A stretch of DNA of 64,000 bases, from NCBI RefSeq assembly GCF_023078375.1, contig NZ_CP095554.1, positions 1,426,001-1,490,000 on the forward strand. The letters are read 5' to 3'. Shown here in pieces: positions 1-64,000 of this stretch (position 1 is the first letter of the stretch; each line of letters opens with the position of its first letter). Made by a program: the position numbers and the translations under genes. The DNA is from Roseomonas gilardii subsp. gilardii. GTDB taxonomy: Bacteria; Pseudomonadota; Alphaproteobacteria; Acetobacterales; Acetobacteraceae. Below the pieces are notes generated by a model. That model saw nothing but the letters and a program-made list of their open reading frames with translations, searched no databases and had not been told where the DNA came from.

Positions 1-2019
1 CCTCGCGGCCTGGGTTTCCCGCCTGTCTTCCATGTTTCCGGTCAACGGGGCGGTGGCGGCGGGCTGGGCCGCCCGTTGGGCCGCCTGCGACAGGGCCTCC
101 ACCGCCTCCTGCAGATTCCGCACGATCCGCACCGTGCCGTCGCCGAGGCCCTCTGGCGGGAGGGCATCGCGCAGGGCCTGTTCCTGCTCCACCCCGGCCT
201 CTCCCCAGAGCCCGACCAGCAACGGCGCCGAGGGGAAGTCCCGGCGCAGCCGCAGCGCGGCGTAGCGCAGGCTGGCGCCGCTGGTGCCGCCGGCCACCAC
301 CGAAAGGCAGAGGGCCCGCACCGTGCCGCCGGGCGAGGCCGTGACCGGTTCGGGCTTCCGCAGGGCGGCGTTGGGCACCATGCCGGCGCCGAAGCCGCGT
401 TGCCGCAGGGTCTGGAGCAGCATGCAGGCGGCCTGGCCGTCGAAGCGCCCGCGCCCGGGGATGCAGAGCACGCTGTCGGGGGCGGTCCATTCCTCCGGCA
501 CGGCGGCCATGGAGGCGGTGGGGGCGGGCGCGGGGCTGGCGGGTGCTTCCGGGTCCCTGTCCTTCGGGCCGGTCTCCCTGGCCGGAGCCACGGGTCCGTC
601 CATGAGAGGGGGCTCGTCCTCCTCCAGGGCATCCTCGTGGTCCGCCAGGTCCTCCAGCAGCGCGTCCACCTTGCCGCGCACCCATTCGATGCGCCGGCGG
701 CTGAGCGCGCCGCGCCCGGCATCGGCCTGCGCCAGCGCCAGGCCGGGCAGCGCCACCTCGTCGTAATAGGCGCGCAGCGAGCCGTTCCCCAGGCGCAGTT
801 CGGCCTGTTCGACCAGCCCGTCCGCATCCCCCGCCAGGGCACGCTGGTAGAAGGCCTCGGGCGGGGCCAGGGCCTCCCGGTCCCCCAGCAGGACGTCGAG
901 GAATTCGAGCTGCTTTACATGGCGGCCGAGCACCACGAGGCAGAGCGTCAGCGGCATCGCCATCAGCAGGCCGAGCGGGCCCCAGAGCCAGGTCCAGAAG
1001 GCCGTGGCCAGCAGCACCGCGATCGGGGTGAGGCCGGTGCTGTGGCCATAGACCAGGGGCTCCACCGCCTGGGCCTGCAGCGCCTCGGCCACGCCGAAGA
1101 GTGCCACGGTCCAGAGCAGGGTGCCCCAGCCCGGGTCCACCGCCATGGCCAGCAGGGCGGGGAAGGCGACGGCGATGATGACCCCGACGAAGGGGACGAA
1201 GCGCATCAGCCCCGCCACCACGCCCCAGAGCGCCGGGTTGGGGATGCCGATGGCCCAGAGGCCCAGGCCGATGACGGTGCCGAAGCAGGCGTTCAGCATC
1301 ACCTGGGCCAGGAAGAAGCGGCTGAGCCGTGTCGTCGCCTCGTCCAGCGCGGCGGTGGTGCGTTGCAGGTCGCCGGAGCCGACCAGCTTGATGACGCGGT
1401 CGCGCATGTCCTCCCGGTACAGCAGCAGGAAGACCACGAAGACCGCGACGATGCCGGTGGTGGCGACCGGGCCGACCAGGGGGGAGATCACGCGCTGGAT
1501 CAGCTCCAGCGTCCCCGGTTCCGGCGTGTGGACCTCCACCGGCAGGGGGCGGACGGGGGTTCCCGCGCCGGCGGGGGTGGGGGCGGCCGGGGCGGCGGCG
1601 CGGGGCGCGACATTCTCGCCCAGCCGCTGGAGCAGGCCGGAGAGGCGTTCCAGGATGCCGCCGCTGGACAGGTGCCCGACCTTGTCCATCACCGCGGCCT
1701 GATAGCGGGGCAGGTCGGCGGCGAGCTCGGCCATCTGCCGCCCCACCATCACGCCGATGCCGGACAGCAGGGCGAAGGCCAGGAAGGCGGTCAGCAGCAC
1801 GGCGGGGATGCGCGGCACCCGCCAGTGCCGCAGGCCCCGCACCACCGGCGCCAGGACGAAGGCCAGCAGTGTCGCCAGCACCAGCGGCACCAGCAGTTCC
1901 CGCGTGATATAGAGGATGCCGACCACCGCCATGATGGCATAGAGCGTGCCGATGCCCCCGCCGGGGAGGCCGGCGGCGCGGATGCGGGCGCGGGCACCGG
2001 AGCTTTCGGGAAGGCGCAT
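1..2019 (-). CDS. AI-2E family transporter with long C-terminal tail (3' end beyond window)
   Basis: The minus-strand frame is open from the ATG at 2019 to the left edge: 673 codons with no stop. The start reads MRLPESSGARARIRAAG, followed by repeated hydrophobic segments (ILYITRELLVPLVLATLLAF, then several between about residues 150 and 340) typical of the AI-2E/PerM permease family, whose members export small molecules or work in Na+/H+ exchange. Usual members are about 350 residues. Here, after the last membrane segment (PLGLLMAMPLTLCLVVLGR) a hydrophilic tail of over 300 residues follows, with an acidic Pro/Ala-rich linker (ALEEDEPPLMDGP) and a folded-looking region containing VLCIPGRGRFD and SVVAGGTSGASL. 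The tail is probably cytoplasmic. It is divergent from accD across 218 bp. The family call is firm; substrate and tail function are unknown. Confidence 0.85.
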   Translation of the reverse strand, partial: MRLPESSGARARIRAAGLPGGGIGTLYAIMAVVGILYITRELLVPLVLATLLAFVLAPVVRGLRHWRVPRIPAVLLTAFLAFALLSGIGVMVGRQMAELAADLPRYQAAVMDKVGHLSSGGILERLSGLLQRLGENVAPRAAAPAAPTPAGAGTPVRPLPVEVHTPEPGTLELIQRVISPLVGPVATTGIVAVFVVFLLLYREDMRDRVIKLVGSGDLQRTTAALDEATTRLSRFFLAQVMLNACFGTVIGLGLWAIGIPNPALWGVVAGLMRFVPFVGVIIAVAFPALLAMAVDPGWGTLLWTVALFGVAEALQAQAVEPLVYGHSTGLTPIAVLLATAFWTWLWGPLGLLMAMPLTLCLVVLGRHVKQLEFLDVLLGDREALAPPEAFYQRALAGDADGLVEQAELRLGNGSLRAYYDEVALPGLALAQADAGRGALSRRRIEWVRGKVDALLEDLADHEDALEEDEPPLMDGPVAPARETGPKDRDPEAPASPAPAPTASMAAVPEEWTAPDSVLCIPGRGRFDGQAACMLLQTLRQRGFGAGMVPNAALRKPEPVTASPGGTVRALCLSVVAGGTSGASLRYAALRLRRDFPSAPLLVGLWGEAGVEQEQALRDALPPEGLGDGTVRIVRNLQEAVEALSQAAQRAAQPAATAPLTGNMEDRRETQAAR

Positions 2020-2237
2020 GCTGCTCCGTTTCGGCCGGGCAACGGGTGCGGGCGGCCCCGGCCTGTCACGGCGCGCCCGGCCTTCCGCCAACGCCAGGGG
2101 GTGGAGGGGGTTTTCGCTTTCTGCGACGTTTCTCCGGTGGTGAGTTCCGGGGCCAAGGGGGGGCAGACCCGCCGCACTCGCCTCTTGCGCATGGGGCTGG
2201 GAGATGCCTACTCCGGCCCCGCGCGGAGGAGTGAGCG

Positions 2238-3221
2238 ATGAACTGGATTTCCGACTGGGCTCTGCCGAAGATCCAGACCCTGTTCGGCAGCAAGCGGGAT
2301 GTGCCGGAGAATCTCTGGCACAAATGCCCGTCCTGCGAGCAGATGATCTTCCACCGCGATCTGGAGCGCGGGCTGCATGTCTGCCCGCATTGCGGCCATC
2401 ATCTGCGCATCGGCGCGCTGCGGCGGCTGGACTACACGCTGGATGCGGGATGGCAGCGCATCGAGCTGCCCAAGGCGCCGCTGGACCCGCTGCGCTTCCG
2501 TGACCAGCGCCGCTATGTGGACCGGCTGAAGGAGGCCCAGGCCAAGACCGGGCTGGACGAGGCCGTGGTGGTCGCGCATGGCACGATCGAGGGCAAGGCG
2601 GCGGTGGTCGCGGCCTTCGACTTCAACTTCCTCGCTGGCTCGATGAGCGCCGGGGTGGGCGAGGCGCTGGTGGCCGCCGCGCGGCTCGCCGTGCTGCAGG
2701 ATGCGCCGCTGATCGTCTTCAGCGCCTCCGGCGGGGCGCGGATGCAGGAGGGCGCGATCAGCCTGATGCAGATGCCGCGTACCATCATCGCCTCCCGCAT
2801 GGTGAAGGAGGCCGGGCTGCCCTTCATCACCGTGCTGTGCGACCCGACCACGGGCGGCGTCACCGCTTCCTTCGCCATGCTGGGCGACATCCAGATCGCC
2901 GAGCCCAAGGCGCTGATCGGCTTCGCCGGGGCGAGGGTGATCGAGCAGACGGTGCGCGAGAAGCTGCCCGAGGGTTTCCAGCGGGCGGAATACCTGCTGG
3001 AGCACGGCATCCTCGACATGGTGGTCAGGCGCACCGAGATGAAGGTGACGCTGGCCCGGCTGATCGGATTGCTGCGCGAGCGCCTGCCACCTGGGCTGGA
3101 GGAGGCGGGGGTGGACCTGCCGATGCCGCCGCCGCCCGACATCGCCGCGCCGAAGCCGCAGGCCCGGCCCGTGGCGGTGGCCCGCACGGTGCCGGCCGAG
3201 AATCCGGCGAACGGCGACTGA
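2238..3221 (+). CDS. accD: Acetyl-CoA carboxylase carboxyltransferase subunit beta
   Basis: 327 residues. AccD pairs with AccA to transfer CO2 from carboxybiotin to acetyl-CoA, the first committed step of fatty acid synthesis in the cytoplasm. The N-terminal zinc ribbon is complete (C30-x2-C33 and C49-x2-C52, from CPSC and CPHC), followed by the crotonase-fold carboxyltransferase domain with SASGGARMQEG and TTGGVTASFAMLGD. A Pro/Ala-rich tail of about 35 residues extends past the usual end. The start has a strong GAGGAG ribosome binding site a few bases upstream. folC begins 11 bp downstream on the same strand, so the two are very likely co-transcribed, a common alphaproteobacterial order. 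Confidence 0.97.
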   Translation: MNWISDWALPKIQTLFGSKRDVPENLWHKCPSCEQMIFHRDLERGLHVCPHCGHHLRIGALRRLDYTLDAGWQRIELPKAPLDPLRFRDQRRYVDRLKEAQAKTGLDEAVVVAHGTIEGKAAVVAAFDFNFLAGSMSAGVGEALVAAARLAVLQDAPLIVFSASGGARMQEGAISLMQMPRTIIASRMVKEAGLPFITVLCDPTTGGVTASFAMLGDIQIAEPKALIGFAGARVIEQTVREKLPEGFQRAEYLLEHGILDMVVRRTEMKVTLARLIGLLRERLPPGLEEAGVDLPMPPPPDIAAPKPQARPVAVARTVPAENPANGD

Positions 3222-3232
3222 GGCCACCGCCC

Positions 3233-4627
3233 ATGCCCGCTTCCGTGCCCTCCTCCCCCGCGACGCCTTCCATGGCGCCCTCCATGGCATCGGGGCAGCT
3301 CGACCCTTCGCTGCGCCTGCCCACGGGCCTGGAGCCGGGACGGGCGGAGCGGATCGTGGACCGGCTGCACGCGCTGCATCCCAAGCTGATGGACCTCAGC
3401 ACCGGGCGGATCGAGCGCTGCCTGGCGGCGCTGGGCCATCCGGAGCGGCACCTGCCGCCGGTGATCCATGTGGCGGGCACCAACGGCAAGGGCAGCACCT
3501 GTGCCTTCGCCCGCGCCATCGCCGAGGCGGCGGGCCAGCGGGTGCATGCCTATACCTCGCCGCATCTGGTGCGCTTCCACGAGCGCATCCGGCTGGCGGG
3601 GCGGCTGGTGGAGGAGGAGGTTCTGGCCGCCGCGCTGGAGGAGGTGGAGCGGGCCAATGCCGGGGAGGGGATCAGCGTCTTCGAGATCACCACGGCGACC
3701 GCCTTCCTGCTCTTCGCCCGGGTGCCGGCGGACCTGCTGGTGCTGGAGGTCGGGCTCGGCGGGCGTTTCGACGCGACCAATGTGGTGCCGCGCCCGGCGG
3801 CCTGCGCCGTGGCCTCGGTCTCGATGGACCATGTGGAATTCCTGGGGAACAGCCTGGCCGGGATCGCGGCGGAGAAGGCGGGCATCGCCCGGCCCGGCGT
3901 GCCGCTGGTGACGGGCTTCCAGGCGCCCGAGGCGATGGCGGCGATCGAGCGTGTCGCCGCCGAGGCCGGGGCGGTGCTGCTGCGCCGGGGGCGGGACTGG
4001 GAGATCGGACCGGAGGGGGAGGGGCTGCTCTACCGCGACGGGGCCGGGGTGCTGCGCCTGCCGCGGCCCGGGCTGCCGGGGCCGCACCAGATCGACAATG
4101 CCGGGCTCGCCCTGGCGGCGCTGCGGGCCTGGAACCCGGACTGGCTGAGCGAATCCGCCGCCGCCGGAGGCTTCCGGGAGGCGCGCTGGCCCGCGCGGCT
4201 GCAGCGCCTCGACACGGGGCATCTGGCGGAGAAGCTGCCGCCGGGCTGGGAGCTCTGGCTGGATGGCGGCCACAATGCCGGGGCCGGGGAGGTGCTGGCG
4301 GAGCACCTGGGCGCCTGGGGCGACCGGCCGGCGCATCTGCTGGTCGGGATCAAGAAGTCCAAGGCGGCGGAGGATTTCCTGCGGCCGCTGCTGCCGCGGG
4401 CCGCCTCGGTCTGGGCGGTGGCGGAGCCGGGGCAGCATCTGGCGATGACGCCGGAGGAGATCGTGGCCGCCAGCGGCGGCGTGGCCCGCATCGGCCCCCG
4501 GGTGGAGGATGCGCTGGAGGCCCTGCTGCGCGAGGCCGACCCCCGGGAAGCCGCCCGGGTGCTGATCTGCGGCAGCCTCTATCTGGCGGGCGAGATCCTG
4601 AAAGCGAACGGCACGCCGCCGGCCTGA
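3233..4627 (+). CDS. folC: Bifunctional folylpolyglutamate synthase / dihydrofolate synthase
   Basis: 464 residues from the ATG at 3233, 11 bp after accD. FolC adds glutamate to dihydropteroate and then polyglutamylates folates. The Mur-ligase ATP loop is visible as HVAGTNGKGST around residue 80. The dihydrofolate-synthase region YTSPHLVRFHERIRL, the EVGLGGRFDATNVV motif and the SMDHVEFLG / AAEKAGI motif follow in family order; the C-terminal ligase domain contains WLDGGHNAGA. The first ~20 residues are Ser/Pro/Ala-rich and unconserved, so an in-frame ATG shortly downstream (about 3271) could be the true start. The reading frame extends far upstream inside accD, but that part is antisense to nothing and has no FolC similarity. 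Confidence 0.95.
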   Translation: MPASVPSSPATPSMAPSMASGQLDPSLRLPTGLEPGRAERIVDRLHALHPKLMDLSTGRIERCLAALGHPERHLPPVIHVAGTNGKGSTCAFARAIAEAAGQRVHAYTSPHLVRFHERIRLAGRLVEEEVLAAALEEVERANAGEGISVFEITTATAFLLFARVPADLLVLEVGLGGRFDATNVVPRPAACAVASVSMDHVEFLGNSLAGIAAEKAGIARPGVPLVTGFQAPEAMAAIERVAAEAGAVLLRRGRDWEIGPEGEGLLYRDGAGVLRLPRPGLPGPHQIDNAGLALAALRAWNPDWLSESAAAGGFREARWPARLQRLDTGHLAEKLPPGWELWLDGGHNAGAGEVLAEHLGAWGDRPAHLLVGIKKSKAAEDFLRPLLPRAASVWAVAEPGQHLAMTPEEIVAASGGVARIGPRVEDALEALLREADPREAARVLICGSLYLAGEILKANGTPPA

Positions 4628-4639
4628 TGGGCCGGCGGC
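4615..4639. terminator. Hairpin over the folC stop codon, between convergent genes
   Basis: Perfect 10-bp arms (GCCGCCGGCC / GGCCGGCGGC) enclose the loop TGATG, which contains the folC stop codon. The convergent small membrane protein gene ends at 4641, so one hairpin can serve both strands. There is no U-tract, so intrinsic termination is inferred from position and stem strength only. Confidence 0.55.
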
Positions 4640-4640
4640 T

Positions 4641-4904
4641 TCAACAGCCTGTGATGCGGCCGGAGCCGATGCAGTCGCCGTAGTTCACGATCCGCATCAG
4701 GATGGGGAAGACCCACCAGGCGGCGAGGATGGTCGCGACCACCCCCAGCAGCACGCCCATGCCCAGATAGTCCGGCCCGTGCCGCCTTGGTGGGCCGGCG
4801 CCCCTGGCGGGCGGTGGCGTGGCCGAAGGGGGAGAGGCCGGAAGGGGAGAAGACGCAGGGGGAGCGGGCGAGGGGACCGCCGGGGTTCCAGGCGTCTCGC
4901 TCAT
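4641..4904 (-). CDS. Small proline-rich single-pass membrane protein, unknown function
   Basis: 87 residues. The first ~45 residues are Ser/Pro/Ala-rich and probably disordered (starts MSETPGTPAVPSPAPP). They are followed by a basic stretch (GPPRRHGPDY), one membrane helix (LGMGVLLGVVATILAAWWVF) and a short end with two cysteines (NYGDCIGSGRITGC). A GGGAG site lies about 5 bp before the ATG. It starts 36 bp downstream of the trxA stop on the same strand, so it is probably transcribed with trxA; a link to thioredoxin via the two cysteines is only a guess. I recognise no family. Confidence 0.65.
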   Translation of the reverse strand: MSETPGTPAVPSPAPPASSPLPASPPSATPPPARGAGPPRRHGPDYLGMGVLLGVVATILAAWWVFPILMRIVNYGDCIGSGRITGC

Positions 4905-4940
4905 GCCGCTCCCGTCCCGCCTGTCCTGTCCCGTCTGGGC

Positions 4941-5270
4941 TCAGGCCAGGTTGCTGTCCAGCCATTCGCGCAGCTTGCTGCGCGGCTGCGCCCCGACCAG
5001 CGTGCCCACCGGCTTGCCGTCGCGGAACAGGATCATGGTGGGGATGCCACGCACCGCGTAGTCGTTCGGGGAGCCCGGATTCTCGTCGATGTTCACCTTG
5101 GCCACGGTGAGCTTGTCGGCATAGTCCCGCGCCACCTCGTCGAGAATCGGGGCCACCTGCCGGCAGGGGCCACACCATTCGGCCCAGAAATCCACCAGCA
5201 CGGGGCCCGGCGCCTGCAGCACGTCGGCCTGGAAGGTCTCGTCGCTCACAGCCTTGGTCAGCTCGCTCAT
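4941..5270 (-). CDS. trxA: Thioredoxin
   Basis: 109 residues, normal for thioredoxin 1, which reduces cytoplasmic disulfides. The active site is WCGPC, preceded by VLVDFWAEW, with the cis-proline segment RGIPTMILFRDG and KPVGTLVGA behind it. The start shown is the ATG giving MSELTKAV. Two further ATGs lie 9 and 12 bp upstream (MMAAMSEL); the GGAG site is 12 bp from the ATG shown but only 3 bp from the middle one, so the start could be 5279. The in-frame extension further upstream is not thioredoxin. It is divergent from the ArsR-type regulator. Confidence 0.95.
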   Translation of the reverse strand: MSELTKAVSDETFQADVLQAPGPVLVDFWAEWCGPCRQVAPILDEVARDYADKLTVAKVNIDENPGSPNDYAVRGIPTMILFRDGKPVGTLVGAQPRSKLREWLDSNLA

Positions 5271-5462
5271 GGCCGCCATCATCTCCAGTTGCTGGCGGAA
5301 AAGGTCGTGGCGCCAGCGCCCCGGGTCAAGGCCGCCCGGGCGGTGGCATGGGCGACGCGGCCGCATGGGTGCTCCCCGGTGCGCTCCCCGGGGTACTCCC
5401 TGGGCGGCCCGCGTGCCGGCCGGTGCTTGCGCGAAAGCCCGGCGCGGACGAAGCTGCGCGCC

Positions 5463-5816
5463 ATGCGACAATTTCGTGGACGGATCGGCGAGGACCAGGT
5501 GGTGGAGCTCGCCGAGACCTTCCGGCTGATGAGCGACCCCACGCGTCTGAGGATCATCCTCTCCTGCCTCGATTCGGCGGTCGCGGTGGGGGATATCGCG
5601 GATCGCCTGGGGATCTCCGGCAGCCTCGTGTCCCACCACCTGCGGCTGCTGCGCGCGGCGCGGCTGCTGCAGGCCGAGCGGCGGGGGCGGCAGGTCTTCT
5701 ATGCCGTGGGGGATGAGCATGTGCGCTCGATGCTCACCGACATGACGGACCATGTGAGCGAGGAGGTGGAGACCGAGGTGGAGGGGGAGCCGTCGGGGCC
5801 CGATCTGCCCGGCTGA
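5463..5816 (+). CDS. ArsR/SmtB-family metal-responsive transcriptional regulator
   Basis: 117 residues. The winged-helix core runs from about residue 15 to 80, with ETFRLMSDPTRLRIILSCL, the recognition helix region GISGSLVSHHLRLLRAA and the wing ERRGRQVFYAV. At the last helix, D84, H86, H97 and E100 reproduce the spacing of the alpha-5 zinc site of SmtB (D104/H106/H117/E120) and CzrA. No CVC motif of the ArsR alpha-3 arsenic site is present. Such proteins repress until Zn(II), Co(II) or Ni(II) binds. It lies divergent from trxA and 148 bp before ctaC, with an inverted repeat (5868-5884) between. It may autoregulate or control the oxidase genes; no metal transporter lies beside it. Confidence 0.9.
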   Translation: MRQFRGRIGEDQVVELAETFRLMSDPTRLRIILSCLDSAVAVGDIADRLGISGSLVSHHLRLLRAARLLQAERRGRQVFYAVGDEHVRSMLTDMTDHVSEEVETEVEGEPSGPDLPG

Positions 5817-5867
5817 GGCCACCGCACCTTGTCACTCCCGCTGGCGCGTGATTTACCCAAGGTTCAA

Positions 5868-5884
5868 GGACCGGGCACCGGTCC
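5868..5884. promoter_or_regulatory. Inverted repeat upstream of ctaC
   Basis: Perfect 7-bp arms GGACCGG / CCGGTCC around GCA, 81 bp before the ctaC start and 52 bp after the ArsR-type gene. It may be an operator or a small terminator for the regulator gene. No U-tract follows, which slightly favours an operator. Confidence 0.35.
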
Positions 5885-5964
5885 GGAAACAAAAGCGCGG
5901 CACCGCCCCCCATGGCGGCAGCGGCGCAAGGGACCGGAACGGCGGCCGGCATAAATAACCGGCA

Positions 5965-6882
5965 ATGGGATCATCGGGGCGGGGCATGCGGCGGACAATC
6001 GCGACGGCACTGGCCGGAGGGTTCACGGGGGCTGTGTTGGCCCCCTTCGTGACCTCCGGGGCCACGGCATGGGCACAGGGGACGGATGCCCAGGCAACCG
6101 GGGCGCCGACTCCCTGGGGCCTCGGCCTCCAGGCCGCCGCGGGGCCGGTGAAGGAAGCGATCCACGACTTCAACACGCTGGTGCTGTGGATCATCATCGT
6201 CATCACCGCCTTCGTGGCGGGGCTGCTGGGCTGGGTGGCGTACCGCTATCGCGCCTCGGTCAATCCGACGCCGTCGCGCACCAGCCACCACACGGTGCTG
6301 GAGATCGCCTGGACGGTGATCCCGGTGGTGATCCTGCTGGTGATCGCCATCCCCTCCTTCCGCCTGATCTATTACGAGGACCGGGCGGTGGACCCCGACA
6401 TCACCATCGGCGTGCAGGGGCGGCAGTGGTACTGGCACTACAGCTATCCGGACAACGGCAACTTCGCCTTCGACAGCTATCCCATCGCCCAGGCGGACCT
6501 GAAGCCCGGCCAGTTGCGCAACCTCGCGGTGGACAATCCGCTGGTGGTGCCGGTGGGCGCCAAGGTGCGGGTCCTGGCCACCGGGCACGACGTGATCCAT
6601 TCCTTCTTCGTGCCGTCGCTGGGGGTGCAGAAATACACCATCCCCGGCCGGGCCATGGAGACCTGGTTCGAGGCCGACCGGGAGGGCACCTTCTATGGCC
6701 AGTGCAACCAGATCTGCGGCACCAACCACTGGTTCATGCCGATCGCCGTGCGCGTGGTGCCCCGGGCGGAGTTCGATGCCTGGGTGGAACAGGCCAAGAC
6801 GAAGTTCGCCCAGGGCCAGGGCCCCGGCTGGCCTGACGAGATGAAGACCGAAGTCGCGGAGGTCCGCCCCCAGGGGCGGTAA
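5965..6882 (+). CDS. ctaC: Cytochrome c oxidase subunit II (CuA subunit)
   Basis: 305 residues. Subunit II of an aa3-type oxidase accepts electrons from cytochrome c at the periplasmic binuclear CuA centre. A signal peptide (to about AWAQG, residue 38) precedes two membrane helices ([17 protein letters not shown] and [16 protein letters not shown]) and the cupredoxin domain. CuA ligands are visible: [11 protein letters not shown], then [14 protein letters not shown] giving two Cys, His and Met. The residue between the cysteines is Gln rather than Glu, which I believe is common in alphaproteobacteria. The aromatic WYWHYSYP electron-entry patch is present. No good ribosome site precedes 5965; the ATG at 5986, after a GGGGCGGGG stretch, is a possible start. 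First gene of ctaC-ctaD-ctaB. Confidence 0.95.
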
Positions 6883-6899
6883 GGACGGGAAAAGAAGCC

Positions 6900-8498
6900 A
6901 TGGCCACCGTCACGGACGCCCATACCCATCACGACGACCATCACGACCACAAGCCTGGCTTCGTGTCGCGGTGGTTCTTCAGCACCAACCACAAGGATAT
7001 CGGCACCCTCTATATCGGCTTCGCCCTGGTCTCGGCGCTGGTCGGCATCGGGCTGTCGATGATCATGCGGCTGGAGCTGCTGGAGCCCGGGCTGCAGTTC
7101 TTCGCCGATGGGCAGAGCTGGAACATCGCCGTCACCGCCCATGGCGTGCTGATGGTGTTCTATGTGGTCATGCCCGCGCTGATCGGCGGCTTTGGCAACT
7201 GGTTCGTGCCGATCATGATCGGCGCGCCGGACATGGCCTTCCCGCGGCTGAACAACATCTCCTTCTGGCTGCTGGTGCCGGCGCTGGCGCTGACGGTCGC
7301 CAGCCTCTTCGTCGGCGGTGCCGGCACGGGCTGGACACTGTACCCGCCGCTCTCCGACATCCAGTACCAGCCCAGCATGGGCGTGGACATGGCGCTGTTC
7401 GGCCTGCACCTGGCCGGCGCCTCCTCGATCCTGGGGGCGGCCAACTTCATCACCACCATCTTCAACATGCGCGCCCCGGGCATGACGCTGCACAAGATGC
7501 CGCTGTTCGTCTGGTCGATGCTGGTGACGGCCTTCCTGCTGCTGCTTTCGGTGCCCGTGCTGGGTGGCGCGATCACCATGCTGATCACCGACCGGAACTT
7601 CGGCACCTCCTTCTTCAAGCCGGAGGGTGGCGGCGACCCGGTGCTGTTCCAGCACCTGTTCTGGTTCTTCGGGCACCCCGAGGTCTACATCATGATCCTG
7701 CCGGCCTTCGGGATCGTGTCGCACGTCCTGTCCACCTTCAGCCGCAAGCCGATCTTCGGCTATCTCGGCATGGCCTATGCCATGGTGGCGATCGGGGTGG
7801 TGGGCTTCGTGGTCTGGGCGCACCACATGTTCACCTCCGGCATCTCGGTGGACACGCGGGCCTATTTCATGGCGGCCACGATGATCATCGCGGTGCCGAC
7901 CGGCATCAAGATCTTCTCCTGGATCGCCACGATGTGGGGCGGTTCCATCGAGTTCAAGACGCCGATGCTCTTTGCCATTGGCTTCGTCTTTCTCTTCACG
8001 GTCGGCGGCGTGTCCGGCGTGAAGCTTTCCAATGCCTCGGTGGATGTGATCCTGCACAACACCTATTATGTGGTGGCGCATTTCCATTATGTTCTTTCGC
8101 TGGGCGCCGTCTTTGGGATCTATGCCGGGTTCTATTACTGGATCGGCAAGATGAGTGGCTACCAGTACCCGGAATTCTGGGGGAAGGTGCATTTCTGGAT
8201 GACCTTCATCGGGGTGAACCTGACCTTCTTCCCGATGCACTTCCTGGGCGCCCAGGGCATGCCGCGCCGCTATCCGGATTATCCGGATGCCTTCTGGGGC
8301 TGGAACGCGGTGGCCTCGGTCGGCGCCTTCATCTCCGGCGCCTCGATGCTGCTATTCTTCTATGTGATCTACCTGACCTTCGCGCGGAAGGAGAAGGCGG
8401 CGGCCAATCCCTGGGGTGAGGGGGCCACGACTTTGGAATGGCAGGTCAGCAGCCCGCCCCCCTTCCATACCTTCGACGAACTGCCGAGGATCCGCTAA
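6900..8498 (+). CDS. ctaD: Cytochrome c oxidase subunit I
   Basis: 532 residues, the catalytic haem a / haem a3-CuB subunit, an integral membrane protein of about 12 helices. The His-Tyr pair region [18 protein letters not shown], the CuB histidines HHMF and the haem ligands in [13 protein letters not shown] are all present. The N-terminus is His/Asp-rich ([13 protein letters not shown]). It follows ctaC after 17 bp with an AGAAG-type site. It pumps protons while reducing O2 to water together with CtaC and CtaE. Confidence 0.97.
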
Positions 8499-8508
8499 AG
8501 AGCCCGGC

Positions 8509-9459
8509 ATGAGCCAGAGCGCCATCGGCGAGAAGGGGGCTGCGGCCCCCTTCGACGCATCCACACCCGATTTTTCCGAGATCCGCGACTGGTTCGCCCT
8601 GCTCAAGCCGCGGGTGATGACCCTGGTCGTCTTTACCGGCTTCATCGGGATGCTGGTGGCGCCCGGCTCCATCAACCTGCTGCTGGGTTCGGTCGCGGTG
8701 CTGTGCATCGCCGTCGCGGCCGGGGCGGCGGGGGCCATCAACATGTGGTACGACCGCGACATCGACGCGGTGATGCGCCGCACGGCCAACCGGCCCATCC
8801 CCGCCGGGCGTGTCCGGGCGGAGGCTGCGCTGGCCTTCGGCGTGGTGCTGGCCATCGCCTCGGTCGCGGTGATGGGGCTGGCCACCAACTGGATGGCCGC
8901 CGGCTGGCTCGCCGGATCGATCCTCTTCTATGTCTTCGTCTACACCATGTGGCTGAAGCGCCGGACGCCGCAGAACATCGTCATCGGCGGCGCCGCCGGG
9001 GCCTTTCCCCCGGTGATCGGCTGGGCCGCGGTGACCGGCTCGGTGGATCTGCTGCCGCTGCTGCTCTTCGCCATCGTCTTCGCCTGGACGCCGCCGCATT
9101 TCTGGTCGCTCTCCCTCTGGGCGCATGGCGACTACCAGCGCGCCGGGGTGCCGATGCTGCCGGTGGTGGCGGGGGCGAAGGAGACGCGGCGCCAGATCAT
9201 GCTCTACACGCTGGTGCTCTTCCCGCTGGCGGTGGCACCTTGGCCGCTGGGCCTCGCCGGGCCGATCTATGGCGTGGCGGCGGTGCTGCTGGGGCTGGGC
9301 TTCGCCTGGTGCGCCTGGAAGGTGCTGCGCGACGAACAGGACCCGCAGGGGCGCAGCCTGACCAAGGATGCCCCGGCCAAGCGCTGCTTCCGCTTCTCCC
9401 TGCTGCACCTCGCCCTGCTCTTCGCCGCCCTGGCGGCCGACCGGCTGATCCTTGGCTGA
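8509..9459 (+). CDS. ctaB: Protoheme IX farnesyltransferase (haem O synthase)
   Basis: 316 residues from the ATG at 8509 (MSQSAIGEKGAA). This UbiA-family membrane prenyltransferase attaches farnesyl to haem b on the way to haem A for CtaD. The first aspartate-rich motif is NMWYDRDIDAVM followed by RTANRPIPAGR, and the second region is WTPPHFWSLSLWAHGDY; about nine hydrophobic segments are seen. It starts 10 bp after ctaD. The frame extends upstream through the ctaD end, but the extension has no family similarity. Confidence 0.95.
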   Translation: MSQSAIGEKGAAAPFDASTPDFSEIRDWFALLKPRVMTLVVFTGFIGMLVAPGSINLLLGSVAVLCIAVAAGAAGAINMWYDRDIDAVMRRTANRPIPAGRVRAEAALAFGVVLAIASVAVMGLATNWMAAGWLAGSILFYVFVYTMWLKRRTPQNIVIGGAAGAFPPVIGWAAVTGSVDLLPLLLFAIVFAWTPPHFWSLSLWAHGDYQRAGVPMLPVVAGAKETRRQIMLYTLVLFPLAVAPWPLGLAGPIYGVAAVLLGLGFAWCAWKVLRDEQDPQGRSLTKDAPAKRCFRFSLLHLALLFAALAADRLILG

Positions 9460-9607
9460 GTTCGAACCCGTCCGCATGACGCCGGAGGAGAAGGCGGATT
9501 TCCACCGCCGCCGCCGGGCACGGAACTGGGCCCTCCTGGCGGCTCTGCTGGGGCTGGTGGTGCTGTTCTATCTGATCGCCATCGTCCGGATGTCGCAGAC
9601 CTCGTGA
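9452..9607 (+). CDS. CoxF-like small oxidase-associated membrane protein
   Basis: 51 residues from a TTG start overlapping the last 8 bases of ctaB (starts LAEFEPVRMTPEEKADF with TTG read as Met), or 43 residues from the ATG at 9476. A charged N-terminus with HRRRRARN leads into one membrane helix (WALLAALLGLVVLFYLIAIV). Many alphaproteobacterial oxidase operons carry a protein of this size and shape between ctaB and ctaG. The overlap with ctaB suggests translational coupling. Role in oxidase assembly is inferred from position. Confidence 0.7.
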   Translation: MAEFEPVRMTPEEKADFHRRRRARNWALLAALLGLVVLFYLIAIVRMSQTS

Positions 9608-9612
9608 CACCG

Positions 9613-9933
9613 GCCAGGAGGAAAGACGCTGCCTTTCCCCCCGGACCCCCCTATCCGCCAGGAACCTGAGGTTCCTGGACCTCCCATTCGTTGGTGCTTC
9701 CCGCGGCCGGCAATCGCCGGAGAGCCATGCTCTCCGGCGATTGCCGGCGCCGCCAGCGCGGGGGAGGATTCTTTCTTTTCGGGGGCCAGCTGATCCACCT
9801 GCTCCCAGAGATCGGGCGTCAGGCTGACGCTCACCACCAGCGCCAACGAAAGCCTGGGGTCCGGGGACCGGCTTCGGTCCCCCATCCTGGTCATGGGCGG
9901 AGAGGGTATGGGAGGGGCGGCGCCTCTCCCACG
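9613..9933 (-). repeat. Convergent-junction multi-hairpin repeat, copy A
   Basis: This fills the whole gap between the convergent coxF-like and ompA-like genes, in reverse orientation to the other three copies. Recognisable parts, listed in element order: hairpin 1 (9910-9930, GGGAGGGG/CGCCTCTCCC); hairpin 2 (9863-9882, GGGGACCG with loop GCTT); a conserved ~123-bp spacer; hairpin 3 (9706-9748) with perfect 20-bp arms around CAT; hairpin 4 (9658-9678, CCAGGAACCT/AGGTTCCTGG); and a weak hairpin 5 (about 9617-9645). See copies B (27600), C (46450) and D (62600). I see no gene in it. Confidence 0.85.
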
Positions 9934-9942
9934 GGGCCGGTG

Positions 9943-11061
9943 CTACCCGCTCACCCGGTACTCGATGCGGCGGTTGCGGAAGCGGCCTTCCTCGGTCGCG
10001 TTGTCCGCGACGGGCTGGTCGCTGCCATAGCCCTTGGCCACCAACTGATCCGCCGGAGCGCCATCGGCCACCAGGGCGGCGCGCACGGCCTCGGCCCGGC
10101 GCTGGGAGAGGGTGCGGTTGATCTCCGGATCGCCGGTGTTGTCCGTGTGGCCGCTGACCTCGATCACCGTGCCGGGCGGCAACTGCCGCAGGCGGGTGGC
10201 GGCCTCGCGGATCAGGGGCAGGCTGTCCGGCGGGATCTCGGCGCCGGCGGTGGGGAAGTTCACGATGGACAGGTTCAGCGCCCGGACCAGCATGGCGGGG
10301 CTGAAGCCGCTCGGCAGGGTGGACAGGGCGCGCATGGTTTCCGCCGTCGCGTCCTCGATCCGCAGCCCGGTCGCATCCGGCAGGGGAGCGATTCGGAGGC
10401 TGTCCGGCAGTTGCGTGCGCAGGGTGGCGATGAGCTGGTCGCGCTCGGCATCGGGCAGGCTGCCGCCGATGCGGAGCTGGCCGGGCTGGAACAGCGCCCG
10501 CAGGCCGGGCAGGCCCAGGGTGGGCAGGCGCAAGGCGGAAAGGGTCTGGCCGAACCAGTCCATCCAGGGCGTGGGCCCGGCATTGGGGTCGATCACCAGA
10601 TCGGTGCGGACCGCCGCGGTGCCAAAGGCGGCGTTCAGGGCCTCGGTCACGCGCCGGAGGGTGGCCTCGTCGGGCAGGCGGCCGGTGGCCCGCCAGACCG
10701 TGCCGTCATAGTCCAGGAACAGCCGGGCCAGCGGGGAGGCCGGCAGAGCCAGGGCGGGAGCCTGTGCCGTGGCGGGGGCCGCGCCGGAGGTGGTGGGGGC
10801 CGGGGTGGCGGGAGCTGGCACCGGGGCGGATGGCGCGGGTGCCGGGGTGACGATGGGCGGGATCATCGCGGCGACGGGTGGGGCGGCGGGCGGATGCGCG
10901 GGCTGGGCGGCGACCGGGACGGCCGCCTCGTGCTGCGCCGGGCCGCGGCTCATGAGCCAGGCGCCGAGCAGGCCGAAGAACAGGATCGCCGCCGCGGCGG
11001 GCCAGCCGGTCCGGTCGGCGCTGTCCTCGCCGGTCCTGATGCTGGGATGATCGGCCACCAT
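9943..11061 (-). CDS. OmpA-family peptidoglycan-associated protein
   Basis: 372 residues. An N-terminal membrane anchor (WPAAAAILFFGLLGAWLM, residues ~19-36) is followed by a long Pro/Ala/Thr linker to about residue 105, a middle region (LFLDYDGTVWRATGRLPDE) resembling repeated BON-like segments, and a C-terminal OmpA domain with the peptidoglycan-binding motif VSGHTDNTGDPEINRTLSQR and KGYGSDQP. It probably tethers the inner membrane to peptidoglycan. A GGAAAGGG site precedes the ATG. It lies opposite to and inside the oxidase gene run, between the coxF-like gene and ctaG, so it looks inserted there. Confidence 0.88.
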   Translation of the reverse strand: MVADHPSIRTGEDSADRTGWPAAAAILFFGLLGAWLMSRGPAQHEAAVPVAAQPAHPPAAPPVAAMIPPIVTPAPAPSAPVPAPATPAPTTSGAAPATAQAPALALPASPLARLFLDYDGTVWRATGRLPDEATLRRVTEALNAAFGTAAVRTDLVIDPNAGPTPWMDWFGQTLSALRLPTLGLPGLRALFQPGQLRIGGSLPDAERDQLIATLRTQLPDSLRIAPLPDATGLRIEDATAETMRALSTLPSGFSPAMLVRALNLSIVNFPTAGAEIPPDSLPLIREAATRLRQLPPGTVIEVSGHTDNTGDPEINRTLSQRRAEAVRAALVADGAPADQLVAKGYGSDQPVADNATEEGRFRNRRIEYRVSG

Positions 11062-11195
11062 GTCGCACCCTTTCCGATGGGGGGGCCATCCTGGGTCGGC
11101 CGCCGGGCCGGGACAATTCCGGGGGGCCTGTCCGGCCGGACAAATCTGCGGGACGAATCCGTGCCATCCATCCTCCGGCGCGGAAAAGGCATGTC

Positions 11196-11876
11196 TTGAG
11201 CCGGGTGGGCCGCAGGCGCTACTGCTTCGGGGGTGATGCCGAGCGATCGCGACTCCTCCCCCGCCCCGCAGCGGACCTCGCCCGCCGCAACCGCCGCCTT
11301 GGCCTCGCGGCGCTGGGCGCGGCGGTGGCCATGGTCGGCGTCTCCTTCGCCGCGGTGCCGCTCTATACGCTGTTCTGCCAGGTCACCGGCTATAACGGCA
11401 CGCCGCGGATCGGCGGGCCGGCGGCCCCTGGAGCACCGCAGGGGGAGCGCGGCATCACCGTGCGCTTCGACGCCCAGACCCATCCCGGCCTGCCCTGGCG
11501 CTTCGGGGCCGTGCAGCGGAGCATGGCGCTGAAGCCCGGAGAGCAGGGGCTGGCCTTCTACGAGGCCGAGAACAGGGCCGCGACTCCGGTGGAGGGGATC
11601 GCCCTCTACAACGTCACGCCGGAGGTGATGGGGCCCTATTTCCACAAGACGGCCTGTTTCTGCTTCGACGCTCAGACGCTCCAGCCCGGGCAGAAGGTGG
11701 AGATGCCGGTCACCTTCTGGGTCGATCCGGCGATGCTCCAGGACCCGAACACCCGCGACATCCGCACGGTCACGCTCAGCTACACCTTCTTCCGCACGCT
11801 GGAGGATGCGCAGCGCGCCGGGGCGCTGGCCCATGCCGGGCCGCATGTGGGCAAGGCGGCCTCCGCCACGCCGTGA
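11196..11876 (+). CDS. ctaG: Cytochrome c oxidase assembly protein CtaG/Cox11 (start region probably frameshifted)
   Basis: Cox11 delivers copper to CuB of subunit I from the periplasmic face of the inner membrane. Visible here are the membrane anchor (LGLAALGAAVAMVGVSFAAV), LYTLFCQVTGYNGT, and the copper motif ACFCF followed by the GQKVEMPVTFWVDP segment. In this frame the only upstream starts are non-ATG (TTG 11196, GTG 11205) and the first 30 residues look unlike a Cox11 leader. The neighbouring frame has an ATG at 11236 behind GGGGGTG and reads MPSDRDSSPAPQR. Adding one base in the GG at 11272-11273 would join it to DLARRNRRLGL, giving 213 residues. I therefore think the true start is 11236 and one base is missing. 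Confidence 0.88.
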   Translation: MSRVGRRRYCFGGDAERSRLLPRPAADLARRNRRLGLAALGAAVAMVGVSFAAVPLYTLFCQVTGYNGTPRIGGPAAPGAPQGERGITVRFDAQTHPGLPWRFGAVQRSMALKPGEQGLAFYEAENRAATPVEGIALYNVTPEVMGPYFHKTACFCFDAQTLQPGQKVEMPVTFWVDPAMLQDPNTRDIRTVTLSYTFFRTLEDAQRAGALAHAGPHVGKAASATP

Positions 11877-12006
11877 CGGGGCGCCGCCTTCCGCCGGGCA
11901 CCGTGCCCTGGCCTCTCCCGACTTGATCGGGGGCGGATTTCGCGGGATTGATGGCGTAACCAAAAGCTGCGGCGCCCGGCCGTGGTGAATCCGAACGGGA
12001 TGCGTA

Positions 12007-12879
12007 ATGGCCAGCACGGAAACGACCATGGGGACCCTCGGCACCGACATTCCTGACGCCCCGCCGCTCCACAAGCATCCCTATCACCTCGTCGAACCCT
12101 CGCCCTGGCCGATGATCGCCGCGCTGGCGGCGGGAACCATGCTGCTGGGGATCGTCCTCTTCGCGCACAGCAACATCCACTGGGTGCTGGGCGTCGGCAT
12201 CCTGGGCGTGCTGGGCAGCATGGCCGGCTGGTGGCGCGACGTGATCCGCGAATCGCGCACCCCGGGCGTCTATACGCCGATCGTGCAGATCGGCCTGCGC
12301 TATGGCATGGCGCTGTTCATCGCCTCCGAGGTGATGTTCTTCGTGGCCTTCTTCTGGGCCTATTTCCACTTCGCGCTGTTCCCGGAGCATGTGTCCGGCG
12401 CCGCCGCGCCGGCCGTCTGGCCGCCGCATGGGGTGCATACCTTCGACCCCTTCGGCCTGCCCTTCCTGAACACCATGATCCTGCTGCTGTCCGGCACCAC
12501 GGTGACCTGGGCGCATCATGCGATGCTGGAGGGCGACCGGAAGTCGGTCCTGCGGGGGCTGGGGATCACCGTGCTGCTGGGCCTCAGCTTCTCCTTCTTC
12601 CAGTTCTGGGAGTATGGCGAGGCGCCCTTCGCCTTCGTGGATGGCGGCATCTATCCCTCGGTCTTCTTCCTGGCGACCGGCTTCCACGGCTTCCACGTCA
12701 TCGTGGGCACCATCTTCCTGGCGGTCTGCTGGTTCCGCGCCTATGCGGGGCAGTTCACGCCGAAGCGGCATTTCGGCTTCGAGGCCGCCGCCTGGTACTG
12801 GCATTTCGTGGACGTGGTGTGGCTCTTCCTCTTCGTCTTCATCTACTGGTGGGGGGCCGGCGAGATCGCCGCCCACTGA
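12007..12879 (+). CDS. ctaE: Cytochrome c oxidase subunit III
   Basis: 290 residues with about seven membrane helices. Conserved blocks include WPMIAALAAGTMLLG, WWRDVIRES, FIASEVMFFVAFFWAYFH, the long loop ending in LLSGTTVTWAHHAML, FHGFHVIVGTIFLAVCW and WYWHFVDVVWLFLFVFIYWWG. It completes the three-subunit oxidase core. The spacer from ctaG (130 bp) holds a CCCGA/TCGGG mini-hairpin and probably its own promoter. The start has GGGATG 5-10 bp upstream. Confidence 0.96.
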   Translation: MASTETTMGTLGTDIPDAPPLHKHPYHLVEPSPWPMIAALAAGTMLLGIVLFAHSNIHWVLGVGILGVLGSMAGWWRDVIRESRTPGVYTPIVQIGLRYGMALFIASEVMFFVAFFWAYFHFALFPEHVSGAAAPAVWPPHGVHTFDPFGLPFLNTMILLLSGTTVTWAHHAMLEGDRKSVLRGLGITVLLGLSFSFFQFWEYGEAPFAFVDGGIYPSVFFLATGFHGFHVIVGTIFLAVCWFRAYAGQFTPKRHFGFEAAAWYWHFVDVVWLFLFVFIYWWGAGEIAAH

Positions 12880-12973
12880 CCGTGCGGGCGCGCCGCGCCC
12901 CCGTTGGCACCGGGGCGCGGCAAACAAGGGCATCGGCGCGCGTTCATTCCCGGTGAATTGCGGGAGGACGACG

Positions 12974-13420
12974 ATGACCCGGACGACCAGCGGGATGAGC
13001 CTGTCCGATCTGTCCAGGCTCATGAGCAAGATCGACTACTGCATGTTCTCGACCCATGCCGGGAACGGCCACATCGCCAGCCGGCCGATGAGCAACAACG
13101 GCGATGTCGAGTACAAGGGCGATTCCTGGTTCTTCGCCCTGGAGAGCACCCATACCGTCGAGGAGATCGGGCGCGACCCGAAGGTGGCGCTCTCCTTCAC
13201 CGGCAGCCAGGGGCTGCTGGGGCAGAGGCCGCTCTTCATCGCCGTGGAGGGCGAGGCGGAACTGATCCGGGACAAGGGGGCCTTCCAGGAGCACTGGAAC
13301 AAGGAACTGGACCGGTGGTTCGAGCAGGGCGTGGACACGCCCGGCCTGACGCTGATCCAGGTCCATGCGAGCCGGATCACCTATTGGGACGGCATGGAGG
13401 AGGGCGAGGTTTCGGTCTGA
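12974..13420 (+). CDS. Pyridoxamine 5'-phosphate oxidase-fold general stress protein
   Basis: 148 residues. It reads as a split-barrel flavin-binding protein of the general-stress-protein-26 type: LSRLMSKIDYCMFSTHAGNGHIASRPMS, DSWFFALESTHTVEEI, KVALSFTG, FIAVEGEAELI and the late ITYWDGMEEG. The family binds FMN/FAD or F420-like cofactors and is linked to stress. A strong GGGAGG site lies 9 bp before the ATG; the longer open frame upstream lies within ctaE in the wrong frame. It converges with the methyltransferase and interrupts the usual ctaE-SURF1 order. Confidence 0.88.
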   Translation: MTRTTSGMSLSDLSRLMSKIDYCMFSTHAGNGHIASRPMSNNGDVEYKGDSWFFALESTHTVEEIGRDPKVALSFTGSQGLLGQRPLFIAVEGEAELIRDKGAFQEHWNKELDRWFEQGVDTPGLTLIQVHASRITYWDGMEEGEVSV

Positions 13421-13561
13421 TCCGGATATGCGGCCGATCAGAGTGGCGGCTGGCCGGGGCGGCGCGTGAGCCAGTGTGCCATCCGGCGCAGGGGCCGGGT
13501 GGCGCGCCATGTGGTGGAATCCAGGATCGAGCGGAGCAGGGCCTCGTTTTCGCCTTCCAGG

Positions 13562-14527
13562 TTAGCGGGGGGGGGGGAGGGCGGATGTGCCGGGCCGTTC
13601 GGTCTCCGGGGGTGTTCCGGCCTCGCCGGTCATCGGGGTCAGGACGTAGAGGCTGGCCCGGCCGCAATCGGGGAAGGGGTGGAAGGCAGCCTGCCATCCG
13701 GCGCGCCGGGCGGCCTCCATCAGGAAGCCGTGCGAGAAGCCCAGTTCCATCCAGCCGAAGCGGCGCATGCAGAAGACCGAGAGGGCATCGAGGCGCGGAC
13801 CCCAGGCATAGGGGATATCGGGACGGGGAGCCTCGACCACAGGCTCACCGCAGAGCAGCAGCCGCCCGCCCGGCTTGATCCGGTCGTGGAGGCGCCGCAA
13901 CAGGGCCTGGAAATCGACCGAGTGGTGGAAGGCTTCGTAGAACACCACGGCGTCGAAGCGCTCCGTTCCGAAGCCTTGGCCGAAGCGGGCCTGCTCCACC
14001 TCGACGGGCAGGTCCATTTCCGCGGCCTGCCGCCGGATCACCTCGACGGCGACCGTGTCGATATCGACCCCGCAGGCGCGGTAGCCCATCCGGGCCAGCA
14101 TCAGCAGCAACTGGCCGCTGCCCGGGCCGTATTCCAGCACGGAGCCACCCGGCTGAAGGCCGAGGTGCCGGAGGATGTGCCCCCAGGCGTAAAGGTGCTC
14201 GCCCGTCATGGCCGCGTCCCGGAAGCTCCAGGGCACCAGCCCGGTCCAGATCGCTTCCGGGATGGTGTAGGAGGGGGCTTCGTCGCGCTCGGGGTGATAG
14301 CCGCCCGCGCTGCCCTCATCCGGACGCGAGCGCAGGGTCAGATACAGGTCGAGGACACCCTGGCGATAGTCGTTCGAGAAGGGATCGAGTTCGTTGAGGC
14401 GTGCCGCATCGGGCATGTCGAGCACGCATTTCGTCAGACGGACGTATTCGGCGGCATCGGGAACGCCCCCGCCGATCCTGTCCAGCACCGCGTCGAACTC
14501 CGCCGGTGAAACCCGCACCTGGACCAT
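13562..14527 (-). CDS. SAM-dependent methyltransferase, C-terminus displaced by an 11-base homopolymer
   Basis: 321 residues in the present frame. The methyltransferase core begins near residue 125: GGSVLEYGPGSGQLLLMLA (glycine motif I), CGVDIDTVAV (acidic loop), FDAVVFYEAFHHSVDF and LHDRIKPGGRLLLCGEP. The frame ends in SALPPPR directly after a C11 run on the coding strand. With a run of 10 the protein would continue about 40 residues to a stop at 13438-13440, ending ILDSTTWRATRPLRR and MAHWLTRR, a tail of the kind seen at the ends of glycan-modifying enzymes (xxSTSWRxTxPLR). The full form would be 362 residues. Substrate unknown; the tail suggests surface glycan or O-antigen modification. 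Confidence 0.85.
   Translation of the reverse strand: MVQVRVSPAEFDAVLDRIGGGVPDAAEYVRLTKCVLDMPDAARLNELDPFSNDYRQGVLDLYLTLRSRPDEGSAGGYHPERDEAPSYTIPEAIWTGLVPWSFRDAAMTGEHLYAWGHILRHLGLQPGGSVLEYGPGSGQLLLMLARMGYRACGVDIDTVAVEVIRRQAAEMDLPVEVEQARFGQGFGTERFDAVVFYEAFHHSVDFQALLRRLHDRIKPGGRLLLCGEPVVEAPRPDIPYAWGPRLDALSVFCMRRFGWMELGFSHGFLMEAARRAGWQAAFHPFPDCGRASLYVLTPMTGEAGTPPETERPGTSALPPPR
13567..13577. repeat. G(11) homopolymer at the 3' end of the methyltransferase gene
   Basis: Eleven consecutive G on the plus strand, the longest homopolymer I noticed in the window. Its length decides which of three C-termini the methyltransferase has: 11 gives a stop at once, 10 gives the plausible full tail, and 12 gives a long unnatural Pro/Arg-rich tail. 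Confidence 0.95.
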
Positions 14528-14691
14528 CGGACATCCCCCACAAGATTTCCCGAGTAGTCTGCCTCATGACGGAAGCGATGGAAAAGACCGCCGGAACGGC
14601 CTGGCCGCTGGCGGCGCCGCGCGATCCGCGATGGCTGGACGTGGCGTGGCGGAGAGGGCAGGAACCTTCCGGCCCGAACTGAAGCGCCTCG

Positions 14692-15378
14692 ATGACCCGT
14701 CTTCGCCGCCTGCTGCTTCCCTTCCTCTGCGTCCTGCCGGTTCTCGTGGCGCTGGTGGCGCTCGGGAACTGGCAGGTCCGGCGCCTGCACTGGAAGACCG
14801 ACCTCCTGGCCCGCATCGACGCCGCCGAGGCGGGGCCGCCCCGGGCGCTGCGCGATCCGCCGGAGGCGCTTTCCAAGGTGGTCGCCACCGGACGTTTCCT
14901 GAACGACCGCGAGGCGATGGTCGGGCTGGAGGTGCGGGATGCCGTGCTGGGCGCCTTCCTGGTCACGCCGCTGGAACGGGCGGATGGCCCGCCCGTGCTG
15001 GTCAACCGGGGCTGGGTGCCGCTGGAGCGCAAGGCGCCGGTCAGCCATCCGGAGGGGGTGGTGAGCGTCACCGGCTGGGTCCGCCCCGCCGATGGGCACA
15101 ATGTTTTCGCCGCCAGTGACGATCCCGCCGGGCGGCGCTTCTATACCTTCGATCCGGCGGTGATCGGCCCGGCCCTGGGGCTGGCGCAGGTGGCGCCCTA
15201 TGCGCTGGTGGCCCTGGCCGCGGGCCCCGAGGCGTCCGCGTTGCCCCGGCCGGCCCGCGCCATGCCGCGGCCGGACAACCCGCATCTCGGCTATGCCATC
15301 ACCTGGTACGGCACCGCCCTGGCGCTGGTCGGCGTCTTCGCCGTCTTTGCCTGGCGCCGCCTGAAGGACCCCGCCTGA
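14692..15378 (+). CDS. SURF1 family cytochrome oxidase assembly protein
   Basis: 228 residues. SURF1/Shy1 proteins sit in the inner membrane with a helix at each end and help insert haem a into subunit I. Visible are the N-terminal helix (LLLPFLCVLPVLVALVALG) followed by the diagnostic GNWQVRRLHWKTDLL, the ATGRFLND and FLVTPLER strands, VLVNRGWVP, RFYTFDP, and the C-terminal NPHLGYAITWYGTALALVGV helix. The spacing and length are typical. It sits 11 bp before the M32 peptidase gene. A 38-codon open frame upstream (14566-14682) is too weak to call. Confidence 0.95.
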   Translation: MTRLRRLLLPFLCVLPVLVALVALGNWQVRRLHWKTDLLARIDAAEAGPPRALRDPPEALSKVVATGRFLNDREAMVGLEVRDAVLGAFLVTPLERADGPPVLVNRGWVPLERKAPVSHPEGVVSVTGWVRPADGHNVFAASDDPAGRRFYTFDPAVIGPALGLAQVAPYALVALAAGPEASALPRPARAMPRPDNPHLGYAITWYGTALALVGVFAVFAWRRLKDPA

Positions 15379-15388
15379 AGGATTTCGC

Positions 15389-16885
15389 ATGACGAACGAC
15401 CCCTATCTCCGCCTGAAGTCCCGCTTCAACCGCATCGGCGCGCTGGGCGAGGCGAGTGCCATGCTGGGCTGGGACGCTTCCGCGATGATGCCCGAGGGCG
15501 GCGGCGCCTCGCGCGGCGAGCAGCTCGCCGTGCTGGCGGGGCTGTCGCACGAGTTGCTGACGGCGCCCGCGGTGGCGGAGGATCTCGCCGCCGCCGAGGC
15601 CAGCCCACCGGCGGAGCCCTGGGATGCCGCCAATCTCGCCCTGATGCGGCGGGCCCATACCCGCGCCGCCTGCCTGCCGGGGGATCTGGTGGAGGCGGTC
15701 TCGCGCGCCAACAGCGCCTGCGAGAAGGTCTGGCGCAAGGCGCGCGCCGCCTCCGACTTCGCCATGGTGCGGCCGTATCTGGAGGAGGTGGTGCGCCTCC
15801 AGCGCGAGGAGGCGGCGGCGCTGTCCGGCGCCACCGGCCTCGCCCCCTATGACGCGCTGATGGACGGGTTCCAGCGCGGCATCGGGGCGGCGGATGTGGA
15901 GCCGGTCTTCGCCGCCTACGAGACCTTCCTGAAGGAGGCGCTGCCCGAAGCCGAGGCGGTCCAGGCGCGCCGCCCGGCGCCGGTCGAGCCCGCCGGACCC
16001 TTCCCGGTGGAGATCCAGAAGCGGCTCTGCCGCCAGCTTTCCGAGCGGATCGGGCTGGACTTCACCCATGCGCGGCTGGACGAGAGCGCGCATCCCTTCT
16101 CGGGCGGCACGCCCGCCGATGCGCGGATCACCACGCGCTATGACGAGGGCAACTTCGCCCAGGCGCTGCTCGGCGTGGCGCATGAGACGGGGCATGCGCT
16201 CTATGAGCGCGGGCTGCCGGAGGCCTGGGAGCGGCAGCCGGTGGGCGAGGCCGCCGGCATGGCGGCGCATGAATCGCAGTCCCTGCTGATCGAGGTGCAG
16301 GCCTGCCGGTCCGATGCCTTCCTCTCCTGGCTGGGGCCGCAGCTCCATGCCGCCTTCGGCGGGGCGGCGGAGGCTTATGAGGGCGCCAATCTGGGGCGGC
16401 TCTGGCGGCGGGTGGCGCGCGGCTTCATCCGCGTCGATGCGGACGAGATGACCTATCCGGCACATGTCATCCTGCGCTTCCGGCTGGAACGGGCGCTGAT
16501 CGGCGGCGACCTCGCCGTGGCCGACCTGCCGGGGGCCTGGAACGAGGGGTTCCAGGGCCTGCTCGGCCTGACGCCGCCGGACGACCGGCGCGGCTGCCTG
16601 CAGGACATCCACTGGTACGATGGCGCCTTCGGCTATTTCCCGTCCTACACGCTCGGCGCCATGGCGGCGGCGCAGATCATGGCGGCCGCCCGCGCCGCCG
16701 TGCCGGGGATCGACGCGGCCCTGGCGCGGGGGGATTTCACGCCGCTGCTCGGCTGGCTGCGGCCCAACATCCATGGCAAGGCGGCGAGCCTGGGTTTCCA
16801 GGACCTGCTGCGGGAGGCGACCGGCGGGCCACTCGATCCGGCGGCTTTCACCCGCCATCTGCGGGCGCGCTATCTCGGGGATTGA
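15389..16885 (+). CDS. M32 family metallocarboxypeptidase
   Basis: 498 residues, the standard size for the carboxypeptidase Taq family, cytoplasmic zinc enzymes that trim C-terminal residues from peptides. The metal motif HETGHALYERGLP is at about residue 265, with the later glutamate in AAHESQSLLIEVQ. The N-terminal domain starts YLRLKSRFNRIGALGEASAMLGWD, and the C-terminal motifs IRVDADEMTYPAHVILRF and DIHWYDGAFGYFPSYTLG are both present. It follows SURF1 after 10 bp, so it may share that transcript. The 195-bp gap after it (16886-17080) holds GC-rich inverted repeats, including GGCCGG/CCGGCC (from 16885) and a GGGGAAAGGC-like stem near 16958 weakly resembling hairpin 5 of the four-copy element, but no gene. 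Confidence 0.95.
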   Translation: MTNDPYLRLKSRFNRIGALGEASAMLGWDASAMMPEGGGASRGEQLAVLAGLSHELLTAPAVAEDLAAAEASPPAEPWDAANLALMRRAHTRAACLPGDLVEAVSRANSACEKVWRKARAASDFAMVRPYLEEVVRLQREEAAALSGATGLAPYDALMDGFQRGIGAADVEPVFAAYETFLKEALPEAEAVQARRPAPVEPAGPFPVEIQKRLCRQLSERIGLDFTHARLDESAHPFSGGTPADARITTRYDEGNFAQALLGVAHETGHALYERGLPEAWERQPVGEAAGMAAHESQSLLIEVQACRSDAFLSWLGPQLHAAFGGAAEAYEGANLGRLWRRVARGFIRVDADEMTYPAHVILRFRLERALIGGDLAVADLPGAWNEGFQGLLGLTPPDDRRGCLQDIHWYDGAFGYFPSYTLGAMAAAQIMAAARAAVPGIDAALARGDFTPLLGWLRPNIHGKAASLGFQDLLREATGGPLDPAAFTRHLRARYLGD

Positions 16886-17080
16886 GGCCGGGCGGCGGCT
16901 TTTGCCGGCCATTCCTTCCTTGGACATTCCAGGACGCGGCACCTTGCGTCCGGCCCCGGGGAAAGGCCGCTGCCGTCGCCCCCGGGCCAGAGGCGCGGCA
17001 CCGGCTCAGCGGTGCCGCAGCCGCGAGAGGCTGGGCCTTCCCCGGGGCCGGGCGCGGAGGTGGTCCCGCCGGCGGACCGG

Positions 17081-17821
17081 TCAGAGGCGCAGGGCGCTCC
17101 GCAGCTCCGTTTTGGCTGCCGCGAAATCCGCCTGGAAGGCCGGATCGGCGAAGAGGATCGCCGCCATGGCGGTGCCGGCGCGCTGGCCGGCTTCCAGGTC
17201 GCTCGGATAGTGCATGCCGCCGATCACCCGGCTCCAGGCATAGTCCCGCGCCCGTTCCCAGATCTCCGCCCGCTTTTCCGGCAGCATGGCGGCGAGGACG
17301 ATGGCGCTCATGGTCACCCGGGTGGTGTGGCCGGAGGGCCAGGAACCGCTTTTCGAGGCAGGCACCAGGGCCTTCACGCGCGGGTCGGCCAGATAGGGGC
17401 GGACCCGGCCGAAGAAGGGCTTGGCCGCGTCCACCGTGGCGTCCTCCGAGGCGCCGACCCGGTCGAACAGCAGGGCCGCCCTGGGCAGCGCCGCCCGGTC
17501 CAGCGAGCCGCCGAGGATGCCGCCGAACATGTCGAACAGGCTTTCCTTCGCATCCGCCACGGCCTGGGCGATTCGCTCGGGGCTGGCCTCCGTCTGGACC
17601 GCGACGACCCGGTCCAGCTCGATCCGCTGCACCGCGGCGTCCGGCGGCGGCGGCAGCAGCACAGTCAGGTCGATCTGGCGCGGGGTGACATAGGGGGGCG
17701 CCTCCTCGGCCCAGGCCGGCAAGGCGAGGCCCAGCAGCAACGGGGAGGCGAGGAGAAGGGCGCGGCGCGAGGCGGCGGGGCGATGCGGCATGAGTCGGAT
17801 CGGCGGGTTGTTGCGGCGCAT
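17081..17821 (-). CDS. Secreted PAP2-type acid phosphatase (class A)
   Basis: 246 residues. The N-terminal signal peptide (ALLLASPLLLGLALPAWAEE) predicts export. The three-part phosphatase signature is complete: KPFFGRVRP (KxxxxxxRP), PSGHTTRVT (PSGH) and SRVIGGMHYPSD (SRxxxxxHxxxD). These periplasmic enzymes strip phosphate from nucleotides and other monoesters. An alternative start at 17791 (MPHRPAASRRALL) gives a tighter signal peptide, and neither start has a convincing ribosome site. It stands alone, convergent with the peptidase. Confidence 0.9.
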   Translation of the reverse strand: MRRNNPPIRLMPHRPAASRRALLLASPLLLGLALPAWAEEAPPYVTPRQIDLTVLLPPPPDAAVQRIELDRVVAVQTEASPERIAQAVADAKESLFDMFGGILGGSLDRAALPRAALLFDRVGASEDATVDAAKPFFGRVRPYLADPRVKALVPASKSGSWPSGHTTRVTMSAIVLAAMLPEKRAEIWERARDYAWSRVIGGMHYPSDLEAGQRAGTAMAAILFADPAFQADFAAAKTELRSALRL

Positions 17822-17890
17822 CCGGTGGCGACCCGGCCAGCCTTTTGCAAATGAAACTCCGATGACACGCGGCGCGGTGGGTTTCCGCGC

Positions 17891-18360
17891 TCAGGATCGC
17901 TGGGCGGGGCGGCGCAGCAGCGAAAGCGCGGCGCCAACCGCGCAGAAGCCGATCATCACGCAGAGGGCGACGTGATAGGCGCCGATCAGCGCGCCCGGAT
18001 CCTGTGGCGGGAAGTGGCGGAGGGGCCGCTGTAGACCGCCTGCTTGCTGTCCATCATCAGCGGGCTGGTGACGATGGACAGAGACGGGGCGGCGCCGGTC
18101 ACGTGCCCCGTGTTCTGGAGCATGGAGCAGATGCCGTTGGCGATGCCGCGCCGGTTGGCCGCCACGCTGACCATGATGCTGCTGGTGTTGGGCGTCCGGA
18201 AGGTGCCGGAGCCGAGGAGGAGGCCGATGCCCAACGGGGCATACGCCCGCAGACCCGTCAGCATCAGCGCCCGCTCGGCCGCCGCCAGGCCCATGCCGGT
18301 GGCACAGAGGGTGGGGGAGCCGAAGCGGAGCACCAGCCGCTGTGGATGGCAGATGGGCCG
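17891..18360 (-). pseudogene. C-terminal remnant of an MFS (EmrB/QacA-like) transporter
   Basis: Only the last ~150 residues of a 14-helix drug-type permease are recognisable. The block QRLVLRFGSPTLCATGMG through GIGLLLGSGTFRTPNTSSIM and GIANGICSMLQNTGHVTG lies in one frame. The final part, DPGALIGAYHVALCVMIGFC and AALSLLRRPAQRS, is in the next frame and ends at 17891-17893. The frames are joined by loss of one base near 18020-18030. There is no start: upstream of about 18360 the sequence runs directly into the end of lpxK. Unlike the other frameshifted genes here it is also truncated, so it is a genuine remnant. Confidence 0.75.
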
Positions 18361-18382
18361 GCGGAGCGGGGGCGGGACCCGC

Positions 18383-19372
18383 TCAGGCCGGGATCGGCAC
18401 CCGCTGGGCCAGAGGGTCGATCAGCGCCTCGATGGTGGCGGGTTCCTCCCAGGCGAGGGTGATGTTCAGCACCGTGATCCGGGCGCGGAAAGCCTGCGGC
18501 AGGCGGACGAAATCCTTGCGCGTGGTGACGGGGATGGCGCGCAGCCGGTCGGCCTCGGCGAGCAGCTCCCGCAGGTCCCCGGCATCGAAGGGGTAGTGGT
18601 CGGCATAGGCGGCGCGGCCGGCGATGACCGCCCCGGCCTCCTGCAGGCTGGCGAAGAACTTCAGCGGGTTGCCGATGCCGCAGAAGGCGAAGACCGGCTG
18701 GCCCACCAGCATCCTGGCCTCCGGCCCGGGCACCAGCTTGCCGCGCAGCACCGGCAGTTTCGGCGGCAGTTGCGCCAGCGCGCCGGTGCGGTCCTCGCCG
18801 ATCAGGATCGCGGCGCGGCAGCGCGCGGCGGCGGTTTCCACGGCTTCGCGCAGCGGCCCGGCGGGGATCACCCGCCCGTTGCCGAAGCCGTAGGAGCCGT
18901 CGATGGTCAGCAGCGCCAGGTCCTTCTCCAGCGTCGGGTTCTGCAGCCCGTCATCCATGACGATGGCCTGGGCGCCGCCCTCGATCGCCGCGCGGGCGCC
19001 GGCGGCGCGGTCGCCGGAGATCCAGGCCGGGCGTTCCGCCGCCAGCAGCAGGGCCTCGTCGCCGACGTCGTGGCTGTCGTGCTTCGCCGGATCGACCCGC
19101 AGCGGCCCCTTCAGCTTGCCGCCATAGCCGCGCGAGAGGAAATGCACGTTGATGCCGCGGTTGGCGAGGCGGCGGCCGAGATCAAGCGCCAGCACCGTCT
19201 TGCCGGCGCCGCCGGCGGTGACGTTGCCGCAGCAGATGACCGGCACCGGGGCCTTCCAGCCCGGTTTGGCGACCCGCCTCGCGGTTGCCTGGGCATAGAG
19301 CGCGGCCAGGGGGGACAGGAGCAGGGGCAGCACTCCCCCACCGTCCCCGCTCCAGAACTCGGGGGCACGCAT
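18383..19372 (-). CDS. lpxK: Tetraacyldisaccharide 4'-kinase
   Basis: 329 residues from the ATG reading MRAPEFWSGDGGG. LpxK phosphorylates the 4' position of the lipid A disaccharide at the inner membrane. An N-terminal membrane-associated segment (LPLLLSPLAALYA) precedes the P-loop VICCGNVTAGGAGKT. FLSRGYGGKLKGP, VGDEALLLA and the VMDDGLQNP segment follow, as in the family. It starts 8 bp after the waaA stop on the same strand. A start 30 bp upstream (19402) is open but would overlap waaA. Confidence 0.95.
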   Translation of the reverse strand: MRAPEFWSGDGGGVLPLLLSPLAALYAQATARRVAKPGWKAPVPVICCGNVTAGGAGKTVLALDLGRRLANRGINVHFLSRGYGGKLKGPLRVDPAKHDSHDVGDEALLLAAERPAWISGDRAAGARAAIEGGAQAIVMDDGLQNPTLEKDLALLTIDGSYGFGNGRVIPAGPLREAVETAAARCRAAILIGEDRTGALAQLPPKLPVLRGKLVPGPEARMLVGQPVFAFCGIGNPLKFFASLQEAGAVIAGRAAYADHYPFDAGDLRELLAEADRLRAIPVTTRKDFVRLPQAFRARITVLNITLAWEEPATIEALIDPLAQRVPIPA

Positions 19373-19380
19373 CGGTCCGG

Positions 19381-20711
19381 TCAGGTCCTCTCTTCCTGGC
19401 ATTCCCGGGGGATTCCCGGGGAGGGCGGCTTGGGCAGCAGTTCCGCGATCGTCCGGGCGACGTCCTCCGCCAGCCCCGATGCCCCTTCCGCGACGCGGGC
19501 GGCACCCTGTCGCAGCAGTTCCGCCCGCCGCGTATCGGTTAGCACGGCGTGCGCGGCATCCGCCAGCATGGCCGGATCGGCGGCCGCCGGAGCCGGGGGA
19601 AGCTGCACCGCCCCGCCCGCGGCCAGCAGCCGGGCGGTGACGTCGGCGAAGTTGCCCATATGCGGGCCGAGCAGGATCGGGCAGCCGAGCCGCGCCGGTT
19701 CCAGCGGATTCTGCCCGCCGCCGGGTGCCAGCAGGGACTTGCCGATCACCGCCACCCCCGCCAGCCGGTAGAAGAGGCCAAGCTCACCCAGCGTGTCGGC
19801 GAGGTAGAGGCCGGTCTCCGGCCCCGGCTCGCCGCCCGCGCCGCGGCGGACCGCGCCGGGCAGGAGGGTGGCCAGCTCCGCTCCGCGCTCCGGATGGCGC
19901 GGAGCGATCACCGTGAGAAGCCCGGGCAGGCGGGCTGCGAGTCGCTCATGCGCCCGGGCCAGGATCTCCTCCTCCCCGGCATGGGTGCTGGCGGCGAAGA
20001 GGACGGGCCGGGCGCCGACCAGCCGGCGCAGGCGGGCCAGTTCCGCCGGATCGGCGGGCAGGGGGAGGCGGCGTATTTCAGGTTGCCGGCGACCCGCACA
20101 GCCCCGGCCCCGGCGGCGCGCAGCCGTGCCGCGTCGGCCTCGCTCTGCGCCAGCACCAGGCGGAAGGTGGAGAAGGCTTCCCGCGCCAGGCCCGGCGCCC
20201 AGCGCCAGCCGCGTGCCGAGCGTTCCGAGAGGCGGGCATTGACCAGGAGCATCGGAACCCGCGCCCGGCGGGTCGCGGCCAGCAGGTTCGGCCAGACCTC
20301 GCTTTCCACGAAGACCCCGGCATCCGGCCGCCAGCCCTGCAGGAAGCGGTCCGCCCAGCCCGGCACGTCCAGCGGCACGAAGCGATGCTGCAGCCGGGGG
20401 CGGAGCGTTTCCGGCAGGCGGCGCATCAGCAGCTCCGCCGAGGTGACGGTGCCGGTGGTGACCAGGAAGTGCAGCGCCGGATCGCGCCGGGCCAGCGCCT
20501 CGATCAGCGGCAGGATGGAGAGGCTTTCCCCCACGCTGGCGCCGTGCAGCCAGAGCAGCCGGCCCGGTGGCCGCGCCGCGCCGCCGCCCTCGCGCTCCTG
20601 CAGGCGGGTGGGGATCTCCTTGTTCCGCCGGGCGCGGCGCCGCAGGTGCAGGCGCCAGAACGGCGCCGTCAGCCGTGCCGTGGCGTCCCAGGCCAGGCTG
20701 CCGGGCGTCAT
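19381..20711 (-). pseudogene. waaA: 3-deoxy-D-manno-octulosonic acid transferase, split by one missing base
   Basis: WaaA adds Kdo to lipid IVA, normally essential in bacteria making LPS. The first part reads LTAPFWRLHLRRRAR, LLWLHGASVGESLS, LVTTGTVTSAELL, HRFVPLDVPGWADRFL, ESEVWPNLL and runs to AGNLKYAAS near residue 215. The rest continues in the next frame from LPADPAELARLRRLV through FAASTHAGEEEIL, VIAPRHPERG, ADTLGELGLFYRLA and GGQNPLEPA. The two join perfectly if one C is added to the five-C run at 20061-20065, giving 443 residues. Start 20711 overlaps the upstream acyltransferase stop (ATGA). An intact gene with a sequencing error is more likely than true loss. Confidence 0.88.
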
Positions 20712-21475
20712 CCCGGGTAAGGCCCGCCCCGGGGAGCGCCTTGGGGCGCATCCGCCGTTTGGGTGGGCTGGACCTGGACCTGGGGCAGCGGGCGGCCCGC
20801 CGCCCAGGCATCGGCGATGGCGCAGGCCGCGTTCATTCCGGCGGCGATGGCCTGCCGCCCGCCCTCGATATCGTCCCGCGACACGAAGACCGCCGGGAGC
20901 ACCACCACCACCCCGCGCCCGAAGGGCAGGGGCAGCATCATCCGGTCCCAGGAGCGCAGCATGCGGCGCCGTGTCGTGGCCGCCGCGCAGGGGATGACCG
21001 CGGCCCGCGCCGTGGCGCCGAGCTGGGCGACGCCCGGCGCCGCCTCCCGCCGCGGGCCGCGGGGACCGTCGGGGGTGATGGCCGCGAGGTCGCCGCGCGC
21101 CAGCAGGCGCAGGATGCTCATCATGCCCGAGGCCCCGCCGCGCGAGGTGGAGCCATGGACGGTGTCGAGCTGGAAGCGGGCGATGATGTCGCCGATGAAG
21201 CGGCCGTCCCGGTGGCGGGAGACCAGCACATGGGTCTGGCGCGGGCGCAGCACCGGGAAATGCTCCCGCGCCAGGCGCCAGAGCATGGGCATCATCGGCA
21301 GGCGTTCGTGCCAGAAGGAGACCATGAGGGGGCGGCCCGAGGCCACGGCCGCCGCCATGTCGTCCCGGCCCAGGAAGGTCCAGCGCGTGGTCGCGTAGAC
21401 GAAGGCCAGATAGAGGCCGATCAGGCGCGCCGCCGCCGTGAGCGTCGCAGGGTGCCGCAGCAGGCGCTTGAACAT
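20708..21475 (-). CDS. Lysophospholipid acyltransferase-family protein (DUF374)
   Basis: 255 residues. Features of the DUF374 acyltransferase-like family are present: an N-terminal hydrophobic helix (LIGLYLAFVYATTRW), PLMVSFWHERLPMMPML, LVSRHRDGRFI, GSTSRGGASGMMSILRLL, and ITPDGPRGPRREAAPGVAQLG, where the DGPRGP motif sits in the acyl-acceptor region. Members lie in lipid A gene clusters and are thought to acylate lipids at the inner membrane. Its last four bases overlap the waaA start, so acyltransferase-waaA-lpxK form one operon. Confidence 0.9.
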   Translation of the reverse strand: MFKRLLRHPATLTAAARLIGLYLAFVYATTRWTFLGRDDMAAAVASGRPLMVSFWHERLPMMPMLWRLAREHFPVLRPRQTHVLVSRHRDGRFIGDIIARFQLDTVHGSTSRGGASGMMSILRLLARGDLAAITPDGPRGPRREAAPGVAQLGATARAAVIPCAAATTRRRMLRSWDRMMLPLPFGRGVVVVLPAVFVSRDDIEGGRQAIAAGMNAACAIADAWAAGRPLPQVQVQPTQTADAPQGAPRGGPYPG

Positions 21476-21734
21476 TGTCGCGCGGGGCTAGCATGCCCTG
21501 CGGTTCCGGTCACGCGGCTGTCCCGATGAGGCTGGCATGCGCCGGTGCAGAATGTTCCGAAAAGGCAACACACCCGGGGCGCAGAGGGGAGCTGGCGCCG
21601 GCGGGCATCGATTCCGGACGGGGAGCCACCGGCCCAGCCTGGAGCAGCCTTGAGCACGGGGCGCGTTGAACTCGCTTCCGGCGCATGGGAAAGGACGAGG
21701 CAACGGATCCGACGTTCGAGGAAGACGCAAGTCC

Positions 21735-23573
21735 ATGCCCGCCTATCGTTCCCGCACCACCACCCATGGCCGCAACATGGCCGGCGCCCGCGGCCTCTGG
21801 CGCGCCACCGGCATGAAGGACGGCGATTTCGGCAAGCCGATCATCGCGGTGGTCAATTCCTTCACCCAGTTCGTCCCCGGGCACGTCCATCTGAAGGATC
21901 TCGGCCAGCTCGTGGCGCGGGAGATCGAGCGGGCCGGCGGCGTGGCCAAGGAGTTCAACACCATCGCGGTGGATGACGGCATCGCCATGGGGCATGACGG
22001 GATGCTCTACTCCCTGCCCTCGCGCGAGCTGATCGCCGACAGCGTGGAGTACATGGTCAACGCGCACTGCGCCGACGCCATGGTCTGCATCTCCAACTGC
22101 GACAAGATCACGCCGGGCATGCTGATGGCGGCGCTGCGGCTGAACATCCCCGTGGTCTTCGTGTCCGGCGGGCCGATGGAGGCGGGCAAGGTCACCGCCC
22201 AGGGCGTGACGAAGAAGTACGACCTGATCGACGCCATGGTGGCCGCCGCCGACGACCGCGTCTCGGACGAGGAGGTGAAGGTCATCGAGCGGTCCGCCTG
22301 CCCCACCTGCGGCTCCTGCTCCGGCATGTTCACGGCAAATTCGATGAACTGCCTGACCGAGGCGCTGGGGCTGGCGCTGCCGGGCAACGGCTCGACGCTG
22401 GCCACCCATGCCGACCGCCGCCGCCTCTTCGTCGAGGCGGGGCACCTGATCGTCGATCTCGCCCGCCGCTACTACGAGCAGGACGACGCTTCCGTGCTGC
22501 CGCGCCATGTCGCCTCCTTCGCCGCCTTCGAGAACGCGATGACGCTGGACATCGCCATGGGCGGCTCGACCAACACGGTGCTGCACCTGCTCGCCGCCGC
22601 GAATGAGGGGGAGGTGCCCTTCACCATGGCGGATATCGACCGCCTGTCCCGCCGCGTGCCGGTGCTGTGCAAGGTCGCGCCCGCCGTGTCGCAGGTGCAT
22701 ATGGAGGACGTGCACCGCGCCGGCGGCATCATGGGCATCCTGGGCGAGCTGGACCGTGCCGGGCTGGTGGACACCAGCGCCGGCAACGTGGCCGAGGGCA
22801 CGCTGGGCAAGGCGCTGGCGCGCTGGGACGTGCGGGAGACGGAAAGCGCCTCGGTGAAGGAGTTCTACCGCGCCGCGCCGGGCGGCGTGCCGACCCAGGT
22901 GGCCTTCAGCCAGGAATGCCGCTTCGACGAGCTGGACCTGGACCGCGAGAAGGGCGTGATCCGCGATCTGGAGCATGCCTATTCGCGCGATGGCGGGCTG
23001 GCGGTGCTGTTCGGCAACCTCGCCCTGGATGGCTGCATCGTGAAGACCGCCGGCGTGGATGAGAGCATCCTGAAGTTCTCCGGCCCCGCCCATGTCTTCG
23101 AGAGCCAGGACGCCGCCGTGGAGGGCATCCTGGGCAACAAGGTGAAGCCGGGCGAGGTGGTGCTGATCCGCTATGAGGGGCCGCGCGGCGGGCCGGGGAT
23201 GCAGGAGATGCTGTATCCGACGAGCTACCTGAAGTCGAAGGGGCTGGGGAAGGCCTGCGCCCTGGTGACGGACGGGCGCTTCTCCGGCGGTTCCTCGGGG
23301 CTTTCCATCGGCCATGTCTCACCCGAGGCGGCCGAGGGCGGACTGATCGGCCTGGTGGAACAGGGCGACCGGATCGAGATCGACATCCCCAACCGCCGCA
23401 TCCATCTCGCGGTCGAGGAGGCGGAGCTGGAACGCCGCCGCGCGATCCGCGAGGCGGCCGGCTGGAAGCCCGCCGTGCCGCGGGCGCGCAAGGTCAGTGC
23501 CGCGCTGCGGGCCTATGCGATGCTGGCGACCAGCGCCGCCAAGGGTGCGGTGCGGCAGGTTCCCAAGGACTGA
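21735..23573 (+). CDS. ilvD: Dihydroxy-acid dehydratase
   Basis: 612 residues, as expected for the IlvD branch. It dehydrates 2,3-dihydroxy-isovalerate and -methylvalerate in valine, isoleucine and leucine synthesis. Iron-sulfur ligands are visible in NCDKITPGM and [34 protein letters not shown] and [20 protein letters not shown] also match. The start is the ATG reading [15 protein letters not shown]; the open frame upstream adds 23 unconserved residues. The 259-bp divergent region before it (21476-21734) shows no leader peptide or attenuator that I can identify. Confidence 0.97.
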
Positions 23574-23617
23574 GGCCCGAGGACTGAGACCGGGGGCAGT
23601 CCACCCCGCCTGATCCT

Positions 23618-23642
23618 CCCGGGGGTGGTGGCTGCCCCCGGG
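23618..23642. terminator. Hairpin between convergent ilvD and hypothetical gene
   Basis: Perfect 8-bp arms CCCGGGGG / CCCCCGGG with a 9-nt loop, 45 bp after ilvD and 30 bp before the end of the opposing gene. It has no U-tract. The bidirectional role is inferred from position. Confidence 0.5.
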
Positions 23643-23671
23643 GGAAGGGCCCTGTCCACGGCGATCCGTGC

Positions 23672-23959
23672 CTACTGGAGGTCCGGATAGGCCGGGTAGG
23701 AGGCGCCACGGGGCCCTGAGGACTCCGCACCGTCATCCGGCCAGTCCTCCTCCGGCGGATCCAGCAGTTCGATCAGCCGGGCCACGCGTCCGGAGGCCAG
23801 CGGGGCGCCGCTGTTCATCGGAGCCTCGTCATTGGCCAGCCAGGACCGCGCCTGGGCGAATTCCTCGCCGGTGGCGCCCGTGGCCAGGATTTCCGTGATC
23901 AGGTGATCCTCCACCCTGCCCAGGGCGGCCACGATCTCATCCCGTGTCAGCATGGACAT
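23672..23959 (-). CDS. Conserved-looking small acidic protein, unknown function
   Basis: 95 residues starting MSMLTRDEIVAALGRVEDHL. The first half is a likely helical bundle (ITEILATGATGEEFAQARSWL), and the C-terminal third is acidic and Pro-rich (DPPEEDWPDDG). An AAGGAGG site at ideal distance fixes the start at 23959; the frame continues upstream without similarity. It has no membrane segment or signal peptide. It stands alone between ilvD and the Tim44-domain gene. No family recognised. Confidence 0.75.
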   Translation of the reverse strand: MSMLTRDEIVAALGRVEDHLITEILATGATGEEFAQARSWLANDEAPMNSGAPLASGRVARLIELLDPPEEDWPDDGAESSGPRGASYPAYPDLQ

Positions 23960-24152
23960 CTGGAGCCTCCTTCCATCCGTGGGTCTCCGCATGGCGTGGA
24001 GCCGCGCGGAGACCCCCGTGACGGAACGCCCCGGTGCGGCCATCGTTGCCGGGGGGCGCCCTTTTTCGGTGCCTGGGACGGGGGGCATGAAAAGGCCGGG
24101 CCCCGTGTCCGGAGCCCGGCCATATCCGCCGGAAAACCTCTTCGGAGGCGGC

Positions 24153-25151
24153 TCAGGCCGCCTGCTGGATCGCCGAGAGCAGCCAGTCCTGGCCCGGCTG
24201 GCGGGTGAAGGTCCAGATCTCCGTCACGGTCTGGCGGGCCTGCGGGTCGCCCTCCACCACCTGGCCGCTGCTGTCGCGGGTGACATCGATCAGGCTGAAG
24301 CGCATCGCCACCGTGGCGTAGTCCTGGCCGTTCTCGTTCCAGGCCTCGGCGAGGTCGCCGGATTCCAGCCGGACGTCGCGGGTCTCGTTGCGCCAGCCGC
24401 GCGCCTTCAGGTCCTGCAGGTCGTTGCTGAAGTAGCGCAGCATTTCCGGCGTGGCGAGGCGGGCCAGGGCCTCGGTGTCGCCGCGCGACCAGGCGGCGTT
24501 CACCGCCTGCAGGCTGCGCTCGAAGGCGGCGAAGTCAGCCTGGCCGACCTGCACCGGGGCGGTGGCCGGCGCGACGGGGCGGCCCGAGGCCGCGCCCCGC
24601 ATGGCGCCGCCCAGCGGGCCGGGGCGGTTGCTCATCGGGTCCTGCTGCGCCTCGCGGGCATAACCCGGCGCGTGTCCGGCCATGGCGACGCCCCCCTGGC
24701 GGCGGCGCAGGAAGCGCATCAGCAGCATGACGCCGCCGACCACCAGGGCGATCTGCAGCAGCAGGCCGATCAGCCCCGCGAAGCCGGAGATGCCGCCGAA
24801 GCCGAAGCCGAAGAGCATGCCGAGCAGGCCGGCGCCGAGCAGGCCGCCCATCATGCCGCCCATGAAGCCGCCGCCGAAGCGGCTGCCCGCAGGAGCGGGG
24901 GTGTAGCTGGGGGGGCGGGCCGGGGTGGCCTGGTTCATGCCGCCACGCGACATGTCACTGCGGTCGAAGGTGTTCGCGCCGCCGCCCGGCGCGGTGCGGG
25001 TGGCCGGGGGCGCATTGAAGGTGCGGCTGCCGCGGCTGCCCGAGGAGAAGCCGCCGCCGGGGCGCGCCTCGGCGAGGGCCGGCGCCAGTGCCAGGGCAAG
25101 GGCGGCGAAACCCGCGAGGAAGCGGGCCTTCCGGACGGTCTTGCGATGCAT
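24153..25151 (-). CDS. Tim44-like domain membrane protein
   Basis: 332 residues. A signal-type N-terminus (MHRKTVRKARFLAGFAALAL, cleaved near AEA) is followed by a Gly/Pro/Ser-rich segment, a very glycine-rich hydrophobic region (MGGMMGGLLGAGLLGMLFGFG), a second helix (LIGLLLQIALVVGGVMLLMRF) and a C-terminal Tim44-like domain (ADFAAFERSLQAVNAAWSRGD to TVTEIWTFTRQPGQDWLLS). Bacterial Tim44-domain proteins sit in the inner membrane; their role is unclear. The start at 25151 has GGGAG 9 bp upstream. Confidence 0.9.
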   Translation of the reverse strand: MHRKTVRKARFLAGFAALALALAPALAEARPGGGFSSGSRGSRTFNAPPATRTAPGGGANTFDRSDMSRGGMNQATPARPPSYTPAPAGSRFGGGFMGGMMGGLLGAGLLGMLFGFGFGGISGFAGLIGLLLQIALVVGGVMLLMRFLRRRQGGVAMAGHAPGYAREAQQDPMSNRPGPLGGAMRGAASGRPVAPATAPVQVGQADFAAFERSLQAVNAAWSRGDTEALARLATPEMLRYFSNDLQDLKARGWRNETRDVRLESGDLAEAWNENGQDYATVAMRFSLIDVTRDSSGQVVEGDPQARQTVTEIWTFTRQPGQDWLLSAIQQAA

Positions 25152-25492
25152 GGGACGGTTCTCCCGGGTGAGTGATTCTGTCATGGCTGTAATATAAGAA
25201 GCCCGGACGGGGATGCCATGTCCAGCCATCATTGTGAGAACGATGGCACCGCGTGAAGGTTTTCCGGTGCCCTGGAATGGGTGGCGGCCTTGGCGGAAGG
25301 GCGTTCGCGGAGGAATTTTCTTGCGATTTGGCAATATGGAATGATCCCGGAATATTCTGGACGGGGCACGGTTTTGGCGCGGCGCCGCCCTGGCCCTATC
25401 CTCGCCGGGGCCGTCCCTGAGCCGCTTTGGCCGGTCCTTGCCCTCTCACCCCCCCCCTCGGCCTCATCCCGGCCGTTCAGAGGATGCCCGCC
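25152..25492. other. Divergent intergenic region, no gene seen
   Basis: 341 bp between the Tim44-domain gene and the S9 peptidase gene, noticeably AT-richer than its surroundings around 25310-25370 (AATTTTC, GGCAATATGGAATGAT, GGAATATTC). This is where the promoters of both genes should lie. I see no RNA gene, repeat or short coding region. Confidence 0.5.
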
Positions 25493-27595
25493 ATGCCGGA
25501 ACCCGATTTCCACCCGACCCTCGCCGCGCCGGATGATGATCCCTGGCTCTGGCTGGAGGAGGTGGAGGGGGCCCGCGCCCTGGAATGGGTGGAAGGGCAG
25601 AACGCCACCCTGCTCGCCCGCCATGCCGATGCCCGCTTCGAGGCCGATCGCGACGCGCTGAAGGCGGCGATGGACCGGCCGGACAAGCTGCCCTTCGTCA
25701 CCCGCCGGGGCGGGCTGCTGTACAATTTCTGGCAGGATGCCGCCCGGCCGCGCGGGCTCTGGCGGCGGACCACGCTGGATTCCTACCGGAGCAGCGATCC
25801 GGTCTGGGAGGATCTGCTGGACCTCGACGCGCTGGCGGCGGAGGAAGGGGAGGACTGGGTCTGGCAGGGCGCGCGCAGCCTGCCCGGCGCGCATGACCGG
25901 GCGATTCTTTCCCTGTCGCGCGGCGGTGGGGATGCGGTAGTGCTGCGGGAGTTCGATCTTCCCACCCGGCGCTTCGTGGAGGGCGGCTTCGCCGTGCCGG
26001 AAGCCAAGGGGCTGGTGGACTGGATCGACCGCGACACGCTGCTGCTTTCCACCGCGCTGGGGGCAGGGAATGCCACGCAGTCCGGCTATCCCCGCCGCAT
26101 CCGGCTCTGGCGCCGGGGCGGGGCGCCGCTGGGGGCGGAGGTGCTGTTCGAGACGGCGCCGGAGAGCATGGGGCTCTGGGGCAGCGTGGACCGCGCGACG
26201 GGCCATCTGGTCTTCCGCGAGCAGCTCGGCTTCTACGACGCGCGCTATCACCTGAGGGAGCCGGGCGGGGCGGTCACGACGCTCGACCTTCCGACCGACA
26301 TGCGGCTGGACTGGCACCATGGTGGCACCGCCCCGGCCGGCGGGGCGGAGCTGGAGGGCTGGCTGGCCCTGTGGCCGCGCACGCCCTGGACGGTGGCGGG
26401 GCGAACCCATGCGCCGGACACGCTGCTGGGCATCCGGCTGGCGGATTTCCTGGCGGGAAGCCGGGACTTCGCCACGTTGTTCGTGCCGGGGGAGCGGCGG
26501 GCGCTGCAGGGCTTCTTCTGGTGCCGGGGAAGGCTGGTCCTGTCCATCCTCGACGACCTGCGCCCGGTCTTCACCCTGCGGACGCCGCCGGGCGGCGGGG
26601 CGGACTGGCATGCCGAGGAGATCCCGGGACTGCCGCAGATCGGCGTGGTCAGCGTCTGGCCGCTGGACGAGGAGGAGATGGAATCCGACGGCACGCTGAT
26701 GGTCAGCGCCCAGGACCCGGTGACGCCGCCCAGCCTGATGCTGTCCCCACCTGGCCTCGGGATGCCGGCGCTGCTGAAGCAGGCGCCGCGCGTCTATGAT
26801 GCCGCCGGGCTGGTGGTGACGCGGCACGAGACGGTCTCGGCGGATGGGGAGCGCATCCCCTATGTGCAGGTCGGGCCGGAGGGGCTGACCGGCGAGGCGC
26901 CGGTGCATATGACGGGCTATGGCGGGTTCCAGGTCACCACGCAGCCCTATTACGCCATGCGCACGGGCAAGCTCTGGCTGGAGAAGGGGGGCACCACCGT
27001 GCTCGCCAATATCCGCGGCGGCGGGGAGTTCGGCACGCGCTGGCACGAGGCCGGGCGGCTGGCGGGCAAGGCCCGTTCGCATGACGACTTCGCCGCCGTG
27101 GCCGCGGACCTGGTGCAGCGCGGCGTCACCCGGCCGGGGCGCATCGCGGCGGAGGGCGGCAGCAATGGCGGGCTGCTGATCGCCAACATGCTGACGCGCT
27201 ATCCGGAGCGGTTCGGGGCGCTGTTCTGCACCATCCCGCTGGTGGACATGCGGCGCTATACGAAGCTGCTGGCGGGGGCGAGCTGGATCGCGGAATACGG
27301 CGATCCGGAGAAGCCGGAGGACTGGGATTTCCTCCAGCACATCTCGGCCTATCACTGTGCGGAGCCAGGGCGGCGCTATCCGCCCATCCTGCTGGCCACG
27401 GCGCGCAAGGATGACCGTGTCCATCCCGGCCATGCCCGCAAGATGGCCGCCAAGCTCCAGGCCATGGGCTACGACGCGTCCTTCTACGAGCCCGGCGCGG
27501 GCGGCCATGGCTATGGCAAGGATAGCGGGGAGATCGCCACCTTCTCGGCCCTCGGCATGGCCTTCCTGCGCCGCGCCATCGGCTGGGAGGATTGA
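25493..27595 (+). CDS. Prolyl oligopeptidase family (S9A) serine peptidase
   Basis: 700 residues from the ATG reading MPEPDFHPTLAAPDDDPWLW; AGAGG lies 9 bp upstream, whereas the ATG 9 bp earlier is too close to it. A beta-propeller domain (to about residue 400) covers an alpha/beta-hydrolase domain with the nucleophile in EGGSNGGLLIANML, the acid in TARKDDRVHPGHARKM and the histidine in GAGGHGYG. GYGGFQVTTQPYY and ANIRGGGEFG are typical of the family. It cleaves short peptides, mostly after proline; no signal peptide is seen, so it is cytoplasmic. Confidence 0.93.
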   Translation: MPEPDFHPTLAAPDDDPWLWLEEVEGARALEWVEGQNATLLARHADARFEADRDALKAAMDRPDKLPFVTRRGGLLYNFWQDAARPRGLWRRTTLDSYRSSDPVWEDLLDLDALAAEEGEDWVWQGARSLPGAHDRAILSLSRGGGDAVVLREFDLPTRRFVEGGFAVPEAKGLVDWIDRDTLLLSTALGAGNATQSGYPRRIRLWRRGGAPLGAEVLFETAPESMGLWGSVDRATGHLVFREQLGFYDARYHLREPGGAVTTLDLPTDMRLDWHHGGTAPAGGAELEGWLALWPRTPWTVAGRTHAPDTLLGIRLADFLAGSRDFATLFVPGERRALQGFFWCRGRLVLSILDDLRPVFTLRTPPGGGADWHAEEIPGLPQIGVVSVWPLDEEEMESDGTLMVSAQDPVTPPSLMLSPPGLGMPALLKQAPRVYDAAGLVVTRHETVSADGERIPYVQVGPEGLTGEAPVHMTGYGGFQVTTQPYYAMRTGKLWLEKGGTTVLANIRGGGEFGTRWHEAGRLAGKARSHDDFAAVAADLVQRGVTRPGRIAAEGGSNGGLLIANMLTRYPERFGALFCTIPLVDMRRYTKLLAGASWIAEYGDPEKPEDWDFLQHISAYHCAEPGRRYPPILLATARKDDRVHPGHARKMAAKLQAMGYDASFYEPGAGGHGYGKDSGEIATFSALGMAFLRRAIGWED

Positions 27596-27599
27596 TCCG

Positions 27600-27960
27600 G
27601 GCGGGACGCGTCTTGTGGCCGCCCGCCGGGGGCAAGGCGCTGCCTCGCCCCCGAGACCCCCACTCCGCCCATGACCATGGTGGGGGACCGAAGCCGGTCC
27701 CCGGACCCCGGGCTTTCGTGGGCTCCGGTGGCTGCCGTCGGTTTGCGGGCTGATCCCTGGGAGCAGGTGGATCGGCGGGGCTCCGAAAGCAAAAACAACA
27801 CCCTGTCCGCGCTGGTGGCGCTCGCAGTCGCCGGAGAGCGATGCTCTCCGGCGTGGTCCGGCCGTGGTGAGCGCCAAGGAGTGGAAGGTCCAGGAAACTC
27901 AGTTTCCTGGCGGATCAGGGGGTCTGGGGGAAAAGGCGGAGCCTTGTCCCCCCGGGACAG
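27600..27960 (+). repeat. Convergent-junction multi-hairpin repeat, copy B
   Basis: This fills the gap between the convergent S9 peptidase and bestrophin genes. Hairpin 1: 27628-27652 (GGGGGC..GCCCCC). Hairpin 2: 27683-27702 (GGGGACCG, loop AAGC, CGGTCCCC). A 126-bp spacer starts GGACCCCGGGCTTTCGTGGG. Hairpin 3: 27829-27853 (11-bp arms, loop GAT). Hairpin 4: 27890-27910 (CCAGGAAACT c AGTTTCCTGG). Hairpin 5: 27926-27952 (GGGGGAAAAGGC/GCCTTGTCCCCC, one mismatch). It can be read as an open frame, but indels in copy C break that frame, so I do not call it coding. Confidence 0.9.
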
Positions 27961-27976
27961 GGCGACGCCGGGGGTG

Positions 27977-28888
27977 TCAGCGCAGGAGGTAGCGGGTCGG
28001 GCGGAGGGGCTCGGGGAGGTCGGTTTCGCCCAGGGCTTCCAGGAGGTCGGTCTCGACCACGCGCACCATGGCGTTGAGGGCGAGGTCGTTGGCCTGGTCG
28101 CCGAAGGGGTCCTCCAGCTCGTCGCCCAGGGCGTCGAGGCCGAAGAGGGTATAGGCCAGGATGGCCACCACGACGGGCGTGCCGAAGCCGAGCGTGCCGA
28201 CGAAGCCGAAGGGCATCAGCAGGCAGAAGAGCCAGGCCGAGCGGTGCAGCAGCAGCGAATAGGCATAGGGCAGGGGCGTGTTGTGGATGCGCTCGCAGCC
28301 CGCCTGGATGGCGGTCATCCCGGCCAGCGGGGCGGAAAGCTGCGTGTGCAGGATGTCGGTCAGGGCGCCGGCGCGCAGCAGGGCGGCCAGTTCCGCCGAT
28401 TGCGCGCGCAGCACCGCGTCCGGGCGGTTGCGCCGCGTGGCCAGGGCGGCGGCTTCCTCCGGCGGAAGCCAGGGGCGGGCGCGTTCCAGCCCGTTCTGGC
28501 CGCGGAGCTGCGTGGCCAGGAGATGCGCGAAGCCCGCCACGCGGCGCAGCAGGCGCCCGCGCACCTCGCTTTCCGGCAGCAGGCTCGTCACCAGCCGGGC
28601 GAAGACGCGGTTCTCGGTGATCAGCCTGCCCCAGAGCTGCCGGCCCTCCCACCAGCGGGCATGGCAGGCGTTGTTGCGGAAGCTGAGGAAGATCGAGAGC
28701 GTCAGGCCCAGCACGGTGAAGGGCGCCGCGCTGAATTCGGGGAAGATACCGGGATAGCGCCGGTCCAGCAGCGCCAGCAGCAGGGCGATGCCTGTCACCA
28801 GCGCCACGCGCGGCGCCACCAGCGGCACCACGGAGCCGCGCAGGGCGAAGAGGAGATCCAGCGTGCCGGGGCGGGGGCGGACGATCAT
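27977..28888 (-). CDS. Bestrophin-like (YneE/UPF0187) channel protein
   Basis: 303 residues. Bacterial bestrophin homologues form pentameric ion channels in the inner membrane. Seen here are the first helices (VALVTGIALLLALLD, FTVLGLTLSIFLSFRNNACHARWWEGRQLWG), the typical ACHARWWEGR segment, then helices around LLLHRSAWLFCLLMPFGFVGTLG, and the acidic C-terminal ELEDPFGDQANDLALN, which matches the conserved DELENPF-type motif. The Asn-Asp-Leu-Pro core is intact. It ends next to repeat copy B and lies 29 bp beyond the dipeptidase gene on the same strand. Confidence 0.9.
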   Translation of the reverse strand: MIVRPRPGTLDLLFALRGSVVPLVAPRVALVTGIALLLALLDRRYPGIFPEFSAAPFTVLGLTLSIFLSFRNNACHARWWEGRQLWGRLITENRVFARLVTSLLPESEVRGRLLRRVAGFAHLLATQLRGQNGLERARPWLPPEEAAALATRRNRPDAVLRAQSAELAALLRAGALTDILHTQLSAPLAGMTAIQAGCERIHNTPLPYAYSLLLHRSAWLFCLLMPFGFVGTLGFGTPVVVAILAYTLFGLDALGDELEDPFGDQANDLALNAMVRVVETDLLEALGETDLPEPLRPTRYLLR

Positions 28889-28917
28889 GGCGGCTCAGCC
28901 CCCTCTCGCATGGGTGG

Positions 28918-29484
28918 TCACATCGGTCCGCCCGGGACGGCGCTGGCGCAGAGGGCCGGGTGCCGCCGGGCGTCGAAGAGCTGATAGTGCCACCATTCCA
29001 GGGCATAGTGGTCCCAGCCGGCCGCCGTCATGAGGCCCAGCAGGATGGCGCGGTTGCGCTGGTCCTCCGCCGGGATGTCCAGGCTGCCATGGGCGGAGGC
29101 TTCCTCCACCGCGTCGAAGCCGGTGCCCATGGGCAGTTCGCGGCCGCTGGCCGTATCCACCAGCGTCAGGTCCACCGCCGCGCCGCGCGGATGCACGCCG
29201 CCCAGGCGCGGGTCGGAGACGAAGCGCTTGTCCTCCACCGCATGCCACAGCGCCCATTGGGCCTCGATCGGGCGGAAGGCGTCGAGGAGCTTGATCCGCA
29301 GGCCCAGCGCCAGCGCCAGCGCATTGGCCCGCAGCAGGCGCTCCCGCGCCTCCGGCAGCAGCAGCGCGGCCGGGCGCGTGTAGATCGGGCGGCCGGTCAG
29401 GTTGTCGGCGGTGGCGTAGCGGATGTCGAGGAGGACGCCGTCTTCCTCGTGGATCGGAATCAGCATGGGGGTGCTTATAGCCAT
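28918..29484 (-). CDS. D-alanyl-D-alanine dipeptidase (VanX/DdpX type)
   Basis: 188 residues. Zinc dipeptidases of this family hydrolyse D-Ala-D-Ala. The metal-site signature is visible as GGVHPRGAAVDLTLV (HxxGxAxD) and the later EWWHYQL; LLDAFRPIEAQWALW carries the conserved arginine. An in-frame second Met (MLIPIHEE, 29466) could be the start. There is no van gene cluster here, so cell-wall recycling is more likely than glycopeptide resistance. It is probably co-transcribed with the bestrophin-like gene. Confidence 0.9.
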   Translation of the reverse strand: MAISTPMLIPIHEEDGVLLDIRYATADNLTGRPIYTRPAALLLPEARERLLRANALALALGLRIKLLDAFRPIEAQWALWHAVEDKRFVSDPRLGGVHPRGAAVDLTLVDTASGRELPMGTGFDAVEEASAHGSLDIPAEDQRNRAILLGLMTAAGWDHYALEWWHYQLFDARRHPALCASAVPGGPM

Positions 29485-29582
29485 GCGTGCTCCAGGCGGC
29501 TTCCCCGGCTCCGGACCGCGGGGCGCAACCCAGCCCCGCTCCGGCGCGTTCGCGGCTTTCCGACCAAGAGGGAATCCGACCG

Positions 29583-30074
29583 ATGCGCGGCACCGCTTTC
29601 ACCCTGGCCCTGGCCTTGATGACCACGCCGCTCTGGGTCCAGGACCTCCGGGCGCAGGATATCGGCCAGGGCAATGGCCGTGGGGGCGCGACCAGCGGCT
29701 CCCCGGCCGGCGGCTCCAGCGAGGCGCCCGACCTCGCCAGCTATGAGAAGCTGTTGCAGGACAGCCTTGGCAAGCTGCGCGCCGCCGCCAGCCAGCCCGG
29801 GGTGAAGGACGAGTTCAGCAAGGACGAGTCCGTCGGCACCGCGCGCCGGGAGGTGCTGACGGTATTGCAGGACAGCCTGGGCGTCGTCCGGCGCGCGCCC
29901 GCTTCCTACAAGGACCGGGCTGTCTACAAGCAGGCCGAGAGCGAGGTCCAGGCGGCCAGCAACAAGGTTCAGGGCCAGCAGCAGGACGCCGCCCTGGCCG
30001 GCCCGATGCGGCAGGCCATCCAGGCCGTGGAGGCCCTGGTGCGCGATGTCGGGGCCTCGCACGGGCGGGGCTGA
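29583..30074 (+). CDS. Secreted protein of unknown function
   Basis: 163 residues from MRGTAFTLALALMTTPLW, with AGAGGG upstream. The signal peptide is likely cut near LRAQD. A Gly/Ser-rich stretch (IGQGNGRGGATSGSPAGGS) leads to a helical, charged domain (SYEKLLQDSLGKLRAAA, ARREVLTVLQDSLGVVRRAP, YKQAESEVQAASNKVQGQ) that contains two similar LQDSLG segments about 45 residues apart. It is probably periplasmic. No family recognised. Confidence 0.8.
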   Translation: MRGTAFTLALALMTTPLWVQDLRAQDIGQGNGRGGATSGSPAGGSSEAPDLASYEKLLQDSLGKLRAAASQPGVKDEFSKDESVGTARREVLTVLQDSLGVVRRAPASYKDRAVYKQAESEVQAASNKVQGQQQDAALAGPMRQAIQAVEALVRDVGASHGRG

Positions 30075-30121
30075 TCCCGGAGGCGCGCCGCGCCCCGGTG
30101 GATAAGGGCAGGCGTGGCCGG

Positions 30122-31225
30122 TCAGGCCAGGGGCAGGAGGTGGATCAGCCCCAGGCTGATGACGCACAGCACGAGGAGCGACCCGATCACGGCCCCGACC
30201 ACCAGGGCGCCGGCCCGGGCGACCATGCGGACATCCACGCCCAGGCCCAGCGCGGCCATGGAGATCACCGTCAGCAGCGTGGTCAGGCTGGCGATGGGGG
30301 CCAGCGCGGCCTGCGGGATCAGGCCCAGGGAGCGCAGCACGGCGCAGCCCAGGAAGCCCAGGATGAACCAGGGCACCAGCCGGCCCAGGATGCGGGTGCG
30401 CGGCTGGGTGCGGGTGGCGGGCTCCGCCGCTTCGCGCCGGCGTGCCGCCAGCAGGGACAGGACCAGCACGACCGGCCCGAGCATCAGCACGCGCACCAGC
30501 TTGACCAGCGTGCCGAGCTGCACGCTCAGCGCCCCGACCGGCGCCGTTGCGGCCAGAACCTGCGGCACGGCGTAGACGGTGAGGCCGGCCAGGACGCCAT
30601 ACTGCGTCTCGTGCAGCCCCAGCAGTGGCACGGCCAGCGGCAGGGACAGCACCACGACGATGCCCAGCACGGCGGTGAAGGCGATGGAGGCGGCGATGTC
30701 GCGGCTTTCCGCGCCGATCACCGGCGCCACGGCGGCGATGGCGGAGTTGCCGCAGATCGAGTTGCCGCAGGCCACGAGCATGGCCATCCGGCGCGGCAGG
30801 CCGAGCAGGCGGCCGATGCCGTAGCTGGCCGGGATGGCCACAGCCACCACGGCGGCGATGCCCAGCACCAGGGCCGGGCCGACCGCCAGCAGCGCCTGGG
30901 CGCTCAGCGCCGTGCCGAGCAGGATGATCGCGACCTCCAGCAGCACCTTGGCGGAGAAGGCGATGCCGGGTGCGAAAGCCTTGCCCGGCGTCCAGGCGGT
31001 GCGTAGCGCCGTGCCGAGCAGGATGGCCAGCACCACGGGTTCCAGCCAGTCGCGGCCCAGCAGGGCGTGCTCGGCCTGGCCGATGCCGGCCGCCAGCGCG
31101 GCGATGGCGGCGCAGAGCAGCACGCCCGGCCCCAGGCGCCGCAGCGCCCCGGCCCGCCGCCCGCCGGTCGCTTCGCCCGCCGTGGCCGGCTGGACGAGGC
31201 TGGGGCTGGAGGCGGGGCGGGTCAT
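30122..31225 (-). CDS. YeiH family putative sulfate exporter
   Basis: 367 residues with ten or more hydrophobic segments. The family hallmarks are LLGTALRTAWTPGKAFAPGIAFSAKVLLEVAIILLG, then MLVACGNSICGNSAIAAVAPVI, and ISMAALGLGVDVRMVA near the end. YeiH/UPF0324 proteins are inner-membrane permeases; a sulfate or organosulfonate role is suggested for some homologues, not shown. It converges with the secreted-protein gene. The 157-bp gap before it (31226-31382) shows no gene. Confidence 0.9.
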   Translation of the reverse strand: MTRPASSPSLVQPATAGEATGGRRAGALRRLGPGVLLCAAIAALAAGIGQAEHALLGRDWLEPVVLAILLGTALRTAWTPGKAFAPGIAFSAKVLLEVAIILLGTALSAQALLAVGPALVLGIAAVVAVAIPASYGIGRLLGLPRRMAMLVACGNSICGNSAIAAVAPVIGAESRDIAASIAFTAVLGIVVVLSLPLAVPLLGLHETQYGVLAGLTVYAVPQVLAATAPVGALSVQLGTLVKLVRVLMLGPVVLVLSLLAARRREAAEPATRTQPRTRILGRLVPWFILGFLGCAVLRSLGLIPQAALAPIASLTTLLTVISMAALGLGVDVRMVARAGALVVGAVIGSLLVLCVISLGLIHLLPLA

Positions 31226-31382
31226 GGTGTCTCGGTATCCTGGAAGCCGGACCCTATGATGCGCCGCGCTGAAACATCTGACAAACGCAATGGTTCGATC
31301 GGATCAATCTGAATTCCAGAACGATCTGCTGCCATTGCGGGGCCGGGGCGGGGCATGAGCCCGTTGCGGTGGTAAGCCTGGG

Positions 31383-31811
31383 TCAGGCCGGGTTGCGGGC
31401 CTGCCACTCGGCGAAGACGCGTTCCAGCAGCTCGACCTTCTTGCAGTCCTGGGCTGCCGCGGCACGCTTGAAGGCCCGCCGGAACTCGGCCGTGACGCGG
31501 AAGTTCAGCGGCTCGGTGCGCTCCTTGGCCGTTTTTGCCGCCTTGCGGGGCTTCTCCTTCAGCGCCTCCGGGCTGGCTGCCTTGGCGGGCTTGGCCTTGG
31601 CCTTCTTCGGGCTTTCCGGCGCCGGCCCGTCGGTCCGCGCGGGCTCGGCAGGCGTCGCGGCTTCGGCGGCCTTCCCAGGGTTGGCGGGGGCCTCGCTCAG
31701 GGCGCCGAGCACGCTGCTCTGCGGGGGCGGGGCGCCCTTGGTTCCGCGGCGGCGGACCGGATGGGGGCTTCCGGCGGGCGTGCCGGTGGGGGAGTGCTCG
31801 GGATCGGACAT
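31383..31811 (-). CDS. Ribbon-helix-helix-type partner of ParA, with disordered basic N-terminus
   Basis: 142 residues. Residues 1-98 are Pro/Ala/Lys-rich and disordered, with SPKKAKAKPAKAAS and EKPRKAAKTAKE. The last ~45 residues, EPLNFRVTAEFRRAFKRAAA and QDCKKVELLERVFAEW, look like a ribbon-helix-helix DNA-binding fold. A flexible tail plus ribbon-helix-helix fold, 69 bp downstream of a ParA-type ATPase, is the ParF/ParG layout, in which the small protein binds the centromere and stimulates the ATPase through its tail. This assignment is by architecture, not sequence identity. Confidence 0.65.
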   Translation of the reverse strand: MSDPEHSPTGTPAGSPHPVRRRGTKGAPPPQSSVLGALSEAPANPGKAAEAATPAEPARTDGPAPESPKKAKAKPAKAASPEALKEKPRKAAKTAKERTEPLNFRVTAEFRRAFKRAAAAQDCKKVELLERVFAEWQARNPA

Positions 31812-31880
31812 GGTCTGTTCCAGGATCTCTGTTCCAGGATTCCGGGGCCCCGCCGGGCGGATGGCTGGCGGGGTGGGGTT

Positions 31881-32618
31881 TCACGGCTGAACGGAGGTTT
31901 CCGGCCCCTCCCGCCGTGTCGGGGAGGGGCGCGGGATCTCAGCGGGGCCGGCGGGTTCTTTCCACGGGCGGCTCGGCCGGGGGCGGCTGGTGACGAAGGC
32001 GACGGCATCGCGGGCGAAGGCCTCGGCCTTGCGGCGCAGCGAGACATGCGAGACCTCGGTGGCGACACGGCCCTCGTCATGCGCGCGGCGGTAGCCAGCC
32101 TTTTCCGGCCAGGCATGCGGCAGGCAGTGGTAGCCGGCCTCGCGCACATAGAGTGCCGCCTCCTCGATCTCGGCGGCGGAATCGCCGGCGCGGCAGAGGG
32201 CGATGGCGATGCGCGAGGCGGGGATGCCCTGGCCGAGCAGCTCATGCGCCAGGCGCACGGTCGGCAGCAGGTCGTCCACCGCCAGCCCGGACGGGATCAG
32301 CACCGCATCGGCGGCGCGGGCCACCTCCAGCGTCTGGGCATCGGCGAAGCCGCGCGCGTCGAGCACGAGGCAGTCGGCCTGGTCGCGGCGCGCGGCGCGC
32401 AGGGCGGGGTCCAGCCCATCGAAGCATTCCGCCCGCACCACCGGCTTCCGCCCGGAGGCGGCACGGCGGCGCGCCCATTCGGCCGAGGTGGCCTGCAGCA
32501 CGTCCAGGTCGGCGAGCAGCACGTCGCGGCCCTGGGCGGCCAGTTCCCGTGCCAGCAGGCGGGCCAGCGACGACTTCGCCACGCCCCCTTTCTGTGACAC
32601 GCAGCCCACGACGAGCAT
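31881..32618 (-). CDS. ParA-family partition ATPase (ParF-like)
   Basis: 245 residues from the ATG reading MLVVGCVSQKGGVAKSS. The deviant Walker A is QKGGVAKSS (Ala in place of the usual Gly, Ser for Thr), followed by LLADLDVLQATSAEW (Walker A') and CLVLDARGFAD (Walker B). There is no N-terminal helix-turn-helix, as in type Ib ParA/ParF. A Pro/Arg-rich tail follows residue 215. GGGAG lies about 12 bp before the start. The ribbon-helix-helix gene follows, and an 8-bp tandem repeat lies 43 bp upstream. It is separate from any chromosomal parAB or replication origin visible here, which suggests a plasmid-derived or cargo-positioning system. Confidence 0.85.
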   Translation of the reverse strand: MLVVGCVSQKGGVAKSSLARLLARELAAQGRDVLLADLDVLQATSAEWARRRAASGRKPVVRAECFDGLDPALRAARRDQADCLVLDARGFADAQTLEVARAADAVLIPSGLAVDDLLPTVRLAHELLGQGIPASRIAIALCRAGDSAAEIEEAALYVREAGYHCLPHAWPEKAGYRRAHDEGRVATEVSHVSLRRKAEAFARDAVAFVTSRPRPSRPWKEPAGPAEIPRPSPTRREGPETSVQP

Positions 32619-32660
32619 GATGGTCCGGGTCTCCCGCCTCAGGTCCGGGGCGCATTCTGC

Positions 32661-32688
32661 GTGCAAGCGTGCAAGCGTGCAAGCGTGC
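32661..32688. repeat. 8-bp direct repeats (GTGCAAGC) upstream of parA-like gene
   Basis: Three perfect tandem copies of GTGCAAGC (32661, 32669, 32677) plus a trailing GTGC. They start 43 bp upstream of the ParA-like start codon, the usual place for the iterated centromere/operator of ParF/ParG-type systems. Function is inferred from position. Confidence 0.6.
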
Positions 32689-32704
32689 TGGATGCTCCGG
32701 CCGG

Positions 32705-32772
32705 GGCTCGGCCCAGATGGCTCAGCCCAGATGGCTCAGCCCGGGTGGCTCAGCCCGGGTGGCTCAGCCCAG
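32705..32772. repeat. 14-bp tandem repeats across the 3' end of the MetX-like gene
   Basis: Five head-to-tail units of GGCTCAGCCCRGRT (32705, 32719, 32733, 32747, 32761; the first has GGCTCGG and the last diverges after 12 bases). The stop codon of the minus-strand hydrolase (32764-32766) lies in the last unit, so the array looks like repeated duplication of the gene's end into the spacer before parA. Confidence 0.85.
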
Positions 32773-33801
32773 CCAGAGCCGCACGGCTTCCCGCAGGAAA
32801 GCGGTGTCGGCGGCGTTGCCGGCGGGATTGCCCGCGCGGTGGCCATGGATGCTGGGGATGGGGAGGAGCTTCGCGTCGCGCAGGAGGGGCAGCTCCGCCT
32901 CGTTGTCGGCGGTGCGGAAATACAGGTCCGTCGCCCCTGGCATCAGCAGCACGCGCGCCCGGATCGCCGCCAGGGCGCGCGGCAGGTCGCCTTCGTGGAG
33001 CGGGTTGTCGCTGATGTCGCCGGCATCCCAGCAGCGGAGCTGGGCGTACAGGTCAGCGGCCGGCTTCGCGTCGTAGCGGGTTTCCCAGCCCCGCAGATAG
33101 GCGGCGAGATCGGGGGCCCCGGGCGAGAGGTACAGTCCGGCGCGGTAGAAATCCTGGCTCATGGCCCAGCCGGCATAGATCCGTCCGAAGGCGCGCTTGG
33201 CCAGGGCTGGCTCGGCGGCGAAGCGGCCCTCGCCCCGGTGTTCGGGCGCCGCTTCCAGCACGGCCATGAGCCCGCGCAGGAAGACCTGGTTGTGCGGGGC
33301 GGTGCGGGCACTGCCGCAGTTGATCACCACGCGCTCCACGGCATCGGGGAAGCAGGCGGCCCAGTGATAGGCCTGCTGCGCGCCCATCGACCAGCCATAG
33401 GCCGCGTGCAGCCTTTCGATGCCGAAGACGTCGCGCAGCAATTGCCGCTGTGCCTGCACATTGTCCCAGGCGGTGACCAGCGGCGGATAGTCCGGCGTGT
33501 TCGAGGGCGAGGAGGAGACGCCGTTGCCGAACATGTCGATCTGCACGATGAACCAGCGCGTCGGATCGAGCACACGGTCCGGCCCGATCAGCCATTCCAG
33601 CTCCGGATGCCGCGCGCCGTAGCTGGTGGGATAGAGCACGACATTGTCGCGGCCGGGCGAGAGCGTGCCGTGTGCCTTCCAGCCCAGCATCGCATCGCGG
33701 ATTTCCCCGCCATGCAGCGCGCGGCGCGTGCCGAGGCGGATGCGGCCACTGGCCGTGGGCCAACCGGAAGATGGGGGCGGTGGAGGCTGCTCCGCGCGCA
33801 T
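32764..33801 (-). CDS. Alpha/beta-hydrolase, homoserine O-acetyltransferase (MetX)-like
   Basis: 345 residues. The layout follows the MetX-type hydrolases: NVVLYPTSYGARHPELEWLIG (oxyanion region), FIVQIDMFGNGVSSSPSNT, the nucleophile elbow YGWSMGAQQAYHWAA, then an Asp in LLMPGATDLYF and His in IPSIHGHRAGNP. Homologues transfer acetyl to homoserine or hydrolyse esters. Several such proteins in alphaproteobacteria lie outside methionine operons, and no met gene is near, so I leave the substrate open. It is divergent from the amidohydrolase operon across 370 bp. Confidence 0.85.
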   Translation of the reverse strand: MRAEQPPPPPSSGWPTASGRIRLGTRRALHGGEIRDAMLGWKAHGTLSPGRDNVVLYPTSYGARHPELEWLIGPDRVLDPTRWFIVQIDMFGNGVSSSPSNTPDYPPLVTAWDNVQAQRQLLRDVFGIERLHAAYGWSMGAQQAYHWAACFPDAVERVVINCGSARTAPHNQVFLRGLMAVLEAAPEHRGEGRFAAEPALAKRAFGRIYAGWAMSQDFYRAGLYLSPGAPDLAAYLRGWETRYDAKPAADLYAQLRCWDAGDISDNPLHEGDLPRALAAIRARVLLMPGATDLYFRTADNEAELPLLRDAKLLPIPSIHGHRAGNPAGNAADTAFLREAVRLWLG

Positions 33802-33976
33802 GCTGTCCGTTGTCCTCCGCCGCCGTTCCGCCTGTAACGTGAAAGGCGAGGATGGGAATGGTCAAGCGTGGAGCCGTGTCGCCGCCTCTGCCGCTTGCGC
33901 AAACAGCCATGCCCAAGGATGCGGCAGGGCGGCGTGGTGCGCTGCGCTGCGGCATGAAGAGCGGTCATTCGGTGTG

Positions 33977-34000
33977 TTGACGCGCTCGGTATACCGGATG
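33977..34000 (+). promoter_or_regulatory. Candidate promoter with palindromic operator before the amidohydrolase operon
   Basis: A TTGACG hexamer (33977-33982) is followed at once by the palindrome CGGTATACCG (33987-33996), which would lie in the promoter spacer. I cannot point to a clear -10 box. Palindromes of this GGTATACC kind are typical of GntR-type repressors. It lies 172 bp before the amidohydrolase start. Confidence 0.4.
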
Positions 34001-34053
34001 ACAGTCTGCGCGCTTCCGTACGGGGGAGCCGGTGTGGCGCAGGCCGCGGCGGC

Positions 34054-34076
34054 GGGTTTCGGCCATACCGAAACCC
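34054..34076. promoter_or_regulatory. Inverted repeat before the amidohydrolase operon
   Basis: Perfect 9-bp arms GGGTTTCGG / CCGAAACCC with loop CCATA, 96 bp upstream of the start. It is not followed by a U-tract and lies upstream of the operon, so operator is more likely than terminator. Confidence 0.45.
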
Positions 34077-34171
34077 TGTGAACCCGTGTGTGCCAGGGGT
34101 GATGCATGCCCCGGTCCGTGGGCCATGGGATGGCGGCGGGAAGCGGCAGGATGTTTGCTGGGGGCGGAAGC

Positions 34172-35815
34172 ATGGGCGGCGATCTTCTTCTGACGGGCGG
34201 ACGGATCTTCCGCGGGCTGAAGGGCGGCTTCGCCGAGGCGCTGCTGCTGCGCGACGGCAAGGTGGCGGCGGTCGGCGCGCGCGCGGAGGTCGAGGGCGCT
34301 GCCGCGCCGGGCACGCGGCGCATCGACCTCGCGGGGCGGGCGGCGATTCCCGCCTTCAACGAGGCGCATATGCACCTGCTGCCCTATGGCCTCGGCCTGG
34401 CGCAGGCGAATCTGCGGCCCGATGATGGCGTGAAGACGCTGGATGAGCTGCTGTCCCGCCTCCGCACTGCCGCCGCGCGCACGCCGAAGGGCGAGTGGGT
34501 GGTAGGGCGCGGCTATGACCACCTAGTGCTCGATATCGGGCGGCATCCGACGGCGGAGGAGCTGCAGGCCGCCGCGCCGGAGCATCCCATCTATATCGTG
34601 CGCACCTGCGGCCATATGGGCGTGGCCTCCACCGCTGCGCTGAAGCGTGCGGGCATCGGGCACAACACGCCCGACCCGCAGGGTGGCGCCATCGAGCGGA
34701 AGGACGGTGCGCTGACGGGGCTGTTGCAGGAGCGCGCGCAGGGGCTGCTGAAGCAGGCGATTCCGGAGCCTTCGGAAGACATGATGGTGGAGGCGATCGA
34801 GCGCGCGGGGCGTGATCTCGCCGCGCGCGGCTTCGCCTCGGCCAGCGACATGAATGTCGGCATGACCGCCGGCATGGCGGAGGTGGCCGCCTACAGGCGC
34901 GCGCTGGCCGAAGGGCGGCTGATGCAGCGCATGTGGCAGGTGCTGGCGGGCAATCCCGAGGGCATCGCGGCGGAGGCCTGGGAGGCCGGGCTGCGGCCGG
35001 ACCATACGCATGACATGCTGGCCTGGGGTGCGGTGAAGACCTTCGCCGACGGTTCGGCGGGTGGGCTGACGGCGGCCTTTTTCGAACCCTATCTCGCCTC
35101 CGCCGGCGGCGGCACCGGCATCCTCTGCTTCCCCGAGGAGGAGCAGCACGCGCTGCTGGCGAAGTATCACCGCCAGGGCTGGCAGCTCGACATCCATGCC
35201 ATCGGCGACGCGGCGATCGAGCAGATCCTGTCCGGCATGGAGGCCGCCGACACGCCGGACATGCCGGTGCTGGGCCGGCGCCACCGCATCGAGCATTGCG
35301 GCTTCCTGAACGCGGACCAGCGGCGGCGCATGAAGGCGCGGGGCATCATCCCGGTGCCGCAGCCGACCTTCATCTACGAGTTCGGCGAGGTCTATCTGAA
35401 GGTGCTGGGCATGGAGCGTTCCGCCGCCTCCTATCCCATGCGCACCTGGCTGGAGGAGGGGCACAACCCGCCCGGTTCCTCCGACAGCCCGGTCTGCACC
35501 GTCGATCCCTTCGTCGGCCTCTATGCCATGCTGACGCGCAAGACGGTCAAGGGCACGGTGATCGGCGCCGGCCAGCGCCTGGGCATCGAGGAGGCGGTCC
35601 ACTGCTACACCTGGTGCGGCGCGCATTCGCAGTTCGCCGAGGACCGGCGCGGCACGCTGGAGGTGGGGATGCAGGCGGATGTCGCGGTGCTGTCCGCCGA
35701 CATCTTCGCGCTGGAGCCCGAGGCGGTGCGCGACACGAAGGCCGACCTGACGCTGCGCGGCGGCGAGGTGATCTTCGACCGGCACGGCGCGCTGATGTCC
35801 GAGGCGGCCCAGTGA
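34172..35815 (+). CDS. YtcJ-like metal-dependent amidohydrolase
   Basis: 547 residues starting MGGDLLLTGGRIFRG. Amidohydrolase-superfamily TIM barrel: the first metal motif is degenerate (FNEAHMHLLPYG, giving HxH), with ADGSAGG, DIHAIGDAAIEQIL, RRHRIEHCGF and the late aspartate in PPGSSDSPVCTVDP. YtcJ-type proteins hydrolyse amides or imines of small molecules. A GGGGGCGGAAG stretch precedes the ATG. As the first gene of the ABC-transporter operon, it probably processes the imported compound. Confidence 0.9.
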   Translation: MGGDLLLTGGRIFRGLKGGFAEALLLRDGKVAAVGARAEVEGAAAPGTRRIDLAGRAAIPAFNEAHMHLLPYGLGLAQANLRPDDGVKTLDELLSRLRTAAARTPKGEWVVGRGYDHLVLDIGRHPTAEELQAAAPEHPIYIVRTCGHMGVASTAALKRAGIGHNTPDPQGGAIERKDGALTGLLQERAQGLLKQAIPEPSEDMMVEAIERAGRDLAARGFASASDMNVGMTAGMAEVAAYRRALAEGRLMQRMWQVLAGNPEGIAAEAWEAGLRPDHTHDMLAWGAVKTFADGSAGGLTAAFFEPYLASAGGGTGILCFPEEEQHALLAKYHRQGWQLDIHAIGDAAIEQILSGMEAADTPDMPVLGRRHRIEHCGFLNADQRRRMKARGIIPVPQPTFIYEFGEVYLKVLGMERSAASYPMRTWLEEGHNPPGSSDSPVCTVDPFVGLYAMLTRKTVKGTVIGAGQRLGIEEAVHCYTWCGAHSQFAEDRRGTLEVGMQADVAVLSADIFALEPEAVRDTKADLTLRGGEVIFDRHGALMSEAAQ

Positions 35816-35866
35816 GGGGCAACGCAGTGAGGGGCAACGCAGTGAGGGGCAACGCAGTGAGGGGCA
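35810..35866. repeat. 15-bp tandem repeats starting at the amidohydrolase stop codon
   Basis: Unit CAGTGAGGGGCAACG at 35810, 35825 and 35840, with a partial fourth at 35855. Each unit carries the gene's own TGA stop, followed by a GAGGGG purine run. The array expands the spacer before the permease gene (start 35889), and each unit contains a ribosome-site-like sequence. Confidence 0.9.
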
Positions 35867-35888
35867 GGCCGGGCGACGGGACCGGCTG

Positions 35889-36830
35889 ATGCTCCGCCAC
35901 GCGCTGCAACGCCTGCTGCTGGCCATTCCCGTCCTGATCGGCGTGCTGCTGGTCGGCTTCCTGCTGATGCAGGTGGTGCCGACCGACCCGGCCACGGTGC
36001 GGGCCGGCCCGACCGCGACGCCGGAGGTGATCGCGGCGATCCGGCAGGATCTGGGCCTGGACCGGCCGCTCTGGTGGCAGTTCGGCGCCTATGTCGGGCG
36101 GCTGCTGCACGGGGATCTGGGCGTTTCCATCATCAACAACGTGCCGGTGACGCTGGAGCTGGGGGAGACGATCGGCCCGACGCTGGAGCTGATGTTCGCC
36201 TGCCTGATCTGGTCCATTCCGCTGGGCATCGCCATGGGCACGGCGGCGGCCTATTGGCGCGGCACGCTGTTCGACCGGGCGGTGATGGCCGTCGCCGTCG
36301 CCTGCGCCACGCTGCCGGTCTTCTTCATCGGGCTGATGCTGATCTGGGTGATCGGTTTCCAGTGGCAGCTCCTGCCCTTCACCGGGCGGGGCGGGCCGCT
36401 CTGGACGGCCGACGGGCTGCTGGCCATCGCCATGCCGGCCATCACCCTGGGCATGGCCTTTGTCGGGCCGGTGGCGCGGATGACGCGCACGGCGGTGCTG
36501 GACGTGCTGGGGGCGGAGCATGTGCGCACCGCGCGGGCCAAGGGGCTCGGCGAGTTCGCCGTGGTGATGCGTCACGGCTTGCGCAACGCGCTGATCCCGG
36601 TGGTGACGCTGATCGGGCTGCAGATCGGCTTTTTGCTCGGCGGCGCGGTGGTGACGGAGACGGTCTTCTCCTGGCCTGGCGTCGGGCGGCTGGCGGTGGG
36701 GGCCATCCTGTCCTCCGATTTTCCCATGGCGCAGGGGACGATCCTGGTGCTCTCCCTCGGCTTCATCCTGGTCAACCTCGCGGTGGACGTGCTCTACGTC
36801 GCGCTCGACCCGCGGATGCGTTCGGCATGA
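35889..36830 (+). CDS. ABC transporter permease, DppB/OppB type
   Basis: 313 residues, six membrane helices. The N-terminal helix (LLLAIPVLIGVLLVGFLLMQVVP) with the signature DPATVRAG, the GLDRPLWWQFGAYV segment, and the cytoplasmic EAA loop HVRTARAKGLGEFAVVMRHGLRNALIPVV fit family 5-type peptide/nickel permeases. It pairs with the OppC-like permease, whose ATG overlaps its stop (ATGA). It imports oligopeptides or a similar small amide. Confidence 0.93.
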   Translation: MLRHALQRLLLAIPVLIGVLLVGFLLMQVVPTDPATVRAGPTATPEVIAAIRQDLGLDRPLWWQFGAYVGRLLHGDLGVSIINNVPVTLELGETIGPTLELMFACLIWSIPLGIAMGTAAAYWRGTLFDRAVMAVAVACATLPVFFIGLMLIWVIGFQWQLLPFTGRGGPLWTADGLLAIAMPAITLGMAFVGPVARMTRTAVLDVLGAEHVRTARAKGLGEFAVVMRHGLRNALIPVVTLIGLQIGFLLGGAVVTETVFSWPGVGRLAVGAILSSDFPMAQGTILVLSLGFILVNLAVDVLYVALDPRMRSA

Positions 36831-37737
36831 GCGCGGTATTGCCCGAGGCGGCCGTCAAGGTCGCCGAGCCGGAGATCGCCGCCACCGACGCGCATGTGGC
36901 GCGCGGCCCGGGCCTGTTCCGGCGCCTGCTGCGCGACCCGGTGGGCGCGGCCGCGCTGGTGCTGGTGGTGGTGCTGGTCGCCGCCGCCGTGCTGGCGCCC
37001 TGGCTCTCGCCGACCGACCCTTATGACAACGACCTGTCGCTCGCCATGCAGCCGCCGGGGCTGCGCCCGGCCTCTGGCTGGGGGCGGATGCGCAGGGGCG
37101 CAACATGGTCACGCGCCTGCTCTTCGGGCTGCGGACCAGCCTGCTGATGGGGCTGGCCTCGGTGCTCCTGGGCGGGATGGCCGGCATGCTGGTGGGTTTC
37201 GCCGCCGCCTTCTGGCGCCGCATCGACGGGCTGCTGATGCGGCTGATGGATGTGCTGCTGTCCTTCCCCGCCATCCTGTTCGGCCTCGCTTTGGCGGCGA
37301 TCTTCGGGCCGGGCATCTGGGCGGTGGTGCTGGCGCTCTCGGTCGCGACCGTACCGCTGATGGCGCGCATCACGCGCGGCGCGGCGCTGGGGGTGATGCA
37401 GCAGGACTATATCGAGGCGGCGCGGGCCACGGGCATGTCCGATGCGCGGCTGATCCTGCGGCACCTCGCGCCCAACTGCCTGTCGCCGATCTTCGTCTTC
37501 ACCACGCTGCGCTTCGGGCAGGTGATCCTGCTCGGCGCCGCGCTCTCCTTCCTCGGCCTGGGGGCGCAGCCGCCGCTGGCGGAGCTGGGGGCCATGGCGA
37601 GCGAGGGGCGGAACTTCCTGTTCTTCGCGCCGCATATCGCGGTGATCCCCTGCATCCTGATCTTCCTGGTCGGGCTGGGCTTCAACATCCTGGGCGACGC
37701 GCTGCGCGACGCGCTCGATCCGAAGCTGCGCCGCTGA
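36827..37737 (+). pseudogene. ABC transporter permease, DppC/OppC type, split by one missing base
   Basis: The first 80 residues (MSAVLPEAAVKVAEPEIAAT, helix LVLVVVLVAAAVLAPWL, SPTDPYDNDLSLAMQPPG) and the rest (ADAQGRNMVTRLLFGLRTSL, then IEAARATGMSDARLILRHLAPN as the EAA loop, to GDALRDALDPKLRR) lie in different frames. One base added near 37065-37074 joins them into a normal 303-residue permease (LWLGADAQGRN across the joint). The 37105 ATG is only an internal methionine. The gene overlaps the DppB-like gene by four bases. Probably functional, with a sequence error. Confidence 0.88.
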
Positions 37738-37772
37738 CCGCCAACGCCAACCTGTTTCCGGGAGTTCCTCGC

Positions 37773-39377
37773 ATGCGTCAGACCCTCCGCACCGCGCTTC
37801 TCGGAAGCGCCCTGGCCGTTTCGGCCCTGATGCCCGTGGCGGGCGCCTGGGCGCAGGCCGCGCCGCGCGACACGCTGGTGGCGCTGCGCGAGATCGACGC
37901 CGACAACTATGATCCGGCACGCACCACCTCGCAGTCGGCGGGCTGGGCGATCTACATGATGGCCGACACGCTGGTCTCCATGGACTGGGACCAGAAGACG
38001 GTGAAGCCGGGCCTGGCCGAGAGCTGGACGGTGAGCCCGGACGGCAGGCTCTACACCTTCAAGCTGAAGCAGGGCGTCAAGTTCTGCGACGGCAAGCCGA
38101 TGACGGCGAAGGACGTGGTCTATTCCATCAACCGCTGGATCGACCCGGCCACGCGCAGCCCCTCCAGGTGGCGCGCCGGACAGGTGAAGGAGGTCCGCGC
38201 GGTCGATGATTACACCGTCGAGTACGAGCTGAAGGAGCCTTTCTCCGAGCTGTTGCTGCAACTGACCATGTATTTCGCCTCCATCGTGGACCAGGGCGCG
38301 GTGGAGAAGCTCGGGCAGAATTTCGGCGTGCAGGGGTTCAACGGCACCGGCCCCTATTGCTGGGGGAGCTGGACGCCGCGGCAGGATCTCGTGCTGAACC
38401 GGCATGACGGCTACAACTGGGGGCCGCCGATCTACAAGAACCCCAGCCCGCAGATCGGCAAGGTGATCTGGCGCGTGATGCCGGAGGCGAACACCCGCCT
38501 CGCCGCCTTGCAGACCGGGCAGGCGGACGTGACCCAGGACATCCCGCTCTTCGCCATCGAGGGGCTGAAGAAGGTCCCGACCGTGAAGCTGACGCAGCAG
38601 CCGGTCTATTTCTGGGATGTCTTCGTCGGCTTCAAGGTAGACAAGCCCGTGGTCAGCGACCCCGCGATCCGCGAGGCGGTGAACATGGCGGTGAACCGGG
38701 CGCCGATCGCCAAGGCCGTCTATTTCGACGCGGCCTCGCCGGCGGATGCGCTGCTGAACCCGAAGGTGCAGGACTTCAACCCGGCGACCCTGAAGGAGCA
38801 GCCGAAATTCGATATCGAGGGGGCGAAGAAGCTCCTCGACGAGGCCGGCTGGAAGGTCGGGTCGGACGGCATCCGCGAGAAGAACGGGCAGCGCGCGAGC
38901 TTCCTGCTCTATGGCATCCAGAGCACCCTGAACAGCGGCGGCATGCAGGCGATGCAGTCCGACCTGCGGCGTGTCGGCATCGACATGAAGATCCAGCTCT
39001 GGGATGCGACCGTGGCCTGGGGCAAGCTGGCGACGCAGGAATTCGACGCCTTCACCATGTCCTATCCGTACCTCTCGGCCACGGATGCGCTCTCCCTCTA
39101 CTTCCCCAGTGCCAACCGGCCGACGCCGAACCGCATGAACTGGGCGAACGAGGAGACCGACAGGAACCTGATGGGCGCCCGCACCGCCACCGACCCGGCG
39201 GAGCGCGCCAGGATGATCGGCGAGGTGCAGGAGCAGCTCACTGGGGCCAATGTCTGGGTGCCGCTGGTGCGCCAGCAGCTCTGGCTCCTCGCCTCCCAGC
39301 GCGTCGAGGGGGCGCGGCCGCACGGCATCTATGGCGCGGCCCTGTACAAGGGCCTCGACATCAGGCTGACGCGCTGA
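37773..39377 (+). CDS. ABC transporter substrate-binding protein, family 5 (DppA/OppA)
   Basis: 534 residues. A signal peptide (ALLGSALAVSALMPVAGAWAQ) is followed by the family-5 solute-binding fold: LVALREIDADNYDPA, KPGLAESWTVSPDGRLYTF, LKQGVKFCDGKPMTAKDVVYS, GTGPYCWGSWTP, and the later NMAVNRAPIAKAVYF. It has no lipobox cysteine, so it is free in the periplasm. It follows the DppC-like gene after 35 bp. Ligand unknown; the flanking amidohydrolases suggest a substituted amide or cyclic compound rather than plain peptides. Confidence 0.93.
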   Translation: MRQTLRTALLGSALAVSALMPVAGAWAQAAPRDTLVALREIDADNYDPARTTSQSAGWAIYMMADTLVSMDWDQKTVKPGLAESWTVSPDGRLYTFKLKQGVKFCDGKPMTAKDVVYSINRWIDPATRSPSRWRAGQVKEVRAVDDYTVEYELKEPFSELLLQLTMYFASIVDQGAVEKLGQNFGVQGFNGTGPYCWGSWTPRQDLVLNRHDGYNWGPPIYKNPSPQIGKVIWRVMPEANTRLAALQTGQADVTQDIPLFAIEGLKKVPTVKLTQQPVYFWDVFVGFKVDKPVVSDPAIREAVNMAVNRAPIAKAVYFDAASPADALLNPKVQDFNPATLKEQPKFDIEGAKKLLDEAGWKVGSDGIREKNGQRASFLLYGIQSTLNSGGMQAMQSDLRRVGIDMKIQLWDATVAWGKLATQEFDAFTMSYPYLSATDALSLYFPSANRPTPNRMNWANEETDRNLMGARTATDPAERARMIGEVQEQLTGANVWVPLVRQQLWLLASQRVEGARPHGIYGAALYKGLDIRLTR

Positions 39378-39390
39378 GGAGCATCCGGGC

Positions 39391-40824
39391 ATGACCGTCA
39401 CGCTGATCCGCGACGCCGATGTCGTCCTGGCCTGGGACGAGGCCGCGAAGACCCATAGCTACCTGACCGGCGGCGATGTCGCCTTCGAGGGTGGCGCGCT
39501 GCGCTTCGTCGGCCGGGGCTATGATGGGCCGGCGGAGGAGGTGATCGACGGCAAGGGGCTGATGGTCATGCCCGGCCTCGTCAACATCCACACCCACCCG
39601 TCCAGCGAGCCGATGAACAAGGGGCTGCTGGACGAGATCGGCTCGCCCGGACTCTACAACTCCTCGCTCTACGAGTTCATGCCGATCTTCCGCGCGGGCG
39701 AGGATGCGGTGCCCGACTGCGCCCGCGTGGCGCTGAGCGAGCTGCTGCTGTCCGGCGTCACCACGGTGGCCGACCTGTCCGTGCCCTATGACGGCTGGCT
39801 CGACCTGCTGGCGGAAAGCGGGCTGCGCGCCGTCGTCGCGCCGATGTTCCGTTCCGCCCGCTGGTACACGAAGAATGGCCATGTGGTGGAGTACGAGTGG
39901 AACGAGGCGGCCGGCGAGAAGGCGATGGCGGAGGCGCTGCGCCTGGTGGACCGGGCCGCGCAGCATGAATGCGGCCGCCTGTCGGGCATGGTGATCCCGG
40001 CGCAGATCGACACCGTCTCGCCGGGGCTGATGCGGGAAAGCCAGCAGGAGGCGCGGGCCCGCAACCTGCCCTGGCAGATCCATGCCGCGCAGTCGGTGGT
40101 GGAGTTCCACGAGATCACCCGGCGCCACGGGCTGACGCCGATCGGCTGGCTCGACAGCATGGGGTTGCTGAACGAGCGTGCCATCATCGGCCATGGCATC
40201 TTCCTCGACGACCATCCCTCGACGCGCTGGCACACGGACACCGACCTGAAGCGGCTGGCCGGGACGGGCACCAGCGTGGCGCATTGCCCGACGGTCTTCG
40301 CGCGGCGCGGCATCACCATGAAGAATTTCGGCCGCTACCGCCGCGCCGGGGTGAATATGGGCCTGGGCACGGACACCTATCCGCACAACATGCTCGACGA
40401 GATCCGGCTGGCCGCCTATCTCGCCCGCACCCAGGCGAGTGATCCGCGCGCCGTCACCACGCAGGAGCTGTTCGAGGCCGCGACCATCGGCGGGGCGAAG
40501 GCGCTGGGGCGGGAGGATATCGGCCGCCTCGCCCCCGGCTGCCGGGCCGATTTCGTGCTGGTGGACGTCACCCATCCGCTGATGCAGCCGCGCCGCGACC
40601 CCCTGCGCTCCCTGGTCTATGCCGCCGGCGAGCGCGCGCTGCGCGCCGTCTATGTGGACGGCACCTGCGCCGTGCGCGACGGGCGGGTGCTGACCATGGA
40701 TTTCGCCGGGGCGGCCGAACGGCTGAACGAGGCGCAGAAGCGCGTGGTGGCCGAGGCCCCGTCGCGTGACTGGGCGCACCGGCCGGTGGAGCAGATCTCC
40801 CCGCCGACCTTCCGCTGGTCCTGA
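39391..40824 (+). CDS. Amidohydrolase, chlorohydrolase/guanine-deaminase-like
   Basis: 477 residues. Metal-binding amidohydrolase fold with [16 protein letters not shown] (HxH), [47 protein letters not shown] and [16 protein letters not shown] (metal aspartate), in the order of the ATZ/TRZ and cytosine/guanine deaminase group. It starts 13 bp after the binding protein gene, inside the operon. It probably deaminates or dechlorinates a ring compound brought in by the transporter; the exact substrate is unknown. Confidence 0.9.
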
Positions 40825-40835
40825 GGAGTCTCCAC

Positions 40836-41834
40836 ATGGCCGAGGACCTTCTGCGCATCGAGGGGCTGCGCACCAGCTTCCGCACCGGCCAGGGCGTGGT
40901 CTCCCCCGTGGATGGGGTGGACCTCGCCGTGCCGCGCGGACGGACGCTCGGCATCGTGGGGGAAAGCGGCTGCGGCAAGTCGATGCTGTCGCTGTCGATC
41001 ATGGGTCTCGTGCCGCCGCCGGGGCGGATCGCCGCCGGCAAGGTGCTGCTGGAGGGCAGGGACCTCGCCGCCCTGTCCCAGGCGGAGATGCGCAAGGTGC
41101 GGGGCGGGGAGATCGCCATGATCTTCCAGGACCCGATGACCTCGCTGAACCCGGTGCACAGCGTCGGCAGGCAGATCACCGAGGCGATGCGCGTGCATGA
41201 CCGCACCGCCTCGGAGCGGGCGATGCGCGATGCCGCCATCGCGGCGCTGCGCCAGGTGCGCATCCCGGCGCCGGAGCGGCGCTTCGACCAGTATCCGCAC
41301 GAACTGTCGGGCGGCATGCGGCAGCGGGTGATGATCGCCATGGCGCTGGCCTGCCGGCCCCGGCTGCTGATCGCCGACGAGCCGACCACGGCGCTGGATG
41401 TGACGGTGCAGGCGCAGATCCTCGACCTGCTGCGCAATCTGCAGGCGGAGACGGGGATGTCGATCATCCTGATCACCCATGACCTCGGCGTGGTGGCGGA
41501 GATGGCCGACGAGGTGGCGGTGATGTATGCCGGCCGCGTGGTGGAGCGCTGTTCCGCCACGAGCCTGTTCAACGATCCGCAGCATCCCTACAGCATCGGG
41601 CTGCTCGGCAGCGTGCCGCGGCTGGACGAGGAGCGCGAAAGGCTGCTCGCCATCGACGGCTCCGTGCCGCCGCCCTTCGCCTTGCCGAAGGGCTGCCGCT
41701 TCAACCCGCGCTGCCCCTTCGTGCTGGAGATCTGCCGTTCCGCCGATCCGCCGCTGCGCGACGTGGCGCACCGGCACCATGCCGCCTGCCTGCGCGCGCC
41801 GCTCGATGCGCTCGCCACGGGGATGGCGGCATGA
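40836..41834 (+). CDS. ABC transporter ATP-binding protein, DppD/OppD type
   Basis: 332 residues. Walker [13 protein letters not shown]-loop [11 protein letters not shown], signature [15 protein letters not shown] and Walker [13 protein letters not shown] are intact. The C-terminal oligopeptide-transporter extension includes [16 protein letters not shown], whose three cysteines fit the iron-sulfur or zinc site known in this family. Strong GAGGAG site. It overlaps the next ATPase gene by four bases. Confidence 0.95.
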
Positions 41835-42922
41835 GCGCGCCGCTGCTGGAGGTCGATGGCCTCGCCAAGCACTATCCCATCCGCAAGGGCATCGTGCTCG
41901 CCCGCCAGATCGGCGCCGTGCGGGCCGTGGATGGGGTCGGCTTCTCCCTGAACCGGGGCGAGACCCTGGCGCTGGTGGGGGAATCGGGCTGCGGCAAGTC
42001 CACCACCGCGCGGCTGGTGATGCGGCTGATCGAGCCGAGCGCCGGCACGATCCGCTTCGACGGGCAGGATGTGACGACGGCCTCCGGCGGCGCGCTGCGG
42101 GCGCTGCGCCGGCGCATGCAGATCGTCTTCCAGGACCCCTTCGCCAGCCTGAACCCGCGCCTGACCGTGGGCGATGCCATTGCCGAGCCGATGGCGGTGC
42201 ACGACATGGGCAATGGCGCGGCGCGGCAGGCGCGGGTGCAGGAGCTGCTCTCGCTGGTCGGGCTGCGGCCCTTCCATGCCGGGCGCTATCCGCACGAATT
42301 CTCCGGCGGACAGCGGCAGCGCATCGGCATCGCCCGGGCCCTGTCCGTGCGGCCCGACCTGCTGGTCTGCGACGAGCCCGTCTCGGCGCTCGACGTCTCG
42401 ATCCAGGCGCAGGTGGTGAACCTGCTGAAGGATCTCCAGGCGCGGTTCGGGCTGAGCTACCTGTTCATCGCGCATGACCTGGCGGTGGTGAAGCACATGG
42501 CCGACCGGGTGGCGGTGATGTATCTGGGCCGGATCGTCGAGGTGGCCGAGAAGCGCGCCCTCTTCGCCGCGCCGCGCCACCCCTATACGCGGGCGCTGCT
42601 TTCCGCCATCCCGCGCCCCGATCCGGCGCTGCGCGGCTCGGTCACGCCGCTGGGCGGCGACCTGCCGAGCCCGGCCAACCCGCCGCCCGGCTGCCGCTTC
42701 CACACGCGCTGCCCGCATGCGGAGGCGATCTGCCGGGAGAAGGACCCGGAGCTGCGCGCGCCGTCCGGGCCGCTGGGGGGCGATCCGAACCACCTCGCCG
42801 CCTGCCATCTCGCGGACCGGCTGCCGCCGGTGCGGAACGTGGCGGAGCGGGGGCTGGCGCCGAATGCGATGCGGCGGCTGGCGCTCTATACCGCCGCGCG
42901 GGAGGCGAGGGGCGCCGCCTGA
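41831..42922 (+). CDS. ABC transporter ATP-binding protein, DppF/OppF type
   Basis: 363 residues. Walker [15 protein letters not shown]-loop [17 protein letters not shown], signature [15 protein letters not shown] and Walker [17 protein letters not shown]. The C-terminal [20 protein letters not shown] again gives the three-cysteine motif. The tail after residue 315 is longer than usual. It is the last gene of the importer operon; the 75-bp gap to the GST gene shows no terminator that I can point to. Confidence 0.95.
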
Positions 42923-42997
42923 TGGCGGCCCCGTCCAGGCTTGCCGTGGCGCGGGAGGTGCGCACATAGGGCGGCGCGACCGATGCGGAGCCGTCCG

Positions 42998-43777
42998 ATG
43001 CTGCTCTACGAACACCCGCTCTCCTCCTATGCGCAGAAGGTGAAGATCGCGCTGCGCGAGAAGGGGCTGCCCTTCACGGCCGAGCTGCCGGAGAGCTTCG
43101 GCACCGGACGGGTGGACACCCCCTTCGCCGAGGCCAATCCGCGCCAGGAGGTGCCGGTTCTGGTCGATGGCGGGGCGCAGATCCTCGATTCCACGATCAT
43201 CCTCGAATACATCGAGGAGCGCTGGCCGGAGCCGCCTCTGCTGCCGCGCGACCCGGCGGCCCGCGCCTTCGCCCGCGTCACCGAGGAGGTCTGCGACACG
43301 CAGTACGAGGCGGTGAACTGGGGCTTCGGCGAGATCCTCTGGTTCCGCCGCGCCACGGGCGATCTGGCGGAGCGGATGCTGGCCACGGCGATGCGGCAGA
43401 CGCGGCTGCTGCAGGGCTGGCTGGCGGGGCGGCTGGGGGATGCGCCCTTCTTCGGCGGGGAGCGTTTCGGCTGGGCCGATGCGGCGGTGGCGCCGATGGT
43501 GAACCGCTCGGTGCATTACGGGCTGGGGCCGGAGGCGGGGACGCCGCTCGCGCTCTGGCATGCGCGCATCCGCGAGCGGCCTGCCGTGGTACAGACCTTC
43601 GCCGAGTTCGACGCGGCGGCGGCGCGGATGGCGGCGGCCTCGGACCTCTACACCACCGGCGGGCGGCGCCGGGAATACCGCGACCACCGGCTGGACTGGA
43701 TGATCCGCTCCGGCGGCATCGAGGTCGTGCTGGCCGGGCTGCGTGACAACAACATCCGCTTTTCCTGGCCGGAATAG
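42998..43777 (+). CDS. Glutathione S-transferase family protein
   Basis: 259 residues starting MLLYEHPLSSYAQKVKIAL. The thioredoxin-like N-terminal domain has the likely active Ser in HPLSSYAQKV, the cis-Pro in RQEVPVLVDGG and DSTIILEYIEERWP for glutathione contact. A helical C-terminal domain with GERFGWADAAVAPM follows. Upstream in-frame Mets (42983, 42941) are possible starts without better support. It may detoxify electrophilic products of the operon in front of it. It converges with a second GST gene 7 bp away. Confidence 0.9.
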   Translation: MLLYEHPLSSYAQKVKIALREKGLPFTAELPESFGTGRVDTPFAEANPRQEVPVLVDGGAQILDSTIILEYIEERWPEPPLLPRDPAARAFARVTEEVCDTQYEAVNWGFGEILWFRRATGDLAERMLATAMRQTRLLQGWLAGRLGDAPFFGGERFGWADAAVAPMVNRSVHYGLGPEAGTPLALWHARIRERPAVVQTFAEFDAAAARMAAASDLYTTGGRRREYRDHRLDWMIRSGGIEVVLAGLRDNNIRFSWPE

Positions 43778-43784
43778 CGGCGGT

Positions 43785-44417
43785 TCAGCGCTTCGGCGGA
43801 TCGAAGACCTGCACGGCGCCCGCGAAGGCATCCAGCGCCTCGCAGCGCGCCGCATGGGCCGCCAGGGCGGGCCATGCGGCACCGCCGCCATGGATCGCCG
43901 GATGCGCCTCGGCAAGGAAGCGCAGCGCGCAGGCCAGGGCGATATCGGCATGGCCCGGTGCCGCGCCGTTCCAGAAGGGGGCTGGTTCGCGCGCCCGCTC
44001 CGCCTCCAGCACCGCGAGCACGTCGCGGATCTGCGCCTCGCAGCGCGCCACCCAGCGTTCCGAGACCGTCTCGTGCAGGATGCGCTCGTAGACCAGGCTG
44101 ACCATCTTGTCGCAGAGGCCCGTCGCCAGGGCGCAGAGGCGCAGCATGCGGCGCCGTTCCGGGCCGGAGGCGGGGATCAGCCGCCTATCCGGTGGTGCCT
44201 GTTCGTCCAGGTGGTCCAGGATCGCGCCGCTCTCGATCAGCGCCTCCCCATCGTCGAGCAGTAGCACGGGGACGCGGCGCAGGGGGTTGATGGCGGCCAG
44301 CCGCTCCGCATCGCCGAAGCTGGACCAGGGCCGGTGCCCGTAGCCCAGCCGATGGAGGCGCAGGGCCACCGCCACGCGGCGGACGAAGGGCGAATCGTAC
44401 TGGCCGATCAGGATCAT
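43785..44417 (-). CDS. Glutathione S-transferase family protein
   Basis: 210 residues starting MILIGQYDSPFVRRVAVALR, the classical N-terminus in which DSPFVRRV holds the active serine. PLRRVPVLLLDDGEALIESGAILDHLDE supplies the cis-Pro and glutathione contact, and GHADIALACALRFL is the C-terminal capping region. GGGAGG lies at good distance before the ATG; the long frame upstream is antisense to the DUF3237 gene and is not part of it. No sequence closeness to the neighbouring GST suggests recent duplication. Confidence 0.92.
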   Translation of the reverse strand: MILIGQYDSPFVRRVAVALRLHRLGYGHRPWSSFGDAERLAAINPLRRVPVLLLDDGEALIESGAILDHLDEQAPPDRRLIPASGPERRRMLRLCALATGLCDKMVSLVYERILHETVSERWVARCEAQIRDVLAVLEAERAREPAPFWNGAAPGHADIALACALRFLAEAHPAIHGGGAAWPALAAHAARCEALDAFAGAVQVFDPPKR

Positions 44418-44570
44418 CCGGGCCGCCTCCCTTGCCAGGCCATCCTGGACCCGGGGCGATGCGGACGCCAGGCGCCGGACGCCGGGGGTGCGCCTGTTCG
44501 CACCCCTTGTGGGACATGCGGCCGCGGCCGATGACGGCGGGACGGAAACGCCCCATGCGAGGACAGGACC

Positions 44571-45029
44571 ATGACGCCACCAAGCCTGAACCATGTCGCC
44601 GACATCGCGGTGGAGGTGGGGGAGCCCATCGCCGTGGGCGAGACCGGCGAGGGGCTGCGGCGGGTCGTGCCGATCCTGGGCGGCTCGGTCCGGGGGCCGC
44701 GTTTGTCCGGGCGCATCCTGCCGGCGGGCGCGGATTTCCAGATCATCCGCGCGGATGGCTACACCACGCTGGAGGCCCGCTATGTGGTGCGGATGGATGA
44801 CGGGGCACTGGTCTATGTCGTGAACACCGGCGTGCGGCATGGCCCACCCGAGGTGATGGCCCGCATCACGCGCGGCGAGCCGGTGGATCCGGGGCAGGTC
44901 TATTTCCGGACCGCGCCGCGCTTCGAGACCGCCTCGGCCGCGCATGCCTGGCTGACCCGGCCTCTCTTCCTGGCCACCGGCATCCGCCGGCCGGACCGGG
45001 TGGAACTGGCCGTCTTCGCCGTGGAATAG
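44571..45029 (+). CDS. DUF3237 family protein
   Basis: 152 residues. The family blocks are VADIAVEVGEPIAVGETGEGLRR (in part), VVPILGGSVRGPRLSGRILPAGADF, DGYTTLEARYVVRMDDGALVYVVNTGVRHGP and the end YFRTAPRFETASAAHAWL followed by FLATGIRRPD. These are small soluble beta-barrel proteins of unknown role, often near aromatic or ester catabolism genes. It is divergent from the GST gene by 153 bp. Confidence 0.88.
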   Translation: MTPPSLNHVADIAVEVGEPIAVGETGEGLRRVVPILGGSVRGPRLSGRILPAGADFQIIRADGYTTLEARYVVRMDDGALVYVVNTGVRHGPPEVMARITRGEPVDPGQVYFRTAPRFETASAAHAWLTRPLFLATGIRRPDRVELAVFAVE

Positions 45030-45146
45030 CGCCTGCCAGCGGCGTGCCCCTCGGCAGGCGCCGGATGCGGGCGCAACGGGCGGAAGGCGGGGCCCGCCCT
45101 CCGCCGCCTAGGGTCCTTCCCTGTCATCCAGGGAATCACGGGACCC

Positions 45147-46411
45147 GTGCCAGACCATCATCCAGACCGCCTGCCCGCCGGTTTCCGGCGCCTCGTCCTG
45201 TCCAGCCTTCCGGCCCAGTTCTCGGAGCAGATCGCCCTGGCTGCCGCGCCGCTCGCCGCCGTGCTGCTCCTGGGGGCGGGGGCGGCGCAGACCGGGCTGC
45301 TCCAGGCCACGCAGACATTGCCTTTCCTGCTGCTCTCGCTTCCTGCCGGGGTGCTGGCGGACCGTGCCTCCCGCCGTCGTCTCATGCTGGGGGCGGAGGT
45401 GCTGCGCGCGGCGTCGCTGCTCGTCATCCTGCTCCTGCTGCTGGGGCATTCGCTGACCCTGCCCTGGCTGGCGGCGCTGGGCTTCCTGGGTGCCGCCGGC
45501 ACGGTGGCCTACAGCGTCGCCGCCCCGGCCCTGATGCCGTCGCTGGTGCCGAGCGGCGGGTTGGCCATGGCCAACCGCTGGCTGGAACTGACGCGCAGCA
45601 CAGCCTTCGCCGCCGGTCCCGCCCTGGGCGGCGCGGTGGTGGGCTGGGCCGGGGCGGCGCCGGCCTATGCCCTGGCCATGTCTCTCTCGCTGTTGGCGGC
45701 GCTGCTGCTCCGGGGCCTGCCTGGGGGCCTGCCGGAAGGCCCGGTTCGGGGCAAGAGCGGGCAGGGATCGCGCCATCCCCTGGCCGAACTGCGCGAGGGG
45801 GCGGGTTTCGTGCTGTCGCATCCGCTGCTGCGCCCGGTGCTGGTCACGGCGACGCTCTTCAACACCGCCTGGTTCCTGCTCCAGGCCGTTTATGTGGTCT
45901 ATGCGGTGGAGCGGCTGGGGCTGGGGGCCGGTGGCGTCGGCCTGACTCTGGGCCTCTATGGGCTGGGCATGGTGGCCGGTGCCGCGGTCGCGCCCCGGTT
46001 GATGCGGCGGCTGTCCTTTGGTGCGACCATCGCCCTGGGGCCGCTGGGGGCGTTGCTGGCCTCGTTGCTGATGCTGGCCACCCTGGCCTGCTCTCCGGGC
46101 GCCTGGCCCGGGGGGCGCTGGCGGGGCTGTCCTGCTTGATCTTCGGCGCGGGGCCGATCCTCTGGACCATCGCCACCACGACCCTGCGGCAGGCCGTCAC
46201 GCCGCCCGGTCTGCTGGGCCGGGTCTCGGCCACGGTGATGACCGCGACCTTCGGCGCCCGCCCACTCGGCGCGGCATTGGGTGCCCTGCTGGCGAGCCAG
46301 GGTGGCATGGAAGCCTGTCTCTGGGCCTCCTCGCTGGGCTTCGCCGCGCAGTTCCTGGTGCTGTCGCGCTCGCCGGTGCCGCGTCTCGCACGGCAGCCGG
46401 GGATGGCCTGA
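45147..46411 (+). pseudogene. MFS transporter (EntS-like), split by one missing base
   Basis: A GTG start (MPDHHPDRLPAGFRRLV) opens a 12-helix major-facilitator permease: SSLPAQFSEQIALAAAPLAA, LPFLLLSLPAGVLADRASRRRL (the conserved loop), WLELTRSTAFAAGPALGG. The frame closes at 46139, but the family sequence goes on in the next frame (LSGRLARGALAGLSCLIFG, RVSATVMTATFGARPLGAAL, FLVLSRSPVPRL). One G added at 46085-46086 restores a 421-residue protein. Substrate unknown; the closest layout is siderophore or drug exporters. Confidence 0.87.
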
Positions 46412-46449
46412 AGGCGGGTGGCGGTTCGTTCTGGCCGTTGCACTTCGCG

Positions 46450-46775
46450 GGTGCCCCCGGGGGAGAGGCGCCGCCTCTCCCGCCGGACCCCCACTCCGCC
46501 GGGGACCGAAGCCGGTCCCCGGACCCCGGGCTTTCGTGGGTGCTGGTGGTCAGCCGTTGTTCCGTAGCCCGATCCCTGGGCGCAGGTGGAAAGGCAGGGC
46601 TCCCGAAAAGAAGAACGCCTTTTTCGCGCTGCTGGCATCGCAGTCGCCGGAGACCCATGCTCTCCGGCGCGATCCGGCCGCAGCAGGAACCCACGAACCG
46701 GGTCCAGGGCGCGCAGCGTCCTGGCGGATAGGGGGTTCGGGGGAAAAGCAGCGCCTTTCCCCTGAGGGGGCGGGC
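46450..46775 (+). repeat. Convergent-junction multi-hairpin repeat, copy C
   Basis: This fills the gap between the convergent MFS and small hydrophilic-protein genes. Hairpin 1: 46461-46481 (GGGAGAGGCG/CGCCTCTCCC). Hairpin 2: 46501-46520 (GGGGACCG, loop AAGC). The 124-bp spacer starts GGACCCCGGGCTTTCGTGGG. Hairpin 3: 46645-46669, one mismatch. Hairpin 4: about 46702-46725 (CCAGGGCGC/GCGTCCTGG). Hairpin 5: 46740-46761 (GGGGAAAAGC/GCCTTTCCCC, imperfect). No gene. Confidence 0.88.
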
Positions 46776-46777
46776 GA

Positions 46778-47044
46778 TTAGTCTTTCTTCGCCGCCGGGT
46801 CTTTCTGGCCCTCACCGGCCGTGGCTTGGCGCACGCCGATATTCACCGGGCCGCTGCTTTTCTCGCCCGGCTTTCCGGCGACGGAATCTTCCGTCTCGCG
46901 CTCGTAGTCGGAGGGCTTCACGCCCTTGCTTTTGGGGTCGTGCTGCTCGTCATTGACGTCGTGCGGCCCGACATTCGCCGGGCGCGCGGTCTTGGTGCCG
47001 CCGCCCCAGTTCTCGAATTCCTCGCGCAGGGTCTCTTCGGCCAT
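46778..47044 (-). CDS. Small hydrophilic, disordered protein
   Basis: 88 residues from MAEETLREEFENWGGG, fixed by an AGGAGG site in ideal position. It is entirely polar (NVGPHDVNDEQHDPKSKG, SDYERETEDSVAGKPGEK) with two similar segments, TARPANVGPHD and GPVNIGVRQA. It has no membrane part. The composition is like small stress or desiccation-type proteins, but no family is recognised. It is not clearly linked to glnD, which starts far upstream on the same strand and ends 61 bp away. Confidence 0.7.
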   Translation of the reverse strand: MAEETLREEFENWGGGTKTARPANVGPHDVNDEQHDPKSKGVKPSDYERETEDSVAGKPGEKSSGPVNIGVRQATAGEGQKDPAAKKD

Positions 47045-47105
47045 GCTGGAGCCTCCTGTCAAAGGAGGACAACGCCGGGCCGGGGCGCAGGTTGAGGGGA
47101 CGGCG

Positions 47106-49910
47106 TCAGGAGGCGACGCCCACCACCGTCACCGGGCTGTCCGCGACCCGGTCCACCACCGGGGACAGCGCCCCCAGCAGGGCGGAGCGGAGCGAGGCGA
47201 GCTTGCGCTCGTTCTCCACCTTCAGGCCGAACACGTCCTTCACGTAGAAGACGTCCACCGCCCGCACGCCATAGGTGGTGATGTGTGCCGAGGCGATCTG
47301 CAGCCCCTGCTCGCTGATCGCGGTGGTGACGTCGTGCAGCAGACCGGGCCGGTCGCGGGCATTGACCTCGATCACGGTGTGGGAGGCGCTGGCATGGTTG
47401 TCCAGCACCACGCGCGGCGGCACCGTCACGGCCCGGAGGCGGGAGGGCTCGCGCCGCACCTTGCGGATCTCGTTCAGCAGGTGGATCTGGCCGGACAGCG
47501 CCTGCTCGATCAGCACGGAAAGCCGGGCCAGGCGGTGCGGCGCCTCCAGCATCCCGCCATTGGCGTCCTGCACCCAGAAGGTGTCGAGCGCCATGCCGTT
47601 GGTCATGGTGTGGATGCGGGCATCCACGATGCTCGCCCCGCCGAGGGCCAGGGCGCCGGCGACCTGGGCGAAGAGGCCCGGATGGTCGGCGGCATAGACC
47701 GTCACCTCGGTCACGGCGCGGGATTCCAGCACGCGGGTGCGCACCGTCAGGGGGGCGCCAGTCGCCTCGGCCTCCCGCATCATGGTGGCGTGGCGGGCAT
47801 GGGTGGAGGCGTCGAAGGAGAGCCAGTAGCCCGGGTAGCCGGCACCCAGGAAGCGCTCCACCGCCTCTTTCGGCCAGTCGGCGAGGAGCGAGGCGGCGGC
47901 CTGCTTGGCGCGGGCCACGCGCACGTCGCGCTCGGGCACGGAGAGGCCGCCGGCCAGCACCTCGGCCACGCGCCAGTAGAGCTCGCGCAGCAGGGTGGCC
48001 TTCCAGCCGTTCCAGACCTTCGGGCCCACGGCGCGCATGTCGGCGACGGTGAGGACGAGGAGGAGGCGCAGCCGCTCGGGCGACTGCACCACCTCCGCCA
48101 GGTCGAGGATGGTCTTGGGGTCGTCGATGTCGCGCTTGAAGGCGGTCTGGCTGACCAGGAGGTGGTTCAGCACCAGCCAGGAGACGGTTTCCGTTTCCTC
48201 CGGCGTCAGGCCCAGGCGGGGGCAGACATCGAGGGCGATGGCGGCGCCGAGTTCGGAATGGTCGCCGCCGCGCCCCTTGGCGATGTCGTGCAGCAGCGTC
48301 GCGACATAGAGCGCGCGGCGGGACTGGATCTGCCCGACCAGCTCGGAGGCCACGGGGGCGATGTTGTCCAGCCCGCCCTCGTCGAGGCCGTTGAGGACGC
48401 GCAGCGCCTCGATCGTGTGCTCCTCGACCGTATAGACGTGATAGGTGTCGAACTGCATCAGCCCGACGATGCGCGCCCAGTCCGGCAGGTAGCGGGACAG
48501 GAAGCCGACCTCGTTCAGCACGCGGACCCAGCGGGCGGAATTCGGGCCGGTCAGCAGATTCAGGAACAGGTCGCCCGCCGCCGGATCGTCGCGCAGCTTC
48601 GCGGCATGCCGGGCCGAGCGGATCAGCGCCCGCTGGGTGAGGGGGTGCAGCTCCAGCCCATGGTCGCGGGCGGCGCAGAGCAGGCGGAGCATGATCGCCG
48701 GATCGGTGGCGATGTCGTGCCCGGCGGCGAAGATCGCCTTGCCGTCGGCCAGCGCCACGCCGGCGGCGGCGAGATCCGGGCTGCCCGCGGGCTGCAGCGC
48801 CGGCGGCCCCATGGTGGCGCGCTCGATCGCAGGTTCCAGCAGTCGCGACAGGCGCACCACGTCGCGCGCGGTGAGGAAGAAGTGCTTCATGAAGCGCTCC
48901 ACCCCGTCCTGCTTGCCGTGGCGGGTGTAGCCCATGCGGGCGCCCACCACCGGTTGCAGGTCGAAGGTCAGGCGCTCCTCGGCACGGCCGGTGACGTAGT
49001 GGAGGTGGAAGCGCACCGTCCAGAGGAAGCTCCAGGCACGGCGGAAGGCGCGCGCCTCATCGGCCAGGAGCAGGCCGCCGCCGGGACTGTCGGGGCCGAC
49101 GAGCTGCCACATCTTCTGGGTGCCGAAGGCATAGCTGGCGAACCAGTACATGGTCTGGAGGTCGCGCAGGCCGCCGCGCCCTTCCTTGATATGCGGCTCC
49201 ACCAGATAGGGGCTGTCGCCGTAGCGCTTGTGGCGCTGCTGGCGTTCCGCCCGCTTGGCGGCGAAGAACTGGCCGATGCCCCATTCCTGCCGGGCCGCGG
49301 CGAAGCCCTGGGCGAATTCGTCGTAGATCGGCTGTTCCCCGGCCAGGAAGCGGGCTTCCAGCAGCGCCGTCTGCACCGTGGCGTCGGCGCGCGCATCCTC
49401 CAGGCATTCGGCGATGGAGCGGGTGGCGTGGCCGACCTTCAGCCCCAGGTCCCAGAGCAGGTAGAGCATGAACTCCACCATCCGCTGGCCGCTGGCGCCC
49501 AGGGGCTGGCGGGAGACGAAAAGCAGGTCGATGTCGCTGAAGGGGGCCAGGACGCCGCGGCCATAGCCACCGGTGGCGGCCAGGGCGAAGGCGGGCTCGT
49601 TCTCCGCCTGTCCGACCACGGCGATGCTGTAGTCGTGGATCGAACGGATCAGCCCGTCCATCAGCGCGCCGAGGCGGCGGCCGGCGATCAGCCCGGGCAG
49701 GGCGCCCGCCTCGAACTCCTCCTGCACGCTGGACTGGACCCGGCCGAGGCGGCGGCGCAGCAGCAGCAGCGCGGCGTCGCGGGGGACGGGGACGCGTGCC
49801 TCCATCCCGCCGCCGGAGCCCGCCGGGGGAAGCAGAGCATCGATCAGGGCCTGCATGTCCTCAGGGGAGCAGGCTGCCACGGTGTCCTGGCTGTCGCCGA
49901 AGAGTTTCAT
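47106..49910 (-). CDS. glnD: [Protein-PII] uridylyltransferase / uridylyl-removing enzyme
   Basis: 934 residues, the usual size. GlnD senses glutamine and uridylylates or de-uridylylates PII. The nucleotidyltransferase core has GGYGRGVLAPFSDIDLLF; the HD hydrolase domain has VATLLHDIAKGRGGDHSELG; two ACT domains follow at the end (SRAVTEVTVYAADHPGLFAQ and ASHTVIEVNARDRPGLLHD). The ATG at 49910 shares its A with the mutS stop (TGATG); a TTG codon before it is open but less likely. Translational coupling to mutS is therefore expected. Confidence 0.96.
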   Translation of the reverse strand: MKLFGDSQDTVAACSPEDMQALIDALLPPAGSGGGMEARVPVPRDAALLLLRRRLGRVQSSVQEEFEAGALPGLIAGRRLGALMDGLIRSIHDYSIAVVGQAENEPAFALAATGGYGRGVLAPFSDIDLLFVSRQPLGASGQRMVEFMLYLLWDLGLKVGHATRSIAECLEDARADATVQTALLEARFLAGEQPIYDEFAQGFAAARQEWGIGQFFAAKRAERQQRHKRYGDSPYLVEPHIKEGRGGLRDLQTMYWFASYAFGTQKMWQLVGPDSPGGGLLLADEARAFRRAWSFLWTVRFHLHYVTGRAEERLTFDLQPVVGARMGYTRHGKQDGVERFMKHFFLTARDVVRLSRLLEPAIERATMGPPALQPAGSPDLAAAGVALADGKAIFAAGHDIATDPAIMLRLLCAARDHGLELHPLTQRALIRSARHAAKLRDDPAAGDLFLNLLTGPNSARWVRVLNEVGFLSRYLPDWARIVGLMQFDTYHVYTVEEHTIEALRVLNGLDEGGLDNIAPVASELVGQIQSRRALYVATLLHDIAKGRGGDHSELGAAIALDVCPRLGLTPEETETVSWLVLNHLLVSQTAFKRDIDDPKTILDLAEVVQSPERLRLLLVLTVADMRAVGPKVWNGWKATLLRELYWRVAEVLAGGLSVPERDVRVARAKQAAASLLADWPKEAVERFLGAGYPGYWLSFDASTHARHATMMREAEATGAPLTVRTRVLESRAVTEVTVYAADHPGLFAQVAGALALGGASIVDARIHTMTNGMALDTFWVQDANGGMLEAPHRLARLSVLIEQALSGQIHLLNEIRKVRREPSRLRAVTVPPRVVLDNHASASHTVIEVNARDRPGLLHDVTTAISEQGLQIASAHITTYGVRAVDVFYVKDVFGLKVENERKLASLRSALLGALSPVVDRVADSPVTVVGVAS

Positions 49911-52662
49911 CAACGTGAAGATAGGATGGGCCGGGGCGACTTGACAGTCACCTCCGCTGCACCTGCGAGCCTTTTAAGGCGGTAGAGGGCCTCCAGGGCC
50001 TCGCGCGGGGACATGGCATCGGGGTCCATCGCCTCCAGGCTCTCGCGCAGGGCCTTGTCCGAGGCCGCTGGTTCCGGTTCCGGATGGAATCCCTCATCCC
50101 ATGCAACACCTGGCGAAAAATGCTGCGGCGCCGAGTCCCCGGGGGCCGGACGGGCGGCCCGCAGCAGGGGCAGCTCCTCCTCCAGAGGGTCGAGGCCCTT
50201 CGCCCGGGCCTCCAGCGCCGCCAGCACCGATTCGGCCCGTGCCACCACCGCGCGTGGCACGCCGGCCAGCCGGGCCACATGCAGGCCCCAGGAGCGTTCC
50301 GAGGCCCCCGGCGCCACGGTGTGCAGGAAGACCACCCGGCCCCGGTGCTCGCGCACCTCCATGCGGGCGGGGGCGAGGTCCGGCAGCTTGCCGGACAGGG
50401 CCGTCAGCTCGTGGAAGTGGGTCGCGAAGATGGCGCGGCAGCGGAGGCGGTCGTGCAGCGCCTCCAGCACCGCCCAGGCGATGGCGAGGCCGTCCCAGGT
50501 GGCGGTGCCGCGCCCGACCTCGTCCAGGATGACCAGGGAGCGCGGCCCGGCCTGGTTCAGGATCACCGCCGTCTCGCTCATCTCCACCATGAAGGTGGAG
50601 CGGCCTCCGGCGATGTCGTCCGCCGCGCCGACGCGGGAGAAGAGCCGGTCCACCAGCCCGATCCGTGCTTCCTCCGCCGGGGCGAAGAGCCCCGCCTGGG
50701 CGAGCACGACGAGCAGGGCGTTCTGCCGCAGGAAGGTGGACTTGCCGGCCATGTTGGGGCCGGTGAGCAGGCAAAGGCGCCGGCCGGGGGAGAGGTCGGC
50801 GTCGTTGGGCACGAAGGCGGGGCCCCGGGCCTTGCGCAGCGCGGCGTCCACCACCGGGTGGCGTGCCCCCCGCACGCGGAAGCCGCTGCCCTCCGTGATC
50901 TCCGGCCGGCACCAGCCGCCGCCGGCGGCGAGTTCGGCGGCCGCCTGCTGCACGTCGATCTCGGCCAATGCCGCGGCGGCGGCGGCGATGCCCGGCCCGG
51001 CATCGAGGCAGAGCTGGCGCAGATGTGCCACCACCTGGGCCTCTCGCCGCGCGGCTTCCTCCCGCGCCGAGGACAGCCTGCGGTCCAGCTCCGCCAGGGC
51101 GGTGCAGGTGAAGCGATAGGCATTGGCCATGGTCTGGCGGTGGATCGGGGCGTGCGGCCCCTCCATGGCCTTCGCCCGGAGCAGGGTCTCCCCGGCGGCG
51201 GCGGGGACCTCCACCAGATGGCCGAACTGCTGGTGGTGCTTGATCTTCAGGCTGGCCACGCCCCAGGCCCGGGCCAGCTCGCGCTGCATTTCCAGGATCG
51301 CCTCGCGCGCGCCGTCGCGCAGCCGGCGCAGCCCGTCGAGCTGCCCGTCATAGCCGGTGGCGATGGCGTTGCCGTCCTCGAAGCGGGGAGGTCCTCCGCC
51401 AGGGCGCGGGCCAGCTCCGCGCGGGGGGAGTTGCCGGGGAGCAGGGCCTTCGCCGCGCGCAGCAGCAGGAGGGGCACGCCCTCCGCCGCGTCCAGGGCCT
51501 GGCGGATGGCCTCGGCCCGGCCCAGCCCCTCGGCCATGGCGGCGAGGTCGCGCGGGAAGAAGCGCCCGACCGAGAGCCGCGCCAGGGCGCGCTGCATGTC
51601 CGGCGCGCCGCGCAGGCATTGCCGCAGGGCGGCGCGCAGGCGGCTGTCGTTCAGGAGGAAGCCGACGGCCTCGTGCCGCTCGCGGATCGGCTCCGGCTCG
51701 GCCAGCGGGGCGGCGAGGCGGGCGGCGAGTTCCCGCCCCCCGGCGCCGGTCAGCGTCCGGTCCACCGCGGCGAAGAGGCAGCTCTCGGCATCGCCGCGTT
51801 CGGAGCGCAGGATCTCCAGCGAGCGGCGCGTCGCCGCGTCCATCCGCAGCAGGCGGGATTCGCCGCAGCATTCCGGGGGCGAGAGGCGGGGCAGGGTGCC
51901 GCCTTGGGTGGCGCGCACATAGTCGAGCGCCATGGCCAGCGCCGCCACCTCCTCCTCCGAGAAGACGCCGAAGCCGTCGAGGCTCGCGACCTCCCAGGCG
52001 GCGCAGGCGATGCGGGCGGGGTCGCGCGGCGGGGTGGTCTCGCGCAGGCGCTCGCCGCAGCCGGCCAAGGCGCCACTGGCGACCAGGGCGGGCGGGGCCA
52101 GGATCTCCGCCGGCTCCAGCCGCGAGAGCAGGGTCGCCGCCTCGGCCGGCAGGACGGCTTCGGTGCAGACCATGCCGGTGGAGATATCGAGCCAGGCGGC
52201 GCCCAGGCGCTCTCCCCCATGGGCCCCGCCTCCTTCCGCCAGGGCGAGCAGCCAGGAGGGGCGGCCGCCTTCCAGCAGGGAGTCCTCGGTCACCGTGCCG
52301 GGGGTGACGACGCGCACCACCTCCCGCCGGATGGTGGATGCCTTCCGCGCCTTGGCCTGTTCCGGCGTTTCCATCTGGTCGCAGATCGCGACGCGGTAGC
52401 CGCGCCGCAGCAGGCGCGCCAGATAGACCTCGTGCGCATGGGCCGGGACGCCGGCCATGGGGATGGGCTGGCCGTTGTGCTCCCCGCGATGCGAGGTCGC
52501 GAGGCCCAGCACCTCTCCCGCCAGAATGGCGTCGTCGAAGAACATTTCGAAGAAATCGCCGAGCCGGAAGAAGACCAGTGCATCCGGATGCGCGGCCTTG
52601 GCGGCGAACCACTGGGCCATCGCCGGGGTGGCGCCCTCGGCGGCGGGAAGGTTGCGATTCAT
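49910..52662 (-). pseudogene. mutS: DNA mismatch repair protein MutS, split by one missing base
   Basis: The start MNRNLPAAEGATPAMAQWFA has a strong AGGAAGG site. Mismatch-reading Phe37-x-Glu39 (GDFFEMF), PMAGVPAHAHEVYLARLL and the connector and lever domains are read to ALAEDLP near residue 425. The rest is in the next frame from RFEDGNAIATGYDGQLDGL through the Walker A TGPNMAGKSTFLRQN, Walker B LVILDEVGRGTATWDGLAIA and ATHFHELTAL. One base added to GGGG (51385-51388) gives a complete 917-residue protein. All catalytic motifs are intact on either side. Sequence error or a true mutator lesion cannot be told apart here. It overlaps glnD (TGATG). Confidence 0.93.
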
Positions 52663-52863
52663 CCATCCTTCCTAGGGCGCGGCGCCGGGGGCGGTCCAGA
52701 GCGGATCGGGCATGGGGTGGGTGTGATGAAAAGGGGTTGCGGCGAGGCGTCCGCCGTCCGGGGTGGATGGCCGGGCGCGTTGGCAGCCGGAGGGGCGAAG
52801 CAGCGCTTGGCATCCCGGGCGGGGCATCGCAGTCTTCCCCGCGTCAGTCCGGGAGCCCAAGAC

Positions 52864-54446
52864 ATGAATCGCCGCACCCTTCTCAAGAGCGCCGCCGGGC
52901 TGGGCGGCGCCGCCTTCCTGGCGCGGCCCGCCCTGGCGCAGAACAGCCGCGCCGGCACGCTGCGTTTCATCCCGCAGGCGAATCTGAGCGCGCTGGACCC
53001 GATCTGGACGACCGCGACCGTCACCTCGAACCACGGCTACTACATCTTCGACACGCTCTTCGCCCTGGATGCGGAGAACCGCGTGCAGCCGCAGATGGCC
53101 GAGGGGCACGAGGTCGCCGATGGCGGCAAGCTGTGGCGCTTCCGCCTGCGGGAGGGGCTGAAGTTCCATGACGGCGCGCCGGTGCGTTCCGCCGACTGCA
53201 TCGCCAGCATCAGGCGCTGGGGCTCGCGCGATCCCTTCGGGCAGCTCGTCGCCGGCATCACCGAGGAATGGAAGGTGGTGGACGACCGGAACTTCGAACT
53301 GCGGCTGAACCGCTCCTTCCCCGCGCTGCTGGAGGCGCTGGCCAAGGCCGAGGCCAATGTGCCCTTCATCATGCCGGAGCGGCTGGCGAAGACGGACGGC
53401 GCCACGGCGATCACCGAGATGGTGGGCTCCGGCCCCTACCGCTTCGTGCCGGGCGAGTTCAATTCCGGCTCCCGCGCCGTCTATACGAAGTTCGACGGCT
53501 ATGTGCCGCGCCACGAGGCCCCCTCGGCGGCGGCCGGCGGCAAGGTCGCGCATTTCGACCGCATCGAGTGGCACATCATCACCGACCCCGCCACCGCCGC
53601 CGCGGCGCTCGTGGCGGGCGAGATCGACTGGTGGGAGCGTCCGCTCGCCGACCTGCAACCGATGCTGGCACAGAGCCGGGACGTGCGGCGGGAAATCCTG
53701 GACAAGGCGGGGCGCATGGCGCTGGCGCGGCTGAACTGCCTGCAGCCGCCCTTCAACGACGTGAAGCTGCGCCAGGCGGTGCTGAAGTCGGTGGTGCAGG
53801 AGGACTACATGCGCGCGGCGCAGGGGGACGACCAGTCCACCTGGAACACGATGCGCAGCCTCTACCCGCAGCGCACGCCCTATTTCGTGGATCAGGCGGA
53901 CCTGATGCCGGGCAGCCTCGATGCCTGCAAGGCGGCGCTGAAGGAGGCGGGCTATGCGGGACAGAAGGTGGTCATCATCAACCCGACCGACTTCCCGGAT
54001 ATCGGCCCGCTCGGCCAGGTGACGGCGGATGCGCTGCGCCGCGCCGGGATGAACGTGGAACTGGCCGAGAGCGACTGGGGCACCGTCATCCAGCGCCGCA
54101 ATTCGCGTGAGCCGGTGGAGAAGGGCGGCTGGAGCATCTTCCACACCACGGGCGGCTCCGGCGTCTATGCCACCCCGGCGGTCTCCCCCTGGTACGGGGA
54201 CAGGGGGAGAAGGGCTGGTTCGGCTGGTGGAAGAGCGACAAGGCCGAGGCGCTGACGCAGGAATGGCTCTATGCCGCCGACACCGAGGCGCAGCGCCGCA
54301 CCGCGCTGGAACTCGGCCGCCTCGCGCTGGAGGAGGCCGGTACCCTGCCGCTGGGGCAGTTCACCGTCCGCACCGCCTTCCGTAAGGACCTCACCGGCTT
54401 CGTGGAAGGCTCCTCGCCCTATCCCTGGGGCGTGCGGCGGAGCTGA
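52864..54446 (+). pseudogene. Orphan family-5 ABC substrate-binding protein, split by one missing base
   Basis: The N-terminus NRRTLLKSAAGLGGAAFLARPALAQ-type (RRTLLK) is a twin-arginine-like export signal. Then follow LRFIPQANLSALDPIWTTAT, QPQMAEGHEVADGGKLWRF, LREGLKFHDGAPVRSADC, MVGSGPYRFVPGEF and DWWERPLADLQPML. The frame breaks near residue 444 after VSPWYG, and the true end (EKGWFGWWKSDKAEALTQEW to SSPYPWGVRRS) is in the next frame. One G added at 54196-54199 restores 527 residues. No permease or ATPase gene adjoins it, so it may serve a transporter elsewhere. Confidence 0.87.
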
Positions 54447-54457
54447 GGCGGTCCCGG

Positions 54458-54481
54458 GGCCGGGAGGCGCGCCTCCCGGCC
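54458..54481. terminator. 24-bp perfect palindrome between convergent genes
   Basis: GGCCGGGAGGCG followed directly by its reverse complement, then CTTTCGCG. It lies 12 bp after the binding-protein stop and 28 bp before the end of the opposing Pao-type gene. A short T-run on the plus side supports termination of the binding-protein transcript. Confidence 0.65.
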
Positions 54482-54508
54482 TTTCGCGCGGGCTGGTGGC
54501 GCTGGGGG

Positions 54509-56766
54509 TTACTCCGCCGGGACTGGCGCATCGGCCAACAGCTTGTCGATGGTGATCGGCAGTTCCCGGATGCGCTTGCCGGTGGCGTGGAAGACGGCAT
54601 TGGCGATGGCTGCGGCGGTACCGCAGATGCCGATCTCGCCCAGGCCCTTCACGCCGAGCGGATTGCCCTTGTCGTTGTCCTCCGGCACGAAGATCACGTC
54701 TATGTCGTGAACATCGGCATTCACGGGGATGTGGTACTCGGCCAAATTGTGGTTCATGAAGCGGCCGAGTTCGTGGTCCTGCAGGGATTCCTCGGCCAGC
54801 GCCATGCCCATGCCCCAGACCACGCCGCCGATGATCTGCGAGCGCGCGGTCTTGGGGTTGATGATCCGCCCCGCCGCGACGGCATCGACGACACGGGTGA
54901 CGCGGATGACGCCGAGCTCCTCGTCCACCCGCACCTCCACGAAGACGGCGGAGTGGGTGTAGGAGGAGTAGGTCTTCTGCACCGCCTTGGAGGGGGAAGC
55001 AGTCTGCTCCTCCTCGATCCGGTCCAGCCCGGCGGCGCGCATCACCTCGGTGATGGGCAGGGAACGCATCGGATCCGCGCTCAGGCCGATGCGGCCATTG
55101 GCGAAGCTCACCTCCTCCATCGTCGCGCCGGCGAGGGGGGAACCGGGCAGGCCCCGCGCGGCACCCAGCAGCCGGGCCCGCACCATGTCGCAGGCCGCCA
55201 GCACCGCCGAACCGGCCGAGGCGGCGGTCCAGGAGCCGCCCTCGACGGGCGAGGTGGGCAGCGAGCTGTCGCCGATCCTCGCCGTGACATCCGCCATCTT
55301 CAGCCCCAGCGCGTCGGCGCCGATCTGGGTCAGGATGGTGTAGGTGCCGGTGCCGATATCGGCCGTGGCGGTGGCGACCTCCAGCCTGCCATCGGCGGTA
55401 AGGGTGGCGCGGGCGCTGGTCTGCATCATCTGCGCTTCCCAGACGCCGGAGGCCATGCCCCAGCCGATCAGCTCCCGCCCCTGCCGCATCGAGCGGGGCT
55501 CGTGGCTGCGGCGGCTCCAGCCGAAGCGTTCCGCCCCCAGGCGATAGGCCTCGCGCAGTTCCTTGGAGGTGAAGGGCTTGCCCTCGTTCCCGTCCTTCTC
55601 CGCATAGTTGCGCAGGCGCAGTTCGAGCGGGTCGATCCGCAGCGCATGGGCCATCTCGTCCAGCGCGGATTCCAGGGCGAAGAGGCCGGTGGGCGCGCCG
55701 GGGGCACGCATGTCGGCGGGGGTATAGGTGTCGATCTTCGCCAGCTTGTAGTCCAGCGCCACGTTCTCGCAGCGGTAGAGGAGGCCGGACCAGTTCACCA
55801 CGACTTCCTGGTAGTCCTCGAACTGCGAGGTGCCGGAGATCGCCTCGTGCCGGATGGCCCGCAGGGTGCCGTCCGCATCGGCGCCGATCCGGATCTCCTG
55901 CAACACGTCGGGCCGGTAGCCGAAGGTGAACATCTGCTCCCGCGACAGCACGACGCGCACGGAGCGTTCCAGCTCCAGCGCCGCCATCACGGCGAGGAAG
56001 AGCTGGTACTGGGGCCGCAGCCCCGAGCCGAAGGCCCCGCCCACGAAGGGCGAGACCACGCGCACCTTGTCGGCGGCGAGGCCGAAGACGCCGCTGATGT
56101 ATTTCTGGCTGTTCTGCGCGCCCTGGATCTTGTCATGGACGGTGATCCGGCCGTCGCCCTCCCAGACCACGGTGGTGGCATGGGGCTCCATCGGGTTGTG
56201 GTGCTCGATGGCGATGCGGTACGCGCCGGCCACCTGGTGCGGGGCGGCGGCCAGGGCCTTCTCCACATCGCCGCGCGGCGGGGAGGCGGCGAGATGCCGG
56301 AGCGCTTCCTGGGCGGCACATAGGCCGCGCCGCGCACCGTCGCGACATCCGTGGTGTGCGCCGCCGCCTCGTAGCGCACCTGGACCAGCATGGCGGCGTG
56401 GCGGGCGGTGGAGAAGTCCTCCGCCACCACCAGAGCCACGGGCTGGCCGCTGTAGTGGATCTCGGCATCGTAGAGGGCGCGGAAGGGGGAGCCCGGCGGG
56501 GCCACCTCGTCCTGGTAGTTCTTGCTGCGCCAGGCGGTACGGGGCCGGTTCTCATGGGTGAAGACCTGCACCACGCCGGGCACGGCCAGCGCCGCCGCGG
56601 TGTCGATCGCGGCGATCTTCCCCCGGGCGATGCTGCTGGACACGACGACGCCGTGCAGCAGGCCGGGGGCGGCGAACTCGGCGGCGTATCGCGCCGCGCC
56701 GGTCACCTTGGCCTCGCCATCCACGCGGCTCTGCGGGGAGCCGAAATAAGGGGTGTTGCTGCTCAT
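54509..56766 (-). pseudogene. Molybdopterin-binding subunit of a PaoABC-type aldehyde oxidoreductase, split by one missing base
   Basis: The start MSSNTPYFGSPQSRVDGEAK and the 160 residues that follow (KVTGAARYAAEF, HYSGQPVALVVAEDFSTARH, YVPPRKRSGI) are in one frame. The rest (VEKALAAAPHQVAGAYRIAI, EHHNPMEPHATTVVWEGDG, SPFVGGAFGSGL, to the catalytic-Glu segment VKGLGEIGICGTAAAIANAV) is in the next. One base added in GGGG at 56280-56283 gives 752 residues. It belongs to the xanthine-oxidase family and oxidises aldehydes or heterocycles at a Mo centre. It is the third gene of the 2Fe-2S / FAD / Mo set, the paoABC order. Confidence 0.88.
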
Positions 56767-56779
56767 CGAACGGGACCCC

Positions 56780-57791
56780 TCACTGGATGCGCTTGTCGGC
56801 GACGGTCTGCGGCGTGCCGGCGGCCGCCTGGGACAGGGCGCGCAGGATGGCCTGCCGCGCCATGGGGATCTTGAAATCGTTCTGGCCGTGGCCGCGCGCC
56901 CTCGATCAGCGCCTCGGCGGCGGACAGGAAGCTTTCCAGCGTGGCGGGCCGGCCGTGCAGCAGCGTCTCCGCCTCCGGCCGGCGCCAGGGCTTGTGCGCC
57001 ACGCCGCCCAGGGCGATGCGCGCCTCCTTCACCGTGTCGCCCTCCATCTCCAGCCCCACGGCGACGCTCACCAGGGCGAACGCATAGGAGGCGCGGTCGC
57101 GCAGCTTGAGATAGGTGTGGTGCCCCGCGAAGCCCTGCGGCGGCAGCTCGATCGCGGTGATCAGCTCGTCGGCGCCGAGATTCGTGTCGCGTTCCGGCGT
57201 GTCGCCGGGCAGGCGGTGGAATTCGGCGATGGGGATCGTGCGCTCCCCCTGCGGACCGGTGACATGCACCACCGCCTCCAGCGCCGCCAGGGCCACGCAC
57301 ATGTCGGAGGGATGGGTGGCGATGCAGCTTTCGCTGGCGCCGAGGATGGCATGAATGCGGTTCAGCCCGGTCTTCGCAGGGCAGCCGCTGCCGGGGGCGC
57401 GCTTGTTGCAGGGCGTGCCCGTGTCATAGAAATAGTAGCACCGGGTCCGTTGCAGCAGGTTGCCGCCATTCGTCGCCATGTTGCGCAGTTGGGGCGAGGC
57501 GCCGGACAGGATCGCCAGGCTCAGCAGGGGATAGCGTTCCGCGACGCGGCTGTCATAGGCGGTCTCAGCATTGGTCACGAGGGCGCCCAGGCGCAGGCCA
57601 CCTTCCGGCGTTTCCGCGATCCCGCGCAGCGGCAGGCGGGTGACATCCACCAGATGGTCCGGCCGCTCCACATTCTCCTTCATCAGGTCGAGGAGGTTGG
57701 TGCCGCCGGCGATGAACTTCGCCGCGCCGGCGCCGTGGCTGCGGATCGCCCCGGCGATGTCGGGGGCACGGATATAGCCGAAGCGATTCAC
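56780..57791 (-). pseudogene. FAD/4Fe-4S subunit of the PaoABC-type oxidoreductase, frame shifted near its end
   Basis: A GTG start overlaps the 2Fe-2S gene's stop (GTGA). FAD-binding KFIAGGTNLLDLMKENVERP and ATNGGNLLQRTRC are clear. The segment RCYYFYDTGTPCNKRAPGSG, with ESCIATHPSDMCVALAALEA behind it, carries the cysteines of the extra 4Fe-4S cluster known from E. coli PaoB. After ALIEGAR (about residue 298) the family sequence continues in another frame (GHGQNDFKIPMARQAILRAL to VADKRIQ, stop at 56780-56782). Restoring it needs either two bases added in the GC-repeat near 56892-56899 or one removed. Confidence 0.87.
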
Positions 57792-58330
57792 TGCGCTTCC
57801 TCCCCGGCCTGGAGGGCCTGCTCGATCGCGGCCACGATGTTGGGATAGGCGCCGCAGCGGCAGAGATTGCCGCTCATCAGCTCGCGGATCTCCGCCGGGC
57901 TCCTGGCGCGTCCTTCGCGGATCAGCCCGACGGCGGAACAGATCTGCCCGGGGGTGCAGTAGCCGCACTGGAAGGCGTCATGGTCGATGAAAGCCTGCTG
58001 CACCGGATGCAGGTGGCCATTGGCCAGTCCTTCCACGGTGCGGATCTCGCAGCCCTCCTTCATCACCGCCAGGGTCAGGCAGGAGTTCACCCGCACCCCA
58101 TCCACCAGCACGGTGCAGGCGCCGCACTGGCCATGGTCGCAGCCCTTCTTGGTGCCGGTCAGGCCGATATGGTCGCGCAGGGCATCGAGCAGCGTCGTCC
58201 AGGGCGCCAGGGGCACCACATGCTCCCGGCCATTGACCGTCAGGGTCACGTCGCGGGCCTCGCTGCCTGGTCTGATCCCGGTCTGGGCTTCGGTCGCGGT
58301 GTCACTCAATGCCAGGCCCTCCGGCTGCAT
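57788..58330 (-). CDS. 2Fe-2S subunit of a PaoABC-type aldehyde oxidoreductase
   Basis: 180 residues. Plant-type 2Fe-2S motif GCDHGQCGACTVLVDGVRVN, followed by the second helical cluster motif QCGYCTPGQICSAV with SGNLCRCGAYPNIVAAI. It passes electrons from the Mo site to FAD. A short N-terminal extension (to about residue 24) has no twin-arginine motif, unlike E. coli PaoA, so the complex is probably cytoplasmic. First gene of the three-gene operon. No PaoD/XdhC-type chaperone gene is seen next to it. Confidence 0.95.
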   Translation of the reverse strand: MQPEGLALSDTATEAQTGIRPGSEARDVTLTVNGREHVVPLAPWTTLLDALRDHIGLTGTKKGCDHGQCGACTVLVDGVRVNSCLTLAVMKEGCEIRTVEGLANGHLHPVQQAFIDHDAFQCGYCTPGQICSAVGLIREGRARSPAEIRELMSGNLCRCGAYPNIVAAIEQALQAGEEAQ

Positions 58331-58610
58331 GTTTCTTCTGGCGTCGGAACGGAAGGAGCCGGCCCGGCGCCATGGCGATGGCGCCCCGGCGCAAAATCCT
58401 GGCGGTTCGTTCCGTGGCCGTTCAACGACTCCGGGGAGGGACGGGTTGCCGGGGGAGGTTGGGGAGGGGAGGGCGGATCACGCCCGAAGTGAAGCGGAAC
58501 CCCTCCATGCGCGGTTGCGATGCTGCATTGCGGCGGTCAGAATCGGGGGAGTAACAGGGGCTGCGGTAAGCCCTCACCGCTCGCCAGAGCGTGAATCCCC
58601 GGCCGGTCTC

Positions 58611-58662
58611 TCAGCATCGCCGCCCAAGCGCCTGATCCGTGGCGGAAATGCCCCGATGCTGA
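58611..58662 (+). promoter_or_regulatory. Nested hairpin in the divergent region before the RNR gene
   Basis: Outer 9-bp arms TCAGCATCG / CGATGCTGA, with inner arms CCGCC / GGCGG (58620-58624, 58641-58645). It may be a structured leader or an operator pair. The rest of the 468-bp divergent gap (58331-58610) is GC-rich, and I see no gene or clear riboswitch in it. Confidence 0.35.
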
Positions 58663-58715
58663 TTCGGGTGCGTAAGCTCCTCCACCAGATCTTGTGTGAA
58701 ACTGGGGGGATGATA

Positions 58716-58729
58716 ACCATATATATGGT
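58716..58729. promoter_or_regulatory. NrdR-box-like palindrome ACCATATATATGGT
   Basis: A perfect 14-bp palindrome with an ATATAT centre, 70 bp before the ribonucleotide reductase start, in a region otherwise about 65-70% GC. NrdR, the repressor of nrd genes, binds ACACWATATATWGTGT-like boxes, usually two spaced by whole helix turns; I see only one good box. It may also cover the promoter's AT-rich part. Confidence 0.5.
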
Positions 58730-58798
58730 CATTGAGCCCAGGGCGCCGAATCCGGCGCGACCCGGGCAGGCCCCTGATTTTCCTGACCGAGGTTGCTG

Positions 58799-61297
58799 AT
58801 GGACGGCTACGCGCAGACTCTCGCCCCTGGATTCGCCCCCCGCCATGGCGGTGTGGCGGCCCGGCCGGATGCGCTGCGCCCCGAAGCCGGTGCGGTTCCG
58901 CCAGGGGGCGCCCTTGTGGGAGCCGCCTTCGGCACGCATCCCGTGCCCGGCCGCCCGCTGGATGCCGGGATGGGTCTGGCCGTGGGCCGGCGCACCGTCT
59001 TCCGCCCGGAGGATGCCGAGGATTTCGGCCGGGTGGCCGAGCGCGTGTCCGCCGGCAACACCGCCCTGGCGCCCACCGCCCCGGGCGAGCGCGAGGCGCT
59101 GCGCAACGCCATCGCCACCGGGGCCCTGCTGACCTCCGGCCGGCATCTCCAGCATGGCGATGCCGAGCAGCCGAAGCGCAACATGGAGGTCTTCACCAAC
59201 TGCGCCACGGCGATCACCTCCTTCGCCGAGTTCTACCTGCTGCTGAACGGGTCCGGCGTGGGCCGTGCCTATGACGACGAGCTGGCGGTGGTGGACTGGG
59301 CCAGGGCGCCGGAGCTGCGGCTGCACCTCTCGCCCGAGCATCCGGACTTCCCCGCCGCCCGCGACACGCTGCGCCGCTTCGGGGTGGAGATGGGGCTGCT
59401 GCCCTGGGGCACGGACGATGCCGGCTTCGACGCGGCGGCGGAGGCGGCGGTGCGCGCCTTCCTCGATGCGGAGCTGGTGAGCGACCTTTCCACTCTCCCG
59501 GCGGGCGCGGTGGTCCATCGCGTGGCCGACAGCCGCGAGGGCTGGGCCAAGGCGGTCGAGGTGCTGGAGGCCATGGCCTTCCGCGGCGAGCGGGAGAAGG
59601 TCCTGCTGCTCGACCTTTCCGATGTCCGCCCGGCCGGCTCGCCGATCCGTGGCATGCAGGGGCGCCCGGCCTCGGGGCCGGTCTCGCTGCTGCGCGGCCT
59701 GATCAACATCCGCCGCCATGTGATCGAGCCCGCCCGGGCGCGCGACCCGCAGGGCGAGGCCTTGCAGCCCTGGGAGCAGGCACTGCTGGTGGACCACCAC
59801 CTGTCCGTCGAGGTGCAGGTGGGCGGCGCCCGCCGCGCCGCGCGCATGGCCACGAAGTCCTGGCGCGACCCGGGCATCCTGCGCTTCGTGCGCGCCAAGT
59901 CGGAGGGCGGGCTCTGGACCGCCAACAACTCCGTCATGGTGGACCGTGAGTTCTGGCAGCGGGTGCGCCAGGGGGAGGATGAGAGAGGCGACGAGGCCGA
60001 CCCGGTGACCCGGCATGCCCGCATGGTCTTCGAGGAGGTCACGCGCTGCGCCTTCGTGAATGGCGAGCCCGGCTTCATCAATGGCGACCTGCTGGAGGAC
60101 CACCGCACCGGCGCCGCCTGGGACAAGCCGGTCTTCGAGGATGGGCGCGACTTCCGCTCCGACCGCTATCAGGTGACGGAGGCCGATGGGCTGCTGGCCG
60201 AGACGGCACGGCGCGCCGCCGCCGCGCGCTTTCCGGTGACCACCAATCCCTGCGGTGAGATCACCCTGCATGTGACCGGCGGCTATTGCGTCATCGCCGA
60301 TTTCGCGCCGCTGCTGGCCTGCCCGGCGGGTTTCGACGACTTCACCCCCGGCGCGCCGCCGGAGGAGATCGCCCGGGAGTGGGACCGGCGGGTGGAGGAT
60401 TCCGTGCGCCTCGGCGTGCGCTTCCTGATCCGTGCCAACCGGATGGACGCTCTCTATGGCGAGGAGGTCGCGCGCACCAACCGCATCGGCATCGGCCCCA
60501 CCGGCCTGCATGAATGGGCCTGGATGCGCTTCGGCCTGGGCTTCCGCGAGATGCTGGAGGAGGGCCGCTCCGCCGCCTTCTGGTCGATGCTGGACCGCCT
60601 TTCCGCGCTCGCCAAGGAAGAGGCCAATGCCTATGCCGCCGAACTCGGCATGGCGCGGCCGGTCACCGTCACCACGGTCAAGCCGGCGGGCACCACCAGC
60701 AAGCTCTTCGCCCTGACCGAGGGTGCGCATCTGCCGGCGCGGCGCCAGTATCTCCGCTGGGTGCAGTTCAAGGGCACGCGCGACGAGACCACCGGCGAGT
60801 GGCTGCCCGGCTCCGACCCGCTGCTGGCGGATTACGAGGCGCGTGGCTATCCGCTGCGGGCGCTGCGCTCCTTCCCCGGCATGACCATCGTCGGCTTCCC
60901 CACCGTGCCGCTGCTGCAGCGCCTGGGGCTGGAGGACGGGCTGGTCACCGCGCCGGAGGCGACGCCGGAGGAGCAGTACCAGTATCTGCGCCTGCTGGAG
61001 CGCCACTGGATCGGCCGCGACCAGGGGAACCAGGTCAGCTATACGCTGAAGGTCTATACCGACCAGCACGACCTCGACGCCTTCCGCGCCATGGTGCGGG
61101 AGCACCAGCCCTCGGTGCGCTGCTGTTCCGTCCTGCCGAGCCGGCCGGATTCCGAGCTCGGCTACGAATACCTGCCGGAGGAGGAGATCTCCGCCGGGCG
61201 CTTCGCCGCCATCGTCGAGGGCATCGACGACGGCGCGGTGCGGGAGGCGGTGGACTGGGCACATCTGCAATGCGCCAGCGGCGTCTGCCCGATCTGA
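58799..61297 (+). CDS. Adenosylcobalamin-dependent (class II) ribonucleotide reductase
   Basis: 832 residues from MDGYAQTLAPGFAPRHGG (GAGG 7 bp upstream; TTG at 58793 is also in frame). It makes deoxyribonucleotides by a B12-generated thiyl radical, with or without oxygen. Seen are FTNCATAITSF (redox Cys), TTNPCGEITLHVTGGYCVI (thiyl and second redox Cys), VTTVKPAGTTSKLF and the C-terminal CASGVCPI, giving the CxxxxC shuttle pair of the monomeric L. leichmannii-type enzyme. WTANNSVMVDREFW is also typical. The AT-rich palindrome upstream suggests NrdR control. A strong hairpin follows. Confidence 0.9.
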   Translation: MDGYAQTLAPGFAPRHGGVAARPDALRPEAGAVPPGGALVGAAFGTHPVPGRPLDAGMGLAVGRRTVFRPEDAEDFGRVAERVSAGNTALAPTAPGEREALRNAIATGALLTSGRHLQHGDAEQPKRNMEVFTNCATAITSFAEFYLLLNGSGVGRAYDDELAVVDWARAPELRLHLSPEHPDFPAARDTLRRFGVEMGLLPWGTDDAGFDAAAEAAVRAFLDAELVSDLSTLPAGAVVHRVADSREGWAKAVEVLEAMAFRGEREKVLLLDLSDVRPAGSPIRGMQGRPASGPVSLLRGLINIRRHVIEPARARDPQGEALQPWEQALLVDHHLSVEVQVGGARRAARMATKSWRDPGILRFVRAKSEGGLWTANNSVMVDREFWQRVRQGEDERGDEADPVTRHARMVFEEVTRCAFVNGEPGFINGDLLEDHRTGAAWDKPVFEDGRDFRSDRYQVTEADGLLAETARRAAAARFPVTTNPCGEITLHVTGGYCVIADFAPLLACPAGFDDFTPGAPPEEIAREWDRRVEDSVRLGVRFLIRANRMDALYGEEVARTNRIGIGPTGLHEWAWMRFGLGFREMLEEGRSAAFWSMLDRLSALAKEEANAYAAELGMARPVTVTTVKPAGTTSKLFALTEGAHLPARRQYLRWVQFKGTRDETTGEWLPGSDPLLADYEARGYPLRALRSFPGMTIVGFPTVPLLQRLGLEDGLVTAPEATPEEQYQYLRLLERHWIGRDQGNQVSYTLKVYTDQHDLDAFRAMVREHQPSVRCCSVLPSRPDSELGYEYLPEEEISAGRFAAIVEGIDDGAVREAVDWAHLQCASGVCPI

Positions 61298-61313
61298 CCA
61301 GGGCGCGGGGATG

Positions 61314-61341
61314 GCCGGGAGGCGCGATGGCGCTTCCCGGC
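61314..61341 (+). terminator. Hairpin after the RNR gene
   Basis: 12-bp arms GCCGGGAGGCGC / GCGCTTCCCGGC with loop GATG and one G-T wobble, 17 bp after the stop. It has no strong U-tract. The remaining ~210 bp to the next gene holds nothing I can identify. Confidence 0.55.
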
Positions 61342-61554
61342 AGCCCCTCTCCCTCCGGCCCGCCCGGCGGTGCCGCTATGCCGTCCGGTGATAGGACCGC
61401 CGGGAAAACCGATACCACCAGCCTCCGTGGCCTCCTGTAGAAGTTTCCCAACAGCCCCGCCACGAGGCCCGGCCATGGGGGACGCGTGCTTCCCCGTGGC
61501 GGAACGGGCCGGTGGCGCCGCCGAAACGAAGCAGAGGTTCGGGGAGGACCGCGC

Positions 61555-62577
61555 ATGATCATCGACTGCCATGGCCACTACACCACGGCGCCCGCCGCCC
61601 ATGACCGCTGGCGCGAGGCACAGACGGCAGCCTTCAAGGCCGGTGGCAATGTCGATCCCGCCTATCCCGAGATCTCCGACGACGAGATCCGCGAGACGGT
61701 GGAGAAGAACCAGCTCCGCCTGCTGCGCGAGCGGGGCGCCGACCTGACGATCTTCAGCCCGCGCGCCTCCACCATGGCGCACCATGTCGGCGACGAGGCG
61801 GTGAGCCAGGCCTGGACGCGCCGCTGCAACGACCTGATCAAGCGCGTGGTGGATCTGTTCCCGCAGTATTTCGTGGGCGTCTGCCAGTTGCCGCAGTCCC
61901 CGGGCGTGTCGATCACCCATTCCATCGCGGAGCTGGAGCGCTGCGTGACGGAGCTGGGCTTCATCGGCTGCAACCTGAACCCGGACCCCTCGGGCGGGCA
62001 CTGGGCCGGGCCGCCGCTGACCGACCGGGCCTGGTATCCGTTCTTCGAGAAGATGGTGGAACTGGACGTGCCGGCGATGATCCACGTCTCCGGCTCCTGC
62101 AACTGCAACTTCCATGCGACCGGCGCCCATTACATCAACGCCGACACGACCGCCTTCATGCAGTTCCTGGAAGGCGACCTGTTCCGGGACTTCCCGACGC
62201 TGCGCTTCGTCATTCCGCATGGCGGCGGCGCGGTGCCGTATCACTGGGGCCGCTATCGCGGGCTGGCGGACATGCTGAAGCGGCCGCCGCTGCGCGAGCA
62301 TGTCATGAAGAACGTGTTCTTCGACACCTGTGTCTATCACCAGCCGGGCATCGACCTGCTGTTCCGCGTGATCGACGTGGAGAACATCCTGTTCGGCTCG
62401 GAAATGGTCGGGGCGGTGCGCGGGATCGACCCGGAGACGGGGCATTATTTCGACGACACGAAGCGCTACATCGACGCGCTGCCGATCCCGGAGGCGGACA
62501 AGCGCAAGGTCTTCGAGCTGAACGCGCGCCGCGTCTATCCGCGCCTCGATGCCATCCTGAAGGGGCAGGGCCGGTAA
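61555..62577 (+). CDS. 4-oxalomesaconate hydratase (LigJ)-like amidohydrolase-superfamily protein
   Basis: 340 residues from MIIDCHGHYTTAP; the frame upstream has no similarity. LigJ hydrates 4-oxalomesaconate in the protocatechuate 4,5-cleavage and gallate pathways. The N-terminal metal motif DCHGHYTTAP, LTIFSPRASTMAHHVGD, GFIGCNLNPDPSGGHW, PAMIHVSGSC, RFVIPHGGGAVPYHWGRYRG and ILFGSEMVG follow the family, and length is as expected. No other lig genes lie in the window, though a MaoC-type hydratase and a GntR regulator sit just downstream. The frame ends at repeat copy D. Confidence 0.82.
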   Translation: MIIDCHGHYTTAPAAHDRWREAQTAAFKAGGNVDPAYPEISDDEIRETVEKNQLRLLRERGADLTIFSPRASTMAHHVGDEAVSQAWTRRCNDLIKRVVDLFPQYFVGVCQLPQSPGVSITHSIAELERCVTELGFIGCNLNPDPSGGHWAGPPLTDRAWYPFFEKMVELDVPAMIHVSGSCNCNFHATGAHYINADTTAFMQFLEGDLFRDFPTLRFVIPHGGGAVPYHWGRYRGLADMLKRPPLREHVMKNVFFDTCVYHQPGIDLLFRVIDVENILFGSEMVGAVRGIDPETGHYFDDTKRYIDALPIPEADKRKVFELNARRVYPRLDAILKGQGR

Positions 62578-62599
62578 CGGTTTCCGCCGGACGCGCCTG

Positions 62600-62945
62600 T
62601 GTCCGGCGCCATGGGAGAGGCGCCGCCTCTCCCACACCCTCTTCGCCCATGACCAGGAATGGGGGACCGAAGCCGGTCCCCGGACCCCGGGCTTTCGTTG
62701 GCACTAATGGCGGCCGTTGGCCCGCGCCCGATCTGTGGAGCAGATGGATCGGCGGGGCTCCCGGAAAGTAGAAAAACGCCTTGTCCGCGCTGATGGCACC
62801 GGCAGCCCGCCGGAGAGCCATGCTCTCCGGCGCGATCCGGTGTCAGCGAGCGCCCACGAACCGGGTCCAGGGCGCGCAGCGTCCTGGCGGAAAAGGGGGC
62901 ACGGGGGAAAGGCGGAGCCTTGTCCCCCGGGACAGAGCGACGCCG
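62600..62945 (+). repeat. Convergent-junction multi-hairpin repeat, copy D
   Basis: This fills the gap between the convergent LigJ-like and MaoC genes. Hairpin 1: 62613-62633 (GGGAGAGGCG c CGCCTCTCCC). Hairpin 2: 62662-62681 (GGGGACCG, loop AAGC). The 126-bp spacer starts GGACCCCGGGCTTTCGTTGG. Hairpin 3: 62808-62832 (11-bp arms, loop CAT). Hairpin 4: about 62865-62888 (CCAGGGCGC/GCGTCCTGG). Hairpin 5: about 62903-62927 (GGGGGAAAGGC/GCCTTGTCCCCC). No gene. Confidence 0.9.
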
Positions 62946-62961
62946 GACCTGAAGCCTCCGG

Positions 62962-63420
62962 TCAGCCAGCCACGCGGCGGGGGACCATGGCCGAGGTGAC
63001 GACGGACTGCACCACCTCCTCCGCCTGGTTCTTCGTGGTGATGCGGGCCTTCATGATGCCGCGGTCGGGGCGGGAGCGTGAGGGGCGCATCGACAGCACC
63101 TCCACCTCCACATGCAGCTCATCGCCGGGCTTGACCGGGCGCACCCAGACCAGGTTCTCCACCCCCAGCCCCTGGCCGCCGCCGGCGATGGGCGGCAGGG
63201 CATCCTGGATGAACAGCCGCATCGAGACGGCGGCGGTGTGCCAGCCGCTGGCCACAAGCTGGCCGAACTGGCTGCGCGCCGCTTCCTCCTCGCTCAGATG
63301 CTGGGGCTGCGGGTCGAATTCGCGGGCGAAGGCGATGATGGCGTCCCGTTCCATCCGGTAGGGGCCGGAGCGGAAGACCTGCCCGGCCTCGAAATCCTCG
63401 AAATACCGGGGCTCCCTCAT
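62962..63420 (-). CDS. MaoC-like hot-dog hydratase
   Basis: 152 residues. MREPRYFEDFEAGQVFRSG opens as the family does, and the (R)-enoyl-CoA hydratase motif appears as FAREFDPQPQHLSEEEA with SGWHTAAVSMRL. PVKPGDELHVEVEVLSMRPS and IMKARITTKNQAEEVVQS complete the hot-dog fold. It hydrates an enoyl-CoA or mesaconyl-type compound. It is divergent from the GntR-type regulator (177 bp), which probably controls it. Confidence 0.9.
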   Translation of the reverse strand: MREPRYFEDFEAGQVFRSGPYRMERDAIIAFAREFDPQPQHLSEEEAARSQFGQLVASGWHTAAVSMRLFIQDALPPIAGGGQGLGVENLVWVRPVKPGDELHVEVEVLSMRPSRSRPDRGIMKARITTKNQAEEVVQSVVTSAMVPRRVAG

Positions 63421-63597
63421 GCCGGGTGCCTCCCCGCGGAGGCCGGCCGGGCGGGGGAGGGCTGGGGATGGGATGGGGGCATGGCGGGAACCTTGTCACC
63501 TGTCGCGGGAAAGCCGCCCGGCGGGGCGGCAGGGTGGGATGGGCCGATGGATGGACCGATCCTGGCCGGCGGGAAAGGCTTGTCAGGGGGCGCGGAA

Positions 63598-64000
63598 ATG
63601 TATTCACTTCTGGATGCAGACAGGAACGCCTGTAGGACCACCGGGCCCGTGACGCTTTCCACCGCCGTTCAGCGATCCGCCGACCGCCTTCATGGGCGGC
63701 TGAAGGCCATGGTGGCCACCTACCACCTGCGCCCGGGGGAGCGGATCAATGAGGTCGAGTTGGCGCGCCGCTTCGGCGTCAGCCGCACCCCGTTGCGGGA
63801 GGCGCTGAACCGCCTGGCCTCGGAGGGCTTCCTGCTGGCCACGGCCAATCGCGGCTATCACGTGCGGCCGCTCGACGCGGAACAGGTGCTGCGGCTGTAT
63901 GAATACCGCGTGGTGCTGGAGGTCGGGGCGCTGCGCCTGTCGGCGGAGCGCGCATCCGCGGAGGCGCTGGAGGCGCTGCGGGATTTCGCCCGGCGCAGCC
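63598..64000 (+). CDS. GntR-family (FCD) transcriptional regulator, 3' end beyond window
   Basis: 134 codons to the right edge. From the GTG at 63649 the sequence reads TLSTAVQRSADRLHGRLKAM. The winged helix-turn-helix is YHLRPGERINEVELARRFGV with SRTPLREALNRLASEGFL, and the start of the all-helical effector domain follows (QVLRLYEYRVVLEVGALRL). The ATG at 63598 (MYSLLDADRNACRTTGP, GGGGGCGCGGAA upstream) is in frame and chosen as the start; the GTG is the alternative. Ligands are usually organic acids, so control of the divergent MaoC gene and perhaps the LigJ-like gene is plausible. Confidence 0.88.
   Translation, partial: MYSLLDADRNACRTTGPVTLSTAVQRSADRLHGRLKAMVATYHLRPGERINEVELARRFGVSRTPLREALNRLASEGFLLATANRGYHVRPLDAEQVLRLYEYRVVLEVGALRLSAERASAEALEALRDFARRS

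Follow-up and report, generated by a model that had tools for sequence, protein, structure and literature searches.

A structured intergenic element of ~350 bp, present in many dispersed copies in the genome of Roseomonas gilardii subsp. gilardii, is best read, with modest confidence, as a REP/BIME-like composite that has spread as non-autonomous DNA and been retained as a two-way, RNA-level barrier at the 3′ ends of genes. The window analyzed here, a stretch of 64,000 nucleotides, lies at positions 1,426,001-1,490,000 of contig C1 of a 4.62-Mb genome in two contigs (G000). It contains four copies, A to D, each present where an earlier note on this DNA had placed it (9613-9933, 27600-27960, 46450-46775 and 62600-62945), with outer arms that reach slightly past those limits. 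Copy B, the element under study, spans 27600-27975 on the plus strand when its outer arms are included. It comprises an outer left hairpin, H1 (27628-27652, RNAalifold); H2 (27683-27702, GGGGACCGAAGCCGGTCCCC), the most conserved part; a 126-bp, mostly fast-evolving spacer with an A-rich tract (27703-27828); a central hairpin, H3 (27829-27853); H4 (27890-27910, RNAalifold), which is framed by GGTCC and GGCGG and has a stem that varies in a paired way; and an outer right hairpin, H5 (27926-27952, RNAalifold). The same order, H1-H2-spacer-H3-H4-H5, was confirmed in copy C (46440-46775, plus strand; H1 46461-46481, H2 46501-46520, H3 46645-46669, H4 46704-46724, H5 46739-46762), in copy D (62600-62945, plus strand; H1 62613-62633, H2 62662-62681, H3 62808-62832, H4 62867-62887, H5 62902-62929) and, in the reverse orientation that had been noted for it, in copy A (9613-9940, minus strand; H5 9617-9642, H4 9658-9678, H3 9715-9739, H2 9863-9882, H1 9910-9930). 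The homologous spacer of 123-126 bp was likewise recovered, the distance from H2 to H3 being 123 bp in copy A, 126 bp in copy B, 124 bp in copy C, and 126 bp in copy D.

Overall, the element amounts to a long, imperfect inverted repeat, with the first ~100 positions of its model matching the reverse complement of the last 92. This symmetry makes it most natural to describe the element as a pair of inverted modules of two hairpins each (H1/H2 and H4/H5), arranged around a spacer with a fifth hairpin, the whole being bounded by outer inverted arms (CGGCGTTGCGC..GCGCAACGCC). Copies A and B, the two so analyzed, are much more stable as RNA than 100 shuffles each: the plus strand gave z-scores of -6.5 for copy B and -6.7 for copy A, and the minus strand of copy B gave -4.5.

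Within the window, all four of the gaps holding a copy are convergent, and no copy lies upstream of a gene. The neighbors named in the earlier note were supported by Pfam at copy B (peptidase S9 and bestrophin) and at copy D (an amidohydrolase and MaoC), and in part at the other two. At copy A, OmpA on the right is a Pfam match, and the nearest small ORF on the left, where a coxF-like gene had been proposed, has none; the next gene out is UbiA (+). At copy C, the nearest small ORFs on both sides are without a Pfam match, and the MFS gene (+) that had been taken as the neighbor lies one gene further out, as does GlnD (-). Directions remain convergent when these next genes out are considered.

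The description of a four-copy element did not hold beyond the window. Genome-wide, the H2 motif occurs 63 times (≤3 mismatches) and the H4 motif 89 times, with no occurrence of a reversed-pattern control for either, and a profile search over 887 kb of the genome found 90 copies, most of the stretches searched having been picked around copies and being therefore enriched for them. One stretch (L082, C1 3,080,001-3,100,000) includes 5,000 bases given as N, which lowers its apparent GC.

Relatives of the element are found in other genomes, with the narrower motif confined to fewer of them. The original H2 motif was found in four of 15 genomes of the genus, the window's own included, three of which carry 47-63 copies, and in three of 150 genomes of the family. 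An exact scan for H2 in a collection of species genomes, from which records close to the window's genome may be missing, returned 38 stretches, all of them from R. mucosa ATCC BAA-692. The more general H4 frame was present in 26 of 80 relatives, i.e., in 14/15 genomes of the genus, 12/33 from the rest of the family, and 0/32 from elsewhere in the class. Because reversed-pattern controls for this frame gave eight hits spread over seven of the 80, a count of one to three H4 hits in a genome is weak evidence; the single hits at L209, L210, L214, L218, L219, and L222, which fall within or close to coding DNA, look accidental. True relatives occur in two genomes from other genera, G041 (48) and G046 (54), where the stem sequences differ and are still self-complementary, and where 13 of 22 motif places are convergent, eight co-directional, and one divergent. 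In G003, several subfamilies with paired stem changes are seen, and the H2 sequence is different. Among plasmid and phage collections, which may likewise leave out records near the window's genome, none of 50,697 phage records matched, and one of 72,556 plasmid records did so: a copy of 67% identity at 4,736-5,043 of NZ_CP087720.1, a plasmid of Roseomonas sp. OT10. At L287 and L283 of G046, adjacent hairpin units seem to be doubled or inserted, in the fashion of a mosaic element.

Placement relative to genes is strongly non-random. Genes were called with our own codon-usage script rather than taken from annotation, and two of the 90 copies without a callable context were omitted. The remaining 88 copies comprised 45 in convergent, 40 in co-directional, and 3 in divergent gaps, with none inside genes; control gaps of at least 40 nt, drawn from 19 spaced 20-kb stretches plus the window, gave expectations of 17.6, 46.4, and 24.0, respectively. 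Convergent gaps are thus in excess (p 8e-11) and divergent gaps in deficit (p 4e-9). The earlier claims that the element occurs only between convergent genes and never upstream of a gene are therefore true of the window and not of the genome; copies are nevertheless not evenly spread over divergent, co-directional, and coding positions, since they avoid divergent gaps and the insides of genes. Of 41 copies in co-directional gaps (a set that includes one later re-called as convergent), 38 are closer to the upstream stop, at a median distance of 27 nt, than to the next start, at a median of 92 nt; the strand of the element is random (20/41), with no preference. Together, these observations indicate that the element follows stop codons closely, in either orientation, and is not tied to convergent gaps. 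Moreover, several copies lie between genes of the same pathway, including ccmE/ccmF, an addB-like nuclease and an addA-like helicase (names assigned here from domains), and a FecCD permease and its ATPase. The ccmE/ccmF copy is kept in all three species compared. Judging from gene names and spacing, such copies probably sit inside operons.

Hairpins are also a feature of gene ends more generally. Per kb, perfect stems of at least 8 number 6.35 in the elements themselves, 1.38 in gaps between convergent genes, 0.66 between co-directional ones, 0.22 between divergent ones, and 0.18 within genes. When the first 120 nt of gaps were compared with 20 mononucleotide shuffles, ordinary convergent gaps were found to carry hairpins without T-runs (z below -2 in 14/31, TTTT in 3/31), the figure for divergent gaps being 5/55, and just one of six element-bearing convergent gaps had z below -2.

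The element appears to have been inherited vertically, with gain and loss. Copies (187 queried) were compared at orthologous sites among G000, G006, G011, and G003, and of 87 directional, partly reciprocal and hence non-independent comparisons, 64 were scored as present, 23 as absent, and none as inverted. "Present" here includes fragments above 40 bits, two of the 23 "absent" gaps exceed 500 bp and may be rearranged, and the G006 stretches come from two sources that overlap. For example, copy C has no counterpart in G006 or G011, two related species in which the site carries a lone H1-like hairpin instead. A lone outer-type hairpin is also seen at the "empty" G006 orthologue of the site at C1 1,140,116; hairpins of this kind could represent either the remains of a complete element or its forerunner. 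Near 61,300-61,390 of the window, a copy is present in G006 and G011 and none in the window's genome. No clean target-site duplication was seen in the empty sites read, which are too diverged. In 19 full orthologous pairs, identity was 79% between orthologous copies, compared with 77% for random paralogs, 84% for the best paralog, and 93% for the flanks. Since the ortholog was the best match in only 13 of 38 tests, gene conversion between copies is likely to occur as well.

Within those 19 pairs, divergence is distributed in a way that follows the predicted structure. It amounts to 1.7% in H2, 3.4% in H3, 7.1% in the pairing P1, 9.0% in H1, 9.4% in H5, 13.2% in H4, and 15.8% in the pairing P2, as against 32% at unpaired positions; inner pairs that the fold predicts to be weaker, kept out of the stem figures, differ by 22%. 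By comparison, the first, second, and third codon positions of the window's genes are ~4, 3, and 14% different, so H2, which is nearly invariant with most of its loop included, is about as constrained as second codon positions. Stem differences between species and between genera come as paired changes, and 11 of 13 double changes in H4 in the same pairs are compensatory. P1 and P2 may reflect inverted duplication rather than RNA pairing. The balance of G-U to A-C changes is even in H2 (1:2), H3 (4:3), P1 (5:6), and P2 (27:27), and on the plus strand it is skewed, in few events, toward G-U in H4 (6:0) and H5 (10:0) and toward A-C in H1 (2:9), as if the hairpins of each end mattered in the transcript leaving by that end.

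The anatomy of the element, its placement after stop codons, its random strand, and the constraint on its stems fit a two-way 3′-end barrier acting at the RNA level. The like placement in G041 and G046, the outward G-U leaning, the short tails beside the outer hairpins of those two genomes (given below), and the hairpins of ordinary convergent gaps are further points in its favor. In this scheme, a ~350-bp composite of two inverted modules would have spread as non-autonomous DNA, being tolerated or targeted just past stop codons, and would then have been passed on vertically with gain and loss. Transcription of either neighbor would run into the element, and its hairpins would fold toward the 3′ end of the mRNA, where they could act as a barrier in both orientations, guarding the upstream message from 3′-to-5′ decay. 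They would also lower, rather than abolish, read-through, such that the element would be both an mRNA stabilizer and a partial attenuator. REPs are also located inside operons, and those of E. coli are known for mRNA stabilization with partial attenuation; the copies between same-pathway genes argue for REP-like activity of this sort and against a strict terminator. Some observations weigh on the other side. The weaker inner pairs change by 22%, and one of six element-bearing convergent gaps reached z below -2 in the shuffling test. Template switching, or gene conversion between copies, could also be what maintains the match between hairpin arms and, with ortholog and paralog identities so close, the compensatory changes in H4 may be block replacements. 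The outward G-U leaning comes from few events, and H1 and H5 are inverted homologues. The many dispersed and naturally polymorphic copies in closely related species would allow effects on mRNA ends to be studied by comparing species.

Among described repeats, the element most resembles the REP, BIME, and REPIN sequences of E. coli, Pseudomonas, and Stenotrophomonas, for which GTAG and CGTC superfamilies are distinguished (PMC3733652). According to the same source, REPs are located downstream of genes with a preference for convergent and co-directional ORFs, GT pairing occurs in their stems, GTAG REPs have a RAYT, and CGTC repeats are apparently without a dedicated transposase. The likeness lies in high-copy, extragenic palindromic units that occur in inverted pairs downstream of genes; the difference lies in size and build, the present unit being fixed at five hairpins and ~350 bp. 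The superfamily tags are also absent from the stems: in the consensus, TCCGCC precedes H2 and GGGGTCC precedes H4, the flanks of H1, H3, and H5 are untagged, and GTAG and CGTC occur anywhere at only 0.25 and 1.5 per copy, away from the stems. Nor was a Y1_Tnp/RAYT transposase found in any of 15 genomes of the genus, the window's own included, in a search that was positive in 5 of 14 control genomes. As CGTC repeats apparently lack a transposase, failure to find RAYT is in itself compatible with a CGTC-like origin. On the best reading, the element is REP-like in its working and not a member of the REPs, for want of the tag; no Y1 partner was found either.

The earlier remark that no named family matches is borne out to the extent that no Rfam family reaches its gathering score anywhere in the window, and it needs qualifying in that the element is of the REP/BIME-like kind. 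A search of titles and abstract openings returned no report of the element or of any Roseomonas repeat family, which leaves its absence in print unproven. Software has counted 1,369 REPs in Lichenicola cladoniae, another member of the Acetobacteraceae, and the available text on those REPs does not describe the element (PMC12306157). PMC3733652 reports CGTC repeats as missing in the Acetobacteraceae; the present element would extend REP-like biology to this family in the form of a far larger fixed unit, for which the genus genomes yielded no Y1 transposase.

The CIR elements of Caulobacter, reportedly described by Chen and Shapiro in 2003, are over 100 bp in length with a central GANTC site, and they share with the present element the character of a long, intergenic inverted repeat of Alphaproteobacteria. 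A CcrM-linked, CIR-type element was rejected as an identification, GANTC occurring at only 0.18 per copy. CIR elements are cited in a review of MITEs (PMC10969869), whose account of bacterial MITEs as short and non-coding, with inverted ends and presence/absence differences, also suits the element in several respects.

On an unlikely, though conceivable, alternative, the element is simply a MITE: a non-autonomous transposon bounded by terminal inverted arms, selfish and of no use to its host, whose insertions persist only after stop codons, where they do little harm. Its outer inverted arms, its presence/absence differences between species, its subfamilies that differ by genome, and its strong avoidance of promoter-bearing divergent gaps are all expected of such an element. 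However, insertions without a function would be expected to lose stems and unpaired sites at the same pace, whereas here conservation of the main stems far exceeds that of the unpaired sites, and neither a target duplication nor an autonomous partner came to light. No transposase was recognized by eye among the proteins encoded in six short inter-copy intervals or by a Pfam check of eight proteins beside copies, and a search for an autonomous IS by the pattern of the outer arms was unspecific (17+30 hits vs. 4+3 in the control). Insertion tolerance alone would also leave the centering of copies on the origin, described below, unexplained.

Slightly less probable is a dedicated bidirectional intrinsic terminator, in which RNA polymerase arriving from either side would stop within the element or at its far end. 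The location between convergent stops, the two-fold symmetry, and the outward G-U leaning would suit this function. So would short, T-containing tails beyond the outer hairpins in two sister genera, where 18 of 22 rows (G041 9/10, G046 9/12) have CCTT after the right outer hairpin and where, in G046, 7 of 12 have AAGG before the left one, G046 being the one of the two whose left end was covered. The R. mucosa clade, by contrast, has no T-run after H5 and no A-run before H1, and hence no U-tract adjoining these hairpins. A weak terminator-like match, six pairs followed by TTTTTGCTTT, lies on the minus strand in the spacer of copy B (one found vs. 0.4 expected). Of 126 aligned copies, 102 retain the A-rich tract of the spacer, which reads as T-rich on the opposite strand; the alignment is a deduplicated set of full-length copies (reaching the ends of the HMM, >150 bits) from which fragments and G003 copies were omitted and columns with more than half gaps dropped. 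This tract leaves room for one-way termination, but it would serve a single direction, while the copies have no strand preference. The copies between ccmE and ccmF, in all three species, and between the addB- and addA-like genes also speak against termination as the purpose of the element, as do its five hairpins, which exceed a terminator's need. The earlier note had suggested a mobile bidirectional terminator, a supercoil or nucleoid-protein site, or the seed of an RNA; of the first of these, the mobile, two-way 3′-end element is supported by its presence/absence differences, lack of strand preference, and placement after stops, and the strict terminator is weakened.

A tight centering on the replication origin is an unusual pattern that calls for explanation, and it is not predicted by the 3′-end barrier favored here. 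In the whole-genome H2 search, used for this statistic in place of the copy-enriched 887 kb, the 63 sites have a circular mean at 778,187 (R 0.61, p ~7e-11), within 2 kb of the origin marker gidB (779,925-780,413); 56 of the 63 lie in the origin half and none on C2. The polarity of GGGNAGGG, which we take to be a guide to origin placement, flips in the 19 stretches between 0.25 and 0.9 Mb and again near 3 Mb. Sites for parS (≤1 mismatch) were absent from G000, and a single palindromic one was found in G011 at 4.16 Mb; as parS is uninformative in G000, gidB and GGGNAGGG polarity were used to place the origin. A second species, G011, shows a similar pattern: 27 of 29 exact H2 places and 32 of the 34 H2 places listed (of 47) are in the origin half. 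On the origin side of that genome, 480 kb contained 30 copies and 18 of 56 convergent gaps were filled, whereas a systematic 800-kb sample of the terminus half yielded five copies (>50 bits) and 3 filled gaps among 102 convergent ones (Fisher p 5e-7); 400 kb of the origin side had been picked for dense H2 hits, such that this value and the tenfold ratio of densities are upper estimates. Loss of gene content near the terminus, though still conceivable as the cause, is not supported. Four of nine terminus control stretches of G000 have matches of 5-16 kb, at 89-93%, in the G011 terminus DNA compared (800 kb, ~40% of that half), the other five having none above 1.5 kb, and with four stretches syntenic, a lack of shared gene content is no obvious cause. 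Because G003 holds six copies in 40 kb at ~1.8-2 Mb from gidB, in stretches that were not randomly chosen, the centering may be specific to the R. mucosa clade.

It is tempting, but doubtful, to see the copies as structured 3′-end elements that mark the origin-proximal half and provide sites for supercoil relief or domain organization between convergent genes, kept by selection rather than by insertion history. The least probable reading is a DNA-level site of chromosome organization in an origin-proximal domain (for a topoisomerase, a nucleoid protein, or condensin loading), with convergent 3′ ends as a convenient location: the origin centering in both genomes, the sparse terminus half, the absence of H2 from C2, and the near invariance of H2 and most of its loop would all agree with it, and the lack of replichore bias in element orientation (p 0.67), the different H2 sequence of G003, and the absence of an evident restriction to the origin in that more distant genome all count against it. 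As a separate observation, a distance of ~1.4 Mb separates dnaA from gidB and from the inferred origin in each of the two genomes, dnaA lying at C1 3,613,220 as against 779,925 in G000 and at C1 2,660,622 as against 4,119,024 in G011.
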